NCBI GenBank assembly: GCA_945861535.1 | Contig: CAMAUZ010000043.1 | Location: 1-63,368, forward strand | Direction of reading: 5' to 3' | Source of the DNA: Akkermansia muciniphila | GTDB lineage: Bacteria; Verrucomicrobiota; Verrucomicrobiia; Limisphaerales; BJHT01 | Length of the DNA stretch: 63,368 nucleotides | Shown: positions 1 through 63,368 of the stretch, one piece after another | How the letters are laid out: every line of letters begins with the position of its first letter | Position numbering within the stretch: position 1 is the first letter of the stretch | Notes under the pieces: model-generated | Database searches by the model: none | What the model was told of the DNA's origin: nothing | What the model saw: the letters and a program-made list of their open reading frames with translations, nothing else | Translations under genes and position numbers: made by a program

Positions 1-288
1 AACAAAGGCAAGTGGAAGGGCGAACAACTCATCCCCGAAGCCTACCTCGTGCGGGCGACCACACCCAGCCAGATCAACGAGCGCTACGGCTTCTTCTGGT
101 GGGTCGATGATTTCAACGTCGGTGGAAAAACCTACCACAGCTTCCAAGGACGCGGCGCAGGTGGACAGTTCATCTTCATGTTCCCCGAGCTGGACTTGGT
201 CACCGTCATCACGTCCCACAACAAAGGCATGGGCGACATGCTCAAGACCCTGCCACAGCGGATCATTCCGGCGTTTGTGGAGAAGTGA
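1..288 (+). CDS. Serine hydrolase (beta-lactamase family), C-terminal part only
   Basis: The reading frame is open from the first base of the window and stops at 286-288, so only the last 95 residues are present. The segment has the late part of a class C beta-lactamase-like serine hydrolase: an aromatic GFFWWVDDF strand, then a GRGAGGQFIFMFPELDLVTVITSHN run, which matches the family's HGG-type motif and following strand. The catalytic SxxK and YxN motifs lie upstream and are not visible. Such proteins are usually exported esterases or peptidases; the substrate cannot be inferred. The family assignment is fairly secure, the exact function is not. Confidence 0.7.
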   Translation, partial: NKGKWKGEQLIPEAYLVRATTPSQINERYGFFWWVDDFNVGGKTYHSFQGRGAGGQFIFMFPELDLVTVITSHNKGMGDMLKTLPQRIIPAFVEK

Positions 289-313
289 CGCAGCCACTTT
301 TCGCGCCCCCCAA

Positions 314-400
314 ATGAAAACTCTCCTCACCGCCCTGCCGCTCGCGCCGCTTGCCGCTCAAACAGCGGACTGTCCGCCAGAGTTTCGCAAACTAGCCTGA
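314..400 (+). pseudogene. Mini-ORF: signal peptide joined to a short tail, possible collapsed secreted-protein gene
   Basis: A 28-codon frame starts at ATG 314 with a convincing export leader (MKTLLTALPLAPLAAQ) and stops twelve residues later after PPEFRKLA. It sits directly upstream of a DUF1501 gene, where this group usually places a DUF1549/DUF1553 gene. Such proteins often end in an NxxEF-type tail; the one at 50.7 kb ends NCHEFRYLP. My inference is that an internal deletion fused the 5' and 3' ends of such a gene. It could equally be a chance ORF. Confidence 0.3.
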
Positions 401-419
401 ACCCGAATCACTTCGCACC

Positions 420-1820
420 ATGAACAATCCACTCCTCCTCACCCGCCGCCAGATGCTCCAGCGCGCCGCTTGCGGCTTCGGCGCACTCGCTTTGCACGAC
501 ATCGCCCGCGCGGCCTCGAATCCGCTCGCATCTCGCATCCCCGGCATGGTGCCGAAGGCCAAGCGCGTCATCTTCCTCTTCATGAACGGTGGCCCGTCGC
601 AGATGGATCTCTTTGACCCGAAGCCCTTCATCGAGCGCAAGCACGGCCAGAAGATCGATTCGCCCTTGCGCAAAGAAGTCACGCAGGTCGGCACCGAGCA
701 GTTCCTCGCGCTCAAGGCGATGGCGCCGGTGCTTCCGCGTGGGCAGAGCGGCATGATGATCTCCGATTTGATGCCGCACCTCGCCACCGTAGCCGATGAC
801 CTCTGCCTCCTGCGCGGCATGAACGCCGACAACCCACAGCACGCCGGCGCCATCCTGCAGTTCCACACCGGCACCTTCGCCGAAGTGCGTCCGTCCATGG
901 GCGCATGGGTCAGCTACGGCCTCGGCACCGAGAACGCGAACCTGCCCAGCTTTGTCAGCATCCAGGGCGGCGGCGTGCGTGAATACGGCTCCGCCTTCCT
1001 GCCCGCGATCCATCAGGGCACGAAGCTCACCGTGCCGCTCGACAGCAAAACGCTGCCGGTCGAAAACCTCCGCAACGTCTCCGAAAACGACGCCATCCAG
1101 CGACAGCGCATGGATTTTATGGCCCGCATGAACCGCCGCCTCGTCGGCGATCTGCAAGGCGATGCGAACATGGAAGGCATGATCCAGAACATGGAACTCG
1201 CCGCCCGCATGCAGCTCACCACGCCCGAGATCGTGGACATCTCGAAGGAGAGCAAAGCCACGCTCGACCTCTACGGCGTCGGCGGCAAAGACACGAACAC
1301 CTTTGGCCGCGCCTGCCTGCTCGCCCGCAGACTCAGCGAAGCCGGCGTGCGCTTTGTGCAGGTCAGCACCGGTGGTTGGGATCACCACGGCGACATCCGC
1401 GGCAACCTGCCCAAGCTCTGCGCGCAGACCGACCAGCCCGTCGCCGCCCTGCTCAAAGACTTGAAATCACGCGGTCTGCTGGAAGACACGCTCGTGCTGT
1501 GGAGCGGCGAGTTCGGCCGCACGCCCTGGAGCCAGGACCTCAGCGGCAAATCGCCCATCGACAAACACGGCCGCGAGCACCAGCCCGAGAGCTTTTGCAG
1601 TTGGCTGGCCGGCGGCGGGATCAAAGGCGGCCTCACCTACGGCGAGACCGACGACATGGGCTACCGCGCCGTGTCCGGCAAAGTCCACATCCACGATCTC
1701 CACGCCACGATGCTGCACCAACTCGGCCTCGATCACCTCAAGCTCACTTGGCGTCACCTCGGCCGCGATTTCCGCCTCACCGATGTGTATGGCGAGGTAG
1801 TGAAGGAGATCTTGGCCTGA
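420..1820 (+). CDS. DUF1501 family protein, Tat-type leader
   Basis: This 466-residue protein starts at ATG 420 and has a twin-arginine leader (TRRQMLQRAACGFGALALHDIARA), so it is probably exported folded to the periplasm. It has the family hallmarks: VIFLFMNGGPSQMDLFDPKP near residue 45, VQVSTGGWDHHGD near 320, LWSGEFGRTP near 360 and a late HDLHATMLHQLGLDH. DUF1501 belongs to the sulfatase/alkaline phosphatase-like superfamily and in PVC bacteria is normally encoded next to DUF1549/DUF1553 proteins. Here the upstream partner is missing apart from the 28-codon frame at 314-400. The enzymatic function of the family is not established. Confidence 0.85.
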   Translation: MNNPLLLTRRQMLQRAACGFGALALHDIARAASNPLASRIPGMVPKAKRVIFLFMNGGPSQMDLFDPKPFIERKHGQKIDSPLRKEVTQVGTEQFLALKAMAPVLPRGQSGMMISDLMPHLATVADDLCLLRGMNADNPQHAGAILQFHTGTFAEVRPSMGAWVSYGLGTENANLPSFVSIQGGGVREYGSAFLPAIHQGTKLTVPLDSKTLPVENLRNVSENDAIQRQRMDFMARMNRRLVGDLQGDANMEGMIQNMELAARMQLTTPEIVDISKESKATLDLYGVGGKDTNTFGRACLLARRLSEAGVRFVQVSTGGWDHHGDIRGNLPKLCAQTDQPVAALLKDLKSRGLLEDTLVLWSGEFGRTPWSQDLSGKSPIDKHGREHQPESFCSWLAGGGIKGGLTYGETDDMGYRAVSGKVHIHDLHATMLHQLGLDHLKLTWRHLGRDFRLTDVYGEVVKEILA

Positions 1821-1838
1821 GCTGCCTGGGTGCTTATC

Positions 1839-1892
1839 GACAAAAAGATTGGAGACAAAAATATCCATTTTTCTGTCCCCACTTTTTTTGTC
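1839..1892. repeat. Imperfect A/T-rich word hairpin after the DUF1501 gene
   Basis: The left arm carries GACAAAAAGATTGGAGACAA and the right arm carries its near reverse complement ending in TTTTTTTGTC, with about 19 of 26 positions paired. The word GACAAAAA occurs twice in the left arm. It lies 19 bases after the DUF1501 stop codon and ends just before the CocE remnant, so it could act as a terminator. It belongs to the long word-hairpin group also seen at 14.6, 17.6, 20.8, 21.8, 25.4 and 38.5 kb. Confidence 0.6.
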
Positions 1893-1897
1893 GTCTC

Positions 1898-2228
1898 ATG
1901 AAAACCCTCGTCATCTGCCTCCTTCTCGCCACCGACATCTATCGCGATGATGCGGTGAGCAAAGCGCCAGTCGTCCTCATGCGCACGCCGTATGATCGGA
2001 CCAAGGCGAAGGGCAACGCGGAGAAGTTTGCGGAGGCGGGCTACATCGCGGTCATGCAGGATTGTCGCGGCACGCGAGCGTCCGCAGGCGTGACGGCTAC
2101 TTACAACACCGAGGGGCAAGACGGCTACGACACCATCGTAGTGGATCACACGCCGGCCATGGTGCAGTGGGCGTGTCGGCATGGTTGGCAGCTCATGTGT
2201 CGGCGCAGTGCGGTGGCAGGGGGCAGTC
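1898..2228 (+). pseudogene. CocE/NonD-family (X-Pro dipeptidyl-peptidase S15) hydrolase, collapsed and frameshifted
   Basis: ATG 1898 begins a leader-like MKTLVICLLLA that runs directly into TDIYRDD, normally about 40 residues into a mature CocE protein. The N-terminal linker has therefore been lost. The family block [12 protein letters not shown] ... [15 protein letters not shown] ... [11 protein letters not shown] follows in the same frame. After GYDTI the frame loses similarity, but the +1 frame from about 2167 reads [17 protein letters not shown], the nucleophile elbow of the family. Similarity ends where a palindromic repeat begins at about 2230. One internal deletion, one frameshift and a 3' truncation make a functional product very unlikely. 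Confidence 0.7.
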
Positions 2229-2229
2229 G

Positions 2230-2409
2230 AGCAACCTCCGGGGCGCGAGGAATTCCGAGCGCGGGCGGTCCCCGCCCGCAGCGGCCGCGCAACTGCGGCG
2301 ACGCCAGAAAATCTCAGCGCCCCGGCTCCGGTGTTGCCGCTGCGGTCGGGACGGCCGCGCTCCGTTGATTGCGACTCCGCCGCACTGTGTTCATCACGCC
2401 TCTGTGGTC
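2230..2409. repeat. Composite GC-rich palindromic element (TCCC-centred class)
   Basis: The element contains the palindrome GCGGGCGGTCCCCGCCCGC near 2261-2279 and a second block CTGCGGTCGGGACGGCCGCG near 2340-2359. It ends with CTCCG ... GTGTTCATCACGCCTCTGTGG, an end shared with the element at 19.3-20.0 kb. No gene is present. It abuts the truncated 3' end of the CocE remnant. Related copies lie at 15.3, 19.3-20.0, 31.3 and 37.0 kb. Confidence 0.7.
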
Positions 2410-2551
2410 AAAAATTTGGCCCGACTGAATCGCTACGGCTCGGGGTTGGCTTGCGCGTTTCGTCACGCCGCGCCCGATTTTGCGCGGGCTTTGCAGAACA
2501 GTGCTGGTAGCGCGGCTGGGAACGGCAAGAATGCTGGCATCCAATGATCCT

Positions 2552-4645
2552 ATGACAGCCCTGCGATTCCGCCCACTGCCCCTGGCCAACTTGCTTCTCG
2601 CCCTGCTCACACATTCCACCCTGCTGGCGGCGGAATGGCCGGCGCTTCCGGCCAAGGATGCGGCGGCGGAGATTCCCGCACAGGAGTGGCCGCAACGACC
2701 CGGACCGCGGCGCGTGCGGGTGCTGGTGCATTATCCCGGCGGTTCGCTGGATGGCGTGAATGCGGCGACTGGCGTCATGCTCACGCTGCACAATTGGGGC
2801 GGCAGCGATTGCGTGGGCACGGCCGATCCGCGGGCGCTGGCGCAGCGGTTGAACGTTGTCGCGGTCTGCGTGAACTACCTCCAGAGCGGCAAGGCGGATT
2901 CGATTGATGCGCCGGAGCCGTATGACTTCGGCTACCTGCAGGCGCTCGATGCATTGCGCGCCTTGTGGTGGGTGCGCGACCGGCTCGCCGCGATGGACCG
3001 GCCGTTTGCCGACGACCGGATTTTTTGCACGGGCGGATCGGGCGGCGGCAATGTGACCCTGATGGCCAACAAGCTCGCGCCCCGCACGTTTGCCTGCGTC
3101 GTGGACATGTGCGGGATGAAAAAGCTCTCGGATGACATCGCTTTTAATCTGCCCGGCGGCAGTTCGCTCAATGCCCGCTGGAGCCGCGACCCGCGCAGCC
3201 GGAACTATCTCACCGCCGACGAACAGGAGCTGCGATTTCTCGGACATTCCGCCCATCTCGCCACCATGAAACAGCTCGGGGCGACCGCCAAAGTGGTCGT
3301 GATTCACGGGGCCGAGGACACGGTCTGTCCCTACGAGGACGCCGTGGAAATGGTGGAAGCGATGAAGCGCGGGGGACTCGACGTGGAGGCAAAGTTCATC
3401 ACCAAGGCCGACGTGGACGGCAAGGTTCACAAGACCGCCGGCCACTTCTTTGGCACCACAGACATCGTGCTGGCGGCGGCGGAGAAGTATCTCGGCCTTG
3501 CGGGCGCCGATTCACGCCGCCGAGTCGGGGCCACGGATTTCGAGCGGGCTGAGCCGATCCGGTATCGCACGCCGAACGGCGAGTTCGTGATTTCGTATGC
3601 GGCCGGTTTCCCGGTCGGGTCATTCGAGCCGGGGCCCTGGGGCCGCTGTCTGGATCGTTCGCAGCTCCGCGAGTTCGAGGACGCGAGCGGACTGCCGCGG
3701 CCGGTGAAGACCAAGGCCGATTGGGCGGAGCGGGTCGCGCAGATTCGCGCCGGGATGCAGCAGGCCATGGGGCCATTGCCCGAGGCCGCGCGCCGGGTGC
3801 CGCTCGCCGTCGAGACCGTGTTCGAGGAGTGCATGGAGAAATACCGACGACGCAAGGTGCGGTTCACACCCGAGACCGGGGACCGCGTGCCGGCGTGGCT
3901 GCTCATTCCCGATACCCTGGCGGACGGCGGCAAGGCTCCGGGCATGCTCTGTCTCCACCAGACCACCGGCATTGGTAAAAACGAGCCGGCGGGCCTCGGC
4001 GGCTTGCCGTCGCTGCACTACGCGCATGAACTGGCCGAGCGCGGCTACGTTTGCCTCGTGCCGGATTATCCGTCCTTCGGCGAGTATCCCTATGACTTCA
4101 AGAAGCAGGGTGCGCATTACGGCAGCGGATCCATGAAGGCGATCTGGAATAATATTCGCGCGGTCGATCTGCTCGAATCGCTGCCCGAGGTGGACCCGCG
4201 CCGCCTCGGCGTCATCGGTCATTCCCTCGGCGGACACAACTCGCTGTTCACCGCCGTGTTCGACGAGCGGCTCAAGGCGGTCGTGTCGAGCTGCGGCTTC
4301 ACGCCGTTCCACGACTACTACGGCGGCCGCGTCGCCGGCTGGACGAGTGACCGCTACATGCCGCGGATTCGGGATGTGTTCGGGAACAACGCGGACCATC
4401 TGCCGTTTGATTTCTACGAAATACTCGGTGCCCTCGCGCCGCGCGGTTTCTTTTCCAACTCACCAGCGAGGGATAGCAACTTTGACATTGGTGGCGTGCG
4501 CAAGGCGTTTGCGAAGGCCGCGGAAGTCTATGCGCTGTTCGACGCGCCGGGGCGGTTGCGCCTCGGCACTCCCAATGCGCCGCACGATTTCCCCGAGGCT
4601 GAGCGGATGGCCGCCTACGACTGGCTGGCGGAGATGCTGAAGTAA
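2552..4645 (+). CDS. Secreted protein with two alpha/beta-hydrolase domains
   Basis: ATG 2552 is preferred because it begins a clean export leader (MTALRFRPLPLANLLLALLTHSTLLAA) in a 697-residue protein; the frame is open further upstream without a leader. The first half (about residues 50-310) is an esterase/prolyl-oligopeptidase-like fold, with a GGSGGGN elbow near residue 170 and VVIHGAEDTVCPYED near 250. The second half (about 370-697) resembles the dienelactone hydrolase/acetyl-xylan esterase group, with GMLCLHQTTGIGK, the GHSLGGHNS elbow near 555 and a final NAPHDFPEAER carrying a likely catalytic His. Each domain has its own nucleophile motif. It is probably periplasmic or extracellular; a polysaccharide-ester substrate is a guess. 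Confidence 0.8.
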   Translation: MTALRFRPLPLANLLLALLTHSTLLAAEWPALPAKDAAAEIPAQEWPQRPGPRRVRVLVHYPGGSLDGVNAATGVMLTLHNWGGSDCVGTADPRALAQRLNVVAVCVNYLQSGKADSIDAPEPYDFGYLQALDALRALWWVRDRLAAMDRPFADDRIFCTGGSGGGNVTLMANKLAPRTFACVVDMCGMKKLSDDIAFNLPGGSSLNARWSRDPRSRNYLTADEQELRFLGHSAHLATMKQLGATAKVVVIHGAEDTVCPYEDAVEMVEAMKRGGLDVEAKFITKADVDGKVHKTAGHFFGTTDIVLAAAEKYLGLAGADSRRRVGATDFERAEPIRYRTPNGEFVISYAAGFPVGSFEPGPWGRCLDRSQLREFEDASGLPRPVKTKADWAERVAQIRAGMQQAMGPLPEAARRVPLAVETVFEECMEKYRRRKVRFTPETGDRVPAWLLIPDTLADGGKAPGMLCLHQTTGIGKNEPAGLGGLPSLHYAHELAERGYVCLVPDYPSFGEYPYDFKKQGAHYGSGSMKAIWNNIRAVDLLESLPEVDPRRLGVIGHSLGGHNSLFTAVFDERLKAVVSSCGFTPFHDYYGGRVAGWTSDRYMPRIRDVFGNNADHLPFDFYEILGALAPRGFFSNSPARDSNFDIGGVRKAFAKAAEVYALFDAPGRLRLGTPNAPHDFPEAERMAAYDWLAEMLK

Positions 4646-4776
4646 GCAATCGCTCTTCAGTCGAGGCGATGGAGATGGGGCGGCGGAGCAACTCCGACGG
4701 AGCGCGGCGGTAGTCAACCAGCCCAGCTCGACTGGATTAGTTACAGCCCGGACTCGGCAAACGATGGCCTGCCGGG

Positions 4777-5133
4777 TCAATGCGTGGGCAGATCAAACAA
4801 GGTCAGTGTCCGCGCCAGCACGGCTTGAACGAAGTCTCCAGATACTTTGCAGATGGGCTGCCATTGGCGCTCGTGCCAGTCCTGCGAACGCACATGGTCG
4901 CACAGCACCACGCCCGACACAGGAAGGCCGGCGGGCACGGCGAGTTCGAACGGGTAGCCTTTGGCGCGGCTGGTGATCGGGCAGAAGACCGCCAGTCCGG
5001 TCTTCTCGTTGTAGCGCGTGTGGCTGAGCACAATCGCCGGGCGTCGTCCCGCTTGCTCACGTCCGGCCTACGGATCGAAAACCAACCAACCGAGGGTTCC
5101 CAACTCGGGGACGGGTCGAGCTTTCTGTTTCAT
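4777..5133 (-). pseudogene. mazF: MazF/PemK-like toxin with in-frame amber codon
   Basis: Read on the minus strand, ATG 5133 opens MKQKARPVPELGTLGWLVFDP, followed by TAG at 5068-5070 (codon 22). In the same frame come AGREQAGRRPAIVLSHTRYN, KTGLAVFCPITS and GYPFEL, diagnostic of MazF mRNA interferases, and the frame ends at 4777. Without the stop it would be a normal 118-residue MazF; the family usually has Gln or a similar residue where the TAG lies. The ATG overlaps the antitoxin stop by four bases, so the operon is otherwise intact. Downstream start codons (for example 5031) would drop the N-terminal part of the active site. A sequencing error is possible. Confidence 0.85.
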
Positions 5134-5375
5134 GACGACAGCACCTCGCGGCCCACATCGGCTCCCCAGTTGGTGGCGGGGTGCAGGTTCTCTGGTGTCA
5201 CCTTCGCCAGCAGATCATCCAGGCGCAGTCGCTTCGCCGCAGGCTTGACGGTGAGGCCAGTCGGGCTGACTCGCAGCGTCACGGAATCGCCTTCCCGCAC
5301 CTGGATTTGCTTCGCCACGGCGATGGGGATGCGCAGGGCCAGGCTGTTGCCCCATTTCTGAATCGTTCCAGTCAT
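5130..5375 (-). CDS. mazE: MazE-like (AbrB/SpoVT fold) antitoxin
   Basis: This 81-residue protein begins MTGTIQKWGNSLALRIP, the swapped-hairpin AbrB DNA-binding motif of MazE antitoxins. It continues with VREGDSVTLRVSPTGLTV and a C-terminal extension that would wrap the toxin. It lies first in a two-gene minus-strand operon and its TGA overlaps the toxin ATG. The antitoxin is expected to bind MazF and repress the operon promoter. It looks intact, while its partner is interrupted by an amber codon, so it may now be an orphan. Confidence 0.85.
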   Translation of the reverse strand: MTGTIQKWGNSLALRIPIAVAKQIQVREGDSVTLRVSPTGLTVKPAAKRLRLDDLLAKVTPENLHPATNWGADVGREVLSS

Positions 5376-5610
5376 GTGTCTACATTGAGGCTACGGCTCA
5401 CGGTGGTCGAGAAGAAGGTCCCCGGCGGCGCTGGCCGATGCGCCCCCCCCTCGGCGGCATTCCGCGGAGCAGAGTGCGACTGCGCCCAGGTCGTTCGGTG
5501 CCAAAAAGTTGGAATTGAAGCTGGCGCACCGCGGGCACACTGTGTCGGGGCCGCCCAGTAAAACATCTCGGTAGCACGACTCAATTTTGAAACCCAATCC
5601 CCACCGGTCG
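5376..5610. other. Intergenic region between the mazEF operon and the SGNH gene
   Basis: This 235-base gap should hold the divergent promoters of the antitoxin operon (minus) and the SGNH hydrolase (plus). Short ORFs on the minus strand have no recognisable domain and cross the likely promoter. A run of C at about 5443-5450 is the only low-complexity feature. I see no RNA gene or clear terminator. Confidence 0.5.
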
Positions 5611-6963
5611 ATGAAACGATTGCTCCTCACCTGTGCCGCCCTGTGGCAACTGGCCTTTGCGCTGGCTCCGGCGCTGGCAGAAGACCGCTACGACTACCGC
5701 CTGCCGCGCGAGGCCCACGATTGGTGTACCATCACGATCAAGACCCGGCCGCCCAACGGTCCGGCGCTGCCCCTCGTGCTGCTCATCGGCGATTCCATCA
5801 CCGTACGTTATGCCGCCGAAGTGAGCGCGGCGTTGAAGGATCGCGCCTATGTCTCGGTGCTGGGCACGTCGAAGGCGGTGGGCGATCCGGCGCTGCTGGA
5901 TGAGATCAAACTGGTGCTGCGGCAAAACGCTTACGCCGTGGTTCATTTCAACTACGGACTCCACGGCGGCGTGGCGGGTTTCCGCACCGGCTTCGCCGAT
6001 GTCCTCGCCACCCTCCAACGCTACGCGCCCGGCGCGAAACTGGTTTGGGCCACGACCACGCCCTGCCAGCAGAAGGACGGTGCGCCGGATAAAAACGTGA
6101 TCGAACGCAATCAAATCGCCGCCGAGCACATCGCCAGGGCGGGCATTGCGGTGAACGATCTGTACACGCTCGTGGCAAAACATCCCCAGTCGCTGTGGGA
6201 CGGTGGCGGCGTGCATTACACCGCCGAGGGCACGGCCTTGCAGTCGAAGCAGGTGGCGCAAATCATCGGGACGTTGCTCCCGGTGCCGAAGAAACCGGTG
6301 CGCGTGCTGATGATCGGCAACAGTCAGTGCCCGCTCCTCGTGAGCAATCGTCTGATCGAAAACCTCGCGGAATCCGACCCCGAGGCGCCGCCAATCCAGA
6401 TTACCGGCTGCATCAAAGGCGGTGCGTCCCTGCGAAGTCACTGGGAAGCCGGCACGGGAACCAATACGGCACGCGGGATGATCGCCAGCGGTTCCTGGGA
6501 CTACGTGGTTTTGCAGGACATCTACAACGTTCAGGCCCCGGCCTTCCAGCCATACGCGCGCCAGTTTCACGAGTTCATCCACGGCAAGGGCGCCAAGACG
6601 CTGCTGTTCGGCACGGCCTCGATCCTCAGCGATTATCCGCAGGGATTCGAGCGGCAGCACCGCCTGCATCTGGACATGGGGCGGGAATTGAAAGTGGCCA
6701 TCGTGGATGCAAGTCCCGCCTACACAAAATACTTCGGCAGCCAGCCAGCCGCCGAACGGATGGAGAGCCTGTTCGCCAAGGACAAGATGCACCCCGGCCT
6801 GTGGGGCTCGTATATTTACGCGTGCAGCATGTACAGCGTGCTGACGGGGCGCAGTCCGGTGGGCCTCGCAGCCCCGGCCGGCATGCCGGCATCCGTCGCC
6901 CGGGAACTGCAGGTCGCCGCCTGGACCCAACATCAGGAAACGCAGGCCGCCTTGAAGCAATAG
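5611..6963 (+). CDS. Secreted tandem SGNH/GDSL-hydrolase-like protein
   Basis: I chose ATG 5611 rather than the upstream TTG 5587 because it begins MKRLLLTCAALWQLAFALAPALA, a clear signal peptide, giving 450 residues. The first domain has LLIGDSITVRY (block I, Ser near residue 61), a block III-like HFNYGLHGG near 115 and a final GGGVHYTAEGTAL block V. The second domain restarts at about residue 230 with VRVLMIGNSQCPLL, YVVLQDIYN and KMHPGLWGSY; its nucleophile position reads GNSQ. Members are esterases or carbohydrate deacetylases. A ceramidase-like gene begins 17 bases after the stop codon, so the two are probably co-transcribed. Confidence 0.8.
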   Translation: MKRLLLTCAALWQLAFALAPALAEDRYDYRLPREAHDWCTITIKTRPPNGPALPLVLLIGDSITVRYAAEVSAALKDRAYVSVLGTSKAVGDPALLDEIKLVLRQNAYAVVHFNYGLHGGVAGFRTGFADVLATLQRYAPGAKLVWATTTPCQQKDGAPDKNVIERNQIAAEHIARAGIAVNDLYTLVAKHPQSLWDGGGVHYTAEGTALQSKQVAQIIGTLLPVPKKPVRVLMIGNSQCPLLVSNRLIENLAESDPEAPPIQITGCIKGGASLRSHWEAGTGTNTARGMIASGSWDYVVLQDIYNVQAPAFQPYARQFHEFIHGKGAKTLLFGTASILSDYPQGFERQHRLHLDMGRELKVAIVDASPAYTKYFGSQPAAERMESLFAKDKMHPGLWGSYIYACSMYSVLTGRSPVGLAAPAGMPASVARELQVAAWTQHQETQAALKQ

Positions 6964-6980
6964 CAACGCCGCGCCCACCC

Positions 6981-8330
6981 ATGAATCCAATCCACTTCCT
7001 CCCGGTTCTGTGCGCCCTGTTTGTCGGGCTGCTTCCCGTCACAACCGCCCGCGCCGCCGAGCCATCGTCGGGCCTGTGGGCCGGCACGGCCAAAGTTGAC
7101 ATCACCCCGCCCGAAGCGGCCGCCGTCAATCTGGCCGGCCAACCACTGCGGCCCCGCGACCCGCTCTTCGCCCGCGTGCTGGTGCTGAAGGACGCGAACA
7201 CGTCGCTGGCGATCGTGTCATTGGATCTCATCGTGTTCGCCTCGGAAAAAGTGGTGGCCGAGGCCCGGGCAAAGTGGGGCGTCGATCATGTGATTCTTTC
7301 CGCCACTCACACCCACGCCGCCATGGCACCGCGAGGAATGCTCATCAAGCCGCCCGCCGCACCGGACTGGACCCGTGACCCCCGCGGCCCGGGCCACGCG
7401 GTCGCTTGGTCGCGCCTGTCGGACGATCCTTGGTACGCCGCGACGGAAGCGAAGGTCGTGGCCGCGATCGGCCAGGCCATGCAAAAGCTTTTCCCCGCCC
7501 GGCTCGCCGCCGGCAAGGGTCGGTACGACAGCGCCTACATGGCGCACAACCGACGGCTGGTGGGGCCGACGCGCGTCAGTCCGTTGTGGGAGAACCCCGA
7601 CCGCCGTCCCACCCAGCCCGTGGATCCGACCGTGGGCGTGTTGCGCATCGAGGACCTGACCGGCAAACCGCGCGCGTTCGCCGTTCATTACGCCTGTCAC
7701 CCCGTGGCGCTCATGAGCGCCGGCGTGATGTCGCGCGATTATCCCGGCGCGCTGGTAGACCATCTGGAACAACAACTCGGGAGCGACTGCATGGGAATGT
7801 TTCTCCAGGGCGCCTCGGGCGACCTCGACCCGTATGACCTGCACAATCTGCGCGGCGACAATCGCTTCAACATTTCCCAACAGTCCGGCATCGCCCTCGC
7901 CCGGGCCGCCCTGCGCATCGCAGAGGGTTTGCAGGCTCCGCCGGCCGGACCCCGCCGCGCTCTCCAGGTGAAAGAAAGCCTGCTGACGATTCCTCACCGG
8001 CACGGCGCACAGAGCACCGCGGTCGGGATCCTCACGGTGGTCATCCAGGACGCCCTCGCGCTCGTGGCCATCCCCGGCGAACCGTTCATCCAGCACCAGC
8101 TCGACCTAAATGCAAAATCTCCGGTCGCCAACACCTTCATCCTCGGGCTCGCCTACCACGGCAAAGGCGCGCCCTTCGTGGTGTACATTCCCACTGCGCA
8201 GGCCGTGAAGGAAGGCGGCTACGGCGCGGCCGAATGCAGCTTCCTGGCCGCCGATGCGGGCGAGAAACTCGTGAACGCAGCCGTGGAACGAATCCGCGAG
8301 TTCACCGGCAAAGGCAAACCATCGCCATGA
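6981..8330 (+). CDS. Neutral/alkaline ceramidase-like secreted hydrolase
   Basis: ATG 6981 follows the SGNH stop by 17 bases and begins a leader ending ARAAEP, giving 449 residues. The N-terminal half matches the neutral/alkaline non-lysosomal ceramidase fold: AGTAKVDITPPEAAAVNLAG near residue 25, LFARVLVLKD, IVSLDLIVF and the ILSATHTHAAM metal-binding segment. Later come FAVHYACHPVALM and GASGDLDPYD, also typical of the family. In bacteria of this group such proteins are abundant and are not proven ceramidases; many may act on other amides or lactones. Zn-dependent catalysis is expected from family knowledge. Confidence 0.8.
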   Translation: MNPIHFLPVLCALFVGLLPVTTARAAEPSSGLWAGTAKVDITPPEAAAVNLAGQPLRPRDPLFARVLVLKDANTSLAIVSLDLIVFASEKVVAEARAKWGVDHVILSATHTHAAMAPRGMLIKPPAAPDWTRDPRGPGHAVAWSRLSDDPWYAATEAKVVAAIGQAMQKLFPARLAAGKGRYDSAYMAHNRRLVGPTRVSPLWENPDRRPTQPVDPTVGVLRIEDLTGKPRAFAVHYACHPVALMSAGVMSRDYPGALVDHLEQQLGSDCMGMFLQGASGDLDPYDLHNLRGDNRFNISQQSGIALARAALRIAEGLQAPPAGPRRALQVKESLLTIPHRHGAQSTAVGILTVVIQDALALVAIPGEPFIQHQLDLNAKSPVANTFILGLAYHGKGAPFVVYIPTAQAVKEGGYGAAECSFLAADAGEKLVNAAVERIREFTGKGKPSP

Positions 8331-8463
8331 ATGGCGCCCACTCCCAACCGACCGGATGCCCGCCATGTCCGCCCGTTCAACCCAGCGTCGGTTTCGCCAC
8401 ACCTCGCCGCCCCGGGGCCGCACATTGCATTTTTGAGCCGACACCAGTTACATCCCGCCAATC

Positions 8464-9567
8464 ATGAACCACCAAAACTCCCAAAGGTCCGGGCGTGTTG
8501 TTTCCACCGCATTCCGCGCACGAATCCTATTGGCGCTGCTGCTTTGGACCGCCACGACCCTCACTGCCGCCGCGCCGCCGCAGATCACAGTCGGCCCGGT
8601 CCGGCGCGCCTTTCACAATGGCGAGCACAACGCCTTCACCGACCTCTGCCGGTTTCGCGGCCACCTTTACCTCACCTTCCGCAGTTGTCCGGACGGCCAC
8701 GGCGTCTTTTCGACCGCCGCGGTGATCATCCTTCGCAGCAAGGACGAAGGCGTGACATGGGAGCCGGCGCACCGTTTCGCCGTGAAGGATCGCGACACGC
8801 GCGATCCACATTTCCTCGTCTTCCGCGACCGGCTCTTCGTTTACACCGGCACCTGGTGGACCGGCGGGAAGCCCCTCCCGCGTACGGAATGGGACGTGAA
8901 CCGGCACCTCGGCTACGCCGCGTGGTCCGATGATGGCACCGCGTGGAACAGCCCCGTGCTGCTCGAAGGCACCTTCGGCCATTACATCTGGCGCGCGGCA
9001 GCCTTCGGCGACAAAGCCTATCTCTGCGGCCGCCGCTACCCCGACTTCGACATCAATGCCCGCGGCGAAGGTGAGAAGGTCCAGTCGCTCATGCTCGAAA
9101 GCGACGACGGGCTGATCTGGAAAAAACGGGCCTTCTTCGCGGAGTCCGCCGGTGACGAGACTGCGTTCCTCTTCGAGAAAAATGGTTCCATCCTCGCCGT
9201 CGGCCGACATGGCGGCCGCAAAAACGCGCGCCTCTACCGGTCCAACCCGCCCTACCTCGAATGGGACCGCAAAGACCTCGACCGCCACATCGGCGGTCCC
9301 CTGCTCGCGCGGTGGGGCGAACACACCATCGTGGGCGGGCGCAATGGCACGGCTGACCGCGGCCCGAAGACCTCGCTCTGCTGGCTCGTGGGTGATGCGT
9401 TGCAAGAGTTCGTCGAATTCCCCAGCGAAGGCGACAACTCCTACCCCGGCTTCGTCGTCCTCTCCCCGACGCGCGCCCTCGTTTCCTACTATTCGAGTCA
9501 CGAGAAGGATGCTGCGGGTAAGCCGATCACGGCCATTTATTTGGCGGAACTGACATTGAAACCGTGA
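8464..9567 (+). CDS. Exo-sialidase-like (BNR-type beta-propeller) secreted protein
   Basis: The 367-residue product begins at ATG 8464 with a 38-residue leader ending TAAAPP. It shows propeller-type repeats: HLYLTFRS, ILRSKDEGVTWEP with the Asp-box-like S-x-D-x-G-x-x-W, LMLESDDGLIWKK as a second Asp-box-like unit, and LYRSNPP. These match sialidase/neuraminidase-superfamily proteins annotated broadly in Verrucomicrobia. The full set of sialidase active-site arginines cannot be confirmed, so glycan specificity is unknown. It lies 133 bases after the ceramidase-like gene in the same orientation. Confidence 0.65.
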   Translation: MNHQNSQRSGRVVSTAFRARILLALLLWTATTLTAAAPPQITVGPVRRAFHNGEHNAFTDLCRFRGHLYLTFRSCPDGHGVFSTAAVIILRSKDEGVTWEPAHRFAVKDRDTRDPHFLVFRDRLFVYTGTWWTGGKPLPRTEWDVNRHLGYAAWSDDGTAWNSPVLLEGTFGHYIWRAAAFGDKAYLCGRRYPDFDINARGEGEKVQSLMLESDDGLIWKKRAFFAESAGDETAFLFEKNGSILAVGRHGGRKNARLYRSNPPYLEWDRKDLDRHIGGPLLARWGEHTIVGGRNGTADRGPKTSLCWLVGDALQEFVEFPSEGDNSYPGFVVLSPTRALVSYYSSHEKDAAGKPITAIYLAELTLKP

Positions 9568-9667
9568 CAGTGATCGATTTCACGGAGACACGGGAATCAG
9601 CGGCAAGCATCGCCGGCAGCTTGTTCCGCGGCTCGACATTCCTTGAGTGGCTCGTAGTTTGGCTGCC

Positions 9668-10144
9668 GTGAATCGCCTCATCTACGTCGAGACCAGCATC
9701 CCGAGTTTCTATTACGAAACTCGCACGGGCGCGAAAATGCAGGCGCGGCGGGAGTGGACTCGCGAGTGGTGGGACCATGCGCTCGTTGGGGAAACGCTGG
9801 TCACATCGCTGGCTGTTATCGCCGAGCTGTCCCGTTCTCCGGAACCGAAGCGGTCCGATTCTCTGGCGCTCATCGGCTCGCTCCCCTTGCTGGAAGGCGG
9901 TGAGGAAATTGATGATTTGGTGACTGCCTACATCGCCAACAAGCTCATGCCCGCCGATGCTGGCGGCGACGCCATGCACCTCGCGCTGGCGACCTTTCAC
10001 CACTGCGAGATACTGGTAAGTTGGAATTGCCGACATATCGCCAATGCCAACAAATCAGACCACATCCACCGCATCAATGGACGGCTCGGTTACGAAACCC
10101 CCAAACTCATCACCCCGCTCGAACTCCTGGAGGAAAATCCGTGA
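9668..10144 (+). CDS. PIN-domain ribonuclease toxin, VapC-like
   Basis: GTG 9668 is chosen because it gives the canonical start MNRLIYVETSIPSFYYETR of a PIN subgroup whose first acidic residue sits in YVETS. The 158-residue protein continues with an acidic TSLAVIAELSRS segment and ADAGGDAMHLALATFHHCEILVSWNCRHIAN, which holds the remaining acidic metal ligands. PIN toxins cleave RNA (tRNA or mRNA) using Mg2+. The stop codon overlaps the GTG start of the next small gene (GTGA), so the two form a translationally coupled pair. Confidence 0.8.
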   Translation: MNRLIYVETSIPSFYYETRTGAKMQARREWTREWWDHALVGETLVTSLAVIAELSRSPEPKRSDSLALIGSLPLLEGGEEIDDLVTAYIANKLMPADAGGDAMHLALATFHHCEILVSWNCRHIANANKSDHIHRINGRLGYETPKLITPLELLEENP

Positions 10145-10362
10145 ACACCCCTGCTCCCAAACCACCTGCGGACGATGGCCTAGAGTGGCTCCGCGACATC
10201 CGGCGCGCCATGTCCGCCGAGTGCAACCACGATCCCCGTATCATGGGCGCGAAGCTGCGCGCCTTGGAGAAACAATATGCCCACCGGATGTTCCGCACCC
10301 GGCGCGTGCTGGAGCAGGTCGTCAGCCCGCCGACTGTTCCGGTTGCAGGCGCTGGGGAGTGA
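10141..10362 (+). CDS. Small partner of the PIN toxin, putative antitoxin
   Basis: This 73-residue frame starts at GTG 10141, overlapping the PIN stop by four bases. It contains a charged helix EWLRDIRRAMSAECNHDP followed by MGAKLRALEKQYAHRMF. Short proteins with an IRR-x-M/I-x-x-E-C pattern are commonly coupled to PIN genes of this subgroup. I infer an antitoxin role from the coupling and size. The order is toxin then antitoxin, reversed relative to classical vapBC, which is known for some families. No DNA-binding motif is recognisable. Confidence 0.55.
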   Translation: MNTPAPKPPADDGLEWLRDIRRAMSAECNHDPRIMGAKLRALEKQYAHRMFRTRRVLEQVVSPPTVPVAGAGE

Positions 10363-10535
10363 CCGCACGGGCGCCAATGTGAAGTGACGACGGCCGGAAC
10401 GGCTGTGTTGCTTATCTACGTTCGGAAGTCATTCCGCGTGCAGATCGGGCAGGTCCAACCATGTTTCGCATTTGGATTCAAACGGCGGAATTTCTGACTT
10501 TTTTCCTACTGGGCTTCGCGCTATCAAACCACCAC

Positions 10536-11399
10536 ATGAACTCCATTCCTACCCCGAGTGACGAAGCCGCCCGCCGTGCCTATTGGGCCGAGCAGATGCA
10601 GCTTGGCTACGACTTTGTGCAGAAGATTCTTCCGTTCGAGGTGCGCGAGTGCGGGGAAGGTTTCGCCTCGCTGCCCGATGCCGCGCGCGCCGCTGGCGTC
10701 GAGATGCTCTTCTCGACCACCAAGATCGCCGGTGGACTCGACCGCGTGTTTTACATGCGCGAGAGCCTGGTGCGCGACGTGGTGAAGGTGGGCCGTGACA
10801 TGAATGCGCGCGGATGGATTTTGAAAATCGAGGATGCCTTTCGCTCGCTTGAGATGCAGGGCCAGTTGGTGCGCAAGCCCGAGGTCTTCGATGCCATCGT
10901 CCGCAAGTGCATCTGGGAAAACGGTGGCACGCTGCCGCCCGTCGAGATGGTCGCGCGGCGCGCGCTCGTGCTGGTCGCCAACATTCCCAAGATCGGCACG
11001 CACATGTCCGGGTCAGCCATCGACGTCTCTGTCTTCCGCCGCGACGACGGCACCGAGGTCTGGCGCGGCTTTCCCTATCTCGAAATGAGTGAGAACACGC
11101 CCATGCGTTCACCGTTCATCACGCCCGATGCGCTCCGCAATCGTCTGGAAATCACCGCCATGGTCGAAGCCCACGGCTTCATCCATTTCCCCTTTGAGTT
11201 CTGGCATTTCAACAAAGACGACGCGATGGGCCACCTGCTGCGCGACCGGCCCGCGCCCGCCCGCTTCGGCCCGGTGCATTGGGATCCCGCGACCAACCGC
11301 GTCACCGCCGTCACCGACCCGTTGACCTGGCTCAACCCCCTGCCCGTGATGGAACGAGAAATCGCCGCGGCAATGGAGCGCGCCCGTCGGCAGGCCTGA
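10536..11399 (+). CDS. VanX-like D-Ala-D-Ala dipeptidase (peptidase M15D)
   Basis: The protein has GTHMSGSAIDVSVF near residue 154 (the S/GxHxxGxAxD zinc-ligand motif) and FPFEFWHFN near 220 (ExWH catalytic Glu and third zinc ligand). These are the diagnostic motifs of VanX/DdpX-type D-alanyl-D-alanine dipeptidases. ATG 10536 gives 287 residues and a normal cytosolic start. An upstream in-frame start at 10461 would add a hydrophobic segment that could be a leader, so location is uncertain. No van regulators or ligases are nearby, so peptidoglycan turnover or dipeptide use is more likely than glycopeptide resistance. Confidence 0.75.
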   Translation: MNSIPTPSDEAARRAYWAEQMQLGYDFVQKILPFEVRECGEGFASLPDAARAAGVEMLFSTTKIAGGLDRVFYMRESLVRDVVKVGRDMNARGWILKIEDAFRSLEMQGQLVRKPEVFDAIVRKCIWENGGTLPPVEMVARRALVLVANIPKIGTHMSGSAIDVSVFRRDDGTEVWRGFPYLEMSENTPMRSPFITPDALRNRLEITAMVEAHGFIHFPFEFWHFNKDDAMGHLLRDRPAPARFGPVHWDPATNRVTAVTDPLTWLNPLPVMEREIAAAMERARRQA

Positions 11400-11430
11400 C
11401 ACCCAAAATCGGACAACCAGGCTGCCGCCC

Positions 11431-11545
11431 TATGGAGTGCGGCGGCAGAGCGGTAGCGGCGACGGCGCTTTCGGTCGTGGGAAGGAAGGGACGATTGCCG
11501 GCGGTCGAAAGCGGCGTCGCGCTCCGCTTGCCGCAGCACTCCATA
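11431..11545. repeat. Inverted-repeat element, MITE-like, about 115 bp
   Basis: The element starts TATGGAGTGCGGCGGCAGAG and ends with the near reverse complement CCGCAGCACTCCATA; roughly 40-base arms pair imperfectly. The centre is GGTCGTGGGAAGGAAGGGACGATT-like sequence. It lies between the ends of two convergent genes and contains no coding feature. The ends look like those of a short non-autonomous element, but no target duplication is evident. Confidence 0.6.
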
Positions 11546-11625
11546 AATCTCCGGCCCACCGCCCGACCTCGGACTCCGCTTCCCCTTCCACTCTCCCACT
11601 CAGGTCCTCGCCGTCCCGCCTCACC

Positions 11626-13029
11626 TCACACCAACCCCTTGATCGGCCCGCCGCGCGTGACCAGCTCGAGCAGGTTGTTCGGCAGCCCGTCCGTCAGCCG
11701 CACTTCGCCCACGTCCAGGATCGTGTGCATGATCGTCGCCATCAGGTCCGCCATCGTCACGCGATCCTCGGCCGGCTCGCCGCCGTCGCGGGTGGATTGC
11801 CCGATCACCGCGCCCATCCGCAGACCGCCGCCGTAGAGCAGCAACGGCGCAAGACCACCCCAATGATCCCGCCCGCCGTTTTTGTTGATGCGCGGCGTGC
11901 GGCCCATCTCACCGCAGCACACGAGTAAAATCTTGTCGCGCAGCCCGCGCGCCTCGACGTCCTCGATGAATGCCGACACCGCATGATCAAACGGCGTGCC
12001 GACATAGCCCATGCCCTCCGTGAGCGTCGCGTTGTTGGCGTCCGCGTGCATGTCCCAGACAAAGCTCGTGTTCACCGTGACAAAGCCCGCGCCGCGTTCG
12101 CACAGCCGCCGCGCCATCAGCAGGAGTTTGCCCAGGGTCGCGCCGTGATCCGCGTAATGCTTGCGATTATTCCACTTCGGATTGATCCGGTCCGGCGGCA
12201 CCAGCGCCGCCGTGTCGTAGCGCGCGATCACGCGCGGGTCTTCCTTGGAAATATCAAACGCCTCGGACACCCCGCCCATCAGCGCCTCGAACGCCTGCTC
12301 CTGAAACGCGCTCAACCCCTCGACCACGCCGCTCGTGTCCACCCAGCGCTTCCACTGATCGATCCCCGCCAGCAACGCGCGCCGGTCATTCAGCCGGTCC
12401 GTGGGCAGATTCAGCTTCATGTCCTGCTGCAAGCCGCCGCCCGCGCCCGGCACAAACGACGCGTAGGCGGCCCCTAAATCCCCCGTCGCGCTGAAGTCGC
12501 CGAACTGCGTGATCGCCGGCCCCGCCTCGGGTTTCACCGCGCGCGGGAACAACGTCACGTTCGTCGGCATCCCCGTGTCCGACCGCAGCGGTCCGGCGAT
12601 GCGCGAATAGAGCGATCCCAGGTTCGCCCGCTGCGTCTCGCGGCTCACGATCGGCTTGATGTCGTGATTCGCGTCGCCCATGGCGAACGATCGCACCGTG
12701 CTGAACTTGTGCGCCAGCCGTGCCAGCTTCTCCATCGTGCTGCCGAAGCGGATGCCGGGAATCGTCGTGGGAATCTCGCCCGTCGCGCTGCGAATCTCGC
12801 GCGGCGCCTCCATCTTCGGATCGAACGTCTCGAACTGCGACGGCCCGCCGTGCATGAAGAGAAAAATCACCGACTTGTCCTTCAGCGGCAGCTTCCGCGC
12901 GCGCGCCAGCGCCTTCGCCGCGAACAAATCGCTCAACGTCAATCCGCCCAGCCCCAGCCCGCCGACCCGGAGGAATGCGCGACGGTCCAGCGACGATCCG
13001 GCGCGCGAAGAATCATGGAATGCAAGCAT
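11626..13029 (-). CDS. DUF1501 family protein, Tat-type leader, stand-alone
   Basis: The 467-residue product carries SLDRRAFLRVGGLGLGGLTL near residues 13-32, a typical twin-arginine leader. Family blocks follow: SVIFLFMHGGPSQFETFDPK, NTSFVWDMHADAN, VCCGEMGRTPRINKNGGRDHWG and MADLMATIMHTILD. It lacks the DUF1549/DUF1553 gene usually upstream; instead a RelE-like toxin gene overlaps its 5' end by 91 bases. It is probably periplasmic; its enzymatic role is unknown. It differs from the gene at 420 in having the longer EMGRTPRINKNGGRDHW block shared by the main subfamily. Confidence 0.85.
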   Translation of the reverse strand: MLAFHDSSRAGSSLDRRAFLRVGGLGLGGLTLSDLFAAKALARARKLPLKDKSVIFLFMHGGPSQFETFDPKMEAPREIRSATGEIPTTIPGIRFGSTMEKLARLAHKFSTVRSFAMGDANHDIKPIVSRETQRANLGSLYSRIAGPLRSDTGMPTNVTLFPRAVKPEAGPAITQFGDFSATGDLGAAYASFVPGAGGGLQQDMKLNLPTDRLNDRRALLAGIDQWKRWVDTSGVVEGLSAFQEQAFEALMGGVSEAFDISKEDPRVIARYDTAALVPPDRINPKWNNRKHYADHGATLGKLLLMARRLCERGAGFVTVNTSFVWDMHADANNATLTEGMGYVGTPFDHAVSAFIEDVEARGLRDKILLVCCGEMGRTPRINKNGGRDHWGGLAPLLLYGGGLRMGAVIGQSTRDGGEPAEDRVTMADLMATIMHTILDVGEVRLTDGLPNNLLELVTRGGPIKGLV

Positions 13030-13445
13030 ACGTGGTCAGTCCCGGACGCCTTGTGGGAGAGCGGCATTCGCCGCGACTGGGCATTCTCGGTAGGGACGCG
13101 TTGCGCGCGTCCGTGACCTTTCCCCCGCGCATCGGAACCAAGCCCAAACTCCATTGCTCCATCAAAACTGCTCGATCCCAAACCCGTGAGCCACTGATCC
13201 GCGAGCTTGATGTGAGTGATTTTGACCTCGGAAACCGCATGGTCCGCCCAGAACGTCAGCGCGTAACGCCCCACCAATTTCACCTGCACGATCCGGCCCA
13301 CGTCGTCGGTTTCTGAAAAATCGCCGGGCGTGTTCGGATTGTCTGCCAGTGACCGGATGAAACTCAGCAACCGCTGGCGCGCCGCACCGGACTGGGGAGC
13401 AAACGACAACACCGCCTCATTGATGTAGATGGCGTAGGGCCGCAT
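12939..13445 (-). CDS. RelE/ParE-like toxin with repeat-derived C-terminal extension
   Basis: The first ~85 residues (MRPYAIYINEAVLSF to VKITHIKLAD) look like a small RelE-superfamily toxin: helical RLLSFIRSLADNP, then VGRIVQVKLVGRYALTFWADHAVSEVKITHIKLAD as the terminal strands. The frame then runs on for about 85 residues. It passes through a palindromic repeat (encoding GRAQRVPTE) and into the 5' end of the DUF1501 gene before stopping at 12939. The extension is unlike the family and probably results from loss of the native stop. The antitoxin gene sits six bases upstream and has an internal ochre codon. Toxicity of the extended protein is uncertain. Confidence 0.55.
   Translation of the reverse strand: MRPYAIYINEAVLSFAPQSGAARQRLLSFIRSLADNPNTPGDFSETDDVGRIVQVKLVGRYALTFWADHAVSEVKITHIKLADQWLTGLGSSSFDGAMEFGLGSDARGKGHGRAQRVPTENAQSRRMPLSHKASGTDHVCLHSMILRAPDRRWTVAHSSGSAGWGWAD
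13089..13118. repeat. TTGCG-centred palindromic repeat inside the RelE-like frame
   Basis: The sequence reads GGTAGGGACGCGTTGCGCGC then GTCCGTGACC, a palindrome of GGACGCG arms around TTGCG with a TAGGG / GTNACC border. Near-identical copies occur at 13716-13745 and, inverted, at 42902-42931. Here it lies within the 3' extension of the RelE-like frame and supplies part of its codons. Confidence 0.8.
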
Positions 13446-13451
13446 GGCCGA

Positions 13452-13649
13452 TCACGCGTTGCCGAGCCGACGTTCAAACTCCTCCGGTGTCAGCCAGCGG
13501 GATTTGTCCTGGTCGTTGAGCCGATCAGTGACTTAGCGGCGATACTCCGTGTCATGCGCCAGGCGCAATTGCAGCGTGAAGCCGATGAGTTCCGCCTGTT
13601 CCCGGTCGCTCAGTTCCGTCACTTCCCGCTTGAGTTGTTCGAGGCTCAT
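13452..13649 (-). pseudogene. Small antitoxin (RelE partner) interrupted by an ochre codon
   Basis: ATG 13649 (minus strand) opens MSLEQLKREVTELSDREQAE and continues to YRR at codon 38. It is then interrupted by TAA at 13533-13535 (codon 39). The same frame resumes as VTDRLNDQDKSRWLTPEEFE and ends at 13452-13454. The rejoined 65-residue sequence reads as one coherent small helical antitoxin of addiction-module type. The toxin ATG (13445) follows six bases after the final stop, so the operon layout is intact. An N-terminal 38-residue fragment might still be made. A point mutation or a sequencing error is the simplest explanation. Confidence 0.75.
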
Positions 13650-13715
13650 GGCGCGAGCCTAACGCGGTGAAAAAGTTGGGCAAGCGCAAGCGCTGGGTGG
13701 CGGAGCGGTCTTCTC

Positions 13716-13868
13716 GGTAGGGACGCGTTGCGCGCGTCCGTAACCCTTCCCGCTTCCACCGCGTCCATTTGCAAACCAACGCCCCCACCAATCCGCACGC
13801 TCCCGCACGGGAAGATAGCAGGGCCGCGCGCAACGCGGCCCTACCACGACGCAACGCGTCCCTACCAC
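13716..13868. repeat. Cluster of TTGCG/CGCAA-centred palindromes
   Basis: The first unit at 13716-13745 nearly duplicates the one at 13089. A second (GGGCCGCG arms around CGCAA, ending GGCCCTACC) lies at 13820-13845, and a third partial unit CGCAACGCGTCCCTACCAC runs to 13868. The last unit contains the TAG stop codon (13862-13864) of the following minus-strand metalloprotease gene. The arm sequence changes between copies while the centre and the TAGGG border stay constant. Confidence 0.75.
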
Positions 13869-14515
13869 ACCCGCACGACGCGTCGCGCGATCTCGATGGT
13901 GGCCGAGGCCCACCAGCCGAGCACATCGAGCAGATGCACCTTGTCCGTCATCAGTGGCAGCCCGAGCAGCAGGACCGCGACATTCCCCAGCAAGATCACC
14001 ACTGCGGAAAACAAATACCCCTGCGACGTGATGTCTGACTGCCGCGTCTTCAGCGCGTGCCAGGTGAGCGTGAGGTGAAACGCATATGCCGCCCCGACGC
14101 ACAGGTGAAACCACGGCAGCAACCGGCTCCAGCCCCAGATCAAATGCCCGATGACAAAGCCCACCACGACCATCGCCGCGTAGAACGGAAAGAAATATGG
14201 CGCCAGCGCGATGAGGAAATTGTTCTTCGTCACCACCACGTGCCCGCCGGCGGCGCTCGCCTTGAACCGCTTCACCCGCCCGCCCATCGCCCACGTCCAG
14301 ACGGCGTGGGTCATTTCGTGTCCCACCACGTAGAGCCACATCGGCTTCGGCAGCATCAGGTAAACCACCCACCAGCACACCGCGCCGGCCAGGAACGGCA
14401 CCACCGTCATCGTGGCCCCGCCGCATTCCCACAGCACGCGCCCAAGCGTCCGCAACGCCCCGGCGCACACCGGCAGCAGCAACACCGCGACGAGGAATTT
14501 CACCCATTTGGGCAT
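13862..14515 (-). CDS. Membrane-embedded zinc metalloprotease-like protein (HExxH, M50-like)
   Basis: I start at ATG 14515 (MPKWVKFLVAVLLLPVCAGA), giving 217 residues; the longer frame upstream only translates a tandem repeat. The protein has about five hydrophobic segments and the zinc motif HEMTH near residue 60 within WLYVVGHEMTHAVWTW. Further segments include IALAPYFFPFYAAMVVVGFVIGHLIW. This pattern suits an M50-like or related intramembrane metalloprotease, although the M50 NPDG-type motif is not obvious. Its stop codon lies within a palindromic repeat, so the C-terminus (RRVVRVW) may be truncated. Confidence 0.55.
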   Translation of the reverse strand: MPKWVKFLVAVLLLPVCAGALRTLGRVLWECGGATMTVVPFLAGAVCWWVVYLMLPKPMWLYVVGHEMTHAVWTWAMGGRVKRFKASAAGGHVVVTKNNFLIALAPYFFPFYAAMVVVGFVIGHLIWGWSRLLPWFHLCVGAAYAFHLTLTWHALKTRQSDITSQGYLFSAVVILLGNVAVLLLGLPLMTDKVHLLDVLGWWASATIEIARRVVRVW

Positions 14516-14566
14516 GGGGGAAGGAGACTGGAGCGGGCGGGCGGAGGCGAGTGTGAAACGGAGGGC

Positions 14567-14663
14567 GTGATGCGTGATGCGTGATGCGTGATGCGTGATG
14601 CGTGATCTGTGAGCCGCGGGCCGTGATCGGAAATCACGAATCACGAATCACGGATCACGCATC
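14567..14663. repeat. Tandem 7-bp word array forming a hairpin upstream of pyrE
   Basis: Six near-identical copies of GTGATGC run from 14567 to 14608. A short spacer follows, then copies of TCACGAA/TCACGGA/TCACGCA run to about 14661. The two halves are partly complementary (GTGAT against ATCAC) and can fold into a long imperfect hairpin. It occupies the divergent promoter region between the metalloprotease and pyrE. A half-array of the same word (GATCACGGATCACGCTTCAC) appears at 37195-37214, upstream of rlmN. Confidence 0.75.
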
Positions 14664-14714
14664 AAATTCCCCCCGCGATTGCCAAACCGCACGCGCTCCG
14701 TACACTCGCCGCGC

Positions 14715-15281
14715 ATGACGAATTCCGAAGCCCTGAATCTCTTCCGCCAGACCGGCGCGCTCCTCGAAGGACACTTCATCCTCCGCAGTGGATTGCACAG
14801 CCGGCAGTTTTTCCAATGCGCCCAGGCCCTGCAGCAGATGCCGATCGTCGAGCAGTTCGGCGAGGCGCTCGCCGGGCGGGTCCGCTCGCTCGGTGCCGTC
14901 ACGGTCATCGCGCCGGCGATGGGTGGACTCGTCATCGGCCAGGAGGTCGCGCGGCAACTCGGGTTGCGCTTCATTTTTGTGGAAAAGGAAGAGGGCAAGC
15001 TCGTCCTGCGCCGCGGCTTCAAAATCGCGCCCGGTGAAAAAATTCTCGTCGTGGAGGATGTCGTCACCAAGGGCGGCCGCGTGCAGGAAACCATCGACAT
15101 CGTGCGCGCCCATCACGGCACGGTCGTCGGCGTCGCGATGCTCGTGGACCGCTCGGATGGCACCGTGAAACTCGGCGTCCCGACGATCAGCCTCATCCGT
15201 CTGCATGTGGAAGCATTCCCGGCGGACAACCTTCCGCCCGATCTCGCCGCCATTCCCGCGACCAAGCCGGGCAGCAAGTAG
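14715..15281 (+). CDS. pyrE: Orotate phosphoribosyltransferase
   Basis: ATG 14715 gives 188 residues. The enzyme converts orotate and PRPP to orotidine 5'-monophosphate in cytosolic pyrimidine synthesis. The substrate-binding start GALLEGHFILRSGLHSRQF is present near residue 14, and the PRPP-binding motif ILVVEDVVTKGGR lies at 110-122. GFKIAPGEK and PAMGGLVIGQEVARQLG are also typical. The length is slightly short of Escherichia coli PyrE but normal for this group. It stands alone between two repeat elements; the carB half at 35.2 kb is the only other pyrimidine gene in the window. Confidence 0.92.
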   Translation: MTNSEALNLFRQTGALLEGHFILRSGLHSRQFFQCAQALQQMPIVEQFGEALAGRVRSLGAVTVIAPAMGGLVIGQEVARQLGLRFIFVEKEEGKLVLRRGFKIAPGEKILVVEDVVTKGGRVQETIDIVRAHHGTVVGVAMLVDRSDGTVKLGVPTISLIRLHVEAFPADNLPPDLAAIPATKPGSK

Positions 15282-15324
15282 GCTGGGGAGCGGAAGCGGA
15301 GTTCGTCGCGAACTTCCGGAGTCC

Positions 15325-15474
15325 GGTGGAGCGCGGGCGGTCCCCGCCCGCAGCGCACACACAGGGCGAGAGCGGTTCGGGTTTTCCAGCGCTCCTCTTC
15401 CTTCGGCCGCGCTGCGACCGGGGACCGGTCGCGCTCCCCTTTCAGAGCGGCGCGGCGCTCAGCCGCTCCCCCGC
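15325..15474. repeat. Composite GC-rich palindromic element (TCCC-centred class)
   Basis: GGAGCGCGGGCGGTCCCCGC is found near 15328-15347, and a second palindrome GCGACCGGGGACCGGTCGC near 15414-15432. The first repeats the unit at 2257. The element fills the gap between pyrE and the convergent lolD stop codon at 15475. Confidence 0.7.
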
Positions 15475-16165
<691 letters not shown>

Positions 16166-16173
<8 letters not shown>

Positions 16174-17437
16174 GGCGCAGCGCCTCCACCGGTTTGAGCC
16201 GCCCGGCGCTCCACGCGGGAATCACGCCGGCCAGCACGCAGATCACCATCGACCCGCCGCAGATGATCGCGATGTCGCCGGGCACGATCAGCGCCGGCAG
16301 CTCGGAGAAATTGTAGATCGACGCAGGGAACAGCTCCCAGCCGGTGAGGTGGTTCATCGTCCGCAAAAACTCGTTGCGATACCGCACCGCGAGCATCCCG
16401 AGGCCGAAGCCCGAGATCACGCCGAGCACGCCGACGATCACGCTCTGACTGAGGAAAATCCACATCACCTGGCCGTTCGTCGCGCCCACGGCTTTCAAAA
16501 TCCCGATCTCGCGCGTCTTCTGCACCACGAACGTGATCAGCGCCGAGCAGATGCCGAACGCCGCCACGATCATGATGAAGAACAGCAGGTAAAACATGAC
16601 GCTCTTCTCGACCGCGAGCGCGTTGAGGATGCCGGCGTTTTCATCCGGCCAGATCGGAATGGTGAAGCCCAGCCCGAGCTGGTCGCGCAGTTGATCGCGC
16701 ACCACGAAGACTTGGTAGGGATCGTGCAGCATCACCAGCAGCCCGTGGACGGCGTCGCCGAGATCGTACATGTCCTGCGCGTTGGCCAGCGACGTGACGA
16801 TCACCGCCGCGTTGAACTCGTAGTAGCCGACATCGAAAATGCCGCGGATGTCGAACTCGGTCGCCGTGGTGACCTCGGCGTTTTTTTTGTCCTTCTGCGC
16901 CTTCATCTTCTGCAACTGCCGCGGCGAATACACCGAGACCTTGTCGCCGACGCGCAGCTTGAGCGCCTTCGCCATCTCGACCCCGACCAGCATGCCGTTG
17001 CCGGAGAGATCGAAGGTTCCGGTGGTGATGCTGTTCGTCAGCACGCTCACGTTGCCCTCGAACTTCGGATCGACGCCGCGCATCCACGGCGCATCGACCA
17101 GCGCGCTGCCGGCGGACGGCTGCGTCTCCAGCAGCACCTTGCCGAGCACGAACGGCGCGACGCCCTTCACCAGTTTGTTCGAGGCGACCGGTCCCATGAC
17201 CTCCTCGAAATTGTGCATCGTCGCCTGGATTTGCAGCACCTTGAGATGCGAGTTGAAGCCGAGCAGCTTCTCGCGCAACTGCCGGTCAAACCCGCTCATC
17301 ACGCTGATGACAATGATCAGCACCGCCACGCCGAGCGTCACGCCGACCACGGAAATCAGCGAGATCACCGACACGAACGTCCGTTTCGGACGCAAGTATC
17401 GGAGGGACAAGGAAAGCTCGAAGGGCAACCGCGACAT
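16166..17437 (-). CDS. Lipoprotein-releasing system permease LolC/LolE
   Basis: The 423-residue protein begins MSRLPFELSLSLRYLRPKRT with the first transmembrane helix VSVISLISVVGVTLGVAVLIIVISVMSGF, as in LolC/LolE. A large periplasmic domain follows (about residues 50-270). Three C-terminal helices include the FtsX-like ALITFVVQKTREIGILKAVGAT block. Only one permease is encoded, suggesting a homodimer (LolF-like) rather than a LolC/LolE heterodimer. An insertion rich in Lys (MKAQKDKKNAE) lies in the periplasmic domain. It is the first gene of the operon. Confidence 0.85.
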
Positions 17438-17489
17438 CGCGGCGGACGCTAGTTGGCGCGACCCAAATGGAAAGGTAAAACGCCCCCGA

Positions 17490-17785
17490 ACGCCGTAGCC
17501 GCCGACGTGAGGGGTGGATCGGGCGTCGCGCGCGGGCCATCCGCCTCCTCACATCGGCGGCTACGACAGTCGGTCGAGCGCGTCGTGTCCAACCTGAATC
17601 CGAAACCCAAATCCCCGAAACGCATTGGGCAAAGGAATGGAGGCAAAGGAATGGGGAAGGGAAATCTTTCTGTCCCCATTCCTTTGCCTCCATTCCTTTG
17701 CCCAAAATTCCCCTGTCCCAGTTCCGTGCGTGTATCGGCACTGTGCGCGCGGGCCGTCCGCCTCCTCACGTCGGCGGCCACGCGC
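17490..17785. repeat. Repeat-rich gap with a 33-bp perfect hairpin
   Basis: The 423-base gap between lolC and the MFS gene has no coding feature. Two related GC-rich units (CGCGCGGGCC ... CCGCCTCCTCAC ... GGCGGC) lie at 17517-17563 and 17740-17782. Between them, 17625-17657 and 17673-17705 are perfect 33-base inverted repeats made from the word CAAAGGAATGG used twice per arm, with a 15-base loop. The hairpin is far longer than an ordinary terminator stem. Confidence 0.85.
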
Positions 17786-17860
17786 ACCATTTCGGTCTTT
17801 CTCGTTTACCTCCGCGCGTCGCGCGTGCCATGTTCGGCGGCGAATCACGCCGCACCCGAC

Positions 17861-19303
17861 ATGAACATGCCCGCCTCCTCCGGCCCGACTGCGTCCGCCG
17901 CGTCCGCCGCCGCCCCCGCGCCGCCAGTGCGCTCGCTCAAGGACCTCTCGCCGCAACAGTGGAAATCCGGCATCGCCGCGTGGCTCGGCTGGCTCTTCGA
18001 CGGGCTGGACATGCACCTTTACGGCCTGGTCGCCGCGCCGTTCGTTGCCGGGCTGCTCTTCAATTCCAAACTCATCGAGACCGCCGATCCGGCGCATCAA
18101 CTGGTCAAGGACAAGAGCGGCCTGATTCAAGCCGCCTTCCTCGTTGGCTGGGCGCTTGGCGGGGGCTTCTTCGGCCGCCTCGGCGACGTCCTCGGTCGCA
18201 GCCGCGCGCTGAGCCTCACCATCCTTACCTACGCTGCGTTCACCGGCCTCTCGTTCTTTGCGGAAACATGGTGGCAACTGCTGATCTTCCGTTTCCTCGC
18301 CGCGCTGGGCATCGGTGGTGAATGGGCGGTCGGCTCGTCGCTGCTCTCGGAGACGTGGCCCAAGCAATGGCGTCCGTGGATCGCCGCCGTGCTGCAAACC
18401 GGGGTGAACCTCGGCGTGTTGCTGGCCTGTCTCACCACGTTCGCCATGGCTGATCTTGCGCCCAAATGGGTCTTCCTCGTCGGCATTCTCCCCGCGCTGC
18501 TGGTGTTCTGGATTCGCCGCCACGTCCCCGAGCCGGCGGAATGGCATGCCGCCAAAAAAAGCGCCGGCGCCAACCAACCCGGCATCCTCGACCTCTTCCG
18601 CGGCAAGGTTCTCCGCACCACCGTCCTCACGATCATCGTCTGCGCGTGCGGGCTGACCGCGTGGTGGGCCTTCATGTTCTGGCACGCGCAACACCTGCGG
18701 AATCTGCCCGACCTGCACTCGGCCAAAGAAGCCGTCTATCAGGCCGCGCTCGCGGCCGGCGAGTTCGGCGCAAAAATCCCCGACGCCGCCAAATGGATCA
18801 GCGCCGAGAAACAAAAAGTCGTCAGCACCGCCTTTTTCCTGCTCATCACCTCCAGCATCATCGGCAACTTTTTCTGCGCCGGGCTTGCCCGCAAATTCGG
18901 CTACCGCCGCTCCATCGCCTTCGCGTATCTCGGCTTCTTCATCGCGATGTTCACCACGTTTGTGCAGCCGCGCGGCTGGGAATCCCTCGTCTGGCTGTGG
19001 TTCCCGCTGGTCGGTTTTTTCTCCGGCGTCTTCGGCCTCTTCACGATGTATCTGCCGCCGCTTTTCCCCACGCTCCTGCGCACCACCGGCGCGGGCTTCT
19101 GCTACAACATCGGCCGCATTGCCTCCGCCATCGGCGTGGTCTTCGCCGGTTCGCTCGCCAGCGGCGGCGATTTCAAGAAGACGTTGATCTTCGCCAGCTT
19201 CCTGTTCCTCCCCGCCGTGCTCGTCGCCCTCATCCTGCCCGAGCCGCCGGACGAATCCGCCACCTTCAACCTCGCCGAGGAATCCGCCGGCCCCGCCGAC
19301 TGA
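17861..19303 (+). CDS. Major facilitator superfamily transporter
   Basis: ATG 17861 gives 480 residues with about 12 transmembrane helices. The first-loop family signature appears as GALGGGFFGRLGDVLGRSRAL near residue 100. WLFDGLDMHLYG near 45 carries the acidic residue typical of metabolite:H+ symporters, and IGGEWAVGSSLLSE near 150 resembles the sialate/aromatic-acid and sugar transporter groups. A central cytoplasmic region (about 225-330) is longer than average and contains an extra-helical segment rich in Ala and Lys. The N-terminal 30 residues are Ala/Ser/Pro-rich and probably cytosolic. The substrate is not predictable. Confidence 0.8.
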   Translation: MNMPASSGPTASAASAAAPAPPVRSLKDLSPQQWKSGIAAWLGWLFDGLDMHLYGLVAAPFVAGLLFNSKLIETADPAHQLVKDKSGLIQAAFLVGWALGGGFFGRLGDVLGRSRALSLTILTYAAFTGLSFFAETWWQLLIFRFLAALGIGGEWAVGSSLLSETWPKQWRPWIAAVLQTGVNLGVLLACLTTFAMADLAPKWVFLVGILPALLVFWIRRHVPEPAEWHAAKKSAGANQPGILDLFRGKVLRTTVLTIIVCACGLTAWWAFMFWHAQHLRNLPDLHSAKEAVYQAALAAGEFGAKIPDAAKWISAEKQKVVSTAFFLLITSSIIGNFFCAGLARKFGYRRSIAFAYLGFFIAMFTTFVQPRGWESLVWLWFPLVGFFSGVFGLFTMYLPPLFPTLLRTTGAGFCYNIGRIASAIGVVFAGSLASGGDFKKTLIFASFLFLPAVLVALILPEPPDESATFNLAEESAGPAD

Positions 19304-19319
19304 ACGCGACCGTGCGGCC

Positions 19320-20010
19320 GCGGAAATTGATGAACCACGGAGACACGATGAATCCAGAGCGGCGAAGCCGCACCCCAAGCGGAACGCGACCGGTTCCCGG
19401 TCGCAGCGGCAACAGCGGAGCCGGGGCGCCTGGAGTTTCTTGCGCCTTCGCAGGTGCGGACCCGCTGCGGGCGGGGACCGCCCGCGCGCCAGAATCCTCG
19501 CGCCGCGCGAGGGGATTGCCGTCGTGCCGCCAATCCTCCGACCACCAGAGAATTGCTTCCGCTGCCCGGCTCTTCGTCCCGGAGGGACCCCGCAGGAAAT
19601 TAGCCGGGGGCAAGCCAGCGCAGCGGGCGCAGCCCCCGGATGGGCCGCCAAACGGGCCATGCCCCAGCGGGGCATCGGAGAAATCTTTGGCGGCGGCGTC
19701 CCCGCAGCATTCCCGCCACCGCTCGTCGCCTCGGGCCATTTTCTTCGATACCCCGTTGGGGCACGGAGCCACGCGACACCGTATCCGGGGGCCGCGTCCG
19801 CTGGGGCGGACTTGCCCCCGGCTAATCTCCGCCGGCGTCCCTCCGGGACGGGAGCGCGGGAATCCTCGCCCGCAGCGGGTCCGCAGGCCGGAGGTCTCTA
19901 GGATATTCCGCCGCTTTGGTGCCGCACTGTGCGATGCGACCGGGGACCGGTCGCGCTCCGCTTCGGCTGCGGCTCCGCCACTCAGTGTTCCTCGTGTCTC
20001 TGTGGTTCCA
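19320..20010. repeat. ~690-bp composite palindromic element with inverted ends
   Basis: The left end reads GAACCACGGAGACACGATGA near 19330-19349, and the right end reads CTCGTGTCTCTGTGGTTCC near 19990-20008, its reverse complement. Both sides carry GCGACCGG...CCGGTCGC palindromes just inside (19385 and 19938). The interior holds many smaller palindromes around TCCC or GGGA, including CCCGCTGCGGGCGGGGACCG near 19459 and CTAATTTCC/CCCGGCTAAT-type blocks. No gene is supported. It separates the MFS gene from the DUF2064 gene. Confidence 0.75.
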
Positions 20011-20113
20011 CTCCGGGTTTCGACAGTTCGGTCCCCGCACCCGGAAACCTCTCGACGCCGAGAATGAAGTGACGAGCCGGAACTGGAACCAGCAAACTGC
20101 CTCTGCCCCTCGC

Positions 20114-20734
20114 ATGTCCCACGACCGCCTCCTTCTCTTCCTCAAAGCCCCGCGCCCCGGTCAGGTGAAGACCCGCCTCGCCGTCGCGCTCGGCCTTGAA
20201 GGTGCCGCCCACGCGCATCGCCAGCTCGTCGAAACCTTGGTGCACCGCCTCACCGAAATCCCCGCGCTCGAACTCCGCTTCGCCCCCGACGACGCCGTCG
20301 CCGAAATTCAGCCTTGGCTTCGCCCCGGTTGGACCACCGCCCCGCAAGGCCCGGGCGACCTCGGCCAGCGCCTGACCTCGGCCTTTGCCGCCGCGTTCGC
20401 CACCGGCGCCGAACGCGTCGTCATCATCGGCTCCGACTGCCCCGACGTGAGCGTGTGCGACATCGAGTTCGCGTGGTCTGCGCTGCACACCAACGACGTC
20501 GTCCTCGGCCCCGCCACCGACGGCGGCTACTGGCTCATCGGCCTCCGCCGCCCCGCGCCCGAACTTTTCACCGCGATGCCGTGGAGCACCGCGCAAGTCT
20601 TCGCCGAAACCTGCGCCCGCCGCGCCCGCCATCGCCTCCGTCTGCAGCTCCTGCGCGAACTCACCGACATCGACGAACCCGCCGACTGGCAGGCCTTCAC
20701 CACCCGCCAGACAACCGCCCCTACAAACCCCTGA
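20114..20734 (+). CDS. DUF2064 / TIGR04282-type glycosyltransferase-like protein
   Basis: The 206-residue protein begins MSHDRLLLFLKAPRPGQVKTRLA, the characteristic start of the TIGR04282 (DUF2064) family. VVIIGSDCPDVS near residue 100 and VLGPATDGGYWLIGLRR near 135 follow. The fold is a GT-A-like nucleotidyltransferase/glycosyltransferase. Some members lie in arsenosugar gene clusters, but nothing here supports arsenic metabolism. It is cytosolic and stands alone between repeat arrays. Confidence 0.75.
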   Translation: MSHDRLLLFLKAPRPGQVKTRLAVALGLEGAAHAHRQLVETLVHRLTEIPALELRFAPDDAVAEIQPWLRPGWTTAPQGPGDLGQRLTSAFAAAFATGAERVVIIGSDCPDVSVCDIEFAWSALHTNDVVLGPATDGGYWLIGLRRPAPELFTAMPWSTAQVFAETCARRARHRLRLQLLRELTDIDEPADWQAFTTRQTTAPTNP

Positions 20735-20765
20735 GTGCAAATGACGCTCACCGCAAAAATCAGAG

Positions 20766-20852
20766 AAACGCTCAACGCTCAACGCTCAACGTTGAACGTT
20801 CAAAATCCGAAGTCGTTGAACGTTCAACGTTGAAAGTTGAACGTTGAACGTT
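20766..20852. repeat. AACGTTGAACGTTC word array, copy 1
   Basis: Tandem AACGCTC units lead into AACGTTGAACGTTC, a spacer with AATCCGAAGTCG, then the inverted set TTGAACGTTCAACGTTGA and further AACGTTGAACG copies. The whole is self-complementary. A second copy in the same orientation lies at 21819-21907; both spacers share a TCcgAagTC/GTCggAttCC-like loop and both end CGTTCCC(C/T)TATT. The two copies flank the esterase gene exactly. Confidence 0.8.
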
Positions 20853-20878
20853 CCCTTATTTTCCCCACTCTCCTCCCC

Positions 20879-21796
20879 ATGAACACTCGCCTCTCCCGCC
20901 TCTCCCCGTCCCACCTTCTCCCCGTCGCTCTGTCCCTCCTTCTCTCCCTCGTCGCCGCCGTCCGCGCCGCCGAACTCCCCATCCCCGACACCGTCACCTT
21001 CGAGCGCGGCATCGAGTACACCAACCCCGACGACCAGCATCTCCAGCTCAACCTCGCGCGCCCCAAGACCGGCACCGGGCCGTTCCCCGCGGTCATCTGC
21101 ATCCACGGCGGCGGCTTCCGCGCGGGCAGCCGCGAAGGCTACAACAAACTCTGCCTCACCCTTGCGCAGAACGGCTACGTCGCCGCCACCATCAGCTACC
21201 GCCTCGCGCCGAAATTCCAGTTTCCCGCCGCCATCCACGACACCAAGGCCGCCGTCCGCTGGCTCCGCGCCAACGCCGCCAAATACAATGTCGATCCCGC
21301 GCGCATCGGCGTCACTGGCGGCTCGGCGGGCGGACACCTCGTGCAATTCCTCGGCGTGACCGAAGGCGTGAAACAATTCGAGGGCACCGGCGGCAACCCC
21401 GAGCAATCCAGCGCCGTCACCTGCGTCGTGAATTACTACGGCCCCAGCGATTTCCTCCAATCCTACGGCAAGAGCGTCGATGCCCACGAAGTCCTCCCGC
21501 TCTGGTTCGGCGGCAATCTCGAAACCCAGCGCCACAAACACATCCTCGGCAGCCCGCTCAACTGGGTCACTCCCGCAGCCGCGCCCACGCTCATCATCCA
21601 CGGCACCGAGGACAAATACGTCGCGCACGAACAAGGCGTCTGGATGGCCGACCGCCTCAAAGCCAGCGGCGTCGAAGTCGAACTGCTCACGCTCAAAGGC
21701 GCCGGCCACGGCTTCAAAGGCGACGATGCCGCCAAAGCCGAACAAGCCATGCTCGCCTTCTTCGCAAAGCATCTGAAACCAAGCGCGAGCAAATGA
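20879..21796 (+). CDS. Secreted alpha/beta-hydrolase esterase (BD-FAE-like)
   Basis: ATG 20879 begins an export leader ending VRAAELP; the protein has 305 residues. It carries AVICIHGGGFRAGSR (HGGG oxyanion motif) near residue 70 and GVTGGSAGGHLVQFLG (nucleophile elbow GGSAGGH) near 145. A putative acidic residue lies in IIHGTEDKYV near 240, and GAGHGFKG holds the catalytic His near 275. This layout fits the hormone-sensitive-lipase-like/feruloyl esterase-type group found in polysaccharide-degrading Verrucomicrobia. It is flanked on both sides by near-identical repeat arrays. Confidence 0.85.
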   Translation: MNTRLSRLSPSHLLPVALSLLLSLVAAVRAAELPIPDTVTFERGIEYTNPDDQHLQLNLARPKTGTGPFPAVICIHGGGFRAGSREGYNKLCLTLAQNGYVAATISYRLAPKFQFPAAIHDTKAAVRWLRANAAKYNVDPARIGVTGGSAGGHLVQFLGVTEGVKQFEGTGGNPEQSSAVTCVVNYYGPSDFLQSYGKSVDAHEVLPLWFGGNLETQRHKHILGSPLNWVTPAAAPTLIIHGTEDKYVAHEQGVWMADRLKASGVEVELLTLKGAGHGFKGDDAAKAEQAMLAFFAKHLKPSASK

Positions 21797-21818
21797 AGAA
21801 TTTCCGAAACAGAACTCG

Positions 21819-21907
21819 GAACGTTCAACGCTCAACGTCCAACGTTGAACGTTCAAAGTCGGATTCCGTTGAACGTTCAACGTTGAGAGTTGAACGTTGA
21901 GCGTTCC
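21819..21907. repeat. AACGTTGAACGTTC word array, copy 2
   Basis: This is a direct repeat of the array at 20766-20852 with the same unit order and the same CGTTCCC end. Its right edge passes into CCCTTCACCCCTTCAACCCTTG, a second word repeat that overlaps the start region of the next gene. Confidence 0.8.
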
Positions 21908-21946
21908 CCTATTCCCCCACTTTTTAACCCTTCACCCCTTCAACCC

Positions 21947-24916
21947 TTGAACTCTCCCCTCCGCCTTCTCGCCCTCCTCACCGCCGTCCTCACCGCCTGC
22001 ACCGCCGCCGAGCCGCCGGTCGATCCCAAGGATCTTCCGCGCCTCAAGCCCACCGCGCCCGCCGACGCCCTCAAGACCTTCACCGTCAAGCCGGGCTTCC
22101 ATCTCGAACTCGCCGCCAGCGAACCGCAGGTCGTCAGCCCCGTCGCGATCTCGTTCGATGAAAACGGCCGCCTCTTCGTGGTCGAGATGATCGACTACTC
22201 CGAGCGCCGCGACGAACGCCTCGGCCGCGTCCGCATTCTCGAAGACCTCGACGGCGACGGCCGCTACGAGAAATCCACCCTCTTCGCCACCGACATCCCG
22301 TGGCCCACCGGCATCATCTGTTACGACGGCGGCGTGTTCGTCATGGCCACGCCCGACATCATTTATTTCAAGGACACCAAGGGCACCGGCAAAGCCGATC
22401 ATCGGCAGGTGGTCTTCACCGGCTTCGGACCCAGCACCGGCCGCGTGAATGTGCAGGGCATGGGCAATTGCCTGACCTGGGGACTCGACAACCGCATCCA
22501 CGGCGCGACCGGTCCCAACGGCGCGGAAATCACCTTCCCCCTCGCGCCCAAGACGCCGCCGCTCACCCTGCGTGGCCGCGATTTCTCCTTCGATCCCAAG
22601 ACGCTCACGATGACGCCCGAGAGCGGCGGCGGCCAATACGGCATGAGCTTCGACAACCACGGCCGCAAATTCGTCTGCAGCAACTCCGCCCACCTCCGCG
22701 CCGTCATGTACGAAACCCGCTACGCCGGCCGCAACACCTTCCACACCCTCCCCTCACCCGCCGTGGACATCCCCGCCGACGGCCCCGCCGCCGAGGTTTA
22801 CCGCACCAGCCCCGACGAAGCCTGGCGCGTCATCCGCACCAAATGGCGCGTCAGCGGCGCAGTCGTCGGCATGATCGAGGGCGGCGGACGCCCCTCCGGC
22901 TACTTCACCGGCGCCACCGGCGTCACCATCTACCGCGGCAACGCCTGGCCCGCCGACATGCTCAACGACGCCTTCATTGGCGACGCCGGCAGCAACCTCG
23001 TCCACCGCAAGAAAATCCGCACCACCGACGGCATCGCCCTCCTCGGCGAACGCCCCGCCGACGAACAAAAACGCGAATTCATCGCCTCCCGCGACAACTG
23101 GTTCCGCCCCGTCCTCTTCGCCAACGCCCCCGACGGCACCCTCTTCATAATCGACATGTACCGCGAAGTCATCGAACACCCCTGGTCCATCCCCGCGAAC
23201 ATCAAACAGCACATCGACCTCAACAGCGGCAACGATCGCGGACGCCTCTACCGCATCGCCCCCGACGGCTTCAAACAACCGCCCCCGCCGCGCCTCGGCT
23301 CTGCCAAGACTGCCGAACTCGTCGCGACGCTTGCGCATCCGAATGGGTGGCATCGTGATACGGCGGCGCGGTTGCTTTACCAGCGCCACGACACAGCCGC
23401 CGCAGTCCCCGCGCTGACCGCACTCGCCAAATCTTCCTCCGCCTATCTCGGCCGCCTGCACGCGCTCTATGCGCTCGACACTTTGAAATCCCTCACGCGC
23501 GAACCTCTCCTCCGCGCTCTCGCCGACGAGAATCCCTGGGTCCGCCGCCACGCCGTTCGCCTTGCCGACCCCTTCCTCCGCTCCCCCCAAACCGACACCA
23601 ACTTCCTCGCCCAACTCACCGCCCTCGCCGCCGACCCCGCCCCCGAAGTCCGCTACCAACTCGCCTTCACCCTCGGCGAAACCACCCACACCAACCGCCT
23701 CCCCGCCCTCGCCCAAATCGCCAGCCGCGACGGCTCCATCCCGTGGATTCGCGAGGCCATCCTCAGCTCCATCGGCGGCGACGCCCTCGCGCTCTTCACC
23801 GTCAGCTCCAACGACCCCGCCTTTCGCGCCAGCAAGACCGGCCGCGAATTCCTCCAGCAAATCGTCCGCATCATCGGCAACAAAGGCCAGGCCGCCGAAG
23901 TCCGCCGCATCCTCGACTTCCTCGCCCGCCTCGACGACACCGAGTTCAGCTTCGCCCTCATCCGCGCCCTCGGCGAAGGCATGACCCGCGGCGGCACCTC
24001 GCTCGCCGCCTCACGCGACGCGCTCAAACCCTTCTTCACCCGCGCCGGCCAGTTGCTCACCGACCGCAAAACCCCCGAGCCCCAGCGCGCCCAAGCCGCC
24101 CAACTCCTCGCCCTCACCAGCTTCGCCGAATCCGGCCCCCAACTCCTCGCCCTCCTCGCCCCCGACGAATCCCCCGCCATCCAGCTCGCCGCCGTCGAAA
24201 CCCTCGGCCGCCTCCCCGAACTCGACGTCGCCAAAGCCCTGCTGCAACGCTGGGAAACCTTCACCCCGCGCCTGCGCACCGAAGCCCTCGGCATCCTCCT
24301 CATCAAGTCCGACCGCCTCCGCGAAACCATGACCGCCCTCGAAAAGGGCGCGATCAAGCCCGGCCAGCTCGCCTCCACCCAGGTCAACTTCCTCCGCAGC
24401 CACCGCGACCTCGAAATCCGCAACCGCGCCCTCAAAGTCTTCGGCAAAACCGACGTCACCACCCGCCAGTCCGTCATCGACGCCTTCGCCCCCGCACTCA
24501 CGCTCACCGGCGACGCCGCGCGCGGCAAAGCCATCTACGTCGAGCGCTGCGCCTCCTGCCACCGCCTCGACGGACAAGGCTTCGCCCTCGGCCCCGACCT
24601 CGTCTCCGTGAAAAACACCGGCAAGGAAAAAATCCTCCTCAACATCATCGACCCCAACCGCGAAGTGCCGCCCAACTTCCAGGCCTACGTCATCGAAACC
24701 AAGAACGACGAAAGCTTCATGGGCCTCGTCGCCTCCGAGACCAGCACCAGCGTCACCCTCAAAATGGCTTTCGGCAAAGACGCCAACATCCCCCGCTCCC
24801 AAATCAAATCCCTCAAAAACCAAGGCCTCTCCCTCATGCCCGAAGGCCTCGAAGCCGGCCTCACCCCCCAAGCCGCGGCGGACTTACTGGAGTACATTAT
24901 GGCGGCGAAACAATAG
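21947..24916 (+). CDS. PVC-type haem-binding dehydrogenase with CxxCH (TIGR02604/TIGR02603)
   Basis: No ATG fits; I chose TTG 21947 because it starts MNSPLRLLALLTAVLTACTA, a leader with a lipobox-like LTAC, giving 989 residues. TTG 21890, inside the repeat array, is the alternative. Residues about 30-430 form the beta-propeller of the putative membrane-bound dehydrogenase family (FHLELAASEPQVVSPVAISFDENGRLFVVEM, FANAPDGTLFIIDMYREVIEHPWSIP). A HEAT-like helical region spans about 450-840, and a C-terminal cytochrome c module has CASCH near 867-871. Such proteins are hallmarks of Planctomycetes and Verrucomicrobia and probably pass electrons in the periplasm; the substrate is unknown. Confidence 0.85.
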   Translation: MNSPLRLLALLTAVLTACTAAEPPVDPKDLPRLKPTAPADALKTFTVKPGFHLELAASEPQVVSPVAISFDENGRLFVVEMIDYSERRDERLGRVRILEDLDGDGRYEKSTLFATDIPWPTGIICYDGGVFVMATPDIIYFKDTKGTGKADHRQVVFTGFGPSTGRVNVQGMGNCLTWGLDNRIHGATGPNGAEITFPLAPKTPPLTLRGRDFSFDPKTLTMTPESGGGQYGMSFDNHGRKFVCSNSAHLRAVMYETRYAGRNTFHTLPSPAVDIPADGPAAEVYRTSPDEAWRVIRTKWRVSGAVVGMIEGGGRPSGYFTGATGVTIYRGNAWPADMLNDAFIGDAGSNLVHRKKIRTTDGIALLGERPADEQKREFIASRDNWFRPVLFANAPDGTLFIIDMYREVIEHPWSIPANIKQHIDLNSGNDRGRLYRIAPDGFKQPPPPRLGSAKTAELVATLAHPNGWHRDTAARLLYQRHDTAAAVPALTALAKSSSAYLGRLHALYALDTLKSLTREPLLRALADENPWVRRHAVRLADPFLRSPQTDTNFLAQLTALAADPAPEVRYQLAFTLGETTHTNRLPALAQIASRDGSIPWIREAILSSIGGDALALFTVSSNDPAFRASKTGREFLQQIVRIIGNKGQAAEVRRILDFLARLDDTEFSFALIRALGEGMTRGGTSLAASRDALKPFFTRAGQLLTDRKTPEPQRAQAAQLLALTSFAESGPQLLALLAPDESPAIQLAAVETLGRLPELDVAKALLQRWETFTPRLRTEALGILLIKSDRLRETMTALEKGAIKPGQLASTQVNFLRSHRDLEIRNRALKVFGKTDVTTRQSVIDAFAPALTLTGDAARGKAIYVERCASCHRLDGQGFALGPDLVSVKNTGKEKILLNIIDPNREVPPNFQAYVIETKNDESFMGLVASETSTSVTLKMAFGKDANIPRSQIKSLKNQGLSLMPEGLEAGLTPQAAADLLEYIMAAKQ

Positions 24917-25016
24917 GTGTCGGTCGCTGAATTGTGTTCGAAATAGATGTCAATCAGCCTGCCGGAAACGAAAGGGGTTCAGGTTCAGCTACGAGTACTC
25001 GATCCCAACCACCTGT

Positions 25017-25307
25017 ATGGATCCAAACAACGAATCAGGCGTCTGTCTGCCTGAGACCCTGACGTCGCTCTTCTTTCTGTGCCTCTATTCGTTCAGCGTT
25101 GCGCCGATGGGAGCGTATTCCAATGGAGGACCGCTGGGACTTGGATTGGTGCTGGTTGCTTGTTGGTTCGCCTGGCGGGCGTTTACCTTGAACAAACAAT
25201 TTGCGCTGTTGCGACGGTTTGGGCAGCTCCCCTTGGTGATCTTCGTCACCTATTCAGCGATTAGAGACGCCTTCGCGCAGTTCGTCCTGCCTTGGTTTTC
25301 CAAATAG
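25017..25307 (+). CDS. Small hypothetical membrane protein
   Basis: The 96-residue frame starts at ATG 25017 and contains three hydrophobic stretches: ETLTSLFFLCLYSFSVAPMG, LGLGLVLVACWFAWRAFTL and LPLVIFVTYSAIRDAFAQF. Base composition is lower in GC than the neighbours. I recognise no family. Its membrane topology makes coding plausible, but no partner gene is obvious. Confidence 0.45.
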   Translation: MDPNNESGVCLPETLTSLFFLCLYSFSVAPMGAYSNGGPLGLGLVLVACWFAWRAFTLNKQFALLRRFGQLPLVIFVTYSAIRDAFAQFVLPWFSK

Positions 25308-25374
25308 TTGGTGCTCATCACTCGTTGTGAGGTGCCCCCGCGCCTCGCTCGAACCCACCGCACGTCGACAGAAT

Positions 25375-25442
25375 CCTCCCGCAGATTCAAACCGACCACA
25401 GATGGGAAATTCAATCTGTGGTCGCCTTGAATCTGCGGGAGG
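25375..25442. repeat. Long inverted repeat between convergent genes
   Basis: CCTCCCGCAGATTCAA (25375-25390) pairs perfectly with TTGAATCTGCGGGAGG (25427-25442), and the inner CGACCACAGAT pairs with ATCTGTGGTCG across a short loop. About 27 base pairs form in total. It sits between the ends of the small membrane protein gene and the minus-strand transglutaminase-like gene, so it could terminate both. Confidence 0.8.
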
Positions 25443-25504
25443 TTCCCGGAAAAATCTCCCGTCCCCATCCCTCTCCATCCGTGCTTGAACTGCGCCTTTC
25501 CGCC

Positions 25505-26095
25505 TCAGTGAAACTCCGACTTCACGAAGCTGCGCGTGCCGTTGCGGAAGGTGAACTCGGAGACCGAGCGCCAGTCGGCGCGGAAGGATTTGGCGACGCT
25601 CGCGGCGATATTGGCCAGCTCGCCGGTGCTGCTCACCAACGGGGAGGATTGCCCGCGGCGGTTGAAGTCGAGGTAGCTCTTGGTTTCCGCGATGTAGCAG
25701 ACGACATGCACCTCGCGCGGCATGAAAACGGCGATCAGGCGCGGAGTGTAGCCCTTCTGCCGCAGGACGTCCGCGGCCAGGGTCGAGAAGTCATCGCAAT
25801 CGCCAGCCCGGGCGCTCAGGAACGTCTCGGGTTTGCGGACCGACCGGCCCAGGCTGAATTTGAAATCCGCGAACTGCTGGATGAAGCGCTCGGGCGTGAG
25901 CTTCGGGTCGGCGCGCAGTTCCTCCAGTGTCGTCGCCGCCGCCGGGGCCGCGGCCGCGGCGCAGATCAGTCCAAGGCCAAAGGCGAACCCGCCGACGGAC
26001 AATGCCCGCCGCGACCAGTGCCAGACGGTACGCCGGGCGTGGCGACCGAGCGCGCGCAGGTTGGTGGGCCGGAGTGAATGAGCGGTGTAGTTCAT
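25505..26095 (-). CDS. Transglutaminase-like cysteine protease, exported
   Basis: The 196-residue product has an N-terminal hydrophobic export segment (LSVGGFAFGLGLICAAAAAPAAATT). The mature part has ARAGDCDDFSTLAADVLRQKGY near residue 95, where GDCDDFS supplies the nucleophilic Cys, then MPREVHVVCYI with the likely catalytic His near 130, and KSYLDFN with the Asp. This triad order matches bacterial transglutaminase-like cysteine proteinases. The target is unknown. The gene is divergent from the PRC-barrel gene, with about 160 bases between the two starts. Confidence 0.7.
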   Translation of the reverse strand: MNYTAHSLRPTNLRALGRHARRTVWHWSRRALSVGGFAFGLGLICAAAAAPAAATTLEELRADPKLTPERFIQQFADFKFSLGRSVRKPETFLSARAGDCDDFSTLAADVLRQKGYTPRLIAVFMPREVHVVCYIAETKSYLDFNRRGQSSPLVSSTGELANIAASVAKSFRADWRSVSEFTFRNGTRSFVKSEFH

Positions 26096-26259
26096 GATTT
26101 TGGAGGCCGAATGTTCTTGAGGCGCTGACGGCTGTCAAACGGGCCGGGGCGGGCAAAAAAAACGGTTGCACACGAAAAAGTTCGTCCGACGTTAGCTGCG
26201 GGACCAAGAGCGTCCCCAAGACGGTTATGCAGACAGCAAACCACAACAGAAGGAGTCTT

Positions 26260-26838
26260 ATGAAAACCTGTAGAACCATTGCGTCCAGCGCGGTGGCGGC
26301 CCTATGCCTCGTTTGGAGCGCGGGCGCCCAGGTGGTGGACGACCCGGAGTATCTCGACGAAAGCGAGTATTCCGAAGCCAAGACAACCGAGAGCCAGCCG
26401 GCCAAATATAACAAAGCCAGCGGACTCATCGGGATGGATGTTCGTAATCACAAGAACGAGAAGCTCGGTCAGATCAAGGACCTGGTCTTCGATCTCAAGT
26501 CCGAGCGCGTGGCCTACGCCGTGTTGAGCACGGACCTGCCGGACCTCGACTACTTCGAGTTCTTCACGTTGAACGAGAAACTCATCGCGGTGCCGTTGAA
26601 CGCCTTCACGCCGGGCATGGATCACAATTATCTGATCCTCCATGCGGAGAAGGACAAACTCGCCAGCGCCACGGGTTTCGCGTACGATAAATGGCCCAGC
26701 CTGGAAGTTCCGAGCTGGGGTTCCGAACCCTTCTGGATGAGGGATCACAGCAAACCGGGGCTGATTTCGGACCCGGACAAAGATAGTAATGATCCGGACA
26801 AAGACCTGACCGATCCGGACACGGACACGGATGACTGA
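26260..26838 (+). CDS. Exported PRC-barrel protein with Asp-rich C-terminal repeats
   Basis: ATG 26260 is preceded by AGGAG at 26251-26255, five bases before the start, and begins MKTCRTIASSAVAALCLVWSAGAQ, a signal peptide. The middle matches a PRC-barrel: GLIGMDVRNHKNEKLGQIKDLVFDLKSERVAYAVLS, then EKLIAVPLNAF. The final ~25 residues repeat DPDKD/DPDTD, a Ca2+-binding-like acidic tail. Total length is 192. Exported PRC-barrel proteins are often stress-related in environmental bacteria, but the role is not known. A strong terminator follows 47 bases downstream. Confidence 0.75.
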   Translation: MKTCRTIASSAVAALCLVWSAGAQVVDDPEYLDESEYSEAKTTESQPAKYNKASGLIGMDVRNHKNEKLGQIKDLVFDLKSERVAYAVLSTDLPDLDYFEFFTLNEKLIAVPLNAFTPGMDHNYLILHAEKDKLASATGFAYDKWPSLEVPSWGSEPFWMRDHSKPGLISDPDKDSNDPDKDLTDPDTDTDD

Positions 26839-26885
26839 CCGGGAAAGCCCGGCCGCTGCCGGACGCTCGTTCGGAGCGGATGCAC

Positions 26886-26916
26886 GGAGGGATGGAAACA
26901 TCCCTCCTTTTTTTTT
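26886..26916 (+). terminator. Rho-independent terminator of the PRC-barrel gene
   Basis: GGAGGGATG pairs with CATCCCTCC across a GAAA tetraloop and is followed by nine consecutive T residues. It lies 47 bases after the stop codon. Confidence 0.9.
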
Positions 26917-26948
26917 GCCACGGGGTCCTCCATCCCCGCGCTGCGGTT

Positions 26949-27077
26949 GTGGGGCAGGCATCCTTGCCTGCCGGTTCACGGGGCATCCCTGCCCCGTGTT
27001 CCCGGCCCTGCCGCGCCGCCGCGGGGAACGGGCGGCAAGGATGCCGCCCGAACCGTCAGGCTGGAAACCTGCCCCAC
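26949..27077. repeat. Composite palindromic element (ATCC/GGAT-centred), ends GTGGGGCAGG...CCTGCCCCAC
   Basis: The first half holds GCAGGCATCCTTGCCTGC and ACGGGGCATCCCTGCCCCGT. The second half holds GGCGGCAAGGATGCCGCC and a CAGGCTGGAAACCTG unit. Outer ends are inverted repeats. The first-half palindromes have TCC in the centre and the second-half ones GGA, so the element is an inverted repeat of palindromes. It lies between the PRC-barrel terminator and the aroF stop codon. Confidence 0.8.
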
Positions 27078-27156
27078 CTGACCGGCCCGTGAACTCGCGG
27101 GCGGGCCGCCCGCGCTCCCGGTGCGGGTGTGCTCCCCGTCGCTTCGCCGTGCGGAT

Positions 27157-28173
27157 TTACAACTCCCGCCCCGCCGCCGCGATGAACGGCTTCAGCTCTT
27201 CCATCAGCTTCGCAAAACCTTCGAGCGTGACCTGCTGCGCGGCGTCGCTCCAGGCCTTGGCTGGGTTCGGATGGACCTCGATGAGCAGGCCGTCAGCGCC
27301 CATGGCGGCGGAGCCTTTGCACATGGCCAGGACGAGGTCCGCGCGGCCGACGCCCTGGCTGGGGTCGATGATGATGGGGCAGTGGGACTCGCGCTTGATG
27401 CTCGGGATCGCGCCGAGGTCGAGCGTGTTGCGCGTGTAGGTCTCGAAGGTGCGGATGCCGCGTTCGCAAAACATCAGGTTCGCGTTGTCGTTGGCCAGCA
27501 CGTATTCGCCGGCGAGCAGCCATTCCTCGATCTTCATCGCGAGACCGCGCTTGAGCAGCACGGGCTTGCCGGTGCGCGCGGCAGCGATGAGCAGTTGGAA
27601 GTTCTGCGCGTTACGCGTGCCGATTTGCAGAATGTCCGCGTACTCGGCGACGAGGTCCGCGTGATTTTCCGAGAGCAGTTCGGTGATGATCGGCAGGCCG
27701 GTTTCCTTGCGCGCCTTGGCGAGGAGCTTGAGGCCCTTTTCACCTAGGCCCTGAAATTCATACGGCGACGTGCGCGGCTTGAACGCGCCGCCGCGCAGGA
27801 CGGTCGCGCCCGCTTTTTTCACGGCGTGCGCGGTGGTGATGATCTGCTCCTCGCTCTCGACCGAGCACGGGCCGGCCATGACGACGAACTTCTTCCCGCC
27901 GATGAGCGTGCCGCCCGCCTTGACGGTCGAGTTGGTCGGATGCGCCTCGCGGCTGACGAGTTTGTAGCGCTTCTGGATGGGCGTGACGCTCTCGACCTGC
28001 GGCCACGCGGTGAGGGCCTCGAGGGATTGATGCGTGCTCTCGTCACCGATGGCGCCGATGACCGTGCGCGCCACGCCGCGCATGACATGCGGGCGGTAGC
28101 CGAGGCGCTTGATTTCCTTGAGCACGGCGGCCTCCTCTTTTTTGGAAATGTTTGGTTTGAGGACAATGATCAT
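27157..28173 (-). CDS. aroF: 3-deoxy-7-phosphoheptulonate (DAHP) synthase, AroF/AroA(G) type
   Basis: ATG 28173 begins MIIVLKPN, the canonical start of the Bacillus/Thermotoga-type DAHP synthases. The 338-residue protein has an N-terminal ferredoxin-like regulatory domain (1-67) and a TIM barrel from about 90. The barrel has VVMAGPCSVES at 97-107, GGAFKPRTSPYEFQGLG, ILQIGTRNAQNF, LLKRGLA, PSQGVGRADLV and a final GLLIEVHPNP. The enzyme joins phosphoenolpyruvate and erythrose 4-phosphate, the first shikimate-pathway step; the regulatory domain usually senses Phe or Tyr. A terminator-like hairpin precedes the start codon, suggesting attenuation. Confidence 0.9.
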   Translation of the reverse strand: MIIVLKPNISKKEEAAVLKEIKRLGYRPHVMRGVARTVIGAIGDESTHQSLEALTAWPQVESVTPIQKRYKLVSREAHPTNSTVKAGGTLIGGKKFVVMAGPCSVESEEQIITTAHAVKKAGATVLRGGAFKPRTSPYEFQGLGEKGLKLLAKARKETGLPIITELLSENHADLVAEYADILQIGTRNAQNFQLLIAAARTGKPVLLKRGLAMKIEEWLLAGEYVLANDNANLMFCERGIRTFETYTRNTLDLGAIPSIKRESHCPIIIDPSQGVGRADLVLAMCKGSAAMGADGLLIEVHPNPAKAWSDAAQQVTLEGFAKLMEELKPFIAAAGREL

Positions 28174-28208
28174 AGGTTGCTGGGTGCGGTCGGCCGCCGG
28201 GTTTTCAC

Positions 28209-28237
28209 AAAAAAACCGCCGGCGATGACCGGCGGTT
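28209..28237 (-). promoter_or_regulatory. Terminator-like hairpin upstream of aroF, candidate attenuator
   Basis: On the minus strand AACCGCCGG and CCGGCGGTT pair over a six-base loop and are followed by seven T. The hairpin ends about 35 bases before the aroF ATG, and no gene lies upstream on that strand that would need a terminator. A short frame beginning GTG reads through it and ends VFL-stop, but no run of aromatic codons is seen. Transcription attenuation is an inference from position. Confidence 0.55.
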
Positions 28238-28314
28238 CGCGCTGCTGACAAGCACGCGGCGACGCTAGCAGCGACCCTCGGGGCGTCAACTGCGCGGGAC
28301 GGCCGAGCGGCTTT

Positions 28315-28470
28315 GTAGCGTAGACTTCCAAGTCTGCTGTATCGCGGGTTTCCAAACCCGCTGGCCGTCCGGTCACCGGCAGGCTTCGGGGTTTTCGCAC
28401 GCGCCCGACCGCGCGCAGCCCCTGCCGATTTGGAAATCGGCGACACAGCAGGTTAGGAAACCTGCGCTAC
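28315..28470. repeat. Composite palindromic element bounded by GTAGCG...CGCTAC
   Basis: The first half contains AGACTTCCAAGTCT and GCGGGTTTCCAAACCCGC; the second half contains GCCGATTTGGAAATCGGC and CAGGTTAGGAAACCTG. Each small palindrome has TTCC or GGAA in its centre with different arms. The outer ends GTAGCG and CGCTAC are inverted. It fills the gap between aroF and the next plus-strand gene and encodes nothing recognisable. Confidence 0.85.
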
Positions 28471-28624
28471 GGGAACGCCGCGCGCCGCGCCCCTCCCCGG
28501 AGAAGCCGGTTGACGCCCGCGCGCCGGGTGCTCAAGTAAGCCCAGATTCCAACGAAAGGCTCGCGCCGCCTTTTTCACCCATCAACCCACCATCGGGACG
28601 AACCGATGGCGAAACGCCCGGCCC

Positions 28625-31318
28625 ATGAAAACTTCATCCCTGTTGCTCCTGCTCGTCGCGGTCGTCTGCTCGCGCCTGCCTGCCCACGGCCAGTTGTCGG
28701 TCCCGCTCGCGGTGCCCGAGTTTTCCGGCGTCGCGCGGGTGAATGAACCCGTGCGCTCGGGTGTGCCGCTGCCGCGTCATGCCGAGATTTTTTCCCCGTC
28801 GAGTTTGCGCCTGCTGCGCGGGGGCGTGCCGGTCCCGGCGCGCTTCACGGTACTCGGGCGCTGGGCCAGCGGACCCGCGGACACCATCGCGCCGATCCGC
28901 TGGGTGCTCGTGGATTTCAATGCCGACGTGCCGGCTGCGGGGACGAATGGCTGGACGCTGACCGAAGACGGTCCCGGCCCCGCGCTGCCCGCGGTGGGCG
29001 TGGCGGAAAGCGCGACGAACGTGGTCATCACCACCGGCCCCGCGCGTTTTGAAATCTCGAAGACGCGCGGCTCGCTGCTCGAGGCGGCGTGGCTCGATCG
29101 GAATGGCGACACGGTCTTCAGCGCGGGCGAGCAAATCCTTTTTCCCGCGCCGGACGCGGGGCCGTTCGTGGTGGCGACCAACACCGAGTATCGCGGCGCA
29201 AACACCGCGCCGTTGTCCACCGCCGTCGAGGAGAGCGGGCCGGGAATCGTGGTGGTGCGGGTCGAGGGTTTTCATCGCGACAACGGGGTAAACCAACTGC
29301 TGCGCTACGTGACGCGGCTGACGTTCTACGCGGGCAGGTCCTGGGTGAAGGTGAACCACACGATCATCGAGGGCCGTGTCGCCGGCTCGGGCAATGGCGA
29401 TTTTCCCGATGGCCAGCAGGTGACGCCCTTCAGCCGCGCCGGCCTGCGGCTGCGGCTGGCATTGAGCGGCGCGGTCACGGCGCGCGTGACGGCCGACAGC
29501 CCGACGCCCCGGAGCTTCACCCTAACCGGCACGGACACGGCGGCGGTGCGCCAGCGCACGCCGACGAACTACACGCAGCTCGTTTATGAGGTGCGGCAAA
29601 ACAACACCGTCGTGGAAACCGGCGCCCGCGCGCGGCAGGCGGCGCTCGACCTCGCCGATCCGCAATGGGGCCTCGCCGTGACCACGCGCGATTTCTACCG
29701 CAAAGGGCCGCAACAACTCACCGGCGCGGCGGACGGCACGGTGACGGTCGAGTTCCCTGCCGAGCCGTACACGATTTACCAGGCGATGGGTTTGAACGAG
29801 GAGGTGCTGCTTAATTTCCATGCGGTGGGGACGCCGTTCGCCTCGCTTTTTGCGGCCGGGCAGGGGTTCGCAAAAGACCCGTTGTTCGCCGTCGCGCCCG
29901 CCACGTGGTATTGCGGCAGCGGGGCGTTCTTGGAACTGTCGCCCGCGCCCGCCACGCGCCATCCAGCGCACGACAACATTCTCGCGCAGCACTACCAGCA
30001 GACGCTCGCGTGGGCGGAGGAGGGACGCAGCTTCGGCCTGCTCAACTGGCTGGACATGCCGATCGACCGCTACGCCGGGGACCTCAACCCGCACGACGTG
30101 CCCTATGGCAATTCCTATTACGACGCCCCCGGCGCGGAGATCCGCGAGTTCGCGCGCCGCGCTGATTTTTTTTGGTTGCGCAACCTGGCCTTCCCGCAAA
30201 TCCGCCACTGGTTCACCACCGATTGTTTTGACACAGATGACCCGGCGCACGCGTTCAACGGCATCTCCGGTTCGCGCGGGATCGTGCATCGCGGGGGCTT
30301 CTCCGGCGAGTATCACTACATGGAAAGCCTCTGGGATTACTACAACCTGACCGGTGACCGGCGCGCCTTGGAGCGCGGGCTGGCGGCGGCGCGGAGCTAC
30401 GCGTTCAGCCCGGCCTGGCGGAACGACTACGACCTCGGCCTCCCCGGCGGTCCCGGTCTGACCGGACGGAACATTGCCCAGAAACTCAACACGCTCGTCG
30501 AGTCCTTCCTGGCCAGTGGGGACGCCACGTTGCGCGCGCGGCTCGTGGCGGACGCGGAAGATTTCCTGACCGTGGTGGGCACGCCCGAGGGCTTCTTCCG
30601 CGGCAACCGGCAGCAGACGAACATCTATGCGGCCGACCAGGCGTTCATGGCCACCCTCCTGTTTTTGCCCTCGATCTGGAAATACCACGAACTGACTGGC
30701 AGCCCGGCGGCCCGCGCCAAACTCATCCTCACCCCGCAGCGCATTCTGAACCACAACCGCCTCTCGTCGGACCCGGCCGCGCCCGGCTATCTCCAGTTTT
30801 ACAACCAGCTCACTGTGACCACCACCGGCGGGGGCAATTACACCACGGCCCCTTTCACGCCGTTCGGCAACACCGATGACTACATGTATGACGAGGGCAT
30901 GCAGGGACTCGTGACCGCCCTGTGCCGCGCGGCCGCGCTCAGCGGCGACCGCACGCTCGTGGCACAGGCGCGCGTGCTGTACGAGAACCGCCTGCTGCCC
31001 GGCTGGTTCGCGGCCGTGTGGGACAAACCCCATGCCCAGCAGACCTTGCGCGCCGCGCCCGGCCTCGCCTATCTCGACGCGCCGGACGTGCCGCCGCCCT
31101 CGCAATTCCTCGTCGCCCCGCACGGCAACGGCCGCTTCCGTGTCTATCACTCGGGCACGTTCGGCCATCCGTATCTCTTCCAGTTCTCGAGCGATCTCAC
31201 GCCCAACGGCTGGATCACGCTCAGCACGAACACGCCCGGCCCCGGCGGTGTGTTTGAAGCCAGCGACCTCACCGTCGGCGGCGTGCGCTTCCGCTTCTAC
31301 CGCGTGGTGAAACCGTGA
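28625..31318 (+). CDS. Large secreted PcRGLX/YetA-like protein (PL26-like exo-rhamnogalacturonan lyase family)
   Basis: ATG 28625 begins MKTSSLLLLLVAVVCSRLPAHGQ, a signal peptide, in an 897-residue protein. The N-terminal region opens with repeated NEPVRSGVPLPRHAE, typical of the RIFT-barrel domain of PcRGLX-like proteins. A central beta-sandwich (residues ~120-400) leads into an alpha/alpha-barrel with GNSYYDAPGAEIREFARRAD, RGGFSGEYHYMESLWDYYNLTGD and MYDEGMQGLVTALC. This order suits exo-rhamnogalacturonan lyase-like enzymes acting on pectin. The last ~75 residues (FRVYHSGTFGHPYLFQFSSDL) look like an added beta-sandwich module. The enzyme class is moderately supported; the exact substrate is unproven. 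Confidence 0.6.
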   Translation: MKTSSLLLLLVAVVCSRLPAHGQLSVPLAVPEFSGVARVNEPVRSGVPLPRHAEIFSPSSLRLLRGGVPVPARFTVLGRWASGPADTIAPIRWVLVDFNADVPAAGTNGWTLTEDGPGPALPAVGVAESATNVVITTGPARFEISKTRGSLLEAAWLDRNGDTVFSAGEQILFPAPDAGPFVVATNTEYRGANTAPLSTAVEESGPGIVVVRVEGFHRDNGVNQLLRYVTRLTFYAGRSWVKVNHTIIEGRVAGSGNGDFPDGQQVTPFSRAGLRLRLALSGAVTARVTADSPTPRSFTLTGTDTAAVRQRTPTNYTQLVYEVRQNNTVVETGARARQAALDLADPQWGLAVTTRDFYRKGPQQLTGAADGTVTVEFPAEPYTIYQAMGLNEEVLLNFHAVGTPFASLFAAGQGFAKDPLFAVAPATWYCGSGAFLELSPAPATRHPAHDNILAQHYQQTLAWAEEGRSFGLLNWLDMPIDRYAGDLNPHDVPYGNSYYDAPGAEIREFARRADFFWLRNLAFPQIRHWFTTDCFDTDDPAHAFNGISGSRGIVHRGGFSGEYHYMESLWDYYNLTGDRRALERGLAAARSYAFSPAWRNDYDLGLPGGPGLTGRNIAQKLNTLVESFLASGDATLRARLVADAEDFLTVVGTPEGFFRGNRQQTNIYAADQAFMATLLFLPSIWKYHELTGSPAARAKLILTPQRILNHNRLSSDPAAPGYLQFYNQLTVTTTGGGNYTTAPFTPFGNTDDYMYDEGMQGLVTALCRAAALSGDRTLVAQARVLYENRLLPGWFAAVWDKPHAQQTLRAAPGLAYLDAPDVPPPSQFLVAPHGNGRFRVYHSGTFGHPYLFQFSSDLTPNGWITLSTNTPGPGGVFEASDLTVGGVRFRFYRVVKP

Positions 31319-31337
31319 CCGCGCGCCGGGTCGCGGC

Positions 31338-31447
31338 GGAGCGCGCCCGTCCCCAGGCGCAGCGAGCTGGAGCGAAGTGAGGCGTCGGCTGATTCCAAAT
31401 CCCTCGCGCAGGCGGACGGCGCTGCGGCCGGGGACGGCCGCACTCCG
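31338..31447. repeat. Palindromic element (GGGGA/TCCCC-centred) before the exosortase gene
   Basis: The left part reads GGAGCGCGCCCGTCCCCAGG and the right part GCTGCGGCCGGGGACGGCCG then CACTCCG, inverted relative to each other. It belongs to the same class as 2257, 15328 and 19385. The rest of the 31319-31683 gap shows no gene. Confidence 0.65.
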
Positions 31448-31683
31448 TGGCCGCAGCGGGACGTCCACACGATCTTCACCCGCGCCGCTGCGTCTGCTGG
31501 GGATTAACCGGGCACTACATTTAACTGCAATTCCTACGCGCGGATGCGCCCGCGGAGCGGTGGTTGGAAGGGACGGGGATGGACAAGGGCCCGAGGGAAA
31601 AGGATGGTCGGGTGCCGTCGGGCGGCGGCGGGATGGATGATGGGTGAGGCGGAGCGGACGACATTTTCGGTGCGACTGATTTC

Positions 31684-32694
31684 ATGGCTGAGCAGGCGAA
31701 CAATGCGGAGCGGGCGTCGGCGGGTGTGGTGGCCGAGCTGGCGGAGGGCTGGCGGCGGCTGCCGGAGAAGGGTTTCTTTTTGGGGCTGCTGGCGGCGTGG
31801 CTGGCGTTGTTTCACTGGCTGGGGAATTCGACGCTGGGGTATTTGCGGACGCCGTCGTTGTTGCTGTGGATGAAGGGGGCGTATGACACGCCGGCCAATG
31901 ATGACGGGCATGGGAACCTGATTCCGTTCGTGGTGCTGGGGTTGTTCTGGTGGCGGCGGGCGGAGTTGCTGGCGGTGCCGAAGCGGGTGTGGTGGCCGGG
32001 GTTGGTGGTGCTGGCGGCGGCGGTGTTGGTGCATGTGGCGGGGTATGTGTTGCAGCAGCCGCGGGTGTCGGTGGTGGCGTTGTTCGCGGGGGTTTATGCG
32101 CTGATGGGTCTGGCCTGGGGACCGGCGTGGCTGCGGGCGAGTTTTTTTCCGTTCGTGTTGTTCGTGTTTTGCATTCCGCTCGGGTCGCTGGCGGAGGGGG
32201 TGACGTTTCCGCTGCGGATGGTGGTGGCGCAGGCGACGGCGTGGATCAGCAATGAGGTGCTGGGGATCGCGGTGGTGCGGGATGGGTCGCAGATTTTCAG
32301 TCCGACGCGGACGTTCAATTATGATGTGGCGCCGGCGTGCAGCGGGATTCGGAGTTTGATTTCGCTGCTGGCGTTGACGGTGGTGTACGGTTTTCTGACG
32401 TTTCGCACGGCGTGGAAACGGGGGTTGATGGTGGCGGTCGCGGTGCCGTTGGCGGTGGTGGGGAATGTGGTGCGGTTGTTGGGAGTGGTGGTGGTGGCGG
32501 AGGCGTTCGGGCAGGACGCGGGGGCGTGGGTGGAGCAGCGGCTGGGATTTATCACGTTCGCGGTGGCAATCGGGTGTGTGCTGGGTTTGGGGTGGTGGTT
32601 GCGGGAGGGGAAGGAAGTTGAAGAGCTGAAACGGGTGGAAGGGTTGAAGGGTGGGGACGAGTTGAAGCGGGGTGAGGCGGGAGGTGGGACGTGA
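31684..32694 (+). CDS. Exosortase/archaeosortase family membrane protease
   Basis: The 336-residue integral membrane protein has about eight hydrophobic helices. It carries the exosortase motif PACSGIRSL, with the catalytic Cys at residue 219, and the PLAVVGNVVRL block with Arg 264. These enzymes cleave PEP-CTERM-like sorting tails of exported proteins and are tied to extracellular polysaccharide formation. The third catalytic position, normally His, reads Glu 284 in AWVEQRLGF. The C-terminal 25 residues (VEELKRVEGLKGGDELKRGE) are encoded by a GTTGAAGGG word repeat and are probably not part of the enzyme. The stop TGA overlaps a GTGA like that starting epsI, 1.3 kb downstream. Confidence 0.85.
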   Translation: MAEQANNAERASAGVVAELAEGWRRLPEKGFFLGLLAAWLALFHWLGNSTLGYLRTPSLLLWMKGAYDTPANDDGHGNLIPFVVLGLFWWRRAELLAVPKRVWWPGLVVLAAAVLVHVAGYVLQQPRVSVVALFAGVYALMGLAWGPAWLRASFFPFVLFVFCIPLGSLAEGVTFPLRMVVAQATAWISNEVLGIAVVRDGSQIFSPTRTFNYDVAPACSGIRSLISLLALTVVYGFLTFRTAWKRGLMVAVAVPLAVVGNVVRLLGVVVVAEAFGQDAGAWVEQRLGFITFAVAIGCVLGLGWWLREGKEVEELKRVEGLKGGDELKRGEAGGGT

Positions 32695-32695
32695 C
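32679..32695 (+). repeat. 17-bp direct repeat at the exosortase stop codon, copy 1
   Basis: GGGAGGTGGGACGTGAC contains the exosortase stop codon. The sequence recurs at 34002-34018 with one change (GGGAGGTGGGGCGTGAC), where it contains the GTG start of epsI. The DUF1016 gene lies wholly between the copies. Confidence 0.8.
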
Positions 32696-32815
32696 GGAGG
32701 CGACCGGGGGGACGAGGCGGGAGGCGGCGGTCCGGGAGCGTGGACGGCCTGAGGCGGCAGGCTTGGCGGCCGTGACGGATTCGGGTCTCATGGTCTGGCG
32801 GTTTATCCGAGTTTT

Positions 32816-33922
32816 ATGAAACAGAAGAAAATCCAGGCGTATGCGCTGGTCCGACGCCCGGTGCCGCGGGTGCGGTCGTCCGGGAGCCGCCACACCCGCG
32901 CGTTTCGTGAGGTGGTGGCGATGATCGAGGCCGCCCGGGCGCAGGCTTTTCAAGCCGTCAACACCGGGATGGTCGATCTCTATTGGCGCGTGGGGGAATA
33001 CATCGGCCGGAAGATTGTCGCCGACGGGTGGGGCAAAAACACGGTCCGGGAATTGTCCGCGTTCATTCGCGCCCGGCGGCCGGGGCGCGGCGGATTCTCG
33101 GCCTCGAACCTGTGGCGGATGCGGCAGTTTCACGAGCTGTACTCGGGGCAGCCAAAACTCGCACCACTGGTGCGAGTTTTGTCCTGGACGCATAATCTCC
33201 TCATCATGGGCGGATGCAAACCCCCCGAGGCGCGGGAGTTTTACGTGCGCATCGCCGCGCAGGAACGCTGGGGCAAACGCGAACTGGAACGCCAGATCGC
33301 CGGCGCCCTGTTCGAGCGCACGGTGCTCGCCCCGCCAAAACTCGCACCAGTGGTGCGAGTACTGCATCCGGCGGCGGACACCGTTTTCAAAGACACTTAC
33401 ATGTTGGATTTTCTCGACCTGCCGCCGGTCCATTCGGAGGCCGATCTCCAGCACGCGCTCGTGGCCAATCTCAAACGCTTTCTCATCGAGCTGGGCCGCG
33501 ATTTCGCCTTCGTGGGCGAGCAATATCTCCTGCAGGTCGGGGGCACGGACTTCCGCCTCGACCTGCTGTTCTACCATCGCAGCCTCCAGTGCCTGGTCGC
33601 TTTTGATCTCAAGATCAATCACTTCGAACCCGAGCATCTCGGCAAGATGGAGTTCTACCTTGAAGCCCTCGACCGCGACGTGAAGAAGCCCCACGAGCGT
33701 CCCTCCATCGGCGTCCTGCTCTGCGCCACCAAGGATGATGAAGTGGTGGAGTATGCCCTGAGCCGTTCGCTTTCCCCCGCCCTCATCGCTGAATACCAGA
33801 CGGCGCTGCCGGACCGGCGTCTCCTCCAACGCAAGCTCCACGAACTCTATCAACTTTCATTGCCTGCGGACGGTGTGCCGCCGTCGCAGTCACGTCCAGC
33901 GCGCAAGGCACGCAAGGCATGA
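32816..33922 (+). CDS. PDDEXK nuclease family protein YhcG (DUF1016)
   Basis: This 368-residue protein has the N-terminal DUF1016 helical domain (FQAVNTGMVDLYWRVGEYIGRKI, NLWRMRQFHELYS, LSWTHNLLIM) and the C-terminal nuclease domain. The latter has VGGTDFRLDLLFYHRSLQCLVAFDLK, containing the D...D-x-K type PDDEXK residues, and LGKMEFYLEALDRD. Family members are associated with defence islands and restriction systems, but the biochemical role is unclear. It sits between exosortase and epsI, which are normally adjacent, and is flanked by a 17-base direct repeat. Two copies of a 29-base palindrome lie inside the frame. Confidence 0.85.
   Translation: MKQKKIQAYALVRRPVPRVRSSGSRHTRAFREVVAMIEAARAQAFQAVNTGMVDLYWRVGEYIGRKIVADGWGKNTVRELSAFIRARRPGRGGFSASNLWRMRQFHELYSGQPKLAPLVRVLSWTHNLLIMGGCKPPEAREFYVRIAAQERWGKRELERQIAGALFERTVLAPPKLAPVVRVLHPAADTVFKDTYMLDFLDLPPVHSEADLQHALVANLKRFLIELGRDFAFVGEQYLLQVGGTDFRLDLLFYHRSLQCLVAFDLKINHFEPEHLGKMEFYLEALDRDVKKPHERPSIGVLLCATKDDEVVEYALSRSLSPALIAEYQTALPDRRLLQRKLHELYQLSLPADGVPPSQSRPARKARKA
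33153..33181. repeat. 29-bp palindrome inside the DUF1016 gene, copy 1
   Basis: CAAAACTCGCACCA and TGGTGCGAGTTTTG pair perfectly around a single C. The element encodes PKLAPLVRVL in frame, at the conserved segment preceding WTHNLLI. Confidence 0.85.
33336..33364. repeat. 29-bp palindrome inside the DUF1016 gene, copy 2
   Basis: CAAAACTCGCACCA and TGGTGCGAGT pair around a single G, with the last bases of the right arm diverged (ACTG). It encodes PKLAPVVRVL, almost the same peptide as copy 1, in the same reading frame 183 bases later. Confidence 0.8.
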
Positions 33923-34001
33923 CAGCCCGCGAAATCAAACGGACCGGCAGCGCGGTCGTCACTGATTCTAGCAGTCAGTCCGTCGTGGCGTTCGGCGGGC
34001 C

Positions 34002-34018
34002 GGGAGGTGGGGCGTGAC
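34002..34018 (+). repeat. 17-bp direct repeat at the epsI start codon, copy 2
   Basis: GGGAGGTGGGGCGTGAC matches the copy at 32679-32695 in 16 of 17 positions. Its GTGA spans the start codon of epsI, as the first copy spans the exosortase stop. Confidence 0.8.
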
Positions 34019-34742
34019 ACGGAAGAAGTGGATTTGCGCGGTGGTGGCGCTGGCGCTGATGGCGGGGGGCGCGGGGTTGTTGTTGCGGCTGCAGGCGGCG
34101 CAGCGGCTGGGCGCGCCGGGATTGAAGGTGGAGCGGACAACGGCGGGCGCGGTGGTGCGGGTGTTGTTGCCGGAGCGGGTGGCGGGTTTCAGTTCCGAGG
34201 AGCTGCCACCGGCGCCGGAGGAGAAGGCGAATCTGCCGTCGGACACGACGTTCGGGAAACGCGTGTATCGCGCGGAGGATGGCTTCGCGGCGTTGGCGAC
34301 GGTGGTGCTGATGGGCACGGACCGGACGAGCATTCACAAGCCGCAGTTTTGCCTGACGGGACAGGGGTGGGCGATCGAGCGGACGGAGCCGGTATGGCTG
34401 GGACTGGCGGGCGGCGAGGCGGGCGCGGGGCCGGCGTTGCCGATGATGAAGTTGACGACGACGAAGCGGGTGGAGGCGGGCGGGCAGGTGGCGGTGCGGC
34501 GGGGGATTTTTGTTTACTGGTTCGTGGCGGACGGGCGGCTGACGGCGCAGCACTGGGAGCGGATGTGGTGGCTGGCGCGCGAGTTGGTGACGACGGGCGT
34601 GTTGCAGCGGTGGGCGTATGTGACGTTTTTCGCGGACTGCGCGCCGGGCGAGGAGGAGGCGACGTTCGAGCGGCTGAAGCAACTGATCGGAGGAGTGGCG
34701 CCGGAGCTCCACTTGGCAGGCGGGCCGGGAGGCCGTGATTAA
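34014..34742 (+). CDS. epsI: Exosortase-associated EpsI family protein
   Basis: GTG 34014 opens a 242-residue protein with an N-terminal membrane helix (WICAVVALALMAGGAGLLLRL) and an exported domain. Features of the EpsI/DUF3485 family include LPSDTTFGKRVYRAEDGF, VVLMGTDRTSIHKPQFCLTGQGWAI, and FVYWFVADGRLTAQHWERMWWLARELV. EpsI proteins accompany exosortases in exopolysaccharide loci and are fused to the exosortase in some genomes. The direct-repeat evidence suggests that its start once overlapped the exosortase stop codon. Confidence 0.85.
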   Translation: MTRKKWICAVVALALMAGGAGLLLRLQAAQRLGAPGLKVERTTAGAVVRVLLPERVAGFSSEELPPAPEEKANLPSDTTFGKRVYRAEDGFAALATVVLMGTDRTSIHKPQFCLTGQGWAIERTEPVWLGLAGGEAGAGPALPMMKLTTTKRVEAGGQVAVRRGIFVYWFVADGRLTAQHWERMWWLARELVTTGVLQRWAYVTFFADCAPGEEEATFERLKQLIGGVAPELHLAGGPGGRD

Positions 34743-35172
34743 TCCGAGCACGGAAGTTCAATCCGACGGAAGGACACGGATACCGTCGGCGACCGGCTCC
34801 GCCCGGGGCACCGGTTTTGCAGCGTGGGACGATGATTCACCAGGATCTCGCCCGCTGCGATACCGAGGTCAACCACCGGAACAAGCAGTCCATCCTGGAC
34901 AGGAGCGACGCGCCGGTGTGGCACGAGCGGTCCAAGTTCAAAGTACCGGCGTTGATCGTGGCTATGCAGCGCGGGCTGCCAGCCGCGAAAAACTTGGTGA
35001 TCACCGTCCCCGCGTGACCCCGTCGCGCCCCCCGCCAGCACGCGGCCCGGCAAAAAAGCGTCCAAACTCCAAGGTCCGCCTGGAAGTCTGACCCACGCCC
35101 AAAACCCCGCCTTGCCACCACCAAACGCTTCCGCCTTACTTCGCGCGATTTTGTTTTTCTAAGTTTGCCCGC
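34743..35172. other. 430-bp gap between epsI and carB
   Basis: No gene is convincing here. A 66-codon frame at 34817-35017 has no domain and sits in sequence with palindromic scraps (ACACGGATACCGTCGGCGAC, CCGGCTCCGCCCGGGGCACC). The last 60 bases before carB are T-rich (GATTTTGTTTTTCTAAGTTT) and could hold its promoter. Nothing else stands out. Confidence 0.5.
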
Positions 35173-36963
35173 ATGAATCCTGAACTGCTCACCAAAGCCA
35201 AATCGCTCGGCTTTTCCGACCGCCAGATCGCCCATCTGACCGGCACCACCGAGGATACCATCCGCGCCGAACGCAAGCGCATCGGCCTCGTCCCGAGCTA
35301 CCGCCTCGTGGATACCTGCGCCGCCGAGTTCGAGGCCTACACGCCTTACTATTACTCGACCTACGACCGCGGCGACGACGAGGTGAAAGGCAACACCGCG
35401 AAGAAAGTGATGATCCTCGGCGGCGGCCCCAACCGCATCGGGCAGGGCATCGAGTTTGACTACTGCTGCGTCCACGCCGCCTTCGCGCTCAAGGCGGACG
35501 GCTTCGAGACCATCATGGTCAATTCGAACCCCGAGACCGTCTCGACCGACTACGACACCAGCGACAAACTCTTCTTCGAGCCGCTCACGCTCGAGGACGT
35601 GCTGCACATTTACGAACGGGAGAAATGCTGGGGCGCCATCGCGCAATTCGGCGGCCAGACCCCGCTCAACCTCGCGCTCGGCCTCCAGAAAAACGGCGTC
35701 AACATCATCGGCACCACGCCGCAGAGCATCGAGGTCGCCGAGGACCGCAAGCTCTTCGCCGCGATGCTGCGCAAGCTCGACATCCCGCAACCGCCCAACG
35801 GCCTCGCCACGAACGAAGCCGAAGCGCTCGTCGCCTCCAAGGCCCTCGGCTACCCCGTGCTCGTGCGCCCGAGCTTCGTGCTCGGCGGGCGCGCGATGCA
35901 GATTGTCTATTCCGATGCCGAGCTGTCGCACTACATGCGCTTCGCCGTCGAGGCGTCCCCCGAGCGGCCCGTGCTCGTGGACAAATTCCTCGAGGACGCC
36001 ACCGAGGTGGACGTGGACTGCATCGCCGACGTCGGCCAGTTCGCCGATCCCTCGCAGGGCACCATCGTCATCGGCGGCATCCTCGAACACATCGAGTTCG
36101 CCGGCGTGCATTCCGGCGACGCCGCGATGGTCCTGCCGCCGCACACGCTCTCGCAGAAGGTCATCGGCATCATCCGCGAATACACCCACGCCATGGCCAC
36201 CGAACTGCGCGTCGTCGGCCTGATGAACGTGCAGTACGCCGTCAAGGGCGACACCGTCTATGTCCTCGAAGTCAACCCGCGCGCCTCGCGCACCGTGCCC
36301 TTCGTGAGCAAGGCCATCGGTCGTCCGCTCGCCCAGCTCGCCGCGAAAGTCATGGCCGGCAAAACGCTCAAGGAACTTGGGTTCACCGAGGAAATCTGGC
36401 CGAAATATTGGGCCGTCAAAGAGTCGGTCTTTCCGTTCAACAAGTTCGTCGGCCAGGACATTCTCCTCTCGCCCGAGATGCGTTCGACCGGTGAGGTCAT
36501 GGGCTTGGATGCCGATCTCGGCATCGCCTACGCCAAGTCCCAGATGGCCGCCAACTCGCCGCTTCCGCTCAAGGGCCGCGTCTTCATGAGCGTCAGCGAC
36601 GCCCACAAAGCCGAGGCCGCCGAAGTCGCGAAACTCTACGCCGAACTGGGCTTCGAACTGATCGCGACCAACGGCACCGCCACCGTCCTCGAACAAGCCG
36701 GTCTGAAAGTGCAGCGCATCTACAAGCTCACCGAAGGCCGGCCCAACGCGCTGGACTTCCTCAAGAACCGCGAAATCCAGCTCGTCATCAACACCCCCGC
36801 CGGCCAGGTCCCCCGCGCGGACGAAGTGAAAATCCGCACCACCGCCGTGTACACGAACACGCCGATCATGACCACCCTCGGCGGCGCGCGTGCCGCCGCC
36901 CTCGGCATCGCCGCGCTCAAGAAGAGCGGCTACGCCGTGCGGACGTTGCAGGAATATCACTGA
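35173..36963 (+). CDS. carB: Carbamoyl-phosphate synthase large subunit, C-terminal half only (split CarB)
   Basis: The 596-residue protein corresponds to the second half of the ~1,070-residue CarB. It begins at the oligomerisation-domain end (LLTKAKSLGFSDRQIAHLTG), continues through the second ATP-grasp synthetase (VMILGGGPNRIGQGIEFDYCCVHA, EVNPRASRTVPFVSKAIG), and ends with the MGS-like allosteric domain (FMSVSDAHKAEAAEVAKLYAELGF, INTPAGQ). It starts with its own ATG at 35173 and no N-terminal half lies upstream, so CarB is split into two genes. This half carries carbamate phosphorylation; the partner half must be elsewhere. Split forms are known in some bacteria and archaea. Confidence 0.9.
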   Translation: MNPELLTKAKSLGFSDRQIAHLTGTTEDTIRAERKRIGLVPSYRLVDTCAAEFEAYTPYYYSTYDRGDDEVKGNTAKKVMILGGGPNRIGQGIEFDYCCVHAAFALKADGFETIMVNSNPETVSTDYDTSDKLFFEPLTLEDVLHIYEREKCWGAIAQFGGQTPLNLALGLQKNGVNIIGTTPQSIEVAEDRKLFAAMLRKLDIPQPPNGLATNEAEALVASKALGYPVLVRPSFVLGGRAMQIVYSDAELSHYMRFAVEASPERPVLVDKFLEDATEVDVDCIADVGQFADPSQGTIVIGGILEHIEFAGVHSGDAAMVLPPHTLSQKVIGIIREYTHAMATELRVVGLMNVQYAVKGDTVYVLEVNPRASRTVPFVSKAIGRPLAQLAAKVMAGKTLKELGFTEEIWPKYWAVKESVFPFNKFVGQDILLSPEMRSTGEVMGLDADLGIAYAKSQMAANSPLPLKGRVFMSVSDAHKAEAAEVAKLYAELGFELIATNGTATVLEQAGLKVQRIYKLTEGRPNALDFLKNREIQLVINTPAGQVPRADEVKIRTTAVYTNTPIMTTLGGARAAALGIAALKKSGYAVRTLQEYH

Positions 36964-36997
36964 GCGGCGACGGGCGAAGCGCAACCGCGACTATGCA

Positions 36998-37214
36998 ATG
37001 CGGGCGACCGGAGCGCGGCTGTGTACGCGGAGCACCAGCCGCAGCAGGTTGGCCAGCAGGAGACGCCTCTGATTCCAACGGGTGTCGGCGCGGCTTCGGG
37101 GTCGCTGCGGCTGGTCTTCGGCGGACACAGCCGCGCTCCTTGGGTTGCGGCTCCGCCGCTCGGTGTCCATCCGTGGTTGCACCGCCTTTTTTTGATCACG
37201 GATCACGCTTCACG
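36998..37214. repeat. Palindromic element plus ATCACG word half-array before rlmN
   Basis: GGAGCGCGGCTGTGTACGCG near 37011 and GGACACAGCCGCGCTCC near 37122 are inverted partners. CACCAGCCGCAGC and GCTGCGGCTGGT lie inside them, so two nested palindromic arms can fold. The right end CTCGGTGTCCATCCGTGGTT resembles the ends of the 2.3 and 20.0 kb elements. It is followed by GATCACGGATCACGCTTCAC, the half-word array also seen upstream of pyrE. Confidence 0.7.
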
Positions 37215-37279
37215 AATCACACCTCCCGCCTCCCGCATCCCCTTCTGGCGCTTCGCCCCCGCTTCCGTATGGTCCGCCG

Positions 37280-38464
37280 GTGGATTTACCGGACATCAAA
37301 TCATTGAGCCGCGACGAACTCGTGGCGCACCTCCAGGAATGGCAGCAACCCGCCTATCGCGCCGACCAGGTGCTGGCGTGGCTCTACCGCCGGCGCGTGA
37401 CCTCGTGGGACGCGATGACCAATCTGCCCAAGCCCCTGCGCGACCGCCTGCGCGAGACGTTTCGCCTGCACACCCTGGCGTTGGTGAAGAAGCAGGGCGC
37501 GCGCGACACGACGCAAAAATTTCTCTGGCAACTCGCGGACAACGCGATGGTCGAGAGCGTCCTGATCCCCGCCAATCCCGCGCTTTACGGCGAAGCCAGC
37601 GACCGTCACACGCTGTGCGTCTCGACGCAGGTGGGCTGCGCGTACGGCTGCAAGTTCTGCGCGAGCGGACTCGACGGCTGGAAGCGCAATCTCGGCGTGT
37701 ACGAAATCATCGAGCAGGTCCTTGCCGTCGAGCGGAGCATGGCCGCCGAAGCGCCGGCGGCCCCGGCCAGCTCGGCGGCGGCGGTCCCGGCCACGCCCGA
37801 GATTTCCCCCAAGCCCGCCAGCGCCGACAGCCGGCTGATCAACAACCTCGTCATCATGGGCATGGGTGAGCCGCTGGCGAATTACGACAACCTGCTCAAG
37901 GCCTTGACCCGCCTGAACGCGCCGTGGGGCGGCAACATCGGCGCGCGCAAAATCACCATCTCAACCAGCGGCCTCGCACCGCAGATTCGCAAGCTCGCCG
38001 ACGATCCGCTCCAGTTTCGCCTCGCGATTTCCCTGCACGGCGCGACCGACGAAGTCCGTGAGAAAATCATGCCGGTGAACCGCAAGTATCCGCTCCGGGA
38101 ACTCATCGCCGCCTGCGAATATTATCAGGAACGCAAGGCCCGGATGATCACGCTGGAATACATCCTCATCGCCGGCATCAACGACCATCTCGACCAGACG
38201 CGGCCCCTCGCCGACCTCGCCCGCCGCCTGCACGCCAAGGTCAATCTCATCCCCTACAATCAGGTCGAGGGCCTGCACTGGGTGCGCCCGACCGAGAAAG
38301 TGCAGGAAAGTTTTCTCGCCGCCCTCGAACGCCAGCGCGTCACCGCGACCCTGCGCCGCGAGAAAGGCCACGACATTGACGCCGCCTGCGGCCAGCTCCG
38401 GCTGAAAACCGAACGGGAAATCCAGCGCGTGAACCCGAGCGCGGGGAACCACGAAGAAAAATAA
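37280..38464 (+). CDS. rlmN: Dual-specificity RNA methyltransferase RlmN
   Basis: GTG 37280 begins MDLPDIKSLSRDELVAHL, and the protein has 394 residues. It is a radical SAM enzyme that methylates C2 of A2503 in 23S rRNA and A37 in some tRNAs. It has CxxxCxxC at 120-127 (CAYGCKFC) and both mechanistic cysteines, Cys 113 in TLCVS and Cys 370 in DAACGQL. IMGMGEPLANYDN, ITISTSGL and AISLHGATDEVREKIMP are canonical. An Ala/Pro-rich insertion of about 25 residues (158-181) splits the barrel between AVERSMA and LINNLVIMGMGEP. Expression level or regulation cannot be read from the sequence. Confidence 0.93.
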   Translation: MDLPDIKSLSRDELVAHLQEWQQPAYRADQVLAWLYRRRVTSWDAMTNLPKPLRDRLRETFRLHTLALVKKQGARDTTQKFLWQLADNAMVESVLIPANPALYGEASDRHTLCVSTQVGCAYGCKFCASGLDGWKRNLGVYEIIEQVLAVERSMAAEAPAAPASSAAAVPATPEISPKPASADSRLINNLVIMGMGEPLANYDNLLKALTRLNAPWGGNIGARKITISTSGLAPQIRKLADDPLQFRLAISLHGATDEVREKIMPVNRKYPLRELIAACEYYQERKARMITLEYILIAGINDHLDQTRPLADLARRLHAKVNLIPYNQVEGLHWVRPTEKVQESFLAALERQRVTATLRREKGHDIDAACGQLRLKTEREIQRVNPSAGNHEEK

Positions 38465-38574
38465 ACCACTAACCGGCACTAACTGGCACTAATGGGAAAA
38501 GGCCCAAAGCAGATTCTCCACCGCCGCCGCCTGGCCCTTTCCCATTAGTGCCAGTTAGTGCCGGTTAGTGGTTT
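38463..38574. terminator. 42-bp word hairpin at the rlmN stop, likely bidirectional terminator
   Basis: The left arm 38463-38504 and right arm 38533-38574 pair at 41 of 42 positions across a 28-base loop. Each arm is built from ACTAACCGGC/ACTAACTGGC/ACTAATGGG words. The left arm starts inside the rlmN stop codon and the right arm runs into TTTTT. On the minus strand the stem is followed by a T-rich stretch, so it could also terminate transcription of the zinc-dehydrogenase gene. Confidence 0.85.
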
Positions 38575-38630
38575 TTAATCCCCCGCCTGAGACGGATTCA
38601 CGTTTCCGTCACCGCTGAATCCGCGGTGAT

Positions 38631-39743
38631 TCAACCCTTCAGGCCCGGCACGATCACCGATTTCGAACCGGCCCACGCAGCCGTGGTTTCCAAGGCCAGA
38701 TTCGCCTGCGCCAGCGAGAAGCGGTGCGAAACCATCTCGGCAAATGGAAACTCCTTTTGCGTGCGCCGGAGAAACTGGATCGCCGCCAGCAGATGCCGCG
38801 GCTCGCTCGACCACGAGCCGAAAACCTGGAGCTGCTTGCGCGTGATCACATGCGGATTCCACGTCACCGGTCCCGCGTCGCAGTAATGGCCGAGCACGAG
38901 ATATTTCCCGCCATCGCGGCACAGCTCCATGCCCTCGACAACCGCGCCGGGCATGCCGACACATTCCAGCACCACGTCCGCGCCGTAACCGCCGGTCAGC
39001 CGCCGCACCTCGGCCAGTCGCTCCGCCGGCGTGCGCACCGTGTCGAGGTCGATCACGTGGTCCGCGCCGAAGCGCCGGGCGAGATCGAGGCGATGCTTCG
39101 GGCCGCCGATGACAATCACCTGGCCCGCGCCCGCACCCTTGGCGACCGCAAGCGCCGCAATGCCCACCGGCCCCGCACCCTGCACGACCACGTTGTCACT
39201 CCACGCGATGCCCGTGCGCTCGACCCCGTGAATGGCGGTGATCAACGCGCACCCGGCACCGACCACCGCCTCGGTCGGCAGGTCATCGGGCAGTTTGAAA
39301 ATCGTCGCGCCCGGTCGCAGGTAGTGAAAATCCGCATACCCGCCGAGGAAATGCGGCGCCTGATCGCAGCGATGCCCGATGCCGTAGGCACGGCGATGCG
39401 GGCAGCGCGTGGGCTGGCGTTTCTGCGCGCAGTAATAGCACTTGCCGCACGAGGTCGCGGAATTCCACGTCACGCGGTCGCCGACCTTCAGGGCCTCGCC
39501 ATTCCAATCCGTCTCCACGCCGTCGCCGAGCTGTTCGATGCGGCCGACAGTTTCGTGACCGAGGATGACCGGCAGCGCAATCGGCAGCTCGCCTTTCCAC
39601 AGATGCACGTCGGTTCCGCAGATGCCCGCCATCTCGGTCCGCACGAGCACCGCGCCCGGCTCGGGCATCGCAGGCAGCGGATACTCGCGGAGTTGCAGCG
39701 GGGTCTTGAATTGTTCCAGCACGGCGGCGCGGGCGGTGATCAT
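38631..39743 (-). CDS. Zinc-binding medium-chain alcohol dehydrogenase family protein
   Basis: The 370-residue protein has MAGICGTDVHLWKG (catalytic Zn Cys), GHETVGRIEQLGDGV (His and Glu ligands) and CGKCYYCAQKRQPTRC, the structural-zinc four-Cys loop. The Rossmann motif VVQGAGPVGIAALAVAKGAGAG follows near residue 190. It would oxidise a polyol or alcohol with NAD(P)+. The substrate cannot be assigned; sorbitol- or threonine-dehydrogenase-like chemistry is typical. It is isolated from related metabolic genes. Confidence 0.85.
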   Translation of the reverse strand: MITARAAVLEQFKTPLQLREYPLPAMPEPGAVLVRTEMAGICGTDVHLWKGELPIALPVILGHETVGRIEQLGDGVETDWNGEALKVGDRVTWNSATSCGKCYYCAQKRQPTRCPHRRAYGIGHRCDQAPHFLGGYADFHYLRPGATIFKLPDDLPTEAVVGAGCALITAIHGVERTGIAWSDNVVVQGAGPVGIAALAVAKGAGAGQVIVIGGPKHRLDLARRFGADHVIDLDTVRTPAERLAEVRRLTGGYGADVVLECVGMPGAVVEGMELCRDGGKYLVLGHYCDAGPVTWNPHVITRKQLQVFGSWSSEPRHLLAAIQFLRRTQKEFPFAEMVSHRFSLAQANLALETTAAWAGSKSVIVPGLKG

Positions 39744-39862
39744 GGGTAGGATGGGGAGGGGTTAAAACGACAGCTCTCAGAAAACAAATCCGGCGGGAAG
39801 ACTCACGCGAAAGTAATTCCCCGAGGCCAACGCCCCGCTGCGATTGCGCGGGAGCGCGGACC

Positions 39863-40612
39863 TCAACTCGACGGCTTCAGCTTCTTCATCGCGTCCCGCA
39901 CCTGCGCGGCCTTCTCGTAATCTTCGCGGCGCAGCGCCTCCTGCAGATCGGCTTCGAGCCGCTCCAGATCGCTGAGCGGACGGCTGCTGTGAATGGCCGC
40001 CGCCCACGATTCCAGCGACGCCACTTCGCCGCTGTGGTCCATCATCTCCTGCTTGGCGTGGCCTTCGTAGAAATTGCGGATCAGGCTGATGCCCTCGGCG
40101 ACGACTTGTTGCGCAGCCTCGAATTTTCCGGCGTTCAGCGCCTGCGTACCGCGCGCGCGCGCCAGCAACATCAGGACCTGCGGCTGAAACTGGAGGAGGC
40201 TCCACGCCAGCTCGATCGATTCCGCCTGCGCCTCGACGAAATGGATGGCGGCCAGATTGCGCTGCGCATCGCGGATGGCGGCCTCGTAGTCCCCAAGTTC
40301 AAACAGGCAAATGTAGCGGTGATGAAACTGGATGAGTTCCTGTTGGAGTTTGAAGCAATCCTCGCCCGCCAGACTGAAATTCTCGCCCGCCGCGCGGCGC
40401 TTCTCACACAGGCCGGAGTAATAGTCGAAATACGAATCGTGCCCGAGCGGTCGTTTGCCATCCGGCCGCCCCTCGGAATTCATCTGCAACAGGCCCAGAT
40501 CAATCCGCATCTGGATTTTTTCCGTGCCGTCCCGCCCCTTGATCCGCCGGGTGAGCACCTGCCCCGGGGTGTAGTCCCACCGGCCGAGCAGATGCGATAA
40601 ATCGAGATTCAT
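39863..40612 (-). CDS. UVR (UvrB/UvrC) motif-containing protein
   Basis: ATG 40612 (MNLDLSHLLGRWDYTPGQ) is preferred over GTG 40837 because the upstream extension has no coding character; the result is 249 residues. The C-terminal 36 residues (LERLEADLQEALRREDYEKAAQVRDAMKKL) are a UVR motif as found in UvrB, UvrC and McsA. The N-terminal two thirds is helical with YICLFELGDYEAAIRDAQRNL, resembling a tetratricopeptide-like fold. It has no nuclease domain. A role as an adaptor for DNA repair or protein quality control is speculative. Confidence 0.65.
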   Translation of the reverse strand: MNLDLSHLLGRWDYTPGQVLTRRIKGRDGTEKIQMRIDLGLLQMNSEGRPDGKRPLGHDSYFDYYSGLCEKRRAAGENFSLAGEDCFKLQQELIQFHHRYICLFELGDYEAAIRDAQRNLAAIHFVEAQAESIELAWSLLQFQPQVLMLLARARGTQALNAGKFEAAQQVVAEGISLIRNFYEGHAKQEMMDHSGEVASLESWAAAIHSSRPLSDLERLEADLQEALRREDYEKAAQVRDAMKKLKPSS

Positions 40613-40878
40613 TTTCCGCAATATGGCCGTCGCGTTTGGGCGAGTCAACCACGGCACCCGGGCGGCCGCGGCGTATCGGAAAGTGCGGCCACCCACCCGG
40701 ATTTGGGAACCCGATTCGGATGGAATCCGTGGCGGGACGCCCATCTGGACCACGAAATCGTGGCGGCAGGAAAGGTCGCGGGGCCCGATAATCAGATCTA
40801 GCAGCCCCGCTTCCATGAACGTGCCACCCGTGAACACGCCCCTTGCTGCGACTGCGCCAATGACGTAGCAACAGGGGA

Positions 40879-41196
40879 ATGGTTTTCTATGAGACCGCCA
40901 TCTTTACCGAGCAGATCGTCGAGCTTCTCGACGATGATTCGTATCGCGAGCTGCAGAGTGTCCTCATTCGTCAACCGGAAGCGGGTGATCTCATCCCGCG
41001 GTCGCGCGGGCTTCGCAAGATTCGCTGGCGGGTTGCCGGCAGAGGGAAGCGCGGCGGCATCAGGGTCATCTACTACCTCCTCAACCGGGAGCAGATTTAC
41101 CTGCTCTATGCCTACGCCAAGAACCGTCAGGAAGATTTGACCCCGGAACAAACCCAGCGACTCCGAAACCTGGTCGCCCAACACTTAGACCAATGA
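40879..41196 (+). CDS. higB: HigB/RelE-like toxin
   Basis: ATG 40879 gives 105 residues. LLDDDSYRELQSVLIRQPEAGDLIPRSRGLRKIRW is the N-terminal part typical of RelE-superfamily toxins encoded ahead of an Xre antitoxin. RGKRGGIRVIYYLLNREQIYLLYAYAKNRQEDLTPEQ holds the strand-rich catalytic core with its basic residues. These toxins cleave mRNA on the ribosome. The stop overlaps the antitoxin ATG by four bases, and toxin-first order is the HigBA arrangement. Confidence 0.85.
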   Translation: MVFYETAIFTEQIVELLDDDSYRELQSVLIRQPEAGDLIPRSRGLRKIRWRVAGRGKRGGIRVIYYLLNREQIYLLYAYAKNRQEDLTPEQTQRLRNLVAQHLDQ

Positions 41197-41483
41197 ACAA
41201 CACTGATTTCGAACGCCTGTGCGAAAGCATCGAGCAGGCCGGCCAGATTCGGAAGGGGCTGCGGAAGCCGAGCCGAGTCTTCCATCGCACCCCGACGGAT
41301 GTGAAAACCATTCGTGAACGGCTAGGGCTTACACAGTCGCGTTTTGCCGCGCTCATGGGCGTCAGCAACCGGACCCTGCAAAACTGGGAGCAGGGACGCC
41401 GCGAACCCGACGGCCCGGCCAAGGCACTGCTGCGAGTCGTGGAACGCGAGCCACAAGCGGTGTTGCACGCACTTCACGCGTGA
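41193..41483 (+). CDS. higA: HigA-like Xre-family antitoxin
   Basis: The 96-residue protein has a C-terminal HTH (KTIRERLGLTQSRFAALMGVSNRTLQNWEQGRREPDGPAKALL) of the Xre/Cro type, whose recognition helix is about SNRTLQNWE. The N-terminal 35 residues should contact the toxin. It would repress its own operon promoter in the 40613-40878 gap. It appears intact, as does its toxin, making this the clearest functional toxin-antitoxin pair in the window. Confidence 0.87.
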   Translation: MNNTDFERLCESIEQAGQIRKGLRKPSRVFHRTPTDVKTIRERLGLTQSRFAALMGVSNRTLQNWEQGRREPDGPAKALLRVVEREPQAVLHALHA

Positions 41484-41912
41484 GGTGGGACGGGGGCGTC
41501 AGGACGCGCGCCGACTGCATGGTAACGGCGGGCTGGCGGCCGGGACCATCGCCAACCGTGGGTGCCGGATTCGGGGTTTCCTTCGCGCGCGGATGTTCGG
41601 GTTACGGTTCCGGCACCACGGTGTTCGCGTCGCTTCCAGTCGCGCATTGAATTGCTGGATACCCTCCGCGGTGCCAGCGGATTCATTGCGGTGGCGAAGG
41701 CTGCTTTCGCGCTGAAAATGAAACCCGCTCGCCCGCCTTCGCGCCAACGCCTGATTTGTTCGGTCAATAATTTCGGAAATGGTGATTCGTTCCGGGAGAT
41801 AGCGGGAGCAGCGGAGCGGCACGGTGGTGGGTGGCGAGAGGTCATTGGTGCCAGAGGGGGCACGCCGGCTGGGAGTGGCTTTTCTCCGGCGCGCTGGCAG
41901 ACTGAGGCGGTC
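41484..41912. other. 429-bp gap after higA
   Basis: No gene or strong hairpin is recognised. GATAGCGGGAGCAGCGGAGC and nearby GC-rich scraps look like eroded intergenic elements. The promoter for the next pair of genes probably lies in the last 100 bases, ending GAGGCGGTC before ATG 41913. Confidence 0.4.
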
Positions 41913-42230
41913 ATGAAAACGTTGCACGATCTGGTGGCGGACAAGCTCGAACAGGCCGAGCCGACGGCCCGGGCGGCGCTATTGCAGGTCCCGCTGGCGA
42001 ACATTGATCGGTGGCTGGCCAACGGGCACACGGCACCGCATCGTCTGGAGCAGTGGCGGGAGATTCTGGTGCGGGCGCAATTGTCGCCGGAGGGTTTTGC
42101 GGAGTTGCTTGAGTTGTTGCGGGAGCGAGGGGAGACCGCGACGCATCTGAAAAGCTTTGATCCATTTCCCGGCGTGCTCACCACCCTTGAGCGACGAACC
42201 GTTCTGCTGCAATGCGCCTACGCTCACTAA
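41913..42230 (+). CDS. Small helical protein coupled to a DUF6036 nucleotidyltransferase
   Basis: ATG 41913 gives 105 residues (MKTLHDLVADKLEQAEPTAR). The middle VPLANIDRWLANGHTAPHRLEQWREIL resembles a helix-turn-helix, and the remainder is helical. The next gene starts 19 bases before this one stops, so the two are translationally coupled. In architecture this resembles an antitoxin or regulatory partner of an AbiEii-like nucleotidyltransferase. I know no confident family name. Confidence 0.55.
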   Translation: MKTLHDLVADKLEQAEPTARAALLQVPLANIDRWLANGHTAPHRLEQWREILVRAQLSPEGFAELLELLRERGETATHLKSFDPFPGVLTTLERRTVLLQCAYAH

Positions 42231-42754
42231 CCCAATTGTTGGAAGCGACTCGCGCCTTGGTGCGGCCGGATCGCATTGTGATCATCGGCTCGTCGTCGCT
42301 GCTGCTCGGCCACCCGGAACTGGGTGAACCCGGCCAACCGCTGGACCCTTCGTACGACTCCGATCTGTTGCTGTCGCCGATCGACGACGAGCTGGCCGCC
42401 GTTTTGGGTGAAGCGGTGGGCCAACAAAGCCTCTTCGCAAAACGCCACGGCTACTATGTGGACATCCTGCGTCCGGCGATTGTCGAAACGCTTCCCGCTG
42501 GTTGGGAGAGCCGGCTGCAGCCTGTCGCCGGTTACGACAATGTCTTCGCTCTCGATCTGTATGATCTGGCCTTGGTGAAACTGATGGTGGGAAGGCCCAA
42601 GGATCTCGCGCTGCTCCGAGCGTTGCTCCAGCGCGGGATTGTGGAGGCGGACCGACTGCGGGCGCATTATCAGCGGACGCCGTTGAGCGAGTCCGATGCG
42701 ATGACGGCGGGACGGAATTTGCACTTCCTGCTCGCTGAAGTTGGCGGGAAGTGA
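42212..42754 (+). CDS. DUF6036 nucleotidyltransferase-like protein, AbiEii-type toxin candidate
   Basis: The 180-residue protein has DRIVIIGSSSLLLGHPEL and SYDSDLLLSP near residues 22 and 47, the GS...DxD-like signature of a minimal nucleotidyltransferase. YYVDILRPAIVETLPAGWESRL and LALVKLMVGRPKDLALLRALLQ, a typical C-terminal helix of DUF6036, follow. Relatives act as toxins or defence effectors with a small partner. Overlap with the preceding gene supports such a pair; the target is unknown. Confidence 0.6.
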   Translation: MRLRSLTQLLEATRALVRPDRIVIIGSSSLLLGHPELGEPGQPLDPSYDSDLLLSPIDDELAAVLGEAVGQQSLFAKRHGYYVDILRPAIVETLPAGWESRLQPVAGYDNVFALDLYDLALVKLMVGRPKDLALLRALLQRGIVEADRLRAHYQRTPLSESDAMTAGRNLHFLLAEVGGK

Positions 42755-42761
42755 GGAAAGA

Positions 42762-42931
42762 GGTTACGGCCGCGCGGCAGTGCGGCCCTGCCGTATTATG
42801 GCGGCGTGGGAGGGCCGGATTGCGCCCGGCCCAGCCTTTTCCTATCGGGGACGCGGGGGATTTCACGGGCGGTTTCTTTGGGTCGAGGGCGTCGGTGAGA
42901 AGGTTACGGACGCGCGCAACGCGTCCCTACC
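42762..42931. repeat. Two GGTTACGG-bordered palindromes
   Basis: At 42762 GGTTACGGCCGCGCGGCAGT is followed by GCGGCCCTGCC. At 42902-42931 GGTTACGGACGCGCGCAACG is followed by CGTCCCTACC, the inverted version of the units at 13.09 and 13.72 kb. The first has different arms but the same border. They occupy the gap between the DUF6036 gene and the convergent PSD1-type gene. Confidence 0.75.
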
Positions 42932-42950
42932 AGGTGGAGGACGCGAGGGT

Positions 42951-44564
42951 TCAATGATTGAACCGAAACTCGGCGAGGTTCACCAGGACCCACAGCGCTT
43001 CTTCGATGAGGTTCTCTTTCTTCGGATCGCTTTGCAGGTAGGCGATGAATTTCTCGCGCTCGGCGGTGCTGGGCGGACGCGTGAGGATGGAGAGGAACAT
43101 GCGGTCCACCTTTTGTTCCCACGGATCGGTCGCGGTGTTGAGCGTGTCGGCGAGGTTGCCTTTTTTGCGACTGAGGAAGGCCCGGACGTTGCTGCTGTGG
43201 TTGAGGAAGAGATGCTCGCTGAGGCTGCCTTGGAAGTCGCCCTGACCGTTCACCGGTTCGCCGAAATAGCGGAGGAAATAATCGGTGCCGACGCTGTCGC
43301 TTTTTTGCGCGGAGTCCCAGGCGGTGGCGACGCGCAGGACGGTCATGAGTTCCTCGGCGGAGAGCGGGCGGATGCGGGCGCGCTCGAAATGGCGGGGCAG
43401 CGCGTCGGCGGCCGCGCCGGTGCTGGCGAGTTGGTAGGTCTCGCTGTTCACCAGTTCGCCGATGAACCATTTCAGGTCGAAGTGATGCGCGATGAATTGT
43501 TCCGTGAGCGCGTCGAGCAGCGCGGGCAGGCTGGGCTTGTTGTCCGCGCCGAGGTTGTCCACGGGGTGCACGATGCCGCGGCCAAGGAACTGGCCCCAAA
43601 GGCGGTTGGCCGCGGCTTTAGCGAAGAACGGATTCGTCGGCGCGGTGGCCCATTCCGCGAGTTTTTCTTTGCGCGAGAACGGCGGCTTGGGGAGCGCTTT
43701 CAGGCCGGTCTTGATCTCGGGATCCTTGAAGCTCGCGGGCAGGACGGGTTCGTCGAGCGGCGGGCCGGCGAGGAATTTCGGCTTCACGGGTTCGCCTTTT
43801 TTGCCGGGTTTCACATCCTTCATGTTGCCGGCGAAGAGGACATCGCCGCTGCCTTTCTCGCCGATCTTGTATTGCTTCAACTGCTTGTCGCCGCTGCCGC
43901 TGCTGCCTTGGTCGAGGACGACGAGGCGCACGAAGAAGCCGGCCATGCCGTAGAAATCTTTTTGCAACAGGTCGGTGTAGGGATGGTCGTGGCAGCGGGC
44001 GCACTGGAGCTGGGTGCCGAGAAAGATTTTACTGAAGGCTTCGGTCAGGTCTTCAGGGCGCTGATTGAACTGGACGTAGAAAAGTTCGGAGCCTTCCTGT
44101 TCGGCGAGGAGGAGGTCGCGGACCAAGCGGTCGTAGGGTTCGTTGCGCGCAAATTTGTCGGTGAGCCATTGCTTGAAGCGGTCGCGTTTGCGGGTCGCGT
44201 CGGGATTGGCCGGGTGGCGGCCGAAGAGGGTGAGGTCCCAGAGCGTGGCCTGGTGCGCGGCGAAGCGCGGGTCGTCGAGGAGGCGGGTGATGAGTTTGGC
44301 GCGTTTCTGCGAGTCGGCGTCAGCGAGGAACTGACGGGCTTCGTCGGCGGTCGGGATGGTGCCGACGAGGTCGAGATGGACTCGGCGTAGGAAGGTCGCG
44401 TCGTCGGCCCTGGGGGCGGGCGTGACGTTTTCTTTTTTCCATGCGGCCTGGACGTGGGTGTCGATGAGTTGGCGCAGCGGGGTTTCGGCGACGGCGGCGG
44501 TGGGCGCGGCGGCCGTGAGGAGCAACGCACAGAGGGCGAGCAGGGCCAGTCGTGGTGTCGGCAT
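42951..44564 (-). CDS. DUF1549/DUF1553 protein (PSD1-type, no cytochrome domain)
   Basis: ATG 44564 (MPTPRLALLALCALLL) gives 537 residues with a signal peptide. DUF1549 covers roughly 40-230 (FLRRVHLDLVGTIPTADEARQFLADADSQKRAKLITRLLDDPRF, FLGTQLQCARCHDHPYTD), and DUF1553 lies in the C-terminal half (TNPFFAKAAANRLWGQFLGRGIVHPVDNLG, SETYQLAS). The single CARCHDHP motif could bind haem or metal. It lacks the N-terminal cytochrome c module of the paralogue at 50.7 kb and has no adjacent DUF1501 gene. The role of this planctomycete/verrucomicrobial family is unknown. Confidence 0.85.
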   Translation of the reverse strand: MPTPRLALLALCALLLTAAAPTAAVAETPLRQLIDTHVQAAWKKENVTPAPRADDATFLRRVHLDLVGTIPTADEARQFLADADSQKRAKLITRLLDDPRFAAHQATLWDLTLFGRHPANPDATRKRDRFKQWLTDKFARNEPYDRLVRDLLLAEQEGSELFYVQFNQRPEDLTEAFSKIFLGTQLQCARCHDHPYTDLLQKDFYGMAGFFVRLVVLDQGSSGSGDKQLKQYKIGEKGSGDVLFAGNMKDVKPGKKGEPVKPKFLAGPPLDEPVLPASFKDPEIKTGLKALPKPPFSRKEKLAEWATAPTNPFFAKAAANRLWGQFLGRGIVHPVDNLGADNKPSLPALLDALTEQFIAHHFDLKWFIGELVNSETYQLASTGAAADALPRHFERARIRPLSAEELMTVLRVATAWDSAQKSDSVGTDYFLRYFGEPVNGQGDFQGSLSEHLFLNHSSNVRAFLSRKKGNLADTLNTATDPWEQKVDRMFLSILTRPPSTAEREKFIAYLQSDPKKENLIEEALWVLVNLAEFRFNH

Positions 44565-44821
44565 AGGGTGCCTTATCAAGCGTTCACGACAGGTGGGCGC
44601 GGGTGAAACCGGAGGGTGCATGGTGGGGACGCTGCCGTGGGGGCTGCGGGCGGTCAAGCGTCCGAGGGGAAAGGTGCGTCTATGCGTATGCGACAAAAGA
44701 CTGGAGGCGCCGATTCGGAGGTGCGCCGGAGATGGTTTCAGGGAGCGCTGGTTCGGAAGGACGCCGCCCCGGTCGTGCTTTCAGTTGCATTCCGGGGCAG
44801 CGGCCCGAAGCATCGCGGGGC

Positions 44822-46435
44822 GTGAATCCGAGCCTGATTTGTTTCGAGGACGAACACCTGCTGGTGGTGAACAAGCCGGCGGGCTGGAACACGCACGCGC
44901 CCGCGCCGTTTGCGGGCGAGGGCATCTACGACTGGCTCCGGCATCGCGAGCCGCGCTGGGCCGCGCTCGCCATCATTCATCGGCTCGACAAGGAAACCTC
45001 GGGCGTTCTGCTCTTTGGGAAAACGTCTCTGGCGAACCGTTCGTTGACGGAGCAGTTCACCCGGCGCTCGGCTCACAAACATTATCAACTGGTCACCGAC
45101 CGGCGCGTGAAGTCGGCGAGTTTCACAGTCGAGAGCTTCATACGCCGCGCGGGCGATCGTTACGTGAGCGCGGCCGGCGGGAGCGCCGAGGAGCGGGCGG
45201 TCACGCGTTTCAAGGTGTTGAAAAACGAGGACGGGAAAACCTGGCTCGAGGCGGCGCCGATCACGGGGCGCACGCACCAGATTCGCGTTCATGCGGCGGC
45301 GCAGGGTTTTCCGATTCTCGGCGACACGCTCTACGGCGGCACGACGGCGGCGCGGGTGTGTCTGCACGCGCAGCGGTTGGCGGTGGAACATCCCGCGACG
45401 GGTGAGCGACGGGAGTTCAACGCGCCGGTGGATTTTACGACGGACACGCGGCTGGCGTTGCGCGCGGCGGTGATCGATCCGGCGGCGACGACGGCGTTCC
45501 GGCTGGTTCACGGGGCTGGAGATCAGCAGGCCGGCTGGTATGTCGAGCGGCTCGGGGAGCATCTGCTGTCGCAATCCGCCGCGCCGCAGCACGCGGACGA
45601 GGCGGCGCAATTGCGCGAGTGGCTGGGGCAGTTCGGGCTGGCCGGGGCGTATCACAAAATCCTGAACCGGCAGGTGCGTCGCACCGCGCCCGAGGAGGTC
45701 TCGCCGCGGCTCGTCGCGGGCACGGCGGCGGGCGAGGAGGTGCTGGTGCGCGAGAACGGCGTCCGCTTCGCGCTGCGTTTTGGCGAGGGCTATTCGGTCG
45801 GGTTGTTTCTCGATCAACGGGACAACCGGCGGCGGTTCCTAACCAATCATGTAGCCGCCAATTTTACTTTGTTCCCGAACGGCCCGGCGGGTGCGGAGGT
45901 GTTGAACACGTTTGCGTACACTTGCGGTTTCTCGGTGTGTGCGGCCAAGGCAGGCGCGCGCGTGACGAGCCTCGATCTGTCGCGAAAGTATCTCGACTGG
46001 GGGCGGCGGAATTTCACCGCGAACGAGCTCGATCCAGCGGCGCACGATTTCATTTACGGCGACACGTTCGACTGGCTGAAGCGGCTGGCGAAGAAGGGGC
46101 GGTGTTTCGACGCGGTGGTGCTGGATCCGCCGACGTTTTCGCAATCGAAGGCGACGGGCGTGTTTCAGGCGGCGAAGGATTACGGGCGGCTCGTCACCGC
46201 GGCGCTGCCGGCGCTGAAGCCGGGCGGCGTGCTGCTCGCCTCGACGAATGCGGCCACGCTGAAGCCGGAGGATTTTCTGGCGCAGATCACGGCGGCCATT
46301 GCCAGCGCGGGCCGCCGAATTGCGCAGCAGCATTACGTGCCGCAGCCGCCGGATTTTCCGATCACGCGCGAGGAGCCGGCGTATTTGAAAACGGTGTGGA
46401 TGCGGGTGGAGGAGAGCGAGGGAGGGGGAGAGTAG
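44822..46435 (+). CDS. Fusion of RluA-type pseudouridine synthase and RlmI-like rRNA methyltransferase
   Basis: GTG 44822 opens MNPSLICFEDEHLLVVNKPAG, the standard start of an RluA-family enzyme, in a 537-residue protein. Residues 1-~215 have the catalytic HRLDKETSG at 53-61 (Asp 56) and GRTHQIRVH. From ~240 the protein is an RlmI/RlmK-type SAM methyltransferase, with the family block FLDQRDNRRRFL, NTFAYTCGFSVCAAKAGA and DPPTFSQS near 436. Both modules act on 23S rRNA or tRNA. The fusion would couple pseudouridylation and base methylation; the substrate is inferred. Confidence 0.88.
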   Translation: MNPSLICFEDEHLLVVNKPAGWNTHAPAPFAGEGIYDWLRHREPRWAALAIIHRLDKETSGVLLFGKTSLANRSLTEQFTRRSAHKHYQLVTDRRVKSASFTVESFIRRAGDRYVSAAGGSAEERAVTRFKVLKNEDGKTWLEAAPITGRTHQIRVHAAAQGFPILGDTLYGGTTAARVCLHAQRLAVEHPATGERREFNAPVDFTTDTRLALRAAVIDPAATTAFRLVHGAGDQQAGWYVERLGEHLLSQSAAPQHADEAAQLREWLGQFGLAGAYHKILNRQVRRTAPEEVSPRLVAGTAAGEEVLVRENGVRFALRFGEGYSVGLFLDQRDNRRRFLTNHVAANFTLFPNGPAGAEVLNTFAYTCGFSVCAAKAGARVTSLDLSRKYLDWGRRNFTANELDPAAHDFIYGDTFDWLKRLAKKGRCFDAVVLDPPTFSQSKATGVFQAAKDYGRLVTAALPALKPGGVLLASTNAATLKPEDFLAQITAAIASAGRRIAQQHYVPQPPDFPITREEPAYLKTVWMRVEESEGGGE

Positions 46436-46463
46436 CGACAATCTGTTGCCACACCGCTCGCGC

Positions 46464-48872
46464 TCACGCCGAGACCAACCGGGATTCGTCTTTGAAGCGG
46501 CGGATGGTCGTCCTCGGTTTCGCTGGGGCCGGATCCGCGGGACCGGTCGGCATTGCAACGGGCTTCGGCGACGGTGCGGCGGTCGGCGCTGAAGTGGGCA
46601 CGGAACACTCGAGAACATCAGTTTCCTCCAAGCGGGCGCGGACTGTCTGCACGAGCTTGGGCGGGCTGTAGGGTTTGGGGAGAAAGTTGAAGCCGTCGCG
46701 CAAGGAGAGATTGCAGCCCTGCGCTTCGGGGGCGTAGGCGCTGGTGAAGACGACTTTCAAATCGGATCGCAGCGCGCACAGGTTCTCGATTAGTTCCGGT
46801 CCGGACATGCCCTTGCCCATTTTCATGTCGGTGAGCACGAGGTCGATGTCGGAGCCGTGCTCGTTCCACACCTGGAGGGCTTGGAGGCCGCTGGTGGCTT
46901 TCAAAACGCGATAGCCATTTTCCTCGAGAATGCCGCGCACGAGTTCACCGACAGGGACTTCATCCTCGACGACGAGAATGGTTTCCTGGCCGCGGCGGAG
47001 GCTGCGGGACGATGGCTTGCGCTGCGGTGACGCCACGGCGCGGTCGCACGGGAGGAAGATATGGAAGGTCGTGCCCTTGTTGACTTCGCTGGTCACCTCG
47101 ATCCAGCCCTGGTGCTGTTTGGCGACGCCATAAACAGTCGCCAGTCCGAGGCCGGTGCCTTTGCCTGGTTCCTTGGTGGTGAAGAACGGCTCGAAAATGC
47201 GGGACAAGGTCGCGGCATCCATCCCGCAGCCGTTGTCGGTCACACTCCAGCAGACGAACTCGCCGGTGCGCGCCTCGGGGTGGTGCTTCACATGCGCGTC
47301 GTCGATCTGGAGGACGGCGGTGTTGACGTTGACCTGACCGCCGCGCGGCATGGCGTCGCGGGCGTTGATGACGAGGTTCATGATGACTTGTTCCATCATG
47401 GTCGGATCGGCGTGGATGGCGGGCAGATTGGGCGTGTAATGGACCCTGAGGACGATGTCGTCGGTCAGGAGATGCCGGATCATCTTGGCGGAGTTGTTGG
47501 TCAGGATGTTCAGATCGACCGGCGTCGTCTGCATCCGGCCCTGACGGCTGAAGGTGAGCAACTGCTTGGTGAGGCTGGCGGCGCGCTGGGCGGCGTCGGC
47601 GATTTGTTCGAGGGGACGGGAGAATTCCGGCGGGATGATTTTGCGCGCGAGCGCCATCTCGGCGTTGCCTTGGATGACGGTGAGGATGTTGTTGAAATCA
47701 TGGGCGACGCCGGCGGCGAGGCGGCCGACGGCCTCCATTTTCAAGGCGTGCCGCAACTGGCTCTCGAGGTGCAGGCGGTCGGTGACATCGTGCGCGACGG
47801 TCAGGGTGCAGGTCTCGACGCCGAGATCGATCACTTCGATGAAGAGCAGCGTGGTGCGCAGCGCGCCATTTTTTGCCCGGAATTTGCACTCATGGCCGCA
47901 CACCGAGCGCTGGTCGCGGATGAGCTGGTTGATGCGACCGCGTTCCTCGGGGTCGGCGAACACGCCCAGTTCCAGCGCAGTGCGGCCGACGACTTCTTCG
48001 CGGGTGAAGCCGAACAGTTTCAGAAAGCTTTCATTCACGCTGAGGTAACGGCCCTCGTTCAGCGTACCGATGGCGATGGGCAGGGGGCTGAGCCGGAAGG
48101 CGCTGGAGAAGCGTTCCTCGGACTGGCGCAGGGCTTCCTCGGCCTGTTTGCGCTCGGTGATGTCGCGGGCGATGCCCTCGATCTCGGGCGTGCCGTCGGC
48201 GCGCTGGATTCGGCGGGCGCTGACTTCGAGAATGGTCTTGCGGCCGGCGTGCGATCGAATCCGCAGTTCGAAGCCGGCCGCAGTGCCGCCGAGGGTCGGG
48301 CTGGTGAGCCAGCGTTCGAATTCGGCGTGCTGCTCGGGCACGACGAAATCACGGAGGTTCGCGGTGAGCGCCTGCGCGCGCTTAACGCCGAGGGCGCGCT
48401 CGCCGGCTTGGTTCAGGGTGGTGAGACGACCCGTGGTGTCGTGCGTGTAGATGACGTCGTGGGCGTTTTCAAACAGCGAGCGGTACTGATCTTCGAGCGC
48501 CGCCTCGCGTTTCAACTGGTCGCGGATGCGGGCGGTTTGTTCGTTGACCTTGCGGCGCAGCGAGACGGAGGCCCCGAGCATTACGAGCAAAAACACGGTC
48601 GCGATGACCAGTGCCACGTCGTAAAAATCGGTCATGATCGAGGTGAGCACCGATTCATTGGAACTGGGCGCGGTACGCGCGATGCGGCGGGCGCGGAAGG
48701 ATTCGCCAATGGACTGCGGGGCCGACGCATCGACCGGAGCGGAGTCGGCGGCCAGGCCGGGCGCGGTGATTCCGGCGGGCAGCAGGAGCAGCAGCGGCAA
48801 GAGCCGGCACCAGGCGGCACGTCGCAGCGAGCGCGGCACCTCCCGGAGTTTGCAGAAATGGAAACCACACAT
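46464..48872 (-). CDS. Hybrid sensor histidine kinase with two PAS domains and a receiver
   Basis: ATG 48872 follows GGAGG with a four-base gap, so I prefer it to the adjoining ATG 48875 and to the much longer upstream frame. The 802-residue protein has a leader and a membrane helix ([20 protein letters not shown]) near 85, and PAS domains at about 120-240 and 255-370. The kinase core has [23 protein letters not shown] (His box) and TDNGCGMD ... [13 protein letters not shown] (ATPase). A C-terminal receiver has LVLTDMKM. The HDFNN form marks it as an HWE/NtrB-like hybrid kinase. No separate response regulator is adjacent. Confidence 0.9.
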
Positions 48873-49049
48873 CATTCCTCCCTGAATCGGCATTTGGCGG
48901 GGAGGGGTTAATTGCAAATCGAGGTGCGCCTCAGTGGGCCAAGGCTTTGTAGGAGTCGACGAGAGGAGAACCCGAGCAACAAAAAAAGGGTGCAGCATCG
49001 GGCCAACGCACCTGGGTGGGGCGCGGCGAACGGGCAGGCCCGGACCGGG

Positions 49050-49152
49050 GTAGCGGAAGCGTCCTCGCCTGCGAGTTCGGGCGGCGTCTCGCCGCCCGTA
49101 CCGACTCGGGGCGAGACGCCCCGAGAACTCACAGGCGAGACGCCTGCGGTAC
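49050..49152. repeat. Composite palindromic element, TCTC/GAGA-centred, GTAGCG...GCGGTAC ends
   Basis: GGGCGGCGTCTCGCCGCCC lies at the centre of the first half. GGGGCGAGACGCCCC and CAGGCGAGACGCCTG fill the second half. The first unit GAAGCGTCCTCGCCTGC is less symmetric. The palindrome centres change from TCTC/TCCT in the first half to GAGA in the second, as in the elements at 26.95 and 28.3 kb. Confidence 0.8.
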
Positions 49153-49280
49153 GGTTGCGAATCCGTACGTTGGCAGACTCTGACCTTGTCTGCGGGAGCA
49201 GCATGGTTGGGCAAAAGGAAGGTCGCGACTTCTCTCGTCATCTCCCACAACCGCCGGGGACCGCGCTGGGACAAGGCGTG

Positions 49281-49326
49281 GAAAAAAGAAAACGGGTTCT
49301 TCCGGCTTTGACACCGGAAGAACCCG
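49281..49326 (-). terminator. Terminator of the PSD1-DUF1501 operon
   Basis: CGGGTTCTTCCGG (49293-49305) and CCGGAAGAACCCG (49314-49326) form a perfect 13-bp stem with an eight-base loop. On the minus strand the stem is followed by TTTTCTTTTTTCC. It lies about 45 bases after the DUF1501 stop codon. Confidence 0.9.
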
Positions 49327-49371
49327 CGAGATGGGAGGAAGGATGTAACCGGCTTGGGGCCGGGCTTTCGG

Positions 49372-50637
49372 TCAGCCGAACAGCTCGGCGACGGGCTTGG
49401 CGCCTTCTTTGACCAGCTTCATCGGGCGGCCGAGGGGCGTGGTCAGTTCCTTGGTATGATCCACGCCGAGGGCGTAGCAGACGCTGGCGTGGAGGTCGGG
49501 GACTTGCACGGGGCGCGTGGCCGGTTCCATGCCGTCAGCATCGGAACTGCCGATGACCTGACCACCTTTGATGCCGCCGCCGGCCATGATGCAACTGAAG
49601 ACCTTGGCGTGGTGGTCGCGGCCGGCGTCCTTGTTGATCTTCGGGGTGCGGCCGAATTCGCTCAGCATGAGCACGAGGGTTTTTTCCAAACGGCCGGACG
49701 CCGCAAGGTCTTCGATGAGCGACGCGAACGCCGGATCCATGACGGAGCCGTGGTTGCGCATGGCGGGGAAGACGTCGGTGTGATTGTCAAAGCCGCCGCG
49801 GTTGACCTGCACGAAGCGCACGCCGGTTTCGACGAGCTTGCGGGCGAGCAGCGCGCCGCGACCGAACTCGGTCAGACCGTAGCGTTCGAGGGTCTTCGGG
49901 TTTTCCTTGTCGAGGTCGAACGAGGCGAGCGCCGGGCTTTTCATGAGCTTCACGGCGTCCTTGAGGGCGACTTCGGATTCCTTCAAGTCCGCGGCGGCGA
50001 GCTTGTCGGAGGCACGGGTGTTCATGCGGGCGAGGATCTCCAGGCGGCGCTGGCCATCGACCTGCTTGATGCTCTCGGGGAAGGCCAGATACGGATCGCG
50101 CTCGCCGGGGAGGCCGATGTAGTAGGCCTCGCAGCGCTGGCCGAGGTAGCCCGCGCGCGGGGCCATGCCGCCGATGCTGATGTAGGCGGGCAGGTCGCTG
50201 TTGGTGCGGCGTTCGTTCACGACGAACGAGCCCATGCCGGGATGCACGAGCGCGGGATTCTGCCCGAAGCTGGTCTGCAATTCGTAGGTGGCGCGGCCGT
50301 GATCGCCGTTGGTGCCGGCAATCGAGCGGATGATCGAGCAGTGGTGCATCTGCTTGGCGAGCTGCGGGAAAATCTCGCTGATCTGGATGCCGTCGGCGCT
50401 GGTCTTGATCGGCTCCAATTCACCGGCGACGGCGCGGCCGGGCTTCGGATCCCAAGTGTCGAGATGACTCATGCCGCCGCCATTCCAGAAGAGGATGACG
50501 GATTCGGCCTTGGGCGCGTGGGCGGAGCCGAGCGCGGCGACAAGGCGGTTAATGGGCATGCCCAGGAGGGCGGCGGCCCCGGAGAACTGGCCGAGGAACC
50601 GGCGACGGGAGACGTGGTAGTTGGTGCAGGCGCTCAT
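49372..50637 (-). CDS. DUF1501 family protein, second gene of a PSD1-DUF1501 operon
   Basis: The 421-residue product has VSRRRFLGQFSGAAALLGMP, a Tat-type leader. The family blocks SVILFWNGGGMSHLDTWDPKP, VQVNRGGFDNHTD, MLSEFGRTPKINKDAGRDHH and VPDLHASVCYALGVDHTKEL are present. It lies 48 bases downstream of the cytochrome-containing PSD1-type gene, the classic arrangement of this pair in PVC bacteria. The pair probably works in the periplasm; the reaction is unknown. Confidence 0.87.
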   Translation of the reverse strand: MSACTNYHVSRRRFLGQFSGAAALLGMPINRLVAALGSAHAPKAESVILFWNGGGMSHLDTWDPKPGRAVAGELEPIKTSADGIQISEIFPQLAKQMHHCSIIRSIAGTNGDHGRATYELQTSFGQNPALVHPGMGSFVVNERRTNSDLPAYISIGGMAPRAGYLGQRCEAYYIGLPGERDPYLAFPESIKQVDGQRRLEILARMNTRASDKLAAADLKESEVALKDAVKLMKSPALASFDLDKENPKTLERYGLTEFGRGALLARKLVETGVRFVQVNRGGFDNHTDVFPAMRNHGSVMDPAFASLIEDLAASGRLEKTLVLMLSEFGRTPKINKDAGRDHHAKVFSCIMAGGGIKGGQVIGSSDADGMEPATRPVQVPDLHASVCYALGVDHTKELTTPLGRPMKLVKEGAKPVAELFG

Positions 50638-50685
50638 GGTCTTGATCTGGGTCTGGTTGGTTTGGTTGTAGTTGCGGGCGGTAAA

Positions 50686-53247
50686 TCAGGGGAGATAACG
50701 GAACTCGTGACAGTTGAACAAGGCCCACCGGAGATCGGCCAGGCCGTCAATCGGCTTGGTGTTCGCGGCGAGAATGGACTTGGCTTCGGCGAGTTCTGCC
50801 GTCGTCGGGCGGCGGGTGAGGATTTCGAGATAGGCCAGTTCGATGGCTTGCTCGGGCTTCGGATCCTTGCCGGCGATGAGCGGGTGGAGCGGCTCGAGCG
50901 GCCCGACGCGCGAGGCTTCGTGGGTGGCCTTGCCATTGAGCAGCATGAGTTCCTGGCGGAGCGACGGGGACTCGTCACGGAATTCGCCAAGATTTTCGCG
51001 CGAGGGCTGGCCGAAGACGCGGAGGAAATGTGAGGGTGCCGCCGGGGTCGCCATGCGCAGGGTGGTGTCGAACTTCGGATTGTCATCCACCGTTTCCTTG
51101 ATGGTTTCCAAGCGGAAGCGTTCGGCGAGACCGGATTGCAGCAGGCGGCGGCGGGCCATGCGCTCGGCTTCCATCGCTTCGTCCTCTTTCATCTTCTGCT
51201 TGGAGAAGTCTCTTTTCACCTGGCTGAGCAATTCCATCGAAGCGGCTTCGGCCTGATTTTTCATCGCCAGCAATTCCTTGGAGTCCTGTTTGAGGAGGGC
51301 TTCAAAGTCCAGTTTGTCGCCACGTTCGAGATCGTAAGGCGCGGTGGGCTTGGGCGTTTTGACCGCCATCATGTTGGGTTCGTCGCCCTCGGGAGCCGGG
51401 GTCTTGGCTTCGGCGACCATGGCTGGCGGGGCAAGCGGCACGCGAATCTGGCGGGTGACTTCGCGGAGGTTGGCGCCATCGGGCCATTTGTGATCGAAGA
51501 GATGGCCGGCGGTGGCGAGGCTGTCGAAGAGCACTTCGCTGAGCATCCGGCGCGAACGCGGGGCGGTGAAGGACGCTTCGGCGCGTTGAACTTCGTCCAC
51601 GCTGGCCCCGGCCGGCAGGTGCCCGCGTTGGTAAGTGTCGGTGAGCATGATCAGCTTCACGATCGACCGGAGATCGTACCCGCCGGCGATGAACTCCTGG
51701 GCGAGGAACTGGAGGGTCTGCGGGTGGCGCATCTCGTTGTAGGCCGAGAAGTTGTCGAGCGGCTCGACAAAGCCGCGGCCGACGAGTTCCGCCCACACGC
51801 GGTTCACGAAGGAACGCGCAAAGTAAGGATTGCGCGGATCGGTGATCATCGCGGCCAATTGTTCCCGCAACGGGCTGGGGCGGTAGATGCTCTTCAATAC
51901 ATCCTGCTTCGGCACGCTGGCGGTGGCCTCAGCGAGGACGTCGCCGCCGGGCAGGGCGGCACGGCGGGCTTGCTCGACGGTGGTGCCGTCCACCAGTTCT
52001 TCGAGGGCTTTTTTGGCGGCCGCGGCGGCGAGATCGGGCGATTCGGGGGCGGGTTTGCGACGGTCTTCGAGGCGGCGGATGTACTGCGGCTGGCCTTTGA
52101 AGCTGATCATTTCAAACGGGAATTTCGGCTTCACGCCGTCGCGCTCCGGGGCTTGTTCGCGCTCCGGGGGCCATTTCACGGCCATCTCGGTGCCTTCGGT
52201 GGTGTAGTAGGTCTTGCGCAGTTTGCCCGACTCGACGCGCTTGGTCTGGCCGAAGAAGGCGGCCAGTTCGTAAAATTCCTTCTGCTTCCAGTCATCAAAC
52301 GGATGGTCGTGGCATTCGGCGCAGGACAGCCGGACGCCGAGGAAAATCTGCGAGGTCGCACCCGCGAGCGCCATCGGATTGGCGGCGTCACCGAGGACGA
52401 AGCCGGTGGCCGGGGCCTGATCGGGGCGGCCGTTGGTGGCGATCAGTTCGCGGGCGAGTTCATCGTAGGGTTTTCCCTGCGCGATGGAGCGGTTGATGTA
52501 AGCGAGCATCTGGGAACCGCCCTCGGCGCGCGAACGAATCCGCAGCATGTCGGCGTAGAAGACCGTCCAGCGTTCCGAAAACCGGCCATGGCTCAGCAGG
52601 CGGTCCACCAGCTTCTCACGGCGGTCTCCTGCCGACTCCTTCTCAAACTGGGTGATCTCCGCCGCCGTGGGAATGCGCCCGATCAAGTCCACCGTCACCC
52701 GACGGAGAAACGCCAGATCGTCGATTGCGGGTGCCACGCGGGGCTGCGGGCCTTTGCCGGCGGCGTTCTCAGCCGCCAGAATCTTGTCCGTCAATTGAGC
52801 CGCCTCGCGCAGGGAAGCCGGGGCTTTGTCGGGGATCAAATCCTTCTCGGCCAGACCCGGCACTTCCTTCTTCCGCGATTTCAGCGCCAACCCCGCGGGA
52901 AAATTCGCGCCGGTCTTCACCCATTCCACCAGCCAGTTGCGGTGCGGACCCGAGAGCGGCTCGGACTCCTGCGGCATGATGTCATCGTGCCCGCGCGGCA
53001 GAGTGATGCGACGGAGCAATTCGCTCTTGGTCAGGTCGGCAGGATTGATGACCGGCCCGTGCTTGCCGCCCTTGAGAAGGCCCTCCTTGGTGTCGAGCCG
53101 CAGCCCGCCCTTGGAGCTGTCCGCGCCGTGGCAACGTACGCAGACATTTTCGAGCACGGGCAGAACTTGCTGTTGGAAATCGACGGCGGCAGAAGCGATT
53201 CCCACGGAGGAAAACAACAGAACCAGATGGCGCATTTGAGCGGGCAT
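50686..53247 (-). CDS. PSD1-type cytochrome c + DUF1549 + DUF1553 protein
   Basis: I start at ATG 53247 (MPAQMRHLVLLFSSVGIASA leader), giving 853 residues. ATG 53235 would also keep the leader, and the frame is open to 53274. The N-terminal PSCyt1-type domain has ENVCVRCHGADSSKGGLRLD with CVRCH near 37-41, DUF1549 covers about 150-370 (FLRRVTVDLIGRIPTAAEITQFEKESAGDRREKLVDRLLSHGRF) with LSCAECHDHPFDDW, and DUF1553 lies in the C-terminal part (YQRGHLPAG, FRLETIKETVDDNP). It is the first gene of the operon and its product probably carries haem in the periplasm. The substrate is unknown. Confidence 0.88.
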   Translation of the reverse strand: MPAQMRHLVLLFSSVGIASAAVDFQQQVLPVLENVCVRCHGADSSKGGLRLDTKEGLLKGGKHGPVINPADLTKSELLRRITLPRGHDDIMPQESEPLSGPHRNWLVEWVKTGANFPAGLALKSRKKEVPGLAEKDLIPDKAPASLREAAQLTDKILAAENAAGKGPQPRVAPAIDDLAFLRRVTVDLIGRIPTAAEITQFEKESAGDRREKLVDRLLSHGRFSERWTVFYADMLRIRSRAEGGSQMLAYINRSIAQGKPYDELARELIATNGRPDQAPATGFVLGDAANPMALAGATSQIFLGVRLSCAECHDHPFDDWKQKEFYELAAFFGQTKRVESGKLRKTYYTTEGTEMAVKWPPEREQAPERDGVKPKFPFEMISFKGQPQYIRRLEDRRKPAPESPDLAAAAAKKALEELVDGTTVEQARRAALPGGDVLAEATASVPKQDVLKSIYRPSPLREQLAAMITDPRNPYFARSFVNRVWAELVGRGFVEPLDNFSAYNEMRHPQTLQFLAQEFIAGGYDLRSIVKLIMLTDTYQRGHLPAGASVDEVQRAEASFTAPRSRRMLSEVLFDSLATAGHLFDHKWPDGANLREVTRQIRVPLAPPAMVAEAKTPAPEGDEPNMMAVKTPKPTAPYDLERGDKLDFEALLKQDSKELLAMKNQAEAASMELLSQVKRDFSKQKMKEDEAMEAERMARRRLLQSGLAERFRLETIKETVDDNPKFDTTLRMATPAAPSHFLRVFGQPSRENLGEFRDESPSLRQELMLLNGKATHEASRVGPLEPLHPLIAGKDPKPEQAIELAYLEILTRRPTTAELAEAKSILAANTKPIDGLADLRWALFNCHEFRYLP

Positions 53248-53697
53248 GGGTTGCGGACTAGCTGCTAGTTGCAAGCATTCGATGAATTATGGCGAATTTC
53301 TCGGAAACTCGGGAGCCGGTTTGAAGACTCGCGCGGTGAGATCCCCGGGCCTGTAGGCGGCGGGCGTTTCGGCGAAACTTGGAGGCCGCGTGCCCTCACG
53401 CCGGGACACATGTTTTTTTCGAACACGCCCCCTTGCTCCAGTCGCCGCAGGCCAGCACCAACCGATTTCGCAAAAAAACCGATGTACGGGAATGTTAACG
53501 GCTATGTCGGGGTGGAAATTGGGGGAGGAAGGCTTTGAGAGAGAAGCCGGTTGGCTCGACTTGGTGGCGGATTGGGGACGGGCTGGGCGGCTCTGGTATC
53601 CCTCCGCTGCGCGCCGGACCGCGCTGCGTTCACGTTCCGCTCCGCCGAGCCACGGTTTCGGTTGGGCAGGCGGTGGGTTCCTCCGAGCGTTGGGACC

Positions 53698-53800
53698 ATG
53701 AACCCGGACAACGAACCGCGGAGGCATTACCCGCAACTGATGAGCATCGGCACCCCGTGGGAGGTGAAGCAGGTGGAAATCGAACTGGGCTGGCAGTGGG
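53698..53800 (+). pseudogene. N-terminal remnant of an ISL3-type transposase
   Basis: ATG 53698 starts a frame reading MNPDNEPRRHYPQLMSIGTP then WEVKQVEIELGWQWG. The phrase TPWEVKQVEIEL matches the beginning of ISL3-family transposases (PW-V--VEL-L). The rest of the transposase is absent; the sequence turns into RHS-like codons in another frame. A chance resemblance is possible because only about 34 residues survive. Confidence 0.4.
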
Positions 53801-53809
53801 GGCGGTGGC

Positions 53810-54079
53810 CCCGTCGCCGGGCAGCAGTTCGAGTACCGCTTCGATGACATCGGCAACCGCCAATCCGCCGCGCCTGTGGGGCAGGCTTCCAGCCTGCCAG
53901 TTCGGACAGCATCCCTGTCGCACACCGGCCGAGCCGACCTCCGCGGCGAAAACGACACCGCCAACGATCTCAACCAAAACACCCAGCGCACCGTCCCGGC
54001 TTCGCCGAGGTGCAAGGGAGTGGGGTTGGAGTTCCGCGTTTACGGGGCCCGTTGCTCACACGCCGCCCGAACCGCGTAA
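53810..54079 (+). pseudogene. RHS-repeat protein fragment interrupted by a palindromic element
   Basis: The frame at 53819 begins GQQFEYRFDDIGNRQSA, an RHS/YD-repeat signature (YxFDxIGNR). Further on, ANDLNQNTQRTVPA resembles the N-x-LNQYTxRTVPG repeat end. Between them lies GQASSLPVRTASLSHTG, encoded by a GTGGGGCAGG palindromic half-element (53876-53921). The frame stops at 54079 without the rest of an RHS protein; sequence to ~54150 (NKLYGRARSDATVNF in another frame) may be more debris. The fragment is not functional. Confidence 0.55.
53876..53921. repeat. Half of a GTGGGGCAGG palindromic element, inside the RHS remnant
   Basis: GCAGGCTTCCAGCCTGC and GACAGCATCCCTGTC are two small palindromes with TTCC and ATCC centres, as in the first half of the 26.95 kb element. 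No matching second half is found nearby, so this is an incomplete copy. Confidence 0.7.
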
Positions 54080-54326
54080 GCACGGAACTCAAAACCGGAG
54101 TTTTCCAACAAGCTCTATGGCCGCGCCCGCAGTGACGCCACAGTCAACTTCCAGGCCCATTGGGGAACGCGCCCACCCGCGCGCCCCACCCCTCCGGCGC
54201 CTCATCGCGCTGGTTGTCCGGGCTGTGGCGACACGTGTCCCGGTGCTGGATACAGGGGCACATCCAGCCACAGCCGAGAGCGAGCGTGCTCCCGGGCGAC
54301 ACTTCAGGCAACCCATGGTGCGGATA

Positions 54327-54356
54327 ACAAAAAAGGGCACTCTTGCGAGTGCCCTT
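54327..54356 (-). terminator. Terminator of the sugar-isomerase-like gene
   Basis: AAGGGCACTC and GAGTGCCCTT form a perfect 10-bp stem with a TTGC-type tetraloop, followed on the minus strand by a T-rich tail (CTTTTTTGTT). It lies 26 bases after the gene's stop codon. Confidence 0.92.
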
Positions 54357-54381
54357 GCTCAATTTGGAAATGGAAGTCCGG

Positions 54382-55422
54382 CTATTTCCCGAGGAGATGC
54401 TCGATCACCATCTGATCCAGCGCCTGATAATCGCGGTCCGCAATCATCCGTTGCGCCGTCTTATCGTCATACGACCGCGCCTTCTCGACCAGGCGCAGAA
54501 AAGTGCGACGGCTGTTGTCCAGATGCGCCATCCAATGCTCGACCTTGGTCGTGCGGAAGGGATGCACATCGAAGCACACATACTCACCGTTGCTCCCATA
54601 TTGGTTCTGTTCGAGAACTCGCACCTGATTAAAGGCCACGCGCAGATTTGTGCTGCCAAAGGGTTTGTCCTGATCGAACTTCAATCCGTTCTGATCGTTC
54701 AGGTGCAGCGACCAGAGCTTCTCGAACGCCATGGCAAAAGCGATCTCATCCGACGGATCCAGCCCCGCCAGGGTGCAATGCGCGCTCTCGATCAAAGCCC
54801 CGACCCGCTTGGGATCACGCGTCAACGGCGCGAGTGCCAAAGCGTGGCCAATGGTCGGAATGTAAGCGTGATCCATCGGCTCATTAGGCTTCGGCTCAAT
54901 GGCTATACGGACCTTCTTGTCATGGGCGAGCATCTTATCGAGCGCCATGACCAGCAATTCGACACTGCGCCGGGCATCCTTGGCCTCGCGAATATAAGTT
55001 CCCTCGCGTGCCAGCCAGAGCACGAGCAAATCCGTGCCCATGATCTTGGCGATGTCGATGCATCGCAGCGACCGATCCACCGCGTATTGCCGATGCTTCG
55101 GGTCATTGCTGGTGTAAGCGCCATCAATGGTCTCCGGCGCGAACCACAACCGCGGCGCCACCATCTCGGCGGCGATCCCCTCGCCATTCAGCCGCTTCTT
55201 CAGCTCGCGGGCTTCCTTGAGAATCTGCGCCGAACTCTTGCTGTCGATGTCCGGCACCACGTCATCGTCGTGAAACATCATCGCATCGAACCCCAGTTTC
55301 TTGAGCTGTCCCAATTTCCAGTCAAACGCCTGCGGCGGTCGCACCGGCGGACCATAGGGATCCTGCCCCTCGCTGATATTCCACGGACCGAAACAGAATT
55401 TATAGGTGTGTGTTTTCCGCAT
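54382..55422 (-). CDS. Sugar phosphate isomerase/epimerase, xylose isomerase-like TIM barrel
   Basis: The 346-residue protein begins MRKTHTYKFCFGPWNISEGQDPYG and has MMFHDDDVVPD near residue 48, the metal-adjacent strand of xylose isomerase-type barrels. IAIEPKPNEPMDHAYIPTIGHALAL near 170 and ESAHCTLAGLDPSDEIAFAMAFEKLWSLHLNDQNGLKFDQDKPFG near 210-255 carry the expected Glu, His and Asp metal ligands. The order resembles true xylose isomerase more than generic epimerases. It lies at the 3' end of the polysaccharide locus but may be unrelated to it. Confidence 0.75.
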   Translation of the reverse strand: MRKTHTYKFCFGPWNISEGQDPYGPPVRPPQAFDWKLGQLKKLGFDAMMFHDDDVVPDIDSKSSAQILKEARELKKRLNGEGIAAEMVAPRLWFAPETIDGAYTSNDPKHRQYAVDRSLRCIDIAKIMGTDLLVLWLAREGTYIREAKDARRSVELLVMALDKMLAHDKKVRIAIEPKPNEPMDHAYIPTIGHALALAPLTRDPKRVGALIESAHCTLAGLDPSDEIAFAMAFEKLWSLHLNDQNGLKFDQDKPFGSTNLRVAFNQVRVLEQNQYGSNGEYVCFDVHPFRTTKVEHWMAHLDNSRRTFLRLVEKARSYDDKTAQRMIADRDYQALDQMVIEHLLGK

Positions 55423-55502
55423 ATAAGTTAAGGGATTAAACAGTGCAGGCGGGTTCGCAATTCATGACTCCGAATTTTATCCATCGAACAGTCATCAAGT
55501 CA

Positions 55503-57389
55503 TCAAGTCAGATAAGGCTGATACTCTGGAATTGCCTTCTTCAACTGAATTTTTAACTCATTTGGCTCCTTGGCGTAAGCATCGCGACTGAGGTCCAAGA
55601 TCATTTTTCGCACGCCCTCCACGGCCTGCGGCTGACAGACAAAACGCATGATTTTGGCATGCTTGGTCGCCGCAATGTTTTCACCATCGTGGCTGAGTTC
55701 CTCGAAGAGCTTCTCCCCAGGCCGTAATCCGGTGAACTCAATTTCAATATCCTCCCCCGGCCGCAGACCGCTCAACTGAATCAAGTCCCGCGCCAGATCG
55801 ACAATTTTCACCGGCTTGCCCATATCGAGCACGAAGATTTCGCCGCCCTCGCCCTGGAGACTGCTCTGGAGCACCAAACCCACCGCCTCGGGAATGGTCA
55901 TGAAATAGCGGGTAACATCCGGATGCGTAACCTTCACGGGTCCACCCGCGGCAATCTGTCGTTGAAAGATGGGAATGACACTGCCGGAGGATCCCAAAAC
56001 ATTCCCGAATCGCACGGCCATAAACTTGGTCTTGTCCGGATTGACAGCGTGAAGCGCCTGCACAAACACCTCCGCCAACCGCTTCGACGCCCCCATGACA
56101 TTGGTAGGATTAATCGCCTTGTCTGTGGAGATCATCACAAATCGATCCACCCCGTGCTTGAGCGCCGCCTCAGCCAATCCCATCGTCCCCAGCGAATTGT
56201 TCTTGATCGCCTCTGACGGCTGCTGCTCCATCATCGGCACATGCTTGTGCGCGGCGGCATGATAGACCACCCCCGGCTTGAAGCGCTCAAAAACATAAGT
56301 CATTCGTTCCTGGTCCAGAATATCCGCCACCACCGGCAAGATGACCCCCCCATACCCCAACTCGATCAACTCCTGCTCAATCGGAAACAACTGCACTTCC
56401 GACTGATCCACCACCAACAACCGGGCCGGATTGAAGGAAGCGATCTGCCGGCACAGTTCACTCCCAATGCTGCCCCCACCCCCCGTCACCATCACCACCC
56501 GTCCGGCCAACATGTTACGGATACCTTCCGTCTCCAGTTGGATCGGATCCCGCCCCAGCAAGTCCTGAATCTGCACCGACCGGAGCTGACTCACCTTCAC
56601 CTTCCCCGACGCCAACTGATCCATGGACGGCACTGTCTCAAACTTCAGCCGCGCCTCCTGTAAGATCCGCACAATCTCCCCAATCCGCTTCGCCGACGAC
56701 GACGGCATCGCGATTACCACCTCCTCCAGATCAAACCTCTGGTCCTCCTCCAGCAACAACTCCGGCGCCCCGACCACCGGAATATCATGCACCCGATGCC
56801 CCCACTTATCCTTGTCATCATCGAAGAAAACCACCGGCTCCATCCCCAACCCACGCTTCACCGTCAACTCCCGCACCAGTGCCGCCCCCACATACCCCGC
56901 CCCCACAATCCCCACACGCCGCGCCCGGCTCCGCCCCCCGCTCTGCGGAGACAGAAACCGTTCGCGCACCAGCCGAAATCCCAGCCGGATGGCCGCCAGA
57001 ATGACAAAGGACAACACGAAGTCGGCCAGAATCACCCCGCGCGGCGGCGACTTGATCCCACCCGTTTCCAATACCCGGACCACCCAAACCAAGGCGGAAC
57101 CGGAGAACAAGGCGGCCAACAGTCGGCTCAAGTCCGGCGTGCTGAAAAAACTGAGCAATCCCGCGAACTGCCGAAAAAGGTAGAGCAGCAGCAATTTGAT
57201 GGGAATGACCCAGAGCAGCGCCACCCACAGTTGCCGTTGATACTCAGCCGAAATTACAAAGTCGAACCTGAGCAAGTACGCCAGGACCAGACTGAACGCC
57301 AAGCCACCGGCATAGCATAGCAGGAGCAAGACCACCCTGACCGCACGGGTGAGCTTCAGCGATTGGGTGCGAACTTGGGGAATACTCAT
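55503..57389 (-). CDS. WbpM/FlaA1-like membrane UDP-sugar 4,6-dehydratase
   Basis: The 628-residue protein has four N-terminal transmembrane helices (VVLLLLCYAGGLAFSLVLAYLL onward). A CapD-like N-terminal nucleotide-binding domain with VGIVGAGYVGAALVREL follows at about 158. The catalytic short-chain dehydrogenase domain begins near 295 with VVMVTGGGGSIGSELCRQIASF. The Tyr of YxxxK is replaced by Met in NVMGASKR, as in WbpM/FlaA1 enzymes that make UDP-4-keto-6-deoxy-HexNAc. NAAAHKHVP and RFGNVLGSSGSVIP are family blocks. It lies upstream of the isomerase-like gene and downstream of the WbpL-like gene in one minus-strand run. Confidence 0.87.
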   Translation of the reverse strand: MSIPQVRTQSLKLTRAVRVVLLLLCYAGGLAFSLVLAYLLRFDFVISAEYQRQLWVALLWVIPIKLLLLYLFRQFAGLLSFFSTPDLSRLLAALFSGSALVWVVRVLETGGIKSPPRGVILADFVLSFVILAAIRLGFRLVRERFLSPQSGGRSRARRVGIVGAGYVGAALVRELTVKRGLGMEPVVFFDDDKDKWGHRVHDIPVVGAPELLLEEDQRFDLEEVVIAMPSSSAKRIGEIVRILQEARLKFETVPSMDQLASGKVKVSQLRSVQIQDLLGRDPIQLETEGIRNMLAGRVVMVTGGGGSIGSELCRQIASFNPARLLVVDQSEVQLFPIEQELIELGYGGVILPVVADILDQERMTYVFERFKPGVVYHAAAHKHVPMMEQQPSEAIKNNSLGTMGLAEAALKHGVDRFVMISTDKAINPTNVMGASKRLAEVFVQALHAVNPDKTKFMAVRFGNVLGSSGSVIPIFQRQIAAGGPVKVTHPDVTRYFMTIPEAVGLVLQSSLQGEGGEIFVLDMGKPVKIVDLARDLIQLSGLRPGEDIEIEFTGLRPGEKLFEELSHDGENIAATKHAKIMRFVCQPQAVEGVRKMILDLSRDAYAKEPNELKIQLKKAIPEYQPYLT

Positions 57390-57419
57390 CGGCTACGTCG
57401 GCTGAACATAAGCCTACGC

Positions 57420-58502
57420 TCAGACGCAGACACTGGTTCCTGCCCCTTGGGCTGCGGATCGCGCACGGGCTCTTTCCGTGGCACGGAACGCACGCTCGGA
57501 GAATAGAAAGAATACGCCGCAGAGCGAGACCACGCCAAAACCAAGGGCGACCTTCGCAGCCCCGTCCACACGCAGGTAAACATACACCAGTGCCAAAACA
57601 CTCAATTGTAACAACATCTCCCAGCCCGTCACAAATCCATGGCTCTTACCCGAGGCGACTAGGCGTTGGTAGAAATGCTCGCGATGAGCCGCATACCAGC
57701 ATTCACCCCGCCACACGCGCCGGACCAGTGTAATTCCGGTATCGAGCACGAAATTCGCATGAAGAAGAGCCAGCGGGATCAGCAGCCGGCCGTGGTCCGC
57801 CAGTCCCAACCAGCAGACCAGCGCCGCCAACAAAAATCCTAAAGGCGCGCTGCCGACATCGCCCATGAACATCCGGGCCCGCGGAAAGTTGTGTGGCAGG
57901 AATCCGGCCGCCGCGCCCGCCAACGCCAAACTGAACAAGACCGGTGCACTGTCCCAGCGGCCCGTCTCCGTCCCGGCCAGTAGTGCCATGCCGATTCCGG
58001 TTATCACCGCCTGTCCGGCCGCGATGCCATTTATTCCGTCCATGAAGTTAAAGGCGTTGGTATACCCGGTCAGCCACAGAAACAGCACCACCAGTCCTAG
58101 CCACTGCGACAGTCCCCATGGGTAACCCCACCCCGCTCCAAAACTTGCCGACGGGCCTAGCAATGCGACGAGCACCGCCACCGCCACCGCCGCATGGCAA
58201 CCGAACCGCAAAAGCGGCGGAACAGATCGAAGGTCGTCCAGAAATGAAACCACCGCCAGCACCAGGGCACCCAGCAGCAACACGGTTGACACACCGCCAC
58301 CCTGGTCGAGAACCAATTTGATCCCTGCCAGCCCCAGCGCTGCGAGAATCGCTATTCCCCCACCGCGAATCGTCGGCCGCGCGTGACTCGACCGCGCATT
58401 GGGACGATCAATGACACCACAGCGGAGCAAAAGTGCGGCCACCGGAAAGCCCAACAGATAACTCCCAAGAGCACTGCCAAAGAAAGTTATCCAGACACTC
58501 AT
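57420..58502 (-). CDS. MraY/WecA/WbpL-family undecaprenyl-phosphate glycosylphosphotransferase
   Basis: ATG 58502 (MSVWITFFGSALGSYLLGFP) is preferred because the upstream frame (to 58733) has no membrane-protein character; this gives 360 residues with about ten helices. GYTNAFNFMDGINGIAAGQ and NFPRARMFMGDVGSAPLGFLL carry the Asp-rich catalytic motifs of the family. HREHFYQRLVASGKSH resembles the C-terminal loop of WecA/WbpL. It would attach the first HexNAc-1-phosphate to undecaprenyl phosphate, starting repeat-unit assembly. The sugar may be a 6-deoxy-HexNAc made by its WbpM-like neighbour. Confidence 0.87.
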   Translation of the reverse strand: MSVWITFFGSALGSYLLGFPVAALLLRCGVIDRPNARSSHARPTIRGGGIAILAALGLAGIKLVLDQGGGVSTVLLLGALVLAVVSFLDDLRSVPPLLRFGCHAAVAVAVLVALLGPSASFGAGWGYPWGLSQWLGLVVLFLWLTGYTNAFNFMDGINGIAAGQAVITGIGMALLAGTETGRWDSAPVLFSLALAGAAAGFLPHNFPRARMFMGDVGSAPLGFLLAALVCWLGLADHGRLLIPLALLHANFVLDTGITLVRRVWRGECWYAAHREHFYQRLVASGKSHGFVTGWEMLLQLSVLALVYVYLRVDGAAKVALGFGVVSLCGVFFLFSERAFRATERARARSAAQGAGTSVCV

Positions 58503-58692
58503 ACCAAAGCTTAAGACGCGTCTGCGTACCGAGTCCTCCGAGCGCTCACTTCGAAAGTTAACCTGATGAATTCGCTCTCCGACCTTAGCGAATCTACTAC
58601 CTGGCCCCTTGCTGTTTCCATCGAACTTTTGACGCCAACTTGCTCCGCACCCGGATTTCCTGCCGGTCCCCAATTGCCTTCGCACCCAAGGC

Positions 58693-59814
58693 CTAGCCCT
58701 AATGCCTTTCGGTAATTTGAGGGGTAGCCCCATAGATGACCCACCCCTCGTGATAAAAGCGGGGGATGAAAAGCAAATCCTCGTCCCGCCGTCCCGCTGC
58801 CACCCCGCCGCCGTTGACCGGTTTTGCGGCCGCCTATCAAGCCTGTTTTGCCGCCGGCCACCCGGCCGTGCCCAAGCGCCGCGGCCGCGCCGCCTTTGCC
58901 AAGCTCACCACCGGCGTGCTGCTCGAACTGGGGCCGCACAATCCCTTGGCCACGGCCATCGGCCTCGCTGGCCAGTCCGAATGGGCGCTGGCCGTGGAGT
59001 TGTTGGCGCAACTGCCCGCCCGCGCCCTGCTGCTGGCCGACCGCCTGCACGGGTGCGCCGCCTTTGTCGCGGTGGCCGCCGCGGCGTGCGCCAAGGTGGG
59101 GAGCCATTTTCTGATCCGTGCCCGCACCAACATTCGCGCGCAGATCCTCCGCCGCTTCAAGGATGGCAGCCGGCTGGTGCGCCTGCCCGTGCGGCAAAGG
59201 GGAAGCCGCAGGTGATCACGCACTGGGTGACGGTGCGGGAAATCCGCGTGCGCGTGCAGCGGCCGGGGCACCGGGCGCAGGAACTGCGGTTGTGGACCAG
59301 CCTGGTGGATCCCGCCGCCGCGCCGGCCGCGGAATTGATCCCCCGCTACGCGCGCCGGTGGGAACACAAACTGTATTACCGGGAACTGAAACGGCAGTTG
59401 CGCAAGAGCGACGTGTTGCACCGCCACACGCTGCTGACGGGGGCGCAGGAGATCGCGGCGGTCGTGGTGGCCAGCGCGCTGCTGGCGCGCGAGCGGGCGC
59501 GGGCGGCGGCGGGGCAGACCCCGGTGCTCACCGTGAGCTTCGGCAAGACCCTGGAACTGGCGCGGTGCCTGTGGCTGACGCTGGCGCTGGCCGGCGAGCT
59601 GTTGACGCCGCGCCAGCAGCAGCAACTGACGGCGCGCTTTATGGAACGGGCCGGGCGTTATGTGACGCGCCGCCGGCGCCGGCCCCGCAGTTGTCCCCGC
59701 GCCGTGCGCCGCCCCGTCAGCAAATGGCCGCGCCTGCTCAAAAACCAAGCTTGGGAAGGGGATATCCGTTTCCATTTCCTCCAGCCGTGAATTACCGAAA
59801 GGCATTAGGGCTAG
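58693..59814. mobile_element. Defective IS4-like element, 25-bp perfect terminal inverted repeats
   Basis: 58693-58717 and 59790-59814 are perfect 25-base inverted repeats with CTAGCCC at the outer edge and CTTTCGGTAATT at the inner edge. The enclosed 1.1 kb encodes an incomplete, frameshifted transposase. No clear target-site duplication flanks the ends. It was inserted within or at the 3' side of a neuA-like gene, whose C-terminal part is missing beyond the element. Confidence 0.87.
58766..59790 (+). pseudogene. IS4-family transposase, frameshifted and missing catalytic residues
   Basis: The first part (58766-59215, frame 2) has RRGRAAFAKLTTGVLLELG, LATAIGLAGQSEWALAVELL, LLLADRLHG (second-Asp motif) and FLIRARTNI. 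The same protein continues in frame 1 from about 59198 with KGKPQVITHWVTVREI, RWEHKLYYRELKRQL and the C-terminal ASALLARERARAAAG ... FGKTLELARCLWL to 59790. A one-base frameshift near 59195 separates them. The N-terminal ~120 residues, including the first catalytic Asp, are missing. The Glu expected in RWEHELYxRELK is Lys here. No active transposase can be made. Confidence 0.85.
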
Positions 59815-60439
59815 CCCCTCATTTTAGGAAACCGGGACGCTGAAGGCGCGGCGACACTTCCAATACAGCGCGCGGACACACCACATCCACGCAGGCATTT
59901 TGCAAATAGCTTACCGGCAAAAGTTGGCACGGCTGGCTATGCGCGTCGATTACTCCTGCACAAGAGGTGATTGGCGGCAACGTGCCATCGGGCTGTCTCC
60001 ACCACATCTTGAACCGAGTCTCCGGCGCCGGCGCCACCGAGCGCACCCCACTCGGGATGCGCTCCCAGGACCGCCACCGCACCATCCACATCGGTTGACC
60101 GTCGGCTCCGATACTTGGGTCGCAAATGCACGCACGGGTCCGGTCGATAGCCTCCCAGCTCCCCCAACCACTCCAGCGCATGGCGAAACACCTGCAGATC
60201 GGTGGCGTTATCGGTGGCATGCCCCGCCGGACGCAGAAGCGGCGTCTCCGCCCCGTACTCCCGCGCGATCGCCGCATATGCCTCCGCGTCCGTGCTAACG
60301 ATCATGCGTGCACTGTCCGTGACCCGCGGGCCTGTTTAATGGCATGGGCCAGCAACGGCTTGCCGTGAAAGGCGCAGATGGTCTTGTGCGGGACACTTTT
60401 TGAGCCAGCACGCGCAGGAATAAGGGCGAGAACTTCCAT
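59815..60439 (-). pseudogene. neuA: neuA-like acylneuraminate cytidylyltransferase, frameshifted and truncated by an IS
   Basis: ATG 60439 begins MEVLALIPARAGSKSVPHKT, the CMP-sugar synthetase signature, in frame with AFHGKPLLAHAIKQARGS. The similarity then moves to a second frame (MIVSTDAEAYAAIAREYGAE ... PDPCVHLRPKYRSRR), and to a third (SGVRSVAPAPETRFKMW ... LLPVSYLQNACVDVV) ending at the IS edge at 59815. Thus there are at least two frameshifts, and the last ~20 residues plus the stop are absent. The intact enzyme would activate a nonulosonic acid with CTP. The locus has lost this step. Confidence 0.8.
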
Positions 60440-60623
60440 CGTCGGAGCTTTAACGCTCGGTCCTGACACCGGCAACAAGAACGCACAGACATGTGTTTTT
60501 GAGAACACGACCTTGTGAAATATCCTCACAGTAAAAACTATCTAACCTCAGAATTTTGAAAGAGTCTTCCGTGTAATAATTTTTACCCTAAGAAGGCTGG
60601 TTTTCTGCAATCGCACTCCTGTT

Positions 60624-61724
60624 TTAGCCAGATTTTGAACTGGAGGATCGCACCATCTCAACCACACAATCCTGATCCGCCTCCGCCAAGAACGGATGCA
60701 TCGGCAAGCTAATGACCGAACGAGCAACTCGCTCGGACTCCGGAAAACTACCCGGTCCATACCCCAATGGTGCAAACACTGGCTGCTCGTGCAGGCACTT
60801 GGGGTAATAGACCGCCGTGGGAATTCCCGTAGCGGTCAGTTTTGCCCCAAGAGAATCACGGTCCGGCACCTGGATTGAGTATTGCGCGTACACATGGGTA
60901 TTCCCCGGTTGGGTGACTGGCACCACCGCGCAATCTGCGAGCAATTCACTGTACCGATTGCCAATCCGAGCGCGCTCGGCGACCTCCCATTCGAAATGCG
61001 GCAACTTCGCCAGCAACACCGCTGCTTGCAGGGTGTCGAATCGTCCGTTCATTCCCAAGTATGGATGATGATGCCGATTCACGCCGCCATGAGTACGGAT
61101 CGCCCGCATTTTTCCCGTCAGCGCATCATCATTACAGAACAGAGCGCCACCATCGCCGTAACAGCCGAGAGGTTTGGCGGGGAAGAAGCTTGTGCTACCG
61201 ATCAAGGTAACCCCGCAACTGCGCTGGCCCCGCTGGGTGGCGCCAAAGCTCTGGGCACCATCCTCGATCACTGAAATGCCATGCCGGGCGGCGATAACAT
61301 TGATTCGATCGTAGTCCGGCATCTGCCCGAACAGACTGACCGGCATGATAGCCTTGGTCCGTTCGGTGATTGCTGCCTCAATAAGATCTATGTTGATATT
61401 GTAGGTTGCCACCTCAATATCAACGAACACGGGCTTGGCACCCACGAGGGAAATCACCTCGGCCGTACTAATCCAAGTAAACGGAACGGTGATGACCTCG
61501 TCCCCGGGACCAATGTCGAGAGCGCGCAGAGCGATCTCAAGACTGTCTGTTCCGCTGGCGACGGTGAGGCAGTGCTTAACGCCCACATACCCAGCCAAGG
61601 CACGTTCCAACTCGGCGATCTCCGGGCCCATAATATATTGCCCATGCTCCAAAACCGCGCGCATCCGGGCGTCAATCTCCGTCTGATACCGCTGGTACTG
61701 CGCTTTTAGGTCGATGAATTGCAT
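60624..61724 (-). CDS. WbpE-like PLP-dependent sugar aminotransferase (DegT/DnrJ/EryC1/StrS)
   Basis: This 366-residue protein begins MQFIDLKAQYQRYQTEIDAR, the usual start of WbpE/DegT aminotransferases. It has LTVASGTDSLEIALRAL near 53, EDGAQSFGA near 154 (Asp binding the PLP ring nitrogen) and STSFFPAKPLGCYGDGGA with the Schiff-base Lys at 184. RTHGGVNRHHHPYLGMNGRFDTLQAAVL completes the active site. WbpE transaminates UDP-GlcNAc-3-ulose-uronic acid to UDP-GlcNAc3NA. WbpB- and WbpD-like genes are not in the window. Confidence 0.85.
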   Translation of the reverse strand: MQFIDLKAQYQRYQTEIDARMRAVLEHGQYIMGPEIAELERALAGYVGVKHCLTVASGTDSLEIALRALDIGPGDEVITVPFTWISTAEVISLVGAKPVFVDIEVATYNINIDLIEAAITERTKAIMPVSLFGQMPDYDRINVIAARHGISVIEDGAQSFGATQRGQRSCGVTLIGSTSFFPAKPLGCYGDGGALFCNDDALTGKMRAIRTHGGVNRHHHPYLGMNGRFDTLQAAVLLAKLPHFEWEVAERARIGNRYSELLADCAVVPVTQPGNTHVYAQYSIQVPDRDSLGAKLTATGIPTAVYYPKCLHEQPVFAPLGYGPGSFPESERVARSVISLPMHPFLAEADQDCVVEMVRSSSSKSG

Positions 61725-61758
61725 AACCGGTGGCTAACCTCTTCCGTCGGATTCACCC

Positions 61759-61839
61759 GTAGCTCGACATTCCAATGTCGAGATTTTTTCCCATGGCGCG
61801 CCCCGTCATTCCGAACTCAACAATGGAATGTCGAGCTAC
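61759..61839. repeat. GTAGC...GCTAC palindromic element, TTCC-centred
   Basis: CTCGACATTCCAATGTCGAG (61763-61782) is a 20-base palindrome with TTCC in the centre, preceded by GTAG. The right part TGGAATGTCGAGCTAC is the inverted arm, ending GCTAC. It is the smallest copy of the GTAGC-bounded class and lies between wbpE-like and wbpA-like genes. Confidence 0.85.
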
Positions 61840-61857
61840 GAACCGGCCAGTTCCAAA

Positions 61858-63159
61858 TCACGCCTTCCAGACCTGTCCCGGCTTCGTCTGTAATCCCGCC
61901 ATGGCATTGCGGGAGTCGATGATCAGCGGCGACCACAAGGCGAGTTCTGTGTAGTTCACGCAAGCGTGGGCCGTACTGATGAGGACGGCGTCAAAGCCGC
62001 TGACCGTCGGTTCATTCCACTCGACCGACTGCGTGCCCGTCCAGTTTGCGTGCTCCCGGGTAGGACACACCACCGGGATGTAAGGATCGTAATAGCTCAC
62101 CTCCGCACCACGATGAACCAGTTTGTCCATCAGTACATAGGTCGGCGATTCCCGCATGTCATCCACGTTGGCTTTATAGGCTAGTCCCATGAGCAGGACG
62201 CGGCTGCCCTTTACAGCCTTCTTTTGATCATTTAGCGCTTCGGCAACCCGGTTGATGACCCATTCTGGCATGGCGGTGTTGATTTCACCGGCCAGTTCAA
62301 TGAAACGCGTGGCATGTCCGTACTCCCGCGCCTTCCAGGTAAGATAGAAGGGATCAATCGGAATGCAGTGACCACCTAACCCAGGTCCAGGATAGAAGGG
62401 CATGAAACCAAACGGCTTGGTCTTGGCAGCATTGATAACCTCCCAAATGTCGATGCCCATCGCCCCGTAAACGACCTTTAGTTCGTTCACCAATGCGATA
62501 TTGACGCCTCGGAAGATGTTTTCGAGCAGTTTGGTCGCCTCGGCCGCCCGGCAGGACGACACCGGGACCACTGTCTTAATGGCTGTCCCATAAAGTGCTT
62601 GAGCCTTCTGGGAACATGCCGGAGTCAGGCCACCGACCACCTTCGGAATCTCCGCCACTTTGCTGCTGGGATTGCCGGGATCTTCGCGCTCCGGCGAAAA
62701 AGCCAGATTGAAATCAACCCCGGCTTTAAGTCCGGAGCCCTTTTCCAGCACGGCCAGCAGATCCTCATCCGTGGTGCCCGGATAAGTGGTGGACTCCAGC
62801 ACCACCAAAGTCCCGCGCTGCAAATGTGGCGCAATCGCAATCCCGGTGTTGAGAATATACGAAATGTCCGGCTCCCGGTTCTTGTTCAGCGGAGTCGGCA
62901 CGCAAATAATGACCGCCTGGACCTCGCGGACACGCGCAAAATCCGTCGAAACGACAAACCACTGCTCCCGGACCGCCTGCGCAATATCCGCGGCCATGAT
63001 ATGACGAATATAGCTCCTCCCTTCAGCAATCGCCACGACCTTGGACTTGTCCACATCCAATCCAATTACCCGGACCCCTGACTTGGCGAACTGTAAGGAC
63101 AACGGCAATCCTACGTATCCAAGCCCAACAACAGCAATTGTTTGAATAATTTTAGCCAC
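61858..63159 (-). CDS. Nucleotide sugar dehydrogenase, WbpA/TviB-type
   Basis: The 433-residue protein begins MAKIIQTIAVVGLGYVGLPL with the Rossmann motif at 9-18. It has VPTPLNKNREPDIS, SCRAAEATKLLENIFRGVNIALVNE and GPGLGGHCIPIDP with the catalytic Cys at 265, followed by the C-terminal block LLMGLAYKANVDDMRESP. This family oxidises UDP-GlcNAc or UDP-ManNAc to the uronic acid with 2 NAD+. With the WbpE-like gene it suggests synthesis of a GlcNAc(3N)A-type sugar for surface polysaccharide. It is the first gene of the minus-strand run visible here. Confidence 0.9.
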   Translation of the reverse strand: MAKIIQTIAVVGLGYVGLPLSLQFAKSGVRVIGLDVDKSKVVAIAEGRSYIRHIMAADIAQAVREQWFVVSTDFARVREVQAVIICVPTPLNKNREPDISYILNTGIAIAPHLQRGTLVVLESTTYPGTTDEDLLAVLEKGSGLKAGVDFNLAFSPEREDPGNPSSKVAEIPKVVGGLTPACSQKAQALYGTAIKTVVPVSSCRAAEATKLLENIFRGVNIALVNELKVVYGAMGIDIWEVINAAKTKPFGFMPFYPGPGLGGHCIPIDPFYLTWKAREYGHATRFIELAGEINTAMPEWVINRVAEALNDQKKAVKGSRVLLMGLAYKANVDDMRESPTYVLMDKLVHRGAEVSYYDPYIPVVCPTREHANWTGTQSVEWNEPTVSGFDAVLISTAHACVNYTELALWSPLIIDSRNAMAGLQTKPGQVWKA

Positions 63160-63249
63160 CCCTAAGCGATAAGCTAGCCACCGAATTTACGAACCAAATT
63201 AGAACTCGAGCCCTTCAGCCCCCTAGTGTAGTGTCTCTCAAAACTATAC

Positions 63250-63368
63250 TCATAATTCTTTCGGCGCGGAATTTGCGGCGGCCCGCGCCCGCTGAATCTT
63301 GGCCAGGATTTCCTCCCCCGCGGCTTTCCAGACGTAGCGCTTGGGGCGGAGATTGCGTTCCCGCAGGT
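63250..63368 (-). pseudogene. C-terminal end of an IS630-family transposase (window edge)
   Basis: The frame open from the right edge ends at TGA 63250-63252 after LRPKRYVWKAAGEEILAKIQRARAAA-type sequence. The PKRYVW...GEEILAKI-RAR pattern is the C-terminal end of IS630-type transposases. GTGTAGTGTCTC and CTCAAAACTATACT just beyond (63227-63251) look like the element's inverted end. Whether the gene is intact upstream cannot be seen. Confidence 0.65.

Follow-up and report, generated by a model that had tools for sequence, protein, structure and literature searches.

A probable RAYT-mobilised REPIN with two hairpins at each end in a verrucomicrobial genome, and indications that its stem words may be replaced in place

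Positions 28315-28470 of the DNA analysed here, a stretch of 63,368 nucleotides from an assembly of Akkermansia muciniphila (the window), hold a series of palindromes whose arms differ from one to the next while their centres stay the same. The locus raises two questions, namely what kind of element this is and how its arms can come to differ and still pair. REP, BIME and REPIN elements are associated with RAYT (Y1/HUH) nucleases, and REP transposases are thought to spread them through bacterial genomes. A preliminary description of the window had proposed a class of composite elements at five sites and knew of no established name for it; anatomy and linkage to RAYT genes, set out below, give it one, that of the REP/BIME/REPIN elements. 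We conclude that the element is probably a non-autonomous, RAYT-mobilised REPIN with two hairpins per end, whose stem words may occasionally be replaced by copying.

The element is a unit of four hairpins ordered > > < <, with GTAGC and GCTAC as its outer limits (Table 1), and its ends form 50-nt arms that are 76% complementary. The bounds and the ordered palindromes of the preliminary description are thereby recovered. The differing arms and the TTCC and then GGAA centres are present as well, but the switch of centre is a matter of inverted orientation and the arm variety one of stem words proper to the slots of a family. This copy is imperfect, with a T-G mismatch in HP1 and TTAGGAAA as HP4, and at both places the canonical bases stand in the congener, a syntenic genome from the same genus whose DNA is about 90% identical. 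The orthologous copy in the congener (L305) shows one-sided differences only, and the element is kept between two genes in both species; a DAHP synthase gene is next to it. An Rfam search of the window gave no match above gathering score.

Table 1. Hairpin elements of the window and their parts (HP1 to HP4, hairpins in order).
Element	Position	Strand	Parts
Family A element, complete	28315..28470	.	GTAGC, HP1 28320-28337, TGTATC, HP2 28344-28361, spacer, HP3 28424-28441, GACACA, HP4 28448-28465, GCTAC
Family B element	26949..27077	.	GTGGG tag, HP1 26953-26972, HP2 26977-26998, HP3 27029-27050, imperfect HP4 ~27055-27073, CCCAC
Family C element	49050..49152	.	Degenerate HP1, HP2 49078-49098, HP3 49105-49125, HP4 ~49132-49146, GTAC end
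Half of family B element	53876..53921	.	HP1 53880-53898 and degenerate HP2
Family D element	61759..61839	.	GTAGC, HP1 61763-61782, spacer, imperfect inverted copy, GCTAC

In a 1.66-Mb sample of the genome that contains the window (the source genome; the window and 80 stretches of 20 kb, together 21% of 7.94 Mb), hairpins of the TCC or GGA type formed 268 clusters, 28 of which were clean > > < < units. Sorted by tag, linker and centre, the units fall into families, and the five sites that had been grouped by a shared layout represent at least four of these: A at 28315, B at 26949 with the half copy at 53876, C at 49050 and D at 61759. The layout is indeed common to related families, since A, B and C all read tag-hairpin-hairpin-spacer-hairpin-hairpin-tag, but the sites are not one class, and family D has one hairpin per end. 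Family A combines GTAGC, a GCAG.. stem, TGTRTC, a GC[G/C]G.. stem and the centre TTCC; family B has GTGGG, a GGCAGGC or GTCAGGC stem, an AGTT-like linker, GCGG and GGGG stems, and GCATCC or CTTCC as centre; family C has GTAC or GTAG, a GCAGGC stem, AGTT, GCGG and GGGG stems, and the centre GCGTC; and family D, at 61759, has GTAGC and a single hairpin at each end, with ATTCCAAT. A tetranucleotide of the REP type is present 5' of the palindrome in all four (GTAG in A and D, GTGG in B, GTAG or GTAC in C).

The stem words of family A are few and specific to their slots, mainly GCAGGT, GCAGAC or GCAGGC in HP1 and HP4 and mainly GCGGGT, GCCGAT or GCCGAC in HP2 and HP3. Because these words recur across copies, most of the arm variety within one element is a property of the family, and the earlier picture of arms rewritten between copies of a single element gives way to one of differing families. 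Free hypervariability of the arms was rejected, as 39 HP1 sites of the source genome comprise 13 distinct 18-mers, with matched variation at pairs 5 and 6. A constant centre with variable arms was likewise rejected as a general rule, the loci matched in the order-wide covariance-model search (below) mostly keeping the stem feet and changing the tip and centre. HP2 differs from HP3 in 67 of 67 complete family A copies collected from the source genome and 60 of 60 from the congener, and HP1 equals HP4 in 6 of 67 and 8 of 60; independent draws predict about 21 and 17 equal inner pairs and about 24 and 20 equal outer pairs, expectations that serve as a guide only, given that copies share ancestry. 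The rarity of equal HP1 and HP4 argues against frequent copying between the ends of an element. Inner stems of family B were callable in 16 of 22 elements, and all 16 pair one GCGG with one GGGG. When the A and B copies of the window are folded as single-stranded DNA, they do better than shuffled sequences (z scores of -4.6 and -7.1), and their two halves pair largely with each other, so that unlike inner stems may limit the formation of one long perfect duplex.

Further palindromes were seen in the window. A hairpin family of GCGGGCGGTCCCCGCCCGC and GCGACCGGGGACCGGTCGC occurs at 15333-15432, 19386-19485, 2261-2279 and 19936-19954; it is twice paired, about 80 bp apart, and the congener has the 15333 pair at the corresponding position (L307). 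Two perfect hairpins of related sequence (CTCGCACCA..TGGTGCGAG) lie at 33153-33181 and 33340-33360, about 160 bp apart, and their short core recurs at a few places in the source-genome sample. The half B element at 53876-53921 is situated inside a long open frame that had no match in Pfam; the residues preceding the element resemble an RHS/YD repeat by eye.

The palindromes first noticed at 28315-28470 are real, non-random and part of a dispersed repeat. Perfect hairpins with arms of at least 8 bases number 166 in 463 kb of the source genome, whereas a single first-order Markov simulation gave 51; the surplus falls mainly on centres of the TCC/GGA type. A fixed-spacing pattern, GTAGC-N7-TTCC, showed no enrichment (51 matches, 50 for the reversed control) since the spacing is not fixed. 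A covariance model of the 49-base family A half-element (R1) matched many copies: at least 150 half-elements above 72 bits in the source genome, at least 150 in the congener, and matches at E 1e-8 or better in 22 of 39 genomes of the order, these two included. In a phylum-wide draw with stricter filters, 3 of 288 genomes matched at 1e-12, the source genome among them. Sixty-seven of the 94 family A elements collected from the source genome are complete, that is, inverted doublet units. A 31-base end was found in at least 77 stretches of contigs from other genomes, and among the matches listed all are titled as Verrucomicrobiota or its subgroups, bar one bin titled only 'bacterium'.

Family B is much commoner in the source genome, with 51 tagged sites in 1.66 Mb against 2 in the 812 kb of the congener examined and none in 351 kb of unselected congener stretches. 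Those two tagged sites rule out its complete absence from the congener; the gap in abundance suggests recent spread or loss. The 26949 site is occupied in the congener by a different 448 bp sequence between aligned flanks. A scan for insertions of about 60-260 bp between the congeners, which might have exposed the target-site duplication of a DDE-transposon MITE, revealed no empty site of family A, B or C whose ends are clear. Open frames, examined as a sign of whether the elements are mainly extragenic, span 43 of 64 elements and 401 of 486 random placements, a comparison with no discriminating power in GC-rich DNA. Among 314 family A ends from the source genome and the congener, the base before the tag, which follows a C/T-rich run, is T in 64% and A in 1%; TT precedes the tag in 98 and CT in 65. 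From sequence, this bias is likely to represent a target or cleavage preference, and CT cleavage sites, described for RAYTs in the text of one report (PMC8266576), come near it.

Linkage to RAYT genes is seen in other genomes. In an uncultured Verrucomicrobiales bin (L147), a 327-aa frame is bracketed by family A hairpins, with a complete unit at 3515-3669 and, at about 4433-4656, a rearranged unit into which the frame runs. Its product passes the cut-offs of both NF047646, REP_Tyr_transpos (81.3 bits, cut-off 80), and Pfam Y1_Tnp (27.9 bits, cut-off 23). The RAYTs closest to it, at L206, L255 and L266 (57-60% identity, the next at 48%), share its GTAGC-GCAG..-[CT]GT.TCGC ends, and complete four-hairpin units were read at L206 and L266. 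Among 58 genomes searched as relatives, the source genome included, a RAYT match at E 0.001 is present in 47, and in 26 a match exceeds the cut-off. We examined 74 RAYT loci, of which 62 could be placed with two seed proteins and 61 were distinct; GTAG-tagged hairpins lie within 800 bp on both sides at 18 of the 61, on one side at 9 and on neither at 34, and their density at RAYT loci is 1.05 per kb against 0.073 in the source-genome sample. At L224, L241 and L210, one tag and centre are combined with different matched stems side by side.

None of the five RAYT-like loci of the source genome is flanked by family A hairpins, so the family A parent is missing, lost or unassembled there. As drivers of family A these loci were rejected, for only one of the five, C118, is flanked by GTAG-tagged hairpins, and these are family D. 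The RAYT-like gene in question (G000:C118; 54.7 bits on NF047646, under the cut-off) sits between hairpins of the kind found at window position 61759. Also set aside as a parent was the Y1 transposase of L002, which lies close to a partial copy of family B but has inverted repeats of its own. Other Y1 transposase genes of the source genome (L001, L003, L004 and L007) stand amid short palindromes of their own, such as CAACCCC..GGGGTTG or GCCGAGCA..TGCTCGGC, and resemble the TIR-flanked 'TIRYT' genes in the text of PMC3733652.

These features can be set beside systems already described, as far as the text of each report goes. GTAG and CGTC REPs were reported in more than 80 species, with families that have alternative complementary stems, and Opitutus terrae, of the Verrucomicrobia, was named as rich in them (PMC3733652). 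The elements described here are like those GTAG REP families and REPtrons, including those of Opitutus terrae, in their GTAG tag, perfect stem, short loop, inverted dimers and groups, and also in having subfamilies with alternative complementary stems and RAYT linkage; they differ in the fixed four-hairpin repeating unit and slot-specific stems, where that text presents single hairpins, dimers and groups (PMC3733652). Families A, B and C are set apart from the families of PMC3733652 by this textual description, and one of the latter could equal A, B or C. The REPIN of Pseudomonas fluorescens SBW25 offers a second parallel, with an inverted doublet as the replicative unit, conserved ends, RAYT association and a less conserved spacer, in whose hairpin compensatory changes were noted; it has one REP per end, whereas family A has two hairpins, and matched stem differences at orthologous sites are found for family A, with none seen for the SBW25 REPIN in the text of that report (PMC3116915). 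For the TnpA-REP systems of Stenotrophomonas and Marinomonas, stem swaps are described as modest in effect, stem mismatches as harmful and particular loop bases as essential, and in Marinomonas a GTGG or GTAC tag moves the site of cleavage (PMC8266576). The combination of tag, perfect stem and specific loop is shared with our elements, and the GTGG and GTAC tags recall families B and C; the REPs in that text are single hairpins, unlike the double-hairpin ends reported here, which are known from sequence (PMC8266576).

How far the arms of family A change together was examined in half-elements selected for their tag, their linker and, loosely, their centre, whether or not the arms pair (alignment A1: 102 distinct rows, with 5 of 107 half-elements left out for length changes). 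Pairing holds in 96.9% of 1632 cells, compared with 88.0% after shuffling of the 3' letters; changes on both sides affect 202 cells, compared with 67; and the covariation score is 0.316, compared with 0.148 (each value reached by 0 of 500 shuffles). Covariation is strong, and the lack of it that would have refuted the preliminary description is not seen. Sliding the partner by 1 to 3 columns lowers the score to 0.009-0.086. Two weaker measures gave less: pairs changed on both sides number 7 against 4.5 (5 of 500 shuffles reach this, and a slide of -2 also gives 7), and further pair types 21 against 20.0 (87 of 500 reach). The most variable pairs are 5 and 6 of HP1 and 3, 5 and 6 of HP2, the rest of each stem being nearly fixed; at pair 3 of HP2, 50 rows have C-G, 36 have G-C and 9 have A-T. 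Tag, linker and stem foot are nearly constant, and the stems vary at few pairs, almost always matched.

The congener permits individual copies to be compared in place. A loose selection gave 43 candidate orthologous elements, 14 of which passed an identity filter; among their 52 hairpins 31 are identical and 5 carry a matched change (7 pairs), with 18 one-sided substitutions. A strict set of 11 elements with abutting flanks was chosen after the alignments had been seen: L326, L341, L410 and L332 were dropped (flanks not abutting, or several copies side by side), L410 having two hairpins with matched change, and L041/L119 (flank identity 82%) was added, its flank abutting. In this set 42 hairpins were compared, 2 being lost to gaps; 25 are identical, 11 have one-sided changes only, 2 changes of the centre only and 4 matched changes (6 pairs), and one-sided substitutions total 15. 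At a per-site change of 0.040, independence predicts 0.18 matched pairs, and the Poisson probability in this post hoc set is 4e-8 for six matched pairs and 4e-5 for four hairpins. With the partner slid, at most 3 pairs are changed on both sides. A scan of every hairpin along 146 kb of syntenic DNA yields weak evidence: matched pairs number 11 in 731 where independence gives 1.2, 24 of 1723 pairs in shifted controls differ on both sides in any manner, and 2 of the 8 hairpins with matched change come from one place at which the genomes hold different elements.

The two strongest matched changes are those in HP4 of L340/L428 and HP1 of L396/L102, where two pairs (four bases) differ in matched fashion and the remaining three hairpins are the same in both species; each time, the congener hairpin carries the word that its element has in the terminal hairpin of the opposite end. 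Such whole-word swaps point to copying. The linker adjoining the changed hairpin in L340/L428 is changed too, which fits an outside donor. HP2 of L041/L119 and HP1 of L353/L156 differ at one matched pair each. Of the two processes named in the preliminary description, selection on folded structure and a copying of arms, the second thus draws some support from arms that differ in matched pairs at orthologous sites, and direct jumps between common words at such sites are best explained by copying.

The first process has some support of its own, from the better conservation of hairpin halves in place: at the 11 orthologous sites these diverge at 60 of 1075 positions (5.6%), spacers at 104 of 472 (22%) and flanks at 239 of 919 (26%). 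Hairpins kept by selection for a host role, such as transcript stability, termination, or nucleoid or gyrase binding, and altered by mutation and compensating mutation, would show this gradient, and the retention of the 28315 copy between its two genes in both species would agree with it. We nevertheless regard such selection as an improbable explanation, as the 15 one-sided substitutions in the same 42 hairpins indicate that broken pairs are tolerated, the two strongest matched changes are two-pair jumps to words common in the genome, and the window matches no Rfam family. Host-function selection may add to conservation; by itself it does not explain jumps to existing words.

It is also unlikely, to a similar degree, that the matched differences reflect different copies or lineages inserted or recombined at the same spot in each species. 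In its favour, copies are numerous in both genomes, and at some sites the two genomes do carry different elements (L021/L133, family B). Against it, both the spacer and the directly adjoining flanks align closely in L340/L428 and L396/L102, and hence the same insertion is being compared. Chance palindromes arising by drift in GC-rich DNA, for which the 63.8% G+C of the window and the unenriched fixed-spacing pattern might speak, have virtually no claim left in the face of the hairpin excess over simulation, the half-elements above 72 bits and the 31-base end carried by other genomes.

The reading that we prefer, a non-autonomous REPIN mobilised by a RAYT, can be spelled out as follows. The RAYT would recognise the GTAG tag together with the loop and the foot of the stem; beyond that, a paired stem would be enough. 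Stem words could then drift apart between slots and lineages, since the tag, foot and linker stay and the stems must pair, as the RAYT would require. Variants would spread by transposition, and now and then a stem word would be replaced in place by copying, both arms at once, the donor being a different hairpin of that element or a further dispersed copy, through inverted-repeat or ectopic gene conversion. Whether REP stem words are replaced in place as units and pooled genome-wide as interchangeable words, with pairing kept and inner stems unlike, is a more tentative matter, the case for it almost, but not quite, balancing the case against. In the passages of open-licence PubMed Central literature consulted, nothing was found on a four-hairpin unit or on stem replacement at orthologous sites. 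What appears new within the known REP/BIME/REPIN kind is the pair of hairpins at each end, along with some evidence, gained in place, that arms are replaced as matched pairs.

How REP stems diversify while remaining paired is an old question, and gene conversion of REPs was posed as one in the title of a 1988 review (listed among the references of PMC3116915 and PMC6006769). If true, in-place word replacement would be gene conversion of REPs at orthologous sites. Two syntenic species with at least 150 half-copies each make one-sided decay, matched replacement and whole-word swaps readable site by site. The double-hairpin end with its fixed slot words is a testable design for RAYT biochemistry, which could ask which hairpin is cut and whether unlike inner stems prevent one long perfect duplex between the ends.
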